Source of the DNA: a virus
Strand: one strand, 5' to 3'
Length of the DNA stretch: 27,739 bases
IMG/VR virus record: IMGVR_UViG_3300010885_017642
Location: 1 to 27,739 of that record
The notes under the pieces were generated by a model. That model worked only from the letters and a program-made list of their open reading frames with translations. It made no database searches and was not told where the DNA came from. Both the position numbers and the translations under genes were made by a program. Shown one piece after another: positions 1-27,739 of this stretch. Numbering within the stretch: position 1 is the stretch's first letter; each line of letters begins with the position of its first letter.

Positions 1-3000
1 CCACCAGTACCAATATTAATAGTTTTTTGTGTTGTACCAGTAATATTGGTTGATGCAACAGTTTGTGATTGGCTAATATTGTATGTACCAGCACCGCCTG
101 TACCTGTTCCTAAGGTAGTAATATAAGTATTAGGTAGTACATTAGTACCAGTTAGTTGCATACCAACTACAAATGTACCAGTTACTGTACCGCCAACAGT
201 TAATACTGTGGTTGTAATACTAGATGCTGTTCCTGAAGCAGTTGTTGAAGATGCTGTTGCTCCATTGGCAATATCAATATATTGTGAACCAGTAGAACGA
301 CCTAAAACAATTGCGCCAGTTTGAGTAGTGCCACCAATCGTTAAAGCACCTGTTGTACAATTTGTACTAATACTTCCATTACTGGTTGTGCTACCTGTAA
401 TAGCAAATGCCCCAACTATGGTTGGTGCGCTATTTAAAACTACCGAACCAGTACCAGTAATTGCGCCAAAGTTACTAAAACCAAATTCCCAATCAGCAGC
501 AGTTGTAAGTGCTGTACCAATACAGGTTAATATTGCTGAAGTATTAGCTTGAACAGTACAAACAGTATTTAAACCTGAAGATTGAACTGTCAAAATTCCA
601 GTACTATTATTTACTATTTCATATCGCCAACCTGTTGCTAAAGTACTTGTAACAGGTAAAACAATAGTCTGCGTCAATGTTCCTGTAAATACTTGATAAT
701 TTGTACTTGCATTTGTTAAAGTGGTTGTACCAGCCGCAGTTGCAGTAGTGGTATATCCATTAATAACAGAGTTAATTGCAGGTGCAGTAGTTACCCCAGT
801 TCCACCATTAGCTACTGAAACAGGCAAAGCTATAGCTGAACCGCTATAACCAGAAATACCCGAATAACCGCTATAACCAGAAATACCAGATTGTCCAGCA
901 ATATCAAAAGTCCATGAAGCAAAAGTTCCAGAACCACTTATTAAATCCACATTAACTGTTAATGTAGTTGTTGTATAGGCAGTAATTTGCCCTTCCATAA
1001 AGTTAGGAGAGTTATTGATGCGAACTCTCATTCCAACTACATAAGCATTAGTGCCTTGTGACTGATTGACTGTAAATGCTTTTGAACCTGTACCTATGGT
1101 AAATGAAGTGGTAGATGTTAAGTTTGCATATCCTAAACCACTATATCCGCTAATTCCAGAATATCCTGAAATGCCACTATATCCGCTAATTCCAGAATAT
1201 CCTGAAATTCCGCTATAGCCAGAAATTCCTGAATATCCACTATAACCTGAGATTCCTGAATACCCAGATATTCCAGAATATCCGCTAAACCCAGATATAC
1301 CACTATAGCCAGAGATTCCACTAAATCCACTATAGCCTGAAACACCACTTCCTGAATAACCCGAAATACCGCTATATCCTGAAACTCCTGAACCTGAATA
1401 ACCTGATCTTCCTGAATAACCCGAAAGTCCAGAATATCCAGATAATCCTGAATAACCAGATTGTGTATAAAAAACTTGGTTAGCAGATACAATAACACTA
1501 GGAGTAACTGGCACTGTTGGATTACTTTGTGTTCCAACAGTAAAAATAGAAATTCCAGTTGTACTTACTGCCCAAAATAACTGTACATAATCACCAGCAT
1601 TAAGTTTTAAAGTATATGGAGTAACAGCAATTAAATAACCATTAGTGCCACCTTGTGATCTAGGTATATTAAAAATACTGTTTGAATTTGCTACATCAAC
1701 ACCATTTACTCTGATCCAAATATCGACATTATCATTACCTGATCCAGTTGCAGTATTTTGGAATTGAACCGAATACTGAATATTGTAGACACCAGCATTT
1801 GCAAAAGTAATTTGATTGCCAGAATTTATACTTACACCAGTACTATTAGGATCAGTATTGCCAATATTAATGACATACGAAGAAGTAGTGCTTGATGCAG
1901 TTTGATTGGTAAGGTCGTAAAAAGAACCCCAATTACCAATAATTCCACCAGCACCTACAGCACCAGAGTATCCTGAAAATCCACTAATACCAGAATAACC
2001 GCTTATGCCTGAATAACCTGAATAACCTGAAATTCCGCTACCAGAATATCCAGAGATACCTGAATAGCCAGAAATACCGCTACCAGAGTAACCGCTTAAT
2101 CCTGAATATCCTGATAAACCTGAATATCCGCTTATTCCGCTATATCCTGATAAACCACTATAACCAGATATGCCTGATCCTGAGTAGCCAGAAAAACCGC
2201 TTAAACCTGAACCTGAATATCCGCTTTTTCCAGAATAGCCTGAAATACCTGAATAACCAGAAATTCCTGAATAGCCACTTATGCCAGAAAAGCCACTATA
2301 ACCAGACAACCCAGAATAGCCACTAAATCCACTGTAGCCTGATATTCCTGAGTACCCTGAAATTCCGCTATAGCCAGAAATTCCTGAACCTGAATAACCT
2401 GATATACCAGAACCAGAGTAGCCTGATATTCCTGAATAACCAGATAAACCATTTATTCCACTATAGCCCGATATTCCTGAATAACCAGATATACCTGAAT
2501 ATCCTGAATATCCGCTAATACCGCTAAATCCTGAATATCCTGAGTAACCAGACAACCCAAAACCACTATAGCCTGAAAAACCAGAATAACCTGAAAAACC
2601 GCTACCACTATAGCCAGATATACCGCTATATCCCGAAATACCACTCCAACCAGAATATCCTGAAATTCCGCTATATCCTGAATAACCAGATATACCTGAA
2701 TATCCTGAAACTCCTGATCCAGAGTAACCCGAAAAACCACTATAGCCTGAAAAACCAGAATAACCTGAAATTCCTTGACCAGTTAAAATTGTAAAATTAA
2801 TTGGTGTGTGATCTATATATCCAACTTCAGGAACGATTGCTACCCATCCAGTATTGATATTTACATTGCCATTTAAAATAAATGTAAATGCACCCGGAAC
2901 TTCTGACCATACATTCATGTCAGCAGACCTAGACCAAGTACCAATACTAGCTACATAAATACCATTAAAATTAGCATTATCTTGATTTTTAACTAAAACA

Positions 3001-3554
3001 CGATCTAAATTTACAGTTTGGTATCCATCAATTATTGGAAAACCTGAAAGAGTGATATTTCCATCATCAGGAGTTGTTGCACATTGACATTCTGGTTTAG
3101 GAGTAAATCCAATAATTAAATTATCAACATAATTTTTATTAACTAAATCAGTAGGATTTACAGGAGCAGTATCAACTTGTCCTGTAGTGCTACGCATATT
3201 ATTAAAATATGCAGAAAGTTGTCCTGTTAATAATTGTGGAAACTGAACAAAAGAATTAGCAGATCCAGCAGTATCTAAATTAACTACAAAATCCCCAATT
3301 TTCCAAGCTTGAGGAATGGTATCCTCTTGACCACGAACAACAGTTAAAACATCACCAACACGAATTGTTACCAAAACAATTTCATTTATTAATGAATTTG
3401 TTGCATTAACTAAAGTTATTTTAAATCCTTCTCCAGCTTGAGGATTAGGAAAGTATTGTCCTGTACCACTAGCTACATAGATAGTGGTATCAGTAGGCGA
3501 TACTGGTAATGCAAGCGTTGTTTGTGCTTGGTTAGCAAACAATAATATTGTCAT
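1..3554 (-). CDS. Large collagen-like tail fibre protein (C-terminus beyond the window)
   Basis: The frame is open from the ATG at 3554 to the left edge, giving at least 1184 residues. Residues 1-105 form an adaptor that resembles the start of the neighbouring fibre. Residues about 150-255 match a small domain common in phage fibres (motifs DRVLVKNQ, NGIYVA, GAFTFI, NTGW). Residues about 260-536 are a long Gly-X-Ser tract (GYSGISGYSG type) with Gly every third residue, as in collagen triple helices. Residues 537-696 look like a C1q/TNF-type jelly roll (WGSFYDLTNQTAS, FANAGVYNIQYSVQF, NAGDYVQLFW). A second Gly-X-Ser block (697-808), a small beta domain (VVGMRVRIN, MEGQITAY) and a short third block (885-905) follow. 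Then come the fibre motif VANGGTGVTT and a Ser/Thr/Gly-rich C-terminal region. It is probably a trimeric receptor-binding or decorating fibre. It is last in the visible operon, 22 bases after the preceding gene. Confidence 0.85.
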   Translation of the reverse strand, partial: MTILLFANQAQTTLALPVSPTDTTIYVASGTGQYFPNPQAGEGFKITLVNATNSLINEIVLVTIRVGDVLTVVRGQEDTIPQAWKIGDFVVNLDTAGSANSFVQFPQLLTGQLSAYFNNMRSTTGQVDTAPVNPTDLVNKNYVDNLIIGFTPKPECQCATTPDDGNITLSGFPIIDGYQTVNLDRVLVKNQDNANFNGIYVASIGTWSRSADMNVWSEVPGAFTFILNGNVNINTGWVAIVPEVGYIDHTPINFTILTGQGISGYSGFSGYSGFSGYSGSGVSGYSGISGYSGYSGISGYSGWSGISGYSGISGYSGSGFSGYSGFSGYSGFGLSGYSGYSGFSGISGYSGYSGISGYSGISGYSGINGLSGYSGISGYSGSGISGYSGSGISGYSGISGYSGISGYSGFSGYSGLSGYSGFSGISGYSGISGYSGISGYSGKSGYSGSGLSGFSGYSGSGISGYSGLSGYSGISGYSGLSGYSGLSGYSGSGISGYSGISGYSGSGISGYSGYSGISGYSGISGFSGYSGAVGAGGIIGNWGSFYDLTNQTASSTTSSYVINIGNTDPNSTGVSINSGNQITFANAGVYNIQYSVQFQNTATGSGNDNVDIWIRVNGVDVANSNSIFNIPRSQGGTNGYLIAVTPYTLKLNAGDYVQLFWAVSTTGISIFTVGTQSNPTVPVTPSVIVSANQVFYTQSGYSGLSGYSGLSGYSGRSGYSGSGVSGYSGISGYSGSGVSGYSGFSGISGYSGISGFSGYSGISGYSGISGYSGYSGISGYSGISGYSGISGYSGISGYSGISGYSGLGYANLTSTTSFTIGTGSKAFTVNQSQGTNAYVVGMRVRINNSPNFMEGQITAYTTTTLTVNVDLISGSGTFASWTFDIAGQSGISGYSGYSGISGYSGSAIALPVSVANGGTGVTTAPAINSVINGYTTTATAAGTTTLTNASTNYQVFTGTLTQTIVLPVTSTLATGWRYEIVNNSTGILTVQSSGLNTVCTVQANTSAILTCIGTALTTAADWEFGFSNFGAITGTGSVVLNSAPTIVGAFAITGSTTSNGSISTNCTTGALTIGGTTQTGAIVLGRSTGSQYIDIANGATASSTTASGTASSITTTVLTVGGTVTGTFVVGMQLTGTNVLPNTYITTLGTGTGGAGTYNISQSQTVASTNITGTTQKTINIGTG

Positions 3555-3576
3555 GTTAAACCTTTATACAATACTA

Positions 3577-3855
3577 TTAAAGAATACTGTAAGTATCGGA
3601 TGCTGCACCAGTAAATTTAACAGTTGTTACAGGAAAATTTAATACATAATAAATTTGACCTGTAGCAGTACCAGTAGGAGTTACTGCTGTAAGAAAAGTT
3701 GCGCCATTATCTAAGGATAATTGAATGGCTCTACCAACAGCAGAAGAATTTAATACCAAAGTAGTTGGAGTAACTACTGCTGTAACTGGAATTGCTACAG
3801 TAGCGGTTGTTCCAGTAAGAGTGCCTGAGATTGGACTACCATAGTTGTATGACAT
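3577..3855 (-). CDS. Small beta-rich virion protein, function unknown
   Basis: This 92-residue protein is rich in Thr, Val, Ala and Gly, has no Cys, and alternates short hydrophobic strands as a beta-sandwich would. Visible features are VGRAIQLSLDNGATF in the middle and VKFTGAASDTYSIL at the end, a pattern I recognise loosely from small structural proteins placed among phage fibre genes. It lies between the chaperone-like gene and the collagen fibre with 9- and 22-base spacers, so it is surely co-transcribed with them. It may be a fibre-associated or capsid-decorating domain. There is no signal peptide or membrane segment. The function is inferred from place only. Confidence 0.7.
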   Translation of the reverse strand: MSYNYGSPISGTLTGTTATVAIPVTAVVTPTTLVLNSSAVGRAIQLSLDNGATFLTAVTPTGTATGQIYYVLNFPVTTVKFTGAASDTYSIL

Positions 3856-3864
3856 ATTAATTCC

Positions 3865-4155
3865 TTATTTTTTAGGGTATTTTGTTTTTACTGCTAAACA
3901 AGCTGCAATATAGGCTTCTTGCTGTGCTGTATCGCCTTTAACAATTCCATCTAAATAATCCTTAAAATCAGGATATTCCGAAGATCTTTTTTGAGCATAA
4001 GTTAATTTATTAAAATTATTTTTAATTTTATTTTGTCTAATTTCTTCTGCTTCTTCATTAGAAATAGATGTCATTGTGTCTTGAATTAAAAAATCTTGCG
4101 ATCCATCTTCTTCAAAAGCATGAATCATTCCTTGTAAGTCTTTAAAATGTTTCAT
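3865..4155 (-). CDS. Tail fibre assembly-like small protein
   Basis: This 96-residue charged protein begins MKHFKDLQGMIHAFEEDGSQ, a start typical of small proteins encoded just after phage fibre genes: a short beta hairpin reading the word 'HAFEEDGSQD', then an acidic helix (SNEEAEEIRQNKI). The C-terminal part (YPDFKDYLDGIVKGD ... AVKTKYPKK) is a second helical pair ending in the YPKK tail common in these proteins. Such proteins are usually called tail fibre assembly or fibre-chaperone proteins, though many have not been tested. It directly follows the first fibre gene with a 9-base gap and precedes the second fibre, so it could serve either. Role by similarity and position. Confidence 0.65.
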   Translation of the reverse strand: MKHFKDLQGMIHAFEEDGSQDFLIQDTMTSISNEEAEEIRQNKIKNNFNKLTYAQKRSSEYPDFKDYLDGIVKGDTAQQEAYIAACLAVKTKYPKK

Positions 4156-4164
4156 TTGTATTCC

Positions 4165-5334
4165 TTAATATCTTAATTCAGACCAACAACTCAAAGATAC
4201 ATATCCACCTTGATCTAACCAAATATAATTACTGTAAGCAGGAACAATAAAAGTAAAGGTTGAATTTGTTCCACCACCAATGCCTGTAACTATTATTAAA
4301 ACACTATTAACATAAATATAAGCATAGTTATCTATTCCAACATATCCATCGCCAGTAATACACACTAATATTGGTTTATTTGTTGAATTGTAATAATAAG
4401 TATTAAATGCACGACTACCAGTTAAATTTTGCCAAGTTTGACCAGACCCACCTATACCTGCTTCCATAGCAAAATTGGTAGTTGCAATTTGGTTAGTATT
4501 TGTTCCTACTGCTGCTGTTGGTGCTGTTGGCACTCCAGTTAATCCGGGACTATAAATTGGAGCATAATTTTGCAAACTGTTATATACATAACCAAGTGTT
4601 GCAAGTTGAGTAGTTGGCGAAGGTGCAGTTGGTGAAGGTGGGCTATAAGTAGGTGCTTGTGGAACACCTGTAAAAGTAGGACTAGCTTTAGGTGCATAAA
4701 GGCTTAAATCTATTAATCCATCAGTAATAACCCAAGCACCAAAAGTAGAGCTATAAGATAGAGTAATTGGATAGCCAGCACTAGGAATCAATCCAGCAGT
4801 TAAAGGAGTTGCATTACTTGTAACAATAGGAATAGCACCAGTAGAAGTGCTTCCTAAAGTTAAATTAAGTGTTGTAGCACCTGTATTTGCATAAGAAGAT
4901 ATAACTACTATAGACATTCCATTAGGAATGGAAGTTAAATTTGATGGAATAGTAGCTGTTAAGGCATTAGCTGATCCAGTAGCAACCGCAGTAAGATAAT
5001 AGCCATTTTGTAATTGATCAGATTGAACCAAATCAGTCATTACTGCGGCAGTATCAAAGTGACCTACAACATCATTTGTAAGAAAAGGCTTTCCTGTTGT
5101 GCCTTCTTGAGCACGAACAACAGTTAAAGAATCTCCTGATCTAGCAGTACAGTTGCAAATTTCAAAAATATTTGGATCTGTAGCATTAACTAAAGTAACC
5201 TTAAACTGTTGTCCAGAAGTAGGATTTGGGAATAAAGCACCTTTACCTGTTGCTACTGTAATGGTAGTTTGAGTGCTAGTAATAGCTCCTGCTAGGGTAG
5301 TTTTTGCATTATTAGAGAATATCTGAATTGTCAT
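4165..5334 (-). CDS. Tail fibre protein
   Basis: The protein has 389 residues. The first ~105 residues (MTIQIFSNNAKTTLAG ... GDSLTVVRAQEGT ... FDTAAVM) align by eye with the N-terminus of the large collagen fibre, so both probably plug into the same baseplate position. Residues about 213-290 carry two copies of the classic fibre repeat: YAPKASPTFTGVPQAPT ... QLATLGYV and YAPIYSPGLTGVPTAPT ... QIATTNFAM. The last ~95 residues are a Tyr/Asn/Gly-rich beta domain that is probably the receptor-binding tip. It lies 9 bases after the baseplate partner gene, the usual place for fibres in contractile-tail phages. The fibre assignment is firm; the receptor is unknown. Confidence 0.82.
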   Translation of the reverse strand: MTIQIFSNNAKTTLAGAITSTQTTITVATGKGALFPNPTSGQQFKVTLVNATDPNIFEICNCTARSGDSLTVVRAQEGTTGKPFLTNDVVGHFDTAAVMTDLVQSDQLQNGYYLTAVATGSANALTATIPSNLTSIPNGMSIVVISSYANTGATTLNLTLGSTSTGAIPIVTSNATPLTAGLIPSAGYPITLSYSSTFGAWVITDGLIDLSLYAPKASPTFTGVPQAPTYSPPSPTAPSPTTQLATLGYVYNSLQNYAPIYSPGLTGVPTAPTAAVGTNTNQIATTNFAMEAGIGGSGQTWQNLTGSRAFNTYYYNSTNKPILVCITGDGYVGIDNYAYIYVNSVLIIVTGIGGGTNSTFTFIVPAYSNYIWLDQGGYVSLSCWSELRY

Positions 5335-5343
5335 AAAAATTCC

Positions 5344-5958
5344 CTAGTAAGTAATAGTGAAATTGTATTGGAATGGTACATATAAAACACCTTCTTGTAT
5401 AGCGGCTTCAAAAATGGGTGAAATAGGCAAATCTGGTATATCAATGGTGAAATTATTTTTTGATGGATTGGTAACACTTATTTCATAAGTATTTTCAATT
5501 TGTAATGGATCGCCATTTATGCCATATAAAAATCTTTTAACCCGTCTTTTTAACCATTGATTATTAAATTGAAACCCATCACCTTTATAAAAATTCCAAG
5601 TCAACATCCTTTTATAAAAATCATCTGTGACTGTATAAAAAGTGGTTGGTTGTGAAGTAATATTTCTGCTATAAGCTTCCACATCATAAGGAATAGTGTC
5701 ATACACTCCCAAATTGGAAGCAGTATATCCAGCAGCTAAACTTGGTCTTGGAAAACCATAAATACCCTGACCCACCCAATCCAATAAAAGACCAGAAATA
5801 TTGCTATTGATATAAACAGGTAAATTTAAATTATTTAATCTATCTAAATTAGACTGTGAAAAACTGTTATAAGAATCAAAAAATGGCGTTAGATACTGAG
5901 TAGTATCATCATAGCTATATTGTTGATATAGATAACTAGGTAGATTTTTAGTAATCAT
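5344..5958 (-). CDS. Baseplate wedge protein, partner of baseplate J (tail protein I-like)
   Basis: This 204-residue protein is encoded 1 base after the baseplate J gene, the position held by P2 gpI or Mu gp48-type proteins in contractile-tail phages. The N-terminal half is aromatic and helical (LPSYLYQQYSYDDTTQYLTP, LLLDWVGQGIYG), and the C-terminal half contains FYKRMLTWNFYKGDGFQF and WLKRRVKRFLYG, then beta strands. The phrase 'LDWVGQGIYG' matches the 'ldwiG...G' pattern seen at the start of this family. With J it should form the baseplate wedge and the fibre attachment site. Assignment rests on order plus weak motif likeness. Confidence 0.65.
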   Translation of the reverse strand: MITKNLPSYLYQQYSYDDTTQYLTPFFDSYNSFSQSNLDRLNNLNLPVYINSNISGLLLDWVGQGIYGFPRPSLAAGYTASNLGVYDTIPYDVEAYSRNITSQPTTFYTVTDDFYKRMLTWNFYKGDGFQFNNQWLKRRVKRFLYGINGDPLQIENTYEISVTNPSKNNFTIDIPDLPISPIFEAAIQEGVLYVPFQYNFTITY

Positions 5959-5959
5959 A

Positions 5960-7360
5960 TTAACCTTGAGTTATAGATACCAAAGCATTAGAAGTTGAAA
6001 AATAGCTTTCTGGATCACCATAAATTAATAAAGTTCCTGCTACTGGTGCAGTTGATATTCCATTAATAGTTACACTTAAATCAATTTTAGAAATTAAATT
6101 AACAGGCAAAATTGATGCTATTGAAGCTTGAAAAATTTCTTTAAGTTGAAAGGTATTAATTGGTTGTCCAACGGAAATTGTATTTATATAGGAAACAACA
6201 TTTGGCGTTGCCAATTGAGAAACTGCTGCTGGCGATACCAAATTAGTTGAAACAGTATTCCAAACAATGCTCACAGCTACAGTTTGAACTGGTGGATTTA
6301 CAAAAGTAATGGAATAAGTGTCTGGGTAATCGTTTATTGAAACTGTTACATTTCTTAAATTTGGCGAACAAATACCACTTCCAACATAGGTTGCATAAGC
6401 ACTTGTATTTACTCCAACACTAAAGGTAGTTGGTGTTAAAACTGTAATTGTGTATGTTCCATTCCAAACAGAAGGGTTAGAGCCACTAATAGTAACAACT
6501 TGTCCTGTACTATATCCATGATTTAAATTGGTTGTAACCACGCCCGGATTGGCTTTGGTAAAAGTGGCTACTTGTAAAACTGAACCAGTTAATACTGAAA
6601 TATCTGGAATACTTCTAAAAATAGCATCTGCTACTTCATACGGATCACCGCCACCACAAATTACTTCCCATGAATTTGTAGCAATATTTCTAATAGAAAC
6701 AAGATTTGCTTGAACTCCACTTACTTTTTCAAGAGTAGTTTTTACAAAAGTAGGAGTTCCTTGACAAGTAGCTAATCCAGCTTGAATAACTTGTGCTTGA
6801 TAAGACTGTAAAGTTTGTGCAGAAGCACCGGGAACTCCAGCAGTTAAATTGGTGCAAGTAAGGGTAAACCCTGTAGGAACGGAACTAATGATTTGGGTAA
6901 CTGTTCCAACTGGAATTGCCCAAGATCCTTGAGTACTTGCTAAACAATACAAAGCAGAACTTTGACCAGAAGCATTAATAATTCCACCATCTTGAACTAC
7001 ATATTGATGAGTACCATCACTAACTGTAAATCCTACTGGAATAACAAATCCTGCAAGCCCTGTAAAAGTAACATACACAGAAGTATTAGATCCAATTCCT
7101 TGTGAAACGCCATAGACTTTACCAAGTTGGGAAAGAATAAAAGCGTTAGCAGAATAAGGGCTAATAGAGTTAATTAAGTCTACATAAGCTTGATCTTGAA
7201 TTATTAAAGCACCAGCAGCGGTTGAAGCCATATCCTCAACTAAAGAACCCGGTAAATTTGCAGTTAAACCGGGAGATAAAGCTGTAGCCGCAGCTAATTC
7301 CTCATTTAACAGTTCTTGTGGAGTTGCTGGTATTGCTCCAGCAGAGGTTATTGTTGCCAT
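5960..7360 (-). CDS. Baseplate J-like protein
   Basis: The protein has 466 residues. The N-terminus (PATPQELLNEELAAATALSPGL ... LPGSLVEDMASTAAGALIIQDQ) and the following segment (NAFILSQLGKVYGV, VYVTFTGLAGFVIPVGFTV) are typical of baseplate J (Mu gp47 / P2 gpJ) proteins, which form the wedge arms linking hub to fibres. Residues about 261-332 are an extra small beta domain (NHGYSTGQVVTISG ... WNGTYTI) that interrupts the J fold and resembles one in the sheath. After it the J fold resumes (VTVSINDYPDTYSITFVNPP). The gene lies 8 bases after the gp25/W-like gene and 1 base before its partner. Family call is strong. Confidence 0.88.
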   Translation of the reverse strand: MATITSAGAIPATPQELLNEELAAATALSPGLTANLPGSLVEDMASTAAGALIIQDQAYVDLINSISPYSANAFILSQLGKVYGVSQGIGSNTSVYVTFTGLAGFVIPVGFTVSDGTHQYVVQDGGIINASGQSSALYCLASTQGSWAIPVGTVTQIISSVPTGFTLTCTNLTAGVPGASAQTLQSYQAQVIQAGLATCQGTPTFVKTTLEKVSGVQANLVSIRNIATNSWEVICGGGDPYEVADAIFRSIPDISVLTGSVLQVATFTKANPGVVTTNLNHGYSTGQVVTISGSNPSVWNGTYTITVLTPTTFSVGVNTSAYATYVGSGICSPNLRNVTVSINDYPDTYSITFVNPPVQTVAVSIVWNTVSTNLVSPAAVSQLATPNVVSYINTISVGQPINTFQLKEIFQASIASILPVNLISKIDLSVTINGISTAPVAGTLLIYGDPESYFSTSNALVSITQG

Positions 7361-7368
7361 AATTTATC

Positions 7369-7689
7369 CTATGTAGCCACGCTGGTTTGTATATTTGTAC
7401 CGTTTTGAAATACTGCACTAATTCTATAAGTAGGTGTAAGAACACCTGCATCCCTTAATACACTTAAACTTGCAAAATAAGGCGCATATTGTTGTTGAGT
7501 TCTATTAATTGCCGCATTAGGAGCTACTTGTGTCATTATAGAAGTATGAGCTGGAATACCATAATTAGAATAAAAAGGACTTTCTCCTTCATTTAATCTA
7601 AGAGTTTGAGCCAAAGTTGCTAACCATAAATAAGAAGTTTCGGTAATTTTTACCCAAGATCCACTTTCGTTTTTTCCATAAGTTCTCAT
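7369..7689 (-). CDS. Baseplate wedge protein (gp25/W-position)
   Basis: The protein has 106 residues and overlaps the spike gene by 4 bases. Motifs LAQTLRLNEGESPFYSNYGIP and APYFASLSVLRDAGV match a family of short proteins found between spike and baseplate J in many contractile-tail phages. The context, spike-X-J, is where P2 gpW or T4 gp25 homologues lie. It would sit in the inner baseplate wedge next to the sheath. I do not see the exact EPR motif of classical gp25, so it may be an analogue in the same position rather than a close homologue. Confidence 0.65.
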   Translation of the reverse strand: MRTYGKNESGSWVKITETSYLWLATLAQTLRLNEGESPFYSNYGIPAHTSIMTQVAPNAAINRTQQQYAPYFASLSVLRDAGVLTPTYRISAVFQNGTNIQTSVAT

Positions 7690-8420
7690 GTTGGCGTTCC
7701 TGTAGTTCCAGTACCAGTTTGTACACCACCATGAGTATGAGTACTTCCAACAGCTTTACCATTATTGGTAAGAGTTCCAGTATTTTGAAAATTACCAGTT
7801 TGATTAATGTTTCCAGTAATATTCATAGTTCCACCAGTTCCACCGCTAATTGCAAATCCATTAGTACCTGTAATAAGTCCATTTACAGTCAAATTACCAT
7901 TCATAGTCGTATTTCCATTGTTTACGATTAGATTTCCACCATTAAGGTTAATTGTAATTCCTGATGAGTTCAAAACCAATGTACAGTCTTGATTTATTGT
8001 AGTTATTTCTACGCCTTGTGGTCCGTATAAAAACAAATATTGACCATTAACGGTAAACCAGTTTTTATTAGAAATAGGCAAAAAAACAAGCCCACCAAGG
8101 TTGCTTGGTTGACCTAATGGGGCTAACCCCTGTCCTAGCCCTGTAATGCCCCCTAGCCTTGTATTTGCCGCCATACAAATGCCTTGATCGCCCGGTTGAA
8201 TAGGTAGCCTTGTATATTGGCTTTCAGCAATAGGAACGGTAATTTGAGGTATGGTTAAATCGCCTGTTTCTATTTCAAATTTAACTGTAACAATAGAACC
8301 AGTAACAGATACAACTGTGCAGGGTAAAATTTGTCCAGTAGTCTGTAAATGATCTTCAATTTTCTTTTGAGTAAAATTATTAAGACCAATTGCTATTGGG
8401 GTTTTTTGAGCTTGGGTCAT
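7686..8420 (-). CDS. Baseplate central spike protein (gpV / Gp138-like)
   Basis: The protein has 244 residues. Residues 1-115 form the N-terminal OB-like domain (ILPCTVVSVTGSIVTVKFE ... YTRLPIQPGDQGICM). Residues about 125-225 are a beta-helical, Asn/Gly/Thr-rich stalk (LNGGNLIVNNGNTTMNGNLTVNG). The end has GSTHTHGGVQTGTG; the His-X-His at 228-230 is the motif that binds iron at the spike tip of P2 gpV and phi92 gp138. The trimer should form the membrane-piercing needle under the hub. The C-terminus follows the motif at once, as expected for a tip. It overlaps both neighbours by 4 bases. Confidence 0.85.
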   Translation of the reverse strand: MTQAQKTPIAIGLNNFTQKKIEDHLQTTGQILPCTVVSVTGSIVTVKFEIETGDLTIPQITVPIAESQYTRLPIQPGDQGICMAANTRLGGITGLGQGLAPLGQPSNLGGLVFLPISNKNWFTVNGQYLFLYGPQGVEITTINQDCTLVLNSSGITINLNGGNLIVNNGNTTMNGNLTVNGLITGTNGFAISGGTGGTMNITGNINQTGNFQNTGTLTNNGKAVGSTHTHGGVQTGTGTTGTPT

Positions 8421-9382
8421 GGTGTTATATAAGCATTAATAATAGTTACCCAGCTATCCCCGTCTGGCTGGCGACTGTTTCCTACATGACGGACTGAATC
8501 CACAGTAAAGTTACCTTTAAAGCCATAGGTATATCTGTATTGAGAATAATTGTTTTGTATATTTAATACGGGTATACCCTTAGGAACAGTAATATATTGT
8601 CCTACTTCAATATCGTGTCGCATAACTACTTTTACTTGAATCATGTTTACCTTAATCCAAGTAATATTGCCAATAATGTCTGTAGAAGCTAATTGAGTAG
8701 TTTTGGTTGGCGTATAGGTATTGTCATACAACAAAAATCCTGTAGAAGTACTGGCAATACAAGCTCCTGAATAATCAGGATCAGGAAGCACTTGTTTGCT
8801 TAAAACATTTATTGCTTCACCAAAAGAAAGCAGATTTTTATAATTAAACCCCCACATATCTTCTGTATAAATTAAATTATCACTAAATTTACCGTTAATA
8901 GGGATTCCTGTATAACCAATAGATAAAGTTTGACGAACTGCTGATTCTAGAGTTTGATCCTTTTCCCAAAAAAAAGGAAGATTAAGATTTACATTAGGAT
9001 CATAAGTTGCTGGAATAACAACTAAATCTAGGCTAACTTCTGTGCCTTGCCAGTTGCCAAAACATTGAAAAATAGTGCCATCAATAATTAATCCAGCTTG
9101 TTTTGGATTAGCGTAGGGTAAACCCTTAGACATTCCTACTTCAATTTGTATTTTTGCAAAATTAAAATTTGAAGCTTGATTAATATAAGTAAACGGAACG
9201 CCTTTAAGCCTAATAAATCCATTTTGGGCTGGCTGATGATACCAAGTTTGAAATATATCAATTTCTATCAATAAAGCAGAGCCATTATTGGTTTTTGCTT
9301 GAGTTAGAGTACCAAAAGTAATTGGAGCAAAGCTAACTGCGCTTTGCTTTGTTGGACTGATAGTGACAGCATAATATCTCAT
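8417..9382 (-). CDS. Baseplate hub protein (gp27/gp44-like position)
   Basis: This 321-residue protein is encoded directly before the spike, with 4-base overlaps on both sides. It is beta-rich with few charged residues at the start (YYAVTISPTKQSAVSFAPITFG) and ends in VDSVRHVGNSRQPDGDSWVTII, the style of hub proteins whose last beta domain carries 'H.G....g.W.t'. A helical insert (NYKNLLSFGEAINVLSKQVL) lies in the middle. In comparable baseplates this gene encodes the hub trimer that bridges tail tube and spike. The call rests on order, size and these weak motifs. Confidence 0.7.
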   Translation of the reverse strand: MRYYAVTISPTKQSAVSFAPITFGTLTQAKTNNGSALLIEIDIFQTWYHQPAQNGFIRLKGVPFTYINQASNFNFAKIQIEVGMSKGLPYANPKQAGLIIDGTIFQCFGNWQGTEVSLDLVVIPATYDPNVNLNLPFFWEKDQTLESAVRQTLSIGYTGIPINGKFSDNLIYTEDMWGFNYKNLLSFGEAINVLSKQVLPDPDYSGACIASTSTGFLLYDNTYTPTKTTQLASTDIIGNITWIKVNMIQVKVVMRHDIEVGQYITVPKGIPVLNIQNNYSQYRYTYGFKGNFTVDSVRHVGNSRQPDGDSWVTIINAYITP

Positions 9383-9651
9383 GGAGTTATTTCAAAATTA
9401 CTGCTACTTACTCTATAAATCATTTTGGATGTTGTGAAATAACCAAATAACATATCAATATCATAATCATCTGGACTACCAATAATTGGTCTAGTTAAAA
9501 GCAAATTTCTTGCCGAATCATATATATTGAAATAATAGCGTGGCGAATAGTTGTTATAAACACAAACAACAACACAAGCCTTATTGTCTAAAGTGCAATT
9601 AAATTGAAAATTAGCAGTAGGGCTAGGATTAAAATTGATAATTGTTGTCAT
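9379..9651 (-). CDS. Baseplate plug-like small protein (DUF6983-type)
   Basis: This 90-residue all-beta protein has 4-base overlaps with the genes on both sides. The pattern FQFNCTLDNKACVVVCVYN ... YYFNIYDSARNLLLTRPI ... DIDMLFGYFTTSKMIY resembles the small proteins known from the cyanophage Pam3 baseplate as the plug and from many other phages as DUF6983. It would sit in the tail channel or on the hub and close it before infection. Two or three Cys residues occur near residues 19-30. Family resemblance is by eye from memory; the position before the hub agrees. Confidence 0.6.
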   Translation of the reverse strand: MTTIINFNPSPTANFQFNCTLDNKACVVVCVYNNYSPRYYFNIYDSARNLLLTRPIIGSPDDYDIDMLFGYFTTSKMIYRVSSSNFEITP

Positions 9652-10313
9652 CCCACAATACTTTCATTAGGCAATAAACTGTCATAAACAGGAACTTCTG
9701 TAGAAGTTGGCTGACCCCAAGGAGAATTTACATCTAAAGAAGCTGGTAAACCACCATCAAATTTAGACATTAAATTGCTTAAAAGTTGTTCTGCTCCAGA
9801 AACAGTTATCAATGGCTGTTTAAAATCCCATTGAAATAGATATTGAACTTGTTTGTCTGTAGGCGGAGTTACATCTCTAATATTGGTTAATAAACAATTA
9901 AAATAAGTAAAGGCAGGAGTAATTACTGTAAAAGTCCCACCAGAAAGAATATGGCTTTCTACTGCTATTTTTAAAGCTGTCAAAATTGCTTGTTTGTAAA
10001 TATATCCACCATGAGCTTGTGCAGGGCAAATCATCAACATAGAAATCTCTAATGGTTGTTGCACTACAGCATTTGCCGCTACTTGAAGGCTTGCAAACGG
10101 ATATTCTGCAATTTGCCAGTTTGCTAAAGAACCACCGGGAACTGGTTTATATTTTGCAAATAATCTACCACCTATAATACCCGGCACATCAAAGACTTCT
10201 GTAATAGCTGTAACTGGTAAATATCCGCCAATAAACTGTGCAATTCCGCCTTGAAAAATAATGGGCGCATCTTCATAAACGACTTCAAATATTGTTTGAC
10301 CTGTTGAACTCAT
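9648..10313 (-). CDS. Tail/baseplate protein between tape measure and hub
   Basis: The protein has 221 residues. It starts inside the end of the tape-measure gene (4-base overlap) and overlaps the plug gene. It is beta-rich with one helical segment (YIYKQAILTALKIAVESHIL) and a late Pro/Ser-rich tail (NSPWGQPTSTEVPVYDSLLP). Proteins in this slot, for example the tail-tube-tip or LysM-type connector proteins of contractile-tail phages, link the last tube ring to the hub. I recognise no LysM motif here, so only a structural, baseplate-proximal role can be supported. Confidence 0.6.
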   Translation of the reverse strand: MSSTGQTIFEVVYEDAPIIFQGGIAQFIGGYLPVTAITEVFDVPGIIGGRLFAKYKPVPGGSLANWQIAEYPFASLQVAANAVVQQPLEISMLMICPAQAHGGYIYKQAILTALKIAVESHILSGGTFTVITPAFTYFNCLLTNIRDVTPPTDKQVQYLFQWDFKQPLITVSGAEQLLSNLMSKFDGGLPASLDVNSPWGQPTSTEVPVYDSLLPNESIVG

Positions 10314-11866
10314 TGTTGTGTTGCTCCCGGTAAAGCATTAACAGTAGCATAAGTGCTACCACCTGTATTTTGAGTTACTATTACATTAAGGGTATTAGCA
10401 AATTGAACTCGTTTTTCCAAATTGGCGGTAGATTCTGCTGGTCTTTCATATCCTTTCATGAATACTTCAGCAGAACCAGCAGCAGTAGATTGTTTTTGTA
10501 AATCAGCATAAGCTTTTTTTTCTGTGTTTTTAAGTTCATACATAGTAAAGTCTATTTGTTCAGCCAAAGTGCTTGAACGAATATCTTTTCCATATACCTT
10601 TTTAAATAATTCCTGCCTATCAGGATGCCATTGACCAATTCCATAAGCTTTGCCATTGTCACCAACTGCGCCAATGTTTAAACCACTTTCTTGCAAGAAA
10701 TTACCAACAACTCCAGAAGCTTGTTCTTTAGTTAAACCATAATTCATAAAGGCTTTAGTGGCTACTGCCCCTAATTCTGTTTGATTTTTAGCACCACGAG
10801 CTGCTATATCAGTAGAATCACCAAAAACTTTTTCCCCAAACTGTCTTAAATCTTCTTTTCTATTACCTATAAATCCAAAAGTACCATTAATGAAATTAGC
10901 TAAATCTCTAAGAGCAGTAAATATTGCGGCAATATCTTCTTTAAATTCACCTTTATTAACATAATTAACAAAGCTTTCAATAGCTTTTTGCATTTCTCCA
11001 CTTTTAAGAAAAGCAGTAATAGCATCAGTCACAGTTTCAGACAATTTAATAAGTTCTGGAATAGCTCCTTCCAAAGCTTTTATAAATCCTGTTTCAAGTG
11101 TTTGACCTGATTCTCTTAATTTGTACCAAAAATCTTGCCATAGAGCACTTTGTTGATCTGAAACAGCTAATTTTTCACGATTTTTTTGATAAGCATCTAA
11201 AGTTTTAGTAAGTTCTTCTTTACTTAAACTGGATAACCTTCTCAATTCTTCCATAGTAAAGACTTGAGTTAATCCAGTAGCTTCAGCAAACTGTTGAGTT
11301 TTACCACCTTGTTTGAACAGTTCTATAGAATTTTTAATAATGGTAGGCAAAGCTTGTTCTGAAGTTTGCCCTTTTTGACCGCCTAAACGAGAATAAATTT
11401 GTTGACGACTTAAATCTGATTGAATATTGGCAAGATTTTCAAAAGTAGATTCTGGAGAGATATATCTTCCAAGAGTTGTTTCAGCGGCTCTCAAACCACC
11501 AGTAGTAATGCCATAACCTTGTGCTTTTTTACGATAATCACTAGCAGAAGCAGCTAATCCACCAAGACCAAATCCACCAACTGTTGCACTAATAGTTAAC
11601 CATTTACCAATAGAAATAGCACTAAAAGCAAGATTTTTGGCAATTGTGCCTGTTGTGGAAGCTACATCTTTTAAAGCTTGACCACCATCTTTTACAGCTT
11701 TGGTAAAGCTGTTTTGTTTTTTTTCTAAATCAGCAATTGTGCTACTAATTTTTGCCCAATCTTTGGGCATACTTTTGACAGCTTTTTGATACTTTTCAAA
11801 TTCTTTTTGAAATGCTTTGAATTTATCATCAAGTATGTCAATTTCAATAACCGACTTTGTTACCAT
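10310..11866 (-). CDS. Tape measure protein with C-terminal phage tail lysozyme domain
   Basis: The protein has 518 residues. Residues 1-70 are a Lys/Glu-rich coiled coil; 75-107 are a hydrophobic, glycine-rich segment that could insert in a membrane; 140-350 are helical. Residues about 365-480 match the phage tail lysozyme family: KAFMNYGLTKEQASGVVGNFLQ, Glu393 in LQESGLN as the likely acid, then GIGQWHPDR and MKGYERP. Tape measures set tail length and are ejected first, and the lysozyme would open peptidoglycan locally. At 518 residues it is short, implying a short tail, well under 80 nm. It lies 12 bases after the chaperone extension, the canonical order. Confidence 0.85.
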   Translation of the reverse strand: MVTKSVIEIDILDDKFKAFQKEFEKYQKAVKSMPKDWAKISSTIADLEKKQNSFTKAVKDGGQALKDVASTTGTIAKNLAFSAISIGKWLTISATVGGFGLGGLAASASDYRKKAQGYGITTGGLRAAETTLGRYISPESTFENLANIQSDLSRQQIYSRLGGQKGQTSEQALPTIIKNSIELFKQGGKTQQFAEATGLTQVFTMEELRRLSSLSKEELTKTLDAYQKNREKLAVSDQQSALWQDFWYKLRESGQTLETGFIKALEGAIPELIKLSETVTDAITAFLKSGEMQKAIESFVNYVNKGEFKEDIAAIFTALRDLANFINGTFGFIGNRKEDLRQFGEKVFGDSTDIAARGAKNQTELGAVATKAFMNYGLTKEQASGVVGNFLQESGLNIGAVGDNGKAYGIGQWHPDRQELFKKVYGKDIRSSTLAEQIDFTMYELKNTEKKAYADLQKQSTAAGSAEVFMKGYERPAESTANLEKRVQFANTLNVIVTQNTGGSTYATVNALPGATQQ

Positions 11867-11878
11867 TTTTATCCTCGA

Positions 11879-12181
11879 TTAAAAAATTGACTTATTATTT
11901 ATAGCCTTTATTAAATGTCTTTGACGATATTCTTGTACATCTACCCATTTATTACCAAATTCTTTCATAAATTCAGCAAAACCAACTGTGCTAAAAAAAT
12001 CTAGGATATAAGCAACGATTCCTTGACTTTCTTTCCAATAGGCTCTTTCTTGGTCAATATCGGCAAACCATTCATGTACTCCGTACAATCCGATGAGGTA
12101 AACACCCAATTTCGTAATGCCCCTGCCATCTCCAAGAAAGAATGTTTCAAGTCTTTCGGGGCTACCTTGGAGATTGCTGTA
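11879..12181 (-). CDS. -1 frame extension of the tail assembly chaperone
   Basis: This frame is open from just after a TGA at 12211-12209 to its stop at 11879, and overlaps the chaperone gene for about 200 bases. It lies in the -1 frame of the chaperone. If ribosomes slip on T TTT TTT (12187-12181), the fused product has 135 + 100 = 235 residues. The extension is helical and aromatic (EWFADIDQERAYWKESQG ... VGFAEFMKEFGNKW) and ends KAINNKSIF. A TTG at 12109 could start a separate 76-residue protein, but no clear ribosome site stands before it. A G/GT-type pair before the tape measure is the rule in long-tailed phages. Confidence 0.6.
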   Translation of the reverse strand, partial: YSNLQGSPERLETFFLGDGRGITKLGVYLIGLYGVHEWFADIDQERAYWKESQGIVAYILDFFSTVGFAEFMKEFGNKWVDVQEYRQRHLIKAINNKSIF

Positions 12182-12585
12182 AAAAAAACTAAGGCACTTA
12201 AAATCTCAGCTTCTTCATCCTCATCAATCATTTCTCTTTTAATGGCTATATCTAAAGGAATGGATTCCCATCCTTTTTCACCACAAATCAAAACATTAGT
12301 AAGCCTAACTATTTCATTTACCAAACCAAATTTAACTCCCCCTGCATTGTCCCAATTGCCAGCCTTTTGCGCTATTGATTTTAAGGCAGGATAGGCTAAT
12401 TGGGGTGCAGATAAGGCTAAATGGGCTTGATTAATACTATCAAAACATTGACTAAATACTTTGCCAAGCTCTAAATAAAACTGTTCAAATACAGACCGAT
12501 TAATCGAAGAAGAATGAACCTGAATTAATCCATTCTTTTCGGTCTGAACCTGCATCACAAGATTCAAATTCCGATCAATTTTCAC
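12001..12585 (-). CDS. Tail assembly chaperone (upstream frame, gpG-like)
   Basis: This 194-residue, mainly helical protein is encoded between the tail tube and the tape measure. The region DEDEEAEILSALVFFTAISK followed by LEMAGALRNWVFTSSDCTEYMNGLP resembles tail chaperones that I know from betaproteobacterial phages. Such proteins coat the tape measure during tail assembly and are absent from the virion. The start at 12585 has a purine-rich site in the 10-base gap after the tube gene. The next open frame overlaps it in -1, see the extension entry. Chaperone call is mainly by position and overlap architecture. Confidence 0.7.
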   Translation of the reverse strand: MKIDRNLNLVMQVQTEKNGLIQVHSSSINRSVFEQFYLELGKVFSQCFDSINQAHLALSAPQLAYPALKSIAQKAGNWDNAGGVKFGLVNEIVRLTNVLICGEKGWESIPLDIAIKREMIDEDEEAEILSALVFFTAISKVAPKDLKHSFLEMAGALRNWVFTSSDCTEYMNGLPILTKKEPIGKKVKESLLIS

Positions 12586-12595
12586 TTTTTATCCT

Positions 12596-13039
12596 TTAAG
12601 AAGCCGCATAAATACTAGAGTTAATGTTATAGACACCACGCAAGCGAATAACTAAACTTGCTTGAGTACCATCAAAAGGCATTTCTTGAACAGTTTGCAA
12701 TACACAATTGTTCAATTGAAATGCAGTTAAAGCTGTGCTATCTGGATAAACAGTTACAGAACCCATAGTAGTGTTTGTTTCTACTTGAGTTTTGTAAGCG
12801 TTACCTAATGCTTGAGTTCTGAGCAAGTGCATAGTTACTGTGCCATAAACATAAGGTTCAGGGCTGGTAACTGCACTTGTCATAGTACCAATCAATAGGG
12901 AAGTATCACCATCAAAAGCGATGCTAATAGCTTCTTTTGCCAGATAAGCGGATGTTACATTTAATTGAGGAAAATCTGCATAGACTACGCTGGCTAGTAG
13001 TCTATTTAATGTTCCTTGTATTACTTGTGGATTAGACAT
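12596..13039 (-). CDS. Tail tube protein
   Basis: This 147-residue beta-rich protein lies 9 bases after the sheath gene, the normal site of the tube gene in contractile tails. It begins MSNPQVIQGTLNRLLASVVYAD and shows alternating strands (LNVTSAYLAKEAISIAFDGD; PYVYGTVTMHLLRTQALGNAYK; TQASLVIRLRGVYNINS). Polymerised hexamer rings of this protein would form the inner tube through which DNA passes. Size agrees with tube proteins of about 120-170 residues. Assigned by order and fold-like pattern, with no single diagnostic motif. Confidence 0.75.
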   Translation of the reverse strand: MSNPQVIQGTLNRLLASVVYADFPQLNVTSAYLAKEAISIAFDGDTSLLIGTMTSAVTSPEPYVYGTVTMHLLRTQALGNAYKTQVETNTTMGSVTVYPDSTALTAFQLNNCVLQTVQEMPFDGTQASLVIRLRGVYNINSSIYAAS

Positions 13040-13048
13040 TATTTACTC

Positions 13049-14344
13049 CTAGACAGGGATATTAGATGCGGTTAAGTAGATGGTAATCTGCTCGAAACCT
13101 CTTAATGGAACAAAAGTTAAGCTTAAACCATTGTATGTTCCTGTTGCATAATCGCCCGGATTCTGGGAAATATAGGTCACAAAAGAAACAGCTTGAACTG
13201 ATGCTGGAGATAGGATTAAACCAAAAGCGATTCCGTTATTAACAGTTGCTTGAGCCACTTTTTGCAATGTATTAATACCAGCTTGATTGTAGAACAAAGG
13301 ATTAGTTGGTGTATTGCTACCATTAATAATTGCATTAGCTAAATAAAGCTCTACATTAATTGCAGTCCAATCTACTGAATACCAGTAATTAAAGGGATTC
13401 AAATCCATGAATGTTCCCCAGAAAATAATGGTATTACTAATTCCACCTTCTGCGCCAGTACCAATCCAATTCACTCCAGCAGCTTTTAACTGAGTTTGTA
13501 ATGAATTTGTTAATACATAGGGAGTTACACCATAAACATAAGTAAATGCTAATGGATGCGCTAAATTACTTGCATTTGGGTTATAACTTAAAGTTACCCA
13601 GAAAATGGCTGCAGCACTAAATTCGGTTACGGAAGCACTTGGACTTTGTAAAACTGTAAATACAGATTTTAAGTTTTCCCAAGCACTATAAGTAGCAATG
13701 GTAGTGGTTACATAAAAATATACTTGAGCAGTTGTTCCTGTATAGGCAAGAGCCATATCTGGAGCAGTAGGCTCAGTATCCCAAGTTTTAGGCAATAAAT
13801 AGCTATAAAACTGAATTTCAGGATTAGTAATATAAGCTGTTAATTCTGTTACTCCATCTGCTGGAGTTCCAATTCCTAGTTCAAGAATATAAACTGCTTG
13901 ATTTTTACCTTGTGCAAAGAATGTAGTAACCATAGCTACTAATTCTTGTACATCTTCCAAAGTAACTGAACCTTGAACTGTTACAACACCGGGATTAGAT
14001 GCTTTAGCATAAGTAAGGGTATTTGTTCCAGTAGAAGTTACTGCATAAGTACCGTTATAACCAGTAGGTGTTACACCAGAAATAATTGCTTCAACAATAT
14101 CTCCACTTGGGATTCCATGTGCAGTAGAAGTAGTTACTGTAACTACTCCAGTACTCCAAGCCATAGAAGAAATAGTTGTTGCACCTCTTAAAACAGGAGT
14201 TAAATCAGATACTTGCGTTAAAAGATATGGTGTTCCAGAAGGGAGTGTAGTACCACCCTGTGAAATTAAAGCACCAGTTCTTTGAAGCGAAGATGGTCTA
14301 GGAGCTACCTGTTGACTAACGCTTACATTGACAATATTTGGCAT
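13049..14344 (-). CDS. Contractile tail sheath protein (DUF3383-like)
   Basis: The protein has 431 residues. It begins MPNIVNVSVSQQVAPRPSSLQRTG, as in DUF3383-type sheath proteins. Residues about 57-127 are an inserted beta domain (STAHGIPSGDIVEAIISG ... YNGTYAVTS). From about 128 the sheath fold continues (LEDVQELVAMVTTFFAQG, VYILELGIG, FYSYLLPKTWD) and ends with the helical and beta section GLSLTFVPLRGFEQITIYLTASNIPV, the part that polymerises around the tube. Contraction of this sheath drives the tube into the host. It is followed after 9 bases by the tube gene. The insertion is shared in style with baseplate J. Confidence 0.85.
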   Translation of the reverse strand: MPNIVNVSVSQQVAPRPSSLQRTGALISQGGTTLPSGTPYLLTQVSDLTPVLRGATTISSMAWSTGVVTVTTSTAHGIPSGDIVEAIISGVTPTGYNGTYAVTSTGTNTLTYAKASNPGVVTVQGSVTLEDVQELVAMVTTFFAQGKNQAVYILELGIGTPADGVTELTAYITNPEIQFYSYLLPKTWDTEPTAPDMALAYTGTTAQVYFYVTTTIATYSAWENLKSVFTVLQSPSASVTEFSAAAIFWVTLSYNPNASNLAHPLAFTYVYGVTPYVLTNSLQTQLKAAGVNWIGTGAEGGISNTIIFWGTFMDLNPFNYWYSVDWTAINVELYLANAIINGSNTPTNPLFYNQAGINTLQKVAQATVNNGIAFGLILSPASVQAVSFVTYISQNPGDYATGTYNGLSLTFVPLRGFEQITIYLTASNIPV

Positions 14345-14357
14345 ATTAGCCCCCTAA

Positions 14358-14672
14358 TTAGATGTAGCTGATTGCTAAAACTTGACCAGTACCGATTTTA
14401 ATAACAATACCATTAGAAACAGGAAAGTCAATGTTATAAACACCAATAGTATTTGGGATTGCAGCAATTTCATTAGCAGCTCCAGCAGCGCCAATAGTTG
14501 CAGAATCATGCACAGTACTAGGTGCAGAACCAGCAGTAATTACTGAAACTTTAGCAACACGACCAGATGTAGTTTTAACTAAAGTATTTGCAGAAATATT
14601 AAAAAAAACATTTTGACCTTGAGCTGTAATAACAGCACCATTTTGAATTGTTGGGTTTGGGGTAATTGCCAT
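14358..14672 (-). CDS. Small beta-sandwich virion protein
   Basis: This 104-residue protein is low in charge and rich in Ile, Val, Thr, Ala and Asn. Motifs ITAGSAPSTVHDSATIGAAGAANEIAAIPNTIGV and FPVSNGIVIKIGTGQVLAISYI recur in small phage structural proteins, sometimes as a domain fused to fibre or decoration proteins. The start is well set: AAGGAG lies 8 bases before the ATG. The gene stands alone between the neck gene and the sheath with 52- and 13-base gaps, so it may be made at its own level. Likely a decoration or tail-terminus surface protein; exact role unknown. Confidence 0.72.
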   Translation of the reverse strand: MAITPNPTIQNGAVITAQGQNVFFNISANTLVKTTSGRVAKVSVITAGSAPSTVHDSATIGAAGAANEIAAIPNTIGVYNIDFPVSNGIVIKIGTGQVLAISYI

Positions 14673-14724
14673 TTGTAACTCCTTTTTACACTTGTTTTAG
14701 ATAACAACATATTACTACTTAATT

Positions 14725-15726
14725 TTAACTCGGAATAGTCCCTGCGGTAACTGTTATAAATGCGTGTTCAATAATTTTTCTTGCAATATCGTCAACTGTA
14801 CTTTGGAAGTAACTTACCTCAAAAGTAATAGTTTTCTTTTGAGCCATAATGCCAAGTTCAGATTGTGTCATTTTTTCATCTTGCATTACTGGCATATTCA
14901 TTAAGCCAATATTGTCTGTATTTCTACTGTAATCAAGAATATATTGCACAAAATTAAGGGCTTCATGATTACGGATGCCATAAATAGTAATTCTTACGGT
15001 ATCTTTAACTAATTGAGTGGGGCTACCATGAATATTCAATAAAGGAAAATCTTGCAATGCAGTAGTTGATCTAGGATCAATATCTACAGCGGCATAAGGC
15101 GGATGAATGTTTTGATCCACCAAATATGAGGGATACATAGGGAAAAATTGATTTAAACTAAGCCAAATTGGAAGGCTATTTGAAACAATTACGCTATTTG
15201 TATCAAATCCAGTCATTGAATCAATGATCTGAGTAGTCATTACTGAGTAAAGCGCATCACCCCTATAATGGTATAAATCAGCTTGTCTATAGAAGTTTTC
15301 CCTAGTATTGAAGGAAAAACGCATACCTTGATAGGTAGCTATATATTGAAATTGAGGATTAATTAAATTAAATTCATCAATTGATTCTAATGCAGTAAAA
15401 ATAATGTGATTAAAGACAGTTTGTCTATCTTCCAGCATTTGCACATTGCTGTTGTAATGGAACGAACCTTTAACAGTTACCTGTTTTGGTGGAACACCAG
15501 TAGGATAGTTGTTATAAAGCAGTCTGTTATATTGAGATGCGTTATAAAGGGCTGAATCAGTCATTAAACTGGCATTTACCCAAAATACATACCCATCTAA
15601 AGGCAATACAAGCTTTACATAGAGGGTAAAAGTAACTTCCTCATAATTGGATATAGTTTCTACGCCTTGAGCCAGCCCTGAAGCTAATTCTGGCTTTGCT
15701 CCTATGGTTTCTTCAATACTAGCCAT
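14725..15726 (-). CDS. Conserved neck/tail-completion structural protein, role unassigned
   Basis: The protein has 333 residues and its ATG overlaps the preceding stop by 1 base. It is rich in Tyr, Phe and Asn, has no signal or membrane segment, and ends in a strand-helix region (KKTITFEVSYFQSTVDDIARKIIEHAFITV). Features such as VFWVNASLMTDSALYNASQYN and NFYRQADLYHYRGDALYSV are characteristic but I cannot tie them to a named family. Lying between a head-completion-like gene and the sheath, it probably belongs to the neck or the tail terminator that caps the tube. Function is inferred from order. Confidence 0.6.
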   Translation of the reverse strand: MASIEETIGAKPELASGLAQGVETISNYEEVTFTLYVKLVLPLDGYVFWVNASLMTDSALYNASQYNRLLYNNYPTGVPPKQVTVKGSFHYNSNVQMLEDRQTVFNHIIFTALESIDEFNLINPQFQYIATYQGMRFSFNTRENFYRQADLYHYRGDALYSVMTTQIIDSMTGFDTNSVIVSNSLPIWLSLNQFFPMYPSYLVDQNIHPPYAAVDIDPRSTTALQDFPLLNIHGSPTQLVKDTVRITIYGIRNHEALNFVQYILDYSRNTDNIGLMNMPVMQDEKMTQSELGIMAQKKTITFEVSYFQSTVDDIARKIIEHAFITVTAGTIPS

Positions 15727-16193
15727 TATTCAATCCAAACTTTAGTGGAAGCTTCAAATATGCCTGTATCAATAAAAGATGGTCTACGAACACCAGTTTT
15801 AACCCTTTTAAATTTTTGACCTTTACGAACTTTTGTAGGAGTTTTTCCACTCATTGTTCTAGTAGAAATACCTTCTAAAGCCGCTTGAGTAGGTACTCCA
15901 GCTACTTTTCCTGCTAATTCTTCTTGATAAATAAACTTTTTAAGCCCAAGAGTAAGTTCTTGCCCTGCTGCATCAAACGGGTTTTTTGCAACATGACCTG
16001 TTGCAACAAAAGTTTCAAACGCTCCTGCAAGAGCTTCAGATAGTTCATGTTCAATATCCTTTTGGTGCATTTCAACATAAGAAGAAAATAAAGTGTATTT
16101 TTCTTCCAAAATCTTTCCTAAACCGTAGGAAGTAATTCCATTTGGTTCAGTTACCTCAACAACGCCTAACTTTAGCTTCAACTTAATCCCCAA
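15726..16193 (-). CDS. Neck or head-tail joining protein
   Basis: This 155-residue basic protein overlaps the upstream gene by 16 bases and the downstream gene by 1 base. It has a helical acidic middle (EKYTLFSSYVEMHQKDIEHELSEALAG cut here for length) and a Lys/Arg-rich stretch (KTPTKVRKGQKFKRVKTGVRR) followed by PSFIDTGIFEASTKVWI. That last phrase is a signature I recall from phage neck and minor tail proteins of the HK97 gp10 type ('fidTG.y..s...wi'). It probably joins head and tail. Family level call is tentative. Confidence 0.6.
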   Translation of the reverse strand: MGIKLKLKLGVVEVTEPNGITSYGLGKILEEKYTLFSSYVEMHQKDIEHELSEALAGAFETFVATGHVAKNPFDAAGQELTLGLKKFIYQEELAGKVAGVPTQAALEGISTRTMSGKTPTKVRKGQKFKRVKTGVRRPSFIDTGIFEASTKVWIE

Positions 16194-16636
16194 AGTGTTC
16201 CAAGGGTTTGCATAAATGCTATAGCTTGTCTGCCATAAGGATCTTTAATTCTTTGTAAATCAAGTAATCCAAGGTCTTGCAGTCCATGTCCTACAGCTAA
16301 AGTTTCACTTGTAGATACATCTGAAGCTGAAGTTACTACGCCAGCAATAAAATTATTAATGCCATAAGCTTTTCTAGCATCAGCAAAAAATGTTTGTCCG
16401 GGTAAGTCTTGTTGAAATTGCAACAGTTGACTACCAGCCCAGTTGTAAACTGTTAAGGTATAAATGTCTTTTAAAGTATTAGCAAAGTCAGTAGGCACTA
16501 GGTCTAAAGCTACCGTATATGCGTAGTTCCAGCCCGGATCGGTTGGTGACATAGCGGTAGTGGGGATGCCCATAACGGCATAAGCCCATTCAATAAAGCC
16601 ATCAAGTGTTGGTGGGGAAACTATGGGGTCTGCCAT
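16178..16636 (-). CDS. Head-tail connector-like protein
   Basis: This 152-residue protein begins with PPTLDGFIEWAYAVMGIPTTAMSPTD and continues as helices (NYAYTVALDLVPTDFANTLKDIYTLTVYN; QQDLPGQTFFADARKAYGIN; LDLQRIKDPYGRQAIAFMQTLG). Small helical proteins with this start occur in the adaptor position of similar phages. It starts a new cluster after a terminator-like hairpin, with GGGATGG about 8-10 bases before the ATG serving as ribosome site. It overlaps the next gene by 16 bases. The role is inferred from position between capsid and neck genes. Confidence 0.58.
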   Translation of the reverse strand: MADPIVSPPTLDGFIEWAYAVMGIPTTAMSPTDPGWNYAYTVALDLVPTDFANTLKDIYTLTVYNWAGSQLLQFQQDLPGQTFFADARKAYGINNFIAGVVTSASDVSTSETLAVGHGLQDLGLLDLQRIKDPYGRQAIAFMQTLGTLWGLS

Positions 16637-16673
16637 AAAACCATCCCTGTAAATTGTTTTCTGTATTCTAAAA

Positions 16674-16699
16674 CAAAAAAGCCCCCTAAGGGGCTTATT
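16674..16699 (-). terminator. Rho-independent terminator after the MELY-protein gene
   Basis: On the minus strand AAGCCCC-TTAG-GGGGCTT (stem 16679-16685 with 16690-16696) is followed by TTTTT-rich sequence (TTTTTTG). It begins 6 bases after the stop codon at 16702, so it ends the transcript carrying that gene. Confidence 0.85.
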
Positions 16700-16701
16700 T
16701 A

Positions 16702-17208
16702 TTAAGATTTTCTAGGTCTGCCTTTTCTTGGAGCAACTCCTTCGTGGAGCACTTCAATAGTTTCGTCAAACTTAGGAGAAGTATCAGCAGCGTTTTTCTT
16801 TTCTTCCAATACTTCTACTTCAATCCCTGCTTTTTGTTTCAAGCCCATTTCTTGAGCCTTTTGGCTAATAATCTGATCTTGAGCTACAGCAGTAATTTTG
16901 CGAGCTTCATTAGCTCTTTGGATATTTTCTTCATCAGATTGACTAATGCCAGCTTCAATTGCTTCAACGCTAATAGGTTTGCTAAAACGATAGCAAAGAC
17001 CACCAAAACCCTTTTTAACTTGGTTTACTTCCATCAAACCATAAGGCTGATGTTGTTTGATGATAGTGTCAGCTTCTATTTGGGTTTGAACCAATTTAAC
17101 TTGTGCTCCAGCCCGAATTTTGTGTGAGAAAGGTCTTACATTCTCAGGAAGCATATAAGTGAATAAAAAATCTTGTTTACTGCAATTTGCTATATAAAGT
17201 TCCATCAT
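16702..17208 (-). CDS. Conserved phage protein with basic AT-hook-like tail
   Basis: I place the start at the ATG-ATG pair at 17208/17205 (168 or 167 residues), because AGGGG lies just before it and family members begin MELYIANC. A longer reading from 17400 would overlap the capsid gene and run through a terminator. The domain has MELYIANCSKQDFLFTYMLPE, then TQIEADTIIKQHQPYGLMEV and GLCYRFSKPIS, followed by a Glu/Lys-rich helix and a C-terminus RKGRPRKS that looks like an AT-hook. This family recurs next to DUF2184-type capsid genes, function unknown. It is isolated between two terminators, so its expression can be separate. Confidence 0.75.
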   Translation of the reverse strand: MMELYIANCSKQDFLFTYMLPENVRPFSHKIRAGAQVKLVQTQIEADTIIKQHQPYGLMEVNQVKKGFGGLCYRFSKPISVEAIEAGISQSDEENIQRANEARKITAVAQDQIISQKAQEMGLKQKAGIEVEVLEEKKNAADTSPKFDETIEVLHEGVAPRKGRPRKS

Positions 17209-17220
17209 ATTTCCCCTAAT

Positions 17221-17269
17221 GGGTGGGGAACTGATGATGCGGAAGCCTTTTGAGCTTCCCAGCTCCCCA
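17221..17269 (-). promoter_or_regulatory. Structured leader upstream of the MELY-protein gene
   Basis: The minus strand forms an outer stem TGGGGAGCT (17269-17261) with AGTTCCCCA (17232-17224), including one G-U pair that exists only in the minus-strand RNA, and an inner stem GGAAGC/GCTTCC (17259-17254 with 17246-17241) with a 7-base loop. It lies just after the capsid terminator and 13 bases before the start codon region. It may stabilise or process the message. Confidence 0.5.
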
Positions 17270-17310
17270 TAAAGAAAGTTCCCAGCATCACTTGGGTTCT
17301 CAAAACTGTT

Positions 17311-17333
17311 AAAAAACCACCCCGAAGGGTGGT
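17311..17333 (-). terminator. Strong rho-independent terminator after the major capsid gene
   Basis: The minus strand reads ACCACCC-TTCG-GGGTGGT followed by TTTTT: a 7-bp stem closed by a UUCG tetraloop with a U tract. It stands 18 bases after the capsid stop at 17352 and closes the head operon. Confidence 0.93.
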
Positions 17334-17351
17334 CAAAATCCTCACGAGATT

Positions 17352-18377
17352 TTAGTAAGCCGCAGAAATAATTGTCATACCTTCTGGGCGGATACCCCAA
17401 CCAGATGTGCTACGCATTGTGTAGAGGGTAGTAATACCACCGTCTGGCAATGGAGTAGGAATCTCAGTAGGAGCAGCCACATCACAAAGCATCAATGAAG
17501 TTGCAGTTGTGTTAGGTGTCAATGTTGCGAAAATGTTGGTGTTAACACGATCATTTGCACGAGGAATCTTCAGTTCTGGAGCAATCAAGATGATTGCATC
17601 AGTACCGCCATAACCTTGTCCAATGAGTGTGTCATCAGCCGCAAAGCTTACATCATCACCACCTGCCCAAGAAGCAACAGTTTCAACCAAACCAGCGGCA
17701 GTTTCAACACCAGCACCGATACGCTGGAATTGTGTCAAGGACACGATGCCACCGTAAGAGATTTGTTGAATGAAACGCTGTGGAGCTAGGAATACCAAGC
17801 GTAATGGTTGACCAATTTGCAATGTAGTAGTTTTTAAGTTACCAATTGCATTTAGCAAGAACTGAGCCAATTGACCAGAATCCCAAGTGCTATAGCCTGT
17901 GTTGCCATTGCTATCTGCACCCAAGTTGATACGAGTTGCACCAGCAGTATTGAGCAAGCCTTCACCATTGGCTGGGTTGTAGCCATAAAGAAGTGCATTA
18001 CGCAACTGTTGTGCAATGCCTTGACGAGCAGCTAGACGAAGTGCTTCTGGAAGGGCATAACCCCAATTACCAGTAGCAGCTTCATCAAAACTGTCATATT
18101 GAGCACGAGTTTGCAAACGATAAGTAGCTGTGCTAATCATCGAAGGAATAACTGATGCTGAAGGCAATTGATTAGAAGTTGATTGATTTGCTGAAACTTG
18201 AGTAGTTAACTGAAGTTTTTTAGCGTAAACATATAAATCTGCTTCGCCAAGGCGTGGCATTGGGTTCTCTGTTGCCAGAGTTGTAAATGCGCCTGAAGCT
18301 AAACTGTACTGCATGATGATTTCAGGCATCATGAAGTTAGGATTTACTGTTACATACGATGGAGCGAAGCCTGACAT
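17352..18377 (-). CDS. Major capsid protein (DUF2184 type, HK97 fold)
   Basis: The protein has 341 residues. It begins MSGFAPSYVTVNPNFMMPE, then SAYATYRLQTRAQYDSF-like phrases (here STATYRLQTRAQYDSFDEAATG), LRNALLYGYNPANGEGLLN, LVFLAPQRFIQQISYGG and a C-terminal run of beta strands (IILIAPELKIPR; YTMRSTSGWGIRPEGMTIISAAY). These are the hallmarks of DUF2184 capsid proteins that form the icosahedral shell. AAGGA lies 7-8 bases before the ATG. It is preceded by scaffold and decoration genes and ends with a strong terminator. As the most abundant product it would explain that terminator and its G+C-richer codons. Confidence 0.9.
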   Translation of the reverse strand: MSGFAPSYVTVNPNFMMPEIIMQYSLASGAFTTLATENPMPRLGEADLYVYAKKLQLTTQVSANQSTSNQLPSASVIPSMISTATYRLQTRAQYDSFDEAATGNWGYALPEALRLAARQGIAQQLRNALLYGYNPANGEGLLNTAGATRINLGADSNGNTGYSTWDSGQLAQFLLNAIGNLKTTTLQIGQPLRLVFLAPQRFIQQISYGGIVSLTQFQRIGAGVETAAGLVETVASWAGGDDVSFAADDTLIGQGYGGTDAIILIAPELKIPRANDRVNTNIFATLTPNTTATSLMLCDVAAPTEIPTPLPDGGITTLYTMRSTSGWGIRPEGMTIISAAY

Positions 18378-18391
18378 GATCTAGTCCTTTC

Positions 18392-19051
18392 TTAGATTTG
18401 AACAACTGCTACAGGTGCAGCAGATGAGCCACCAACAATGGTATTAGACCAGTTAGCGTTACCAGTAACAGAGCTGTAGTTCACGATCTTGTTACCAGTT
18501 GTGCTGATACGCAAGATTTTGCAAGGAACAGCAAAGTTGCTTGTAGAGGTTGTTGTTAAACGGTTGTTTGTTACATCCCAATAAACAGTTTCAACAATAG
18601 AAGAACCTGCCAAAGCAACAACTGATGAATCGCAAGGCAATGGAATACGAGCACCGCTACCAAAACGGTAGAAGTTCACGCTCATGCCGGGAGAAAACAA
18701 AGGAGCTGTGCTTTGTGGGGTTGTAATACCACCGAAAGCTTGGTTATATACAGAAATACCTGTTGGAGCAATTGAAGCTGTAGCTTGAATAACTGTTCCA
18801 CCAAGTGTGTCAGTACCGGGTTGAGTATCACCAGCATAAAAGCCAGTTTGTGCAGTTGGGATGATCTCAGCAATTGGGAAACCGCCCCATAAAGGAGTAG
18901 TTGCAGAAGTTGAGAGAACACCACCAGCTAACGCAAACTTAACTGCTGGATCGTCTTGTGCATCACCTTGTGTAAAACCAGTTGAGTTGACATTAAATAA
19001 GCCAGCAGCATTGGTTGTTACCATTGGTTGGAGAGAAATTTGTGCGGTCAT
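18392..19051 (-). CDS. Capsid decoration / structural cement-like protein
   Basis: The protein has 219 residues and is low in charge, rich in Gly, Thr, Ser, Ala. Motifs FTQGDAQDDPAVKFALAGGVLS and TPLWGGFPIAEIIP at the start and VYWDVTNNRL ... KILRIST at the end fit small capsid-stabilising proteins made beside capsid genes. The gene lies between scaffold (9-base gap) and capsid (14-base gap). It probably decorates or cements the capsid surface. DUF2190-like cement proteins are an alternative family; I cannot separate them by eye. Confidence 0.7.
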   Translation of the reverse strand: MTAQISLQPMVTTNAAGLFNVNSTGFTQGDAQDDPAVKFALAGGVLSTSATTPLWGGFPIAEIIPTAQTGFYAGDTQPGTDTLGGTVIQATASIAPTGISVYNQAFGGITTPQSTAPLFSPGMSVNFYRFGSGARIPLPCDSSVVALAGSSIVETVYWDVTNNRLTTTSTSNFAVPCKILRISTTGNKIVNYSSVTGNANWSNTIVGGSSAAPVAVVQI

Positions 19052-19060
19052 GGCTTATCC

Positions 19061-19819
19061 TTAACGCTTAAAATTTTCGGTATGAAATTTAACTACCCGT
19101 GAAGCTGGGAGTTTAAATTCGCCTAACCATGCTTCCATATCACCACGGAACTCTGTGATTGTACGACCAGCACGGTCTGTTTTGTGTAATTCGATCAATT
19201 GACCTTTGCCAATTGCTCCAGTTCCACGAGAAGCAGCTACAGCATCAGCATATACACGCTTTTCAACGATAGAAAGCATAGCTTCATCTTTGATTGCGTT
19301 AATGTTGACATTCTTCATTTCATCGCTATGAGCTTGCAAACCACGAACCATACGCTTTCGGTAAGCCATTAAGCTTTCGCCTTGCAATGGGCGTGAAGCA
19401 GATTTGCCAAAAGCTGAGTAAACAGAATCGGCTTTAGCTTGGCAATCTGCGTAAGCGGCTTCATCTTCATCACACTTTTTGGCTTCTTCATCTTCATCCA
19501 TTTTGGATTTAGATTCTTCTTCTTCTTCTTCGTCTGGCTTAATTTCACCAGCCATGCCATGAACTACTGGATTAGAGCCTTCTGCATCAGATTTCTCTGT
19601 TGGAGCAGGTTTTTCCATTTCGTCAGCCTTCATTGGCATCTCTTTATCTTCGTCAGATTTAGCTTTTTTATCAGCTGCAGTGACTAGGGGTGGAGCAGGT
19701 AAGTTGCTTTTAGCTTCCATTTCATCTAAGCGGGTAATTGTTTTACCCAACAAAGACATAATGGCATCCAATTTATCGCCTTGGGCATCTGCCTTTGGCT
19801 CAATCATATTTTCAGTCAT
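19061..19819 (-). CDS. Capsid scaffold protein
   Basis: The protein has 252 residues. It starts within the last codons of the protease gene (8-base overlap), which suggests coupled translation. Residues 1-35 form a helix (KLDAIMSLLGKTITRLDEMEAK), 40-120 are low-complexity and very acidic (KPDEEEEEESKSKMDEDEEAKKCDEDE, shown in part), and the C-terminal 130 residues are helical with the phrase SRPLQGESLMAYRKRMVRGLQ. The order protease-scaffold-decoration-capsid is typical. The protein would form the inner core on which capsid subunits assemble, then be cut by the protease. Confidence 0.78.
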   Translation of the reverse strand: MTENMIEPKADAQGDKLDAIMSLLGKTITRLDEMEAKSNLPAPPLVTAADKKAKSDEDKEMPMKADEMEKPAPTEKSDAEGSNPVVHGMAGEIKPDEEEEEESKSKMDEDEEAKKCDEDEAAYADCQAKADSVYSAFGKSASRPLQGESLMAYRKRMVRGLQAHSDEMKNVNINAIKDEAMLSIVEKRVYADAVAASRGTGAIGKGQLIELHKTDRAGRTITEFRGDMEAWLGEFKLPASRVVKFHTENFKR

Positions 19820-21644
19820 TTTCAGACACCTCAGGGTTAGTTAATAAAACTCCGGCAGCTTCGCCACCTTTGTCCCACACACCTTTAGATCCACGAGCTT
19901 TCGTTACGATAGCTATATGATCTAAAAGGAATGGCACACCTTCTATCAAGAGTGGCTCGCCATTCTCAGTAGTTAGTGTAATGTTACCAGCAGTATTGTC
20001 AAATACAACTGCTGGGGAAGTCGAAATCTCGCCTTCACAAATTTCATTTATTGCATCTTGGTCGTAAATCTTTGCAATGCCCCAAACTTCATCACCTTTG
20101 ATGTAGGGGAGCATGATTGAACCAACTGCACGATTTTTAAATTCTTCTGGTGTTAATACTTGCGTATCAGGATGATCCATGATGACTGTCAATCCATTAC
20201 AACGCTCTAAGAATTGTTCATTCAAATAAAGTGATGGATCACGCCATACATTTTCTTGAATACTTGATCTATAAGCCAAGCCTGTGCCAGTAATACGGAT
20301 GGCAAACAAGCCAATGTTGGCATACATTTGCGGACTAGCCAAAATTCCTTGACTAATCAATTTAGCAATATCGGTTTCAGTCTTAGCCAATGCCACTTTA
20401 AACGCAGTTTCAATACCGGGATGAAGTGGTAATGGTGGAACAGTCGGACTGCACCAATCGTAACCTGATGATTCATAGTTTAGGGTTACTGATTCTTTAG
20501 GAAAGTTTCGTGCCACATAGTAGGCAAACTGTCCATCGTCATACAAAAGCTCTAAATTGCCTTTGTAGTCGATTCCAGTTTCTTCCTTACATTCCCTTCG
20601 GGCTGTTTCTTCTAGGCTCTCATTGCCCTTCTGATGCCCACCGGGGACACACCAAGTAGAAGGGTAATCACCTCCACCTGCGCCCCTACGAATCATTAGG
20701 ACTTCTTCATCTGGAGTAATAAACATAATCCCTGAAGCTCTACCTTGTGCTCCGCCCATATTATCTTCGGGCTTTACATCTACAGGTGGCGCAGGGATTA
20801 AATGAATATTTTCTTCAATAGCTTCATCTGATTTTGGAACGCAATTAGGCACTTCTTTGCCATTCTTTTCTTTCATGCCAAACTGTTCATAGCCTTCCCA
20901 GCAAGGATCATCATCGGGAATAGCTTCTGCATAGTCAATTAAAGCATCCAAAAATTCTTCGGCAGTACTTTCCATTGCATCATCATCGCATTTCCATTTA
21001 CGCAATGACTTATTGATTCTGGAGTTAGGATCGTTGGCTGTCTTTTCAGAAGTCAATTTAGCTTTCATGCCCTTCATCCGAGCACAAAATGACTTTTTGC
21101 GTGATCCGCCTTCAGGCTGTGGGGCTTTTAAATGACCGCCATGAGCTTTATTGTAGGATTCTCTGCCTTTTTCATTCAAACCGCCATTCTTGTTCTTGCC
21201 TTCTTTAGTCTGCCAAGCTTCCGAATCATCTTCTTTACAATCATTTTCAGGAACTTTACAATCATCACCGCCCAACTTTACAATTGCTTCATCTTGCTTC
21301 ATTGTAGAAATATGCTGGGCAATTTGACGGAGCTTATCTCCCATATCCCTGATCTGAAGCTTTTTAAGGTCGTGGCTTAGACTGCCAGTTCTAACTGTGA
21401 TGTTATCGTCTTTAAATTCAGGAGTAGATAAAACTGTTGGCTCATCAGGGATTTCGTCACCCTTGATTTGTTTAGCCAACATTTCATTTAGTAACAATTG
21501 ATTAAGCCATTCTAAATTTTCGGTTTCACTATCGTCTTTATGCTTAATAAACTTTTCGCCTACTGATTTCGGAATACCAATATTAGAATGACCTGATGCC
21601 GCAGCATACATAGCTTTTCTTTGTTGTTCCGATTTAAATGGCAT
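19812..21644 (-). CDS. Multidomain prohead maturation protease with embedded NUDIX domain
   Basis: The protein has 610 residues. Residues 1-30 (MPFKSEQQRKAMYAAASGH) form a small conserved N-terminal motif. Residues 145-218 resemble the DUF6321 domain (GLNEKGRESYNKAHGGHLKAP ... KKSFCARMKGMK). Residues 249-270 hold GYEQFGMKEKNGKEVPNCVP. Residues 303-395 are a NUDIX hydrolase with a complete box at 336-358 (G-5x-E-7x-RECKEETGI). Residues 440-595 are DUF2213-like, a herpes/HK97-type maturation protease: MDHP (His491), EISTSP (Ser541/543) and LLDHIAIV (His576) are candidate active-site residues. It would process scaffold and capsid. The NUDIX part, if active, would hydrolyse a nucleoside-diphosphate-X substrate. 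The gene follows MuF by 11 bases. Confidence 0.83.
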   Translation of the reverse strand: MPFKSEQQRKAMYAAASGHSNIGIPKSVGEKFIKHKDDSETENLEWLNQLLLNEMLAKQIKGDEIPDEPTVLSTPEFKDDNITVRTGSLSHDLKKLQIRDMGDKLRQIAQHISTMKQDEAIVKLGGDDCKVPENDCKEDDSEAWQTKEGKNKNGGLNEKGRESYNKAHGGHLKAPQPEGGSRKKSFCARMKGMKAKLTSEKTANDPNSRINKSLRKWKCDDDAMESTAEEFLDALIDYAEAIPDDDPCWEGYEQFGMKEKNGKEVPNCVPKSDEAIEENIHLIPAPPVDVKPEDNMGGAQGRASGIMFITPDEEVLMIRRGAGGGDYPSTWCVPGGHQKGNESLEETARRECKEETGIDYKGNLELLYDDGQFAYYVARNFPKESVTLNYESSGYDWCSPTVPPLPLHPGIETAFKVALAKTETDIAKLISQGILASPQMYANIGLFAIRITGTGLAYRSSIQENVWRDPSLYLNEQFLERCNGLTVIMDHPDTQVLTPEEFKNRAVGSIMLPYIKGDEVWGIAKIYDQDAINEICEGEISTSPAVVFDNTAGNITLTTENGEPLLIEGVPFLLDHIAIVTKARGSKGVWDKGGEAAGVLLTNPEVSEND

Positions 21645-21655
21645 AAGGCAATACC

Positions 21656-22453
21656 CTAAGTATTTTTTGGTGATTGTAACGCCAATAAACCCTTTTTGGT
21701 TAATAAATCTTTAACCTGACGCAAGTGATACAAATACACATAATTACACCGACACATTACTTCCTCACCGGGAGAAGTAATATCGTCAGTATATCCGTTT
21801 ACAGGATTTATGTAACCTTCTTTAACTGCCCATGAATCTCTAATTGCGTAAATCTTATCATCACGCTCTTTATGATCTTTTCGGTAGTCATAATTCATTT
21901 GTCGCCAATGACTATGCCAGCGAGCCGCAATAGCTCCATTATCTACAGCCACAATATCGTTAATATTACTGATTAACTTATGGGTCTGGTCAATAATCAC
22001 CCGTCTTTGTTTAAAGGCAATATCACTCATGCCTTTTTTAATTCGAGCTTTCTCTTTTGGAGTAGGTTTAATCTTTGTTCCGCCAGCAGGAATAGAAGTA
22101 GCCCAGCCCTCAAATCTACGGAGCACCATTCTGATAGATTGCTCCCTGTCATCCTTAATCAGATTAGCTGAAGCAATAATCCGTCTATCTAATTCTGCTC
22201 TAAGCTTTCCTGATAACTTGCTGATGTCGTACTTGCTGACTTCCTTGCTGACTAATCCATTTTTGGTAACAAGCCGATTGAACGCAACCTTCAAAGCCTT
22301 TTCCATCTTCTGTTGCATCTCTTGTTCGCTCATTAAATGCTGATGGGCGGACAGTTTGATCTGCAAAAGCCACTTATCAAGGCGGTTCACATCATCAAAC
22401 CCATGCTTGAGAAAGTCGGCAATAGCCTGATTGATTACCTCAAAAAAGGTCAT
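21656..22453 (-). CDS. Phage head morphogenesis protein (MuF-like, minor head protein)
   Basis: The protein has 265 residues and overlaps the portal gene by 4 bases. It is helical and basic through 1-190, with the MuF-type end: RWHSHWRQMNYDYRKDHKERDD ... IRDSWAVKEGY ... SPGEEVMCRCNYVYLYHLR. The Cys-X-Cys (CRC) near residue 235 and the preceding PGE are conserved in MuF C-terminal domains. Such minor head proteins bind the portal and help head assembly and DNA ejection. The order portal-MuF-protease is canonical. Confidence 0.82.
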   Translation of the reverse strand: MTFFEVINQAIADFLKHGFDDVNRLDKWLLQIKLSAHQHLMSEQEMQQKMEKALKVAFNRLVTKNGLVSKEVSKYDISKLSGKLRAELDRRIIASANLIKDDREQSIRMVLRRFEGWATSIPAGGTKIKPTPKEKARIKKGMSDIAFKQRRVIIDQTHKLISNINDIVAVDNGAIAARWHSHWRQMNYDYRKDHKERDDKIYAIRDSWAVKEGYINPVNGYTDDITSPGEEVMCRCNYVYLYHLRQVKDLLTKKGLLALQSPKNT

Positions 22454-23865
22454 CTTGTGCTCGGTTTAGGAATCTTTTCTTCTTCAGGCTGAACTACAGG
22501 CGGTTCATATTCTGCTATTTCTTCATAATCTAGGTCTAAGTCGGATACAAAGGCATCAGGCATCTCGTTCAGGTTATCTGCCATCCATTGGATGATCTTG
22601 GCTTTATTGTTCTGATCCACGCTAGGCATGATGGTTCTAGCAATCTCAGTCAAGCCCTTCAAGCGGACATCATTAGCACTAGCTTTCTCAGAATCAGGTT
22701 CATCGAGCAAGCTTTCCCATTCAGGCTTAAATTCATCTTTCCACTTATAAAACGCTTCTTCGTAGCTCATATCCTTATACATTTCAGGATAGGCATTTTT
22801 GACGGCTTCATAAAACTGTTGATTCCAAGCCCTGTGCATCACGATATTGTCGAAGAAGTCAAATAGGGTTCTCATATCTTCCCTGATTCCGTCAACATAT
22901 TGCATGATGGCTTTGGCATCTTCTGAGCCTTCACCGAAACCATTAGTCAGGGCTTCATCCTTTAGCAACATCGCTGGAACATCTGAAGCCGCAGCGATAT
23001 TGGCGATAATGTTATCTCTGGCTGTGGTCATAGCCGTTGAAGTGTTATTCAGGTCAATAGCTGTGATTTCTTCCTCAATGTCGATAGATAGGACATTATT
23101 GGTAGTGCCAGTTTGTAATGCAGTCCGTTTGATTCCTGCGGCAATCTGCATAGCTCTATTGACGATACTGTTTGATTGCTTCATTTTGGCAACCAACAGT
23201 CCAGCTTTAACAGTTACCATGTCATCCGTAATCATGGATTGGACATAAGACTTCATTGGGTATAAAGCCCGTTGGAAGATAGATCTGCCAGTAAAGCCGA
23301 AGGCTGAAGATTGGAATCTCAGGTAAATCGGGGTATTGTTAAACACCACGCAACTACGGCTTGGGTGATAGGGCTGTCCAGCAGCGGTTATCGTTGGTAA
23401 TGGCTTTTGGAAGTCAGGAGCGTTAGGATTCTGATTGGTAACAATTGAGCCAGCTAAGTTAAGCGGATCTAATTGATTGAAGTACAGATTAAGGTCAGGC
23501 AATTTCCAAGGATCAATTGGTTCGGTAGTAGGAATACCTTCAGCACCAAAGACAATAGCTCCTGCCCCGTACACACGAGTAATATACATAACATCACGAA
23601 TATGATTGGTCGCACCTAAACTGTCCCATTCTTTCTGAAATGCCCTAATGAGCATATCTTTCGGATGAATATCAATATTGATAATCCTTGGTTTGCTTAA
23701 TGCTAACCTTACAGGCTTTTCGATCATTTTGCCACCTAGGGGATGAAACTCCCAAAGCGTTTTGCAAATTTCATAGCCTACAGAAGCACCGGGCGTGATC
23801 TCTGAAGTCAGAATGGCATTTAACGCTGAAGGAACACCCGAATAGTTGATGCTAATATCTGCCAT
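22450..23865 (-). CDS. Portal protein (DUF1073-like)
   Basis: The protein has 471 residues. It has the portal pattern: YEICKTLWEFHPLGGKMIEKPV, HIRDVMYITRVYGAGAIVFG, then NQLDPLNL, FNNTPIYLRF, GRSIFQRALYPMKSYV, a helical clip region with IANIAAASDVPAMLLKDEALTNGFGEG, and a Pro/Glu-rich tail (EYEPPVVQPEEEKIPKP). These phrases match DUF1073/HI1409 portals. The dodecamer would form the DNA channel and the motor docking site. It lies 2 bases after the large terminase and overlaps MuF by 4 bases. Confidence 0.87.
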   Translation of the reverse strand: MADISINYSGVPSALNAILTSEITPGASVGYEICKTLWEFHPLGGKMIEKPVRLALSKPRIINIDIHPKDMLIRAFQKEWDSLGATNHIRDVMYITRVYGAGAIVFGAEGIPTTEPIDPWKLPDLNLYFNQLDPLNLAGSIVTNQNPNAPDFQKPLPTITAAGQPYHPSRSCVVFNNTPIYLRFQSSAFGFTGRSIFQRALYPMKSYVQSMITDDMVTVKAGLLVAKMKQSNSIVNRAMQIAAGIKRTALQTGTTNNVLSIDIEEEITAIDLNNTSTAMTTARDNIIANIAAASDVPAMLLKDEALTNGFGEGSEDAKAIMQYVDGIREDMRTLFDFFDNIVMHRAWNQQFYEAVKNAYPEMYKDMSYEEAFYKWKDEFKPEWESLLDEPDSEKASANDVRLKGLTEIARTIMPSVDQNNKAKIIQWMADNLNEMPDAFVSDLDLDYEEIAEYEPPVVQPEEEKIPKPSTR

Positions 23866-23867
23866 TT

Positions 23868-25160
23868 TTAAAATCCTTCTCTATTACCGCAAGTAATCGC
23901 TAAACCATAGACCATGCAATCGAGCAAATCGTCAGCCCTAGAATGGGCATCTTTATCGCCAATCCTAAAGGTAGTTACCTGCGAAAGCAAATGATTTCTA
24001 GTAGCTCCCTTGAAACTCAATAGCTTGTCATAAGCGTGTTGTGATATTTTAATCATTCCTTGCTCGAAATAGCTAGAAACAGAAATAGCCCTTTCGTCTT
24101 TGCCTACACTTGTCAGCTTGGAATCGATCTTATTGGTATTCCAACCCTTGTTTGCGCCTTGCTGGAGCAAGATAGAGCCAGTAGAAGCATCCTCGATCCA
24201 AATACCCATTGGGGAATATCTTCCGCCACATTGCTTATGGTATTGCTCAACGAGTTCAAACTGTGATGGCATCCAGCTTTCCAGTAAAGCTCCGTCTACC
24301 TGAATCACATCATAATCCAGTATCGTGATCTTATATCCTGCATCGGCAAAGTCATCGTAGGTGAAATAGATGATGGCTGTTCCGTCATGCTCCTGTCCAC
24401 CTTTGATGGCGGTGTCCATAACTGCATAGACATAATCGCATCGTTCAGGATATGGAACAGGCTTGCCGTCTACCAACAGTTTGTCAATTCCGAAGAACGC
24501 TTCTCCACCCCAATCAATAAACTCTGCGAGGTATTCCTGCTTATAGACTAGAGGATGGCTAGTAATGCGGAGCTTTTCCAGTTCAGTAGCTGGAAGGTAA
24601 GGATTGATAGCCGAAGGCGCATGAAAGTCTACAAACTCATGTTCAGGTTCGTTGCATATCCGCCAAAAGAAATTCTCACTATCAATTCCATTTGGTGTGC
24701 TTCCTGCCCAACATTCGCCAACATAATCCAAGAGCGTAGGCTTGATAGCGGTTTCCCATATCTTCATCATGTTAGAGTTTTTAGCGAAGGCTACCTCATC
24801 GAGCATGACTACATGGTATTTCCTAGATCTGCCTGCCCGTTCATTTTCTAATGACCAGAAGTCTATCCTGCCACCTGTCTTAGTTCTAATGATGCCCTGC
24901 GTTCTACTTTGACCGCTAACAATCGGAGCGATCATCTCACTTATTTCTGTATAGGCTTCTGATAACAGTTTGAATGATGGAGCGAACCAGCCGACATTCT
25001 TTCCCTCTGCTACCTTACGGCAAGCAATAGCCTGCATCATTGCCGTCTTGCCCATCCTTCGACCAGCTCTTAATGCGGTGAATCTTCCCCTGCCATCCCA
25101 TGCTTTTTTCTGCCCTTCGTGAAATGTAGGCAGGAATATTTCATAGTCGTAAGCATCCAT
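23868..25160 (-). CDS. terL: Terminase large subunit
   Basis: The protein has 430 residues. Walker A is at 31-40 (RAGRRMGKTA), Walker B at 117-122 (VVMLDE), and the coupling motif is around AGSTPNG (152-158). The nuclease half shows Asp249 in AVMDTAI, Glu323-Asp324 in IWIEDASTG and Asp410/411 in SRADDLLDCMVYG, the expected RNase H-like metal ligands. It is the packaging ATPase and headful or cos nuclease. Its ATG shares one base with the stop of the small subunit (TAATG), so the pair is translationally coupled. Confidence 0.95.
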   Translation of the reverse strand: MDAYDYEIFLPTFHEGQKKAWDGRGRFTALRAGRRMGKTAMMQAIACRKVAEGKNVGWFAPSFKLLSEAYTEISEMIAPIVSGQSRTQGIIRTKTGGRIDFWSLENERAGRSRKYHVVMLDEVAFAKNSNMMKIWETAIKPTLLDYVGECWAGSTPNGIDSENFFWRICNEPEHEFVDFHAPSAINPYLPATELEKLRITSHPLVYKQEYLAEFIDWGGEAFFGIDKLLVDGKPVPYPERCDYVYAVMDTAIKGGQEHDGTAIIYFTYDDFADAGYKITILDYDVIQVDGALLESWMPSQFELVEQYHKQCGGRYSPMGIWIEDASTGSILLQQGANKGWNTNKIDSKLTSVGKDERAISVSSYFEQGMIKISQHAYDKLLSFKGATRNHLLSQVTTFRIGDKDAHSRADDLLDCMVYGLAITCGNREGF

Positions 25161-25573
25161 TAGCTTTTTGATTCGACCTTAATGTCGGAATCAGGACCAC
25201 CATGAATCCTGATATTGAGCGTGCCTGAATCTGAATAGGTTGGCTCTGGACTATCACGCCATCCGCCCTGACATTTCAGATAGAACAGAATGGAAGTCGT
25301 ATCCATCGCCATTGCTTTCTCCATGAGCTTCTCAGCCACCATAGCGACACCTTTTGCCTTGCCAGCTTTTATAGCTTCCGCAAACTCTGGAAATTTTGCC
25401 TTCTTTTCATATAGCGTGGATTCACCCATGCCTAATGCAAGGGCTATTTGATTCTGTGTTAATCCCTGTGATGCGAGTAACTCTGCCTGATCTATTACCT
25501 CTTTAGTAATTTCAAACTCAGGTCTACCTACAGGGTTTGCTATATCGGTAGATGAATTAGTTTCTTCGCTCAT
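25160..25573 (-). CDS. terS: Terminase small subunit
   Basis: The protein has 137 residues. A helix-turn-helix lies at about 33-60 (ELLASQGLTQNQIALALGMGESTLYEKKAKFPEF, shown only as a pattern), preceded by GRPEFEI. A helical middle (GKAKGVAMVAEKLMEKAM) and the phrase STSILFYLKCQGGWRD-like (here TTSILFYLKCQGGWRD) follow; this is typical of helix-turn-helix small terminases that recognise packaging sites. An AGGTAA ribosome site lies just before the ATG. It ends in the TAATG overlap with terL. A hairpin with a U run stands directly upstream. Confidence 0.88.
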   Translation of the reverse strand: MSEETNSSTDIANPVGRPEFEITKEVIDQAELLASQGLTQNQIALALGMGESTLYEKKAKFPEFAEAIKAGKAKGVAMVAEKLMEKAMAMDTTSILFYLKCQGGWRDSPEPTYSDSGTLNIRIHGGPDSDIKVESKS

Positions 25574-25588
25574 AGTGCGTTACCTGTT

Positions 25589-25652
25589 AAAAAGATGGGG
25601 CTAGTATCCTAAGAAAGCTTATAAGGGAAACTGTAATAGGATACTGCCCATC
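25589..25652 (-). terminator. Long hairpin with U-run between histone-like gene and small terminase
   Basis: Minus-strand stem GATGGG(25652-25647), C25646-G, then AGTATCCTA (25645-25637) pairs with TAGGATACT (25611-25603), G (25601), and CCCATC (25599-25594), with two single-base bulges and a 25-base loop. TTTTT follows directly (25593-25589). It ends 16 bases before the terS start, so it may be an attenuator rather than a full stop. The long loop lowers my confidence. Confidence 0.55.
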
Positions 25653-25655
25653 TAA

Positions 25656-25817
25656 TTAGGTTGCGGATGCTCTTGCCTTACTTGCGCTTCTAGCACGAGA
25701 AGTTGGCTTCTTAGCTGCCTTCTTGCCTGTAACACGAGTAGTACCCTTTTTCTTAGCTGCTTTCTTTGCTACGACTTTTGGCTTCTTCTTAGCCGTTACT
25801 TTTTTTGCGACTGCCAT
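25656..25817 (-). CDS. Histone H1-like Lys/Ala-rich small protein
   Basis: This 53-residue ORF is too short for most gene callers. It starts at the ATG at 25817, with AGGAGA 6-7 bases before, and ends TAA at 25658-25656. The protein has 16 Lys and 4 Arg and no Asp or Glu; the pattern AKKK, AKKAAKKK, GKKAAKKP and a final Ser/Ala/Arg-rich stretch (SRARSASKARASAT) resembles bacterial histone H1-like (Hc1/AlgP-type) tails. It probably binds DNA or RNA without sequence preference. It stands between the conserved unknown gene and terS, so it might act on packaged DNA or on the host nucleoid; that is inference. Confidence 0.8.
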   Translation of the reverse strand: MAVAKKVTAKKKPKVVAKKAAKKKGTTRVTGKKAAKKPTSRARSASKARASAT

Positions 25818-25845
25818 AGGAGTTCTCCTGTAAAATCAAATAAAC

Positions 25846-25859
25846 GATGGTTTCCCATC
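25846..25859 (-). promoter_or_regulatory. Small GNRA-capped hairpin before the histone-like gene
   Basis: The minus strand reads GATGG-GAAA-CCATC, then GTTTATTTG. It lies in the 62-base gap between the unknown gene and the histone-like gene. A second stem AAAAGAC/GTCTTTT (25895-25889 with 25873-25867) spans the stop of the unknown gene. Both could slow or end transcription weakly. Confidence 0.35.
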
Positions 25860-25879
25860 CCCATTCAAAAGACTTCCTG

Positions 25880-26326
25880 TTAAGTTAGGTCTTTTAAATT
25901 CTGAGTAACCGATTTACCTTCTGAGGTGTTATACGGCACTTTTACGGAGTTTAACTCAACATTTAAAGATTTTGCTACTTTCACACCATCAATATATTTA
26001 TCCCCGTGTACCATCCACTTCATGGCTTGTAGGAATTGCTCTTTCTGCTCTCTGCTTTGAAATACTAAACAGCACCAATACTCGGAATCAGTAGCAAGCC
26101 TGAATCTTTCCTGCTCTGCCCTGTTTCTTTCCATAAAGCCCTTTTGGACTTCGTTAAACTCTTGAGCCGTGTCCACTTCATCATTGCCTGTGTACTCAAT
26201 CTCATCAAATGGGTGCGCTTGCTTACTACCGACACCTATTGTAGGTTTGCCCCCAATGTTTAGGCTTATGCCTGATCCACCGAGTTTAATGCCAGACCCT
26301 ATGCCTGACCCGATCTTGATACTCAT
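25880..26326 (-). CDS. Conserved phage protein of unknown function (PAPS-reductase partner)
   Basis: The protein has 148 residues. The first 40 are Gly/Ser/Ile repeats (IGSGIGSGIKLGGSGISLNI), low-complexity. The rest is helical and charged, with DTAQEFNEVQKGFMERNRAEQERF, then DSEYWCCLVFQSREQKEQFLQAM and GDKYIDGVKVAKSLNVEL. I recognise the 'DSEYW..LVFQSREQKEQFL...GDKYxDG' pattern as a widespread phage family commonly placed before terminase, but no function is known to me. Its ATG shares one base with the stop of the enzyme gene (TAATG), so the two are coupled and may work together. Confidence 0.72.
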   Translation of the reverse strand: MSIKIGSGIGSGIKLGGSGISLNIGGKPTIGVGSKQAHPFDEIEYTGNDEVDTAQEFNEVQKGFMERNRAEQERFRLATDSEYWCCLVFQSREQKEQFLQAMKWMVHGDKYIDGVKVAKSLNVELNSVKVPYNTSEGKSVTQNLKDLT

Positions 26327-27051
26327 TATGTATGCCCTTTCATAGCAAATTCATATCTATATATTTCAACTTCGACCATAGGAAACCATTCGAGTATCTT
26401 TTGATAATCTAATGGGTAATGCTTTTTAATTTGGAATATAAATCTTAAATCTAATCCGTCAAAGCTTCTGCCGAATAGGTTGTAGTCTACTGGCAGTTTG
26501 ACCCCTGCCTTTTTAATCTCATCAATGAGCCTTTGCTTAGACCAATCATAAACGGGATAGTAGTGCCTTTGGTTGGTATTGATAGCCCCATGCTTTTGAA
26601 TAGCTAACCTGCGTTGGATTGAATCGTTTTGTCTAACCCCGATTGCAGTAAAGACTTCATCAGGATCTAGATCATTATCATAGGCAACGGCATAAGCCGT
26701 GTCCTCTCTGTTTGGTTCTTGCAGGTCTAGCCTTTGCATAAACCTTAAACGCTCTGGCGGTTGAAAGGTCATGCCATTGAGCATCCTATACAAGGAATCG
26801 TGTGGCATCCTTACTATTTTGGTATCAAAGAAATCCTCATAGTATTGGAGCGATTCTTCTATGAACGATAGATTGCCGGGAATCAAATACATATAGAACG
26901 GAACAATAGTATCGAAGTGATCCCTGATTGCCAGCCATGATGCTATTGAATCCTTACCGCATGAAAAAGCTAGTAGCGTGTCAGGTGTTACTCCTCTGAT
27001 CTGCTGAATAACTTCTTCAGAATTTTCTGCTCTCTTAAATTGATGAATCAT
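26326..27051 (-). CDS. PAPS reductase-like adenine nucleotide alpha hydrolase
   Basis: The protein has 241 residues. The PP-loop motif is SCGKDS at 30-35 (LLAFSCGKDSIASWL), followed by a Rossmann-like fold (FYMYLIPGNLSFIEESL; TKIVRMPHDSLYRML) and the family phrase AIGVRQNDSIQRRLAI, then HYYPVYDWSKQRLIDEI. Members activate a substrate by adenylylation or handle APS/PAPS. In phages they are often linked with sulfur or nucleotide-modification systems, but the substrate is unknown here. No Cys pair typical of true sulfate assimilation reductases is evident. It is first in the visible minus-strand series; its transcription would start in 27052-27250. Confidence 0.85.
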   Translation of the reverse strand: MIHQFKRAENSEEVIQQIRGVTPDTLLAFSCGKDSIASWLAIRDHFDTIVPFYMYLIPGNLSFIEESLQYYEDFFDTKIVRMPHDSLYRMLNGMTFQPPERLRFMQRLDLQEPNREDTAYAVAYDNDLDPDEVFTAIGVRQNDSIQRRLAIQKHGAINTNQRHYYPVYDWSKQRLIDEIKKAGVKLPVDYNLFGRSFDGLDLRFIFQIKKHYPLDYQKILEWFPMVEVEIYRYEFAMKGHT

Positions 27052-27256
27052 TTATTTACAATCTCCCTTATTTAATATTATCTCATATTCAAAATAATAT
27101 TTAATTAGGATATTCACCTACAGACGGAACAGATTATCTTTTCACATTTTTATAATCGAACAGTTGCGAACAGTTTGGTGTAACTTTATACCCTCTCTCT
27201 ATGTAATAGAGAGAGGGTATAAAAACGAGAGATAAACTGTTAATCAAAACTGTTAA
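27052..27256. other. AT-rich non-coding control region
   Basis: No protein gene fits here. 27057-27115 is almost all A/T with words such as TTTAATATTA and AAAATAATATTTAATTAG, as in DNA unwinding elements or promoters. CGAACAGTT occurs at 27157-27165 and 27167-27175, a 10-base period, and AAACTGTTAAT at 27234-27244 and 27247-27257. The minus-strand promoter for the gene series probably lies here, but no box is convincing. Confidence 0.55.
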
Positions 27257-27257
27257 T
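27157..27257. repeat. Symmetric iteron-like heptamers around a palindrome
   Basis: Two AACAGTT heptamers (27159-27165, 27169-27175) stand on the left and two of the reverse-complement word AACTGTT (27235-27241, 27248-27254) on the right of a perfect inverted repeat. The layout suggests a bound regulator or an initiator protein. Confidence 0.6.
27185..27223. repeat. Perfect 17-bp inverted repeat with 5-base loop
   Basis: Arms 27185-27201 and 27207-27223 are exact reverse complements (TTTATACCC and CTCTCTCTA against its complement) around TGTAA. No U tract follows on either strand, so it is not a normal terminator. An operator or cruciform is possible. Confidence 0.8.
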
Positions 27258-27293
27258 AAAACCAGCCGAGAAATAATCCCCTAAAAATAGCCC

Positions 27294-27302
27294 TGTGGAT
27301 AA
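27294..27302 (-). other. Perfect DnaA-box sequence
   Basis: TGTGGATAA on the plus strand is the exact complement of TTATCCACA, the consensus DnaA box. A one-mismatch box (TTATTTACA) lies at 27052-27060. One exact box can occur by chance, but it lies near AT-rich DNA and iteron-like repeats. Confidence 0.5.
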
Positions 27303-27316
27303 CTTACCAGCAAAAC

Positions 27317-27354
27317 ATAGGGAAAACCCTATATATTGCCTAAAAAATAGGCAA
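27317..27354. repeat. Two tandem small hairpins with A loops
   Basis: ATAGGG-AAAA-CCCTAT (27317-27332) and TTGCCTA-AAAAA-TAGGCAA (27336-27354) are perfect 6- and 7-bp stems only 3 bases apart. Confidence 0.65.
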
Positions 27355-27474
27355 AATGCCCTGTAAGCTGGTATCAGCCCCTAAAAAAGCCCTGTAAGCC
27401 CTTGATTTTAAAGGATTTTCATAAAATTGTGGCAAAAAAGCCCTTAAATTACCCTTTTGGTATTGTTTTGCCTG

Positions 27475-27480
27475 TATAAT
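27475..27480 (+). promoter_or_regulatory. Candidate -10 box for the plus-strand RNA
   Basis: TATAAT is perfect and preceded by TG. No good -35 stands 16-18 bases upstream. Transcription would start near 27487, just before the first helix of the candidate RNA. Confidence 0.35.
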
Positions 27481-27486
27481 TACCCT

Positions 27487-27724
27487 ATTGGTAGCAGGAA
27501 ACAAGTAAGCGGTACAAAAAGCCCATTGCCTACTACCTAAGTGTTGCGGTAGCCCCGAGATAGATTCAGAACTCCGAATCGAAGCGTGTCGAAAGACTTA
27601 ATCAAGGGATCTCTACCCAGCAGGTCGTGAAACTCGGCAGACTACCAAGTCCAAGTGGCGAAGCCATTGGCAAACACTTTTTAGTGGGTAGCGCATAAGG
27701 TTCGTTATATGAGCCTTATGCGGT
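27487..27724 (+). ncRNA. Candidate structured non-coding RNA
   Basis: No reading frame is supported. Helices found by reading: 27490-27498 with 27529-27537 (8 of 9 pairs); 27548-27552 with 27642-27646 and 27555-27559 with 27633-27637, colinear; GATTC/GAATC 27563-27567 with 27576-27580; GTC-GAAA-GAC 27588-27597; CTACCCA 27613-27619 with TGGGTAG 27685-27691, which crosses the second helix as a pseudoknot; CCAAGTGGC-GAA-GCCATTGG 27651-27670; CGCATAAGG 27692-27700 with 27714-27722. GNRA-type and GAA loops favour the plus strand. It matches no class I can name; not tRNA, and RNase P or group I intron signatures are missing. The 3' end is unclear. Confidence 0.5.
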
Positions 27725-27739
27725 ATCTAATAAATACCA

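Follow-up and report, generated by a model that had tools for sequence, protein, structure and literature searches.

A conserved structured RNA element as the putative 5' leader of a divergent AAA+/DUF7192 operon in uncultured phages

The right end of the window (the whole stretch of DNA analysed here, an IMG/VR virus record that is linear, 27,739 bases long and cut off at 27739) carries a structured non-coding element on its plus strand, which we judge, with fair confidence, to be a cis-acting structured 5' leader of an operon encoding an AAA+ protein and a DUF7192 protein. The position of the element, promoter-like sequences, conservation, compensatory changes and a strand preference were all found; an action in cis is what we infer. 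The initial annotation had suggested that it may be a phage RNA with an action on host, packaging or replication. Such a role for a free-standing RNA in trans is not supported. A cis-acting leader is the simpler reading, since in three lineages the element directly follows a promoter and leads up to the start codon of the operon's first gene.

The record is probably a fragment of a phage genome. Its minus strand encodes phage structural proteins (terminase, portal, major head protein, tail sheath and tape measure), and towards the right end the final gene on this strand is that of a PAPS-reductase-like protein (26326-27051). Among cultured phages, those whose terminase and capsid proteins are related (46-54% protein identity) have genomes of 44-52 kb, and their hosts are Pantoea, Klebsiella, Yersinia, Escherichia, Actinobacillus and Shewanella. 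A terminase search yielded a close relative, IMGVR_UViG_3300022602_000446 (hereafter L004), which shows 83% identity to the window across the region and whose contig runs on. In L004, the ATG of a 379-aa AAA+ protein, with an AGGAG box, is located 34 nt past the RNA end on the same strand as the RNA. The AAA+ gene is followed by the gene of a DUF7192 protein and then by small genes in a long same-strand run. A second contig, L077, was found via the PAPS-reductase neighbours. Its gene order is that of L004 (the AAA+ and DUF7192 genes were identified by eye), namely the PAPS-reductase-like gene, the divergent intergenic region, the AAA+ gene and the DUF7192 gene. A third contig, L007, has the AAA+/DUF7192 operon and a comparable leader, with a different PAPS-type gene on the other flank, and L008 holds a partial leader of the L007 type. 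The leader sample consists of five sequences, one of them partial, from three lineages (the window and L004; L077; L007 and the partial L008). All three have the leader in the equivalent position, directly after the promoter and ahead of the divergent operon's first gene.

The element had been described as lying on the strand opposite to all genes. This holds within the window, but in L004 the next gene begins 34 nt on in the same strand. The description is a product of the contig end, because L004 continues into a same-strand gene; a leader next to a contig end can be mistaken for an orphan antisense RNA. On this gene order, the predicted plus-strand RNA is the divergent operon's leader. The AAA+ ATPase of the operon is MoxR/CobS-like, and the operon would probably be an early one. 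The DUF7192 protein adjoins the AAA+ ATPase in both L004 (3327-4205) and L077 (1991-2812). Judged by eye, the DUF7192 sequence looks like a degenerate von Willebrand A domain, which would parallel the MoxR/CobS-CobT pairs; a related pair is also found in Acinetobacter phages.

As the initial annotation stated, a TATAAT box (27475-27480) is followed by a non-coding stretch, of about 250 bases. The element contains no ORF of at least 60 aa, and its short ORFs disagree between the window and L004; that is, no conserved ORF was found. The minimum free energy (MFE) of the plus strand is -77.8 kcal/mol (z -2.8), a value equalled by 1 of 200 shuffled sequences. The minus strand also folds better than shuffles (z -4.3). 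No match to Rfam 15 at the gathering threshold (cmscan) was obtained in the whole window, and the below-threshold matches in the region, L007 and L077 are chance ones only (microRNA, snoRNA and sRNA models in the region). ARAGORN was negative for tRNA and tmRNA on the window and its relatives. A group I or II intron was rejected, given that there was no cmscan match and that the position is an intergenic leader and not the inside of a gene; tRNA, tmRNA and intron ideas are thus without support. Since the element has no ORF, folds better than shuffles and has no match in Rfam, the earlier view holds that this stretch is structured and non-coding and belongs to no known family. The GAAA and GAA loops reported on the plus strand are indeed there, in the hairpins 27588-27597 and 27652-27669.

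The leader is 90% identical between the window and L004, and its core (27539-27650) 94% identical; the intergenic DNA just upstream reaches 75% and the neighbouring coding sequence 92%. The constraint on the leader is that of coding sequence. For a test of the fold, the 24 substitutions from the window to L004 were laid on the helices and compared with random placement. The helix set that had been proposed first did no better than random, with 4 of 51 pairs broken against a random mean of 6.1 (P 0.19). Its two-part helix loses the outer pair of 27548-27552/27642-27646 in L004 (A.A), and its helix 27539-27547/27670-27679 loses three of nine pairs. In a revised fold, which has no pseudoknot, none of 54 pairs is broken by a substitution (random, 6.3; P 5e-5); this P value is optimistic because the fold was drawn with L004 in view. 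One base of the pair 27653-27668 is lost to a deletion, which is absorbed by the adjacent bulge. The compensatory changes in homologs called for at the outset are present on the revised fold. Two pairs are doubly compensated in L004 (27548-27617 and 27657-27665, both from G-C to A-U), and 27544-27620 changes from U-G to U-A.

The MFE fold of L004 alone, scored on the window, is free of this drawing bias. It showed 3 broken pairs, where 8.5 would be expected (P 0.0024), and three double compensations (P 0.004). The MFE fold of the window alone failed the substitution test (P 0.46), and both minus-strand folds of the window and L004 gave no signal (P 0.38). The consensus folding energy (RNAalifold) was -72.8 kcal/mol for the plus strand vs -58.6 kcal/mol for the minus strand. 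The MFE fold of L007 alone, scored on L008, had 2 broken pairs against 8.6 expected (P 0.0003); the minus strand of this stretch scores similarly and both strands pass, so that pair favours neither strand. The covariation is thin because the homologs are few (one close, one distant, and the L007/L008 pair). A covariance model from the window and L004 matched neither L077 nor L007, and a 98-position model from the same two sequences gave no score for L077, probably because of a long inserted hairpin in L077.

All parts of the revised structure are on the plus strand. A 5' hairpin, GGUAG(.AGG)/(CCU.)CUACC, at the start of the transcript (27490-27537) was recognized from its letters and is moderately supported; the L077 leader likewise begins with GGUAG/CUACC at its 5' end, and by inspection the pairing is cut to GGUA/UACC in L004. 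The core (27543-27621) is a three-way junction, for which compensation in L004, isolated folding and the L077 junction are the evidence. It comprises P2 (27543-27546/27618-27621 and 27548-27552/27613-27617), which includes the changed pairs 27548-27617 and 27544-27620, a 5-bp core hairpin (27563-27567/27576-27580), the GAAA hairpin (27588-27590/27595-27597) and the conserved AAUCAA (27600-27605), which is kept in L077. The core sub-sequence alone folds to the junction, yet not beyond shuffles (z -0.8). L077 shares GAAUCGA, UCGAAAGA, AAUCAA and CGUGAAACnCGG in the same order and at near-equal spacing, and none of 500 shuffles reached the alignment score. Its core folds to the same three-way junction with a different P2 sequence. 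AAUCAA and CGUGAAACnCGG in the core are conserved and were found independently in L077. Just 3' of the junction, the conserved segment CGUGAAACUCGG (27626-27637) is identical in L077 at 11 of 12 positions and is located there at an equal distance (20 nt) from AAUCAA.

Three hairpins follow. The small hairpin GACU-ACCA-AGUC (27640-27651) has unchanged arms and a single loop change in L004. The next one, CAAgUGGC-GAA-GCCAUUG (27652-27669), contains the doubly compensated pair 27657-27665. The third, CACU-UUUU-AGUG (27675-27686), was read from the sequence, and inspection showed analogous 4-bp hairpins at the corresponding place in both L007 and L077. The alignment of the inner part of the L007 leader with the window is not above chance; the kinship of the two leaders rests on the position, the 5' GGUAGC and the terminal hairpin.

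This long terminal hairpin (27687-27727) is located just upstream of the next gene's start codon, and the 60-nt 3' hairpin alone has a z of -6.9. Between the window and L004, six of its seven loop bases have changed and no arm base has. The hairpin is conserved in L007 and has a positional counterpart in L077. A dyad, GGTATC..AATACC (27722-27738), may form a short hairpin as an alternative to the base of the terminal hairpin, or may be a DNA operator. GGUAU is shared by the terminal-hairpin base and the short GGUAU/AUACC hairpin, and the two are mutually exclusive. By inspection, the same exclusion is seen in L007 and, with unrelated letters (GAUGC-UUUC-GCAUC), in L077. The short GGUAU/AUACC hairpin scored as terminator-like in L004 and L007, where a weak U tract comes after it; there is none in L077.

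The TATAAT -10 box, which has a weak -35, is the putative leader promoter, and from it the transcript is expected to start at about 27487. A promoter scan found no full sigma-70 site in the window. Promoter-like sites are present at the homologous positions of L008 (TTGACA-17-TATAGT) and L077 (TTGACT-16-TATGCT). In the cis-acting leader that we favour, transcription would start at about 27487, and the first 250 nt or so would fold into the 5' hairpin, the three-way junction with its GAAA hairpin, the row of small hairpins and the long terminal hairpin. RNA polymerase would then pass into the AAA+ gene, and the leader would act in cis on the expression of the operon. Read-through would most likely be set at the leader 3' end, by the mutually exclusive pairing of the terminal-hairpin base and the GGUAU/AUACC hairpin; such a control would be the most economical mechanism. 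Transcription attenuators, as a general class, have a mutually exclusive antiterminator and intrinsic terminator ahead of the start codon; the leader is comparable to them in its two competing 3' hairpins. It differs from them in its U tract, which is weak (L004, L007) or absent (L077), and in having no known signal.

It is worth noting that there are other possible interpretations, and the confidence that we express in each is to be read with the fact that these readings overlap one another. The putL and putR elements of HK022 are structured cis RNAs near the 5' end of early phage transcripts, and putL comes right after the promoter (PMC9378689). The leader resembles them in its place, right after a promoter-like sequence and before the first gene of its divergent operon, which is itself presumably early. 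The nascent leader might likewise bind host RNA polymerase and make it terminator-resistant throughout the operon without a phage protein. Its location directly downstream of the operon promoter, as in HK022 putL (PMC9378689), its multi-hairpin fold with conserved segments and, in L004, the long series of small genes that follows on the same strand are consistent with such processive antitermination. We nevertheless consider it improbable. The element (about 250 nt) is far larger than the put RNA of about 70 nt and unlike it in shape, having a three-way junction, further hairpins and a long terminal hairpin where put has only two stem-loops, which form an RNA polymerase-binding V. Moreover, the downstream genes of L004 and L007 show no clear excess of intrinsic terminators on that strand.

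The own promoter, the compact fold and the terminator-like 3' hairpin in L004 and L007 could also belong to a free-standing small RNA that acts in trans and ends at the terminal hairpin or at the next short hairpin. This seems doubtful, as the U tract is weak, with none in L077, and the AAA+ gene and its ribosome-binding site follow within 34 nt, with no space for a separate promoter. Another unlikely but conceivable reading is that the leader represents a class of phage RNA of its own, in which the conserved three-way junction (GAAA hairpin, AAUCAA and CGUGAAACnCGG) would act directly on host RNA polymerase or sense an infection signal, switching between the junction fold and the pairing 27613-27619/27685-27691 to open or close transcription of the operon.

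The dyad could be an operator instead. GGTATC-N4/5-RATACC occurs exactly once per stretch and always in the leader (27722-27738 in the window, 5401-5417 in L004, 4856-4871 in L007 and 4380-4395 in L077). The L077 copy is near the promoter, a few tens of bp downstream, and the others are at the leader 3' end. These facts, together with further dyads and repeats in the intergenic region, would fit an element at the DNA level, with operator dyads and control sites between divergent promoters and incidental hairpins. Such an element would, however, leave unexplained why L077 keeps the GAAA hairpin, why a P2 pair goes from U-G to U-A and why the test on the window and L004 favours one strand, and we regard it as quite unlikely. 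The pseudoknotted RNA of the initial annotation is very unlikely to be the functional fold: CUACCCA (27613-27619) can pair with UGGGUAG (27685-27691) over 7 bp and still can in L004, which has one tolerated change (C-G to U-G), but its partner helices are broken in L004 (P 0.19 for the whole fold), L077 has no such pairing at that place, and the pseudoknot is an alternative state at best because 27613-27617 pairs with 27548-27552 in the better supported, compensated helix and 27687-27690 is in the terminal hairpin.

With regard to other known RNAs, the manA and wcaG motifs of cyanophages are candidate structured RNAs from metagenomic phages, identified by comparative genomics and proposed to control nearby genes (PMC2864571). 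They go with other genes, and the leader had no match in the Rfam scan. The large ornate RNAs GOLLD and ROOL are likewise structured and non-coding (PMC12286853). Some of them are tied to phages and metagenomes. They are much larger than the leader of about 250 nt and have Rfam families of their own, whereas the leader region matches none. The leader RNA would form a new family, though a small one, of a kind already known, and it is most likely a cis-acting leader. The structured RNAs of phage transcripts are still poorly catalogued; those that are known, put for example, have regulatory roles. The leader has no Rfam counterpart, and its place is kept across three diverged lineages though much of the sequence has turned over. 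It is a testable candidate for control of the AAA+ operon in these uncultured phages.

In the search for homologs, comparison of the region by blastn with phage and plasmid records yielded no match. The terminal-hairpin pattern matched viral contigs other than L004 and L007 (L062 is the same contig) in unrelated contexts, and these matches were taken as chance. The core pattern CGAAAG..AATCAA..GTGAAAC was accompanied in viral contigs by the surrounding motifs only in L004 and L077 (L086 is the contig of L077). A shorter core pattern had many matches in prokaryote genomes; 45 loci were scanned with the covariance model R1, and none matched. No match to R1 was found in 401 genomes of one family, and no TerL relatives in prokaryote genomes. 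The two cultured phages with related TerL and capsid that were examined (Yersinia, Shewanella) have no such divergent region beside TerL. In Acinetobacter phages with a close AAA+ protein, the gene is inside a same-strand run, and the R1 scan of two phages was negative. Among 12 IMG/VR loci with AAA+ proteins of 78-100% identity, the scan of upstream ORFs showed no sign of this layout except in L004 and L007, and R1 was negative in the others.

Several minor observations were made outside the leader. A small protein encoded at 801-1058 of L004 is HTH-like by eye, and the GGTATC..RATACC dyad is a candidate operator for a phage repressor. Between the divergent promoters, the window has C/A-rich repeats (CCCCTAAAAAAGCCCTGT and variants) at 27279-27460 and a DnaA-box-like TGTGGATAA near 27293-27301, which is absent from L004. 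A perfect 18-bp AT-rich inverted repeat, TTTATACCCTCTCTCTAT-GTA-ATAGAGAGAGGGTATAAA, is located at 27185-27223, with oppositely oriented AACAGTT repeats on its flanks. The counterparts in L004 and L007 (5407-5441 in the latter) differ in sequence but are still palindromic, as an origin or operator would be. At the other end of the window, 3-3554 encodes a tail-fibre-like protein whose collagen-like SGYSG repeat is very long and whose frame is open at the contig end.
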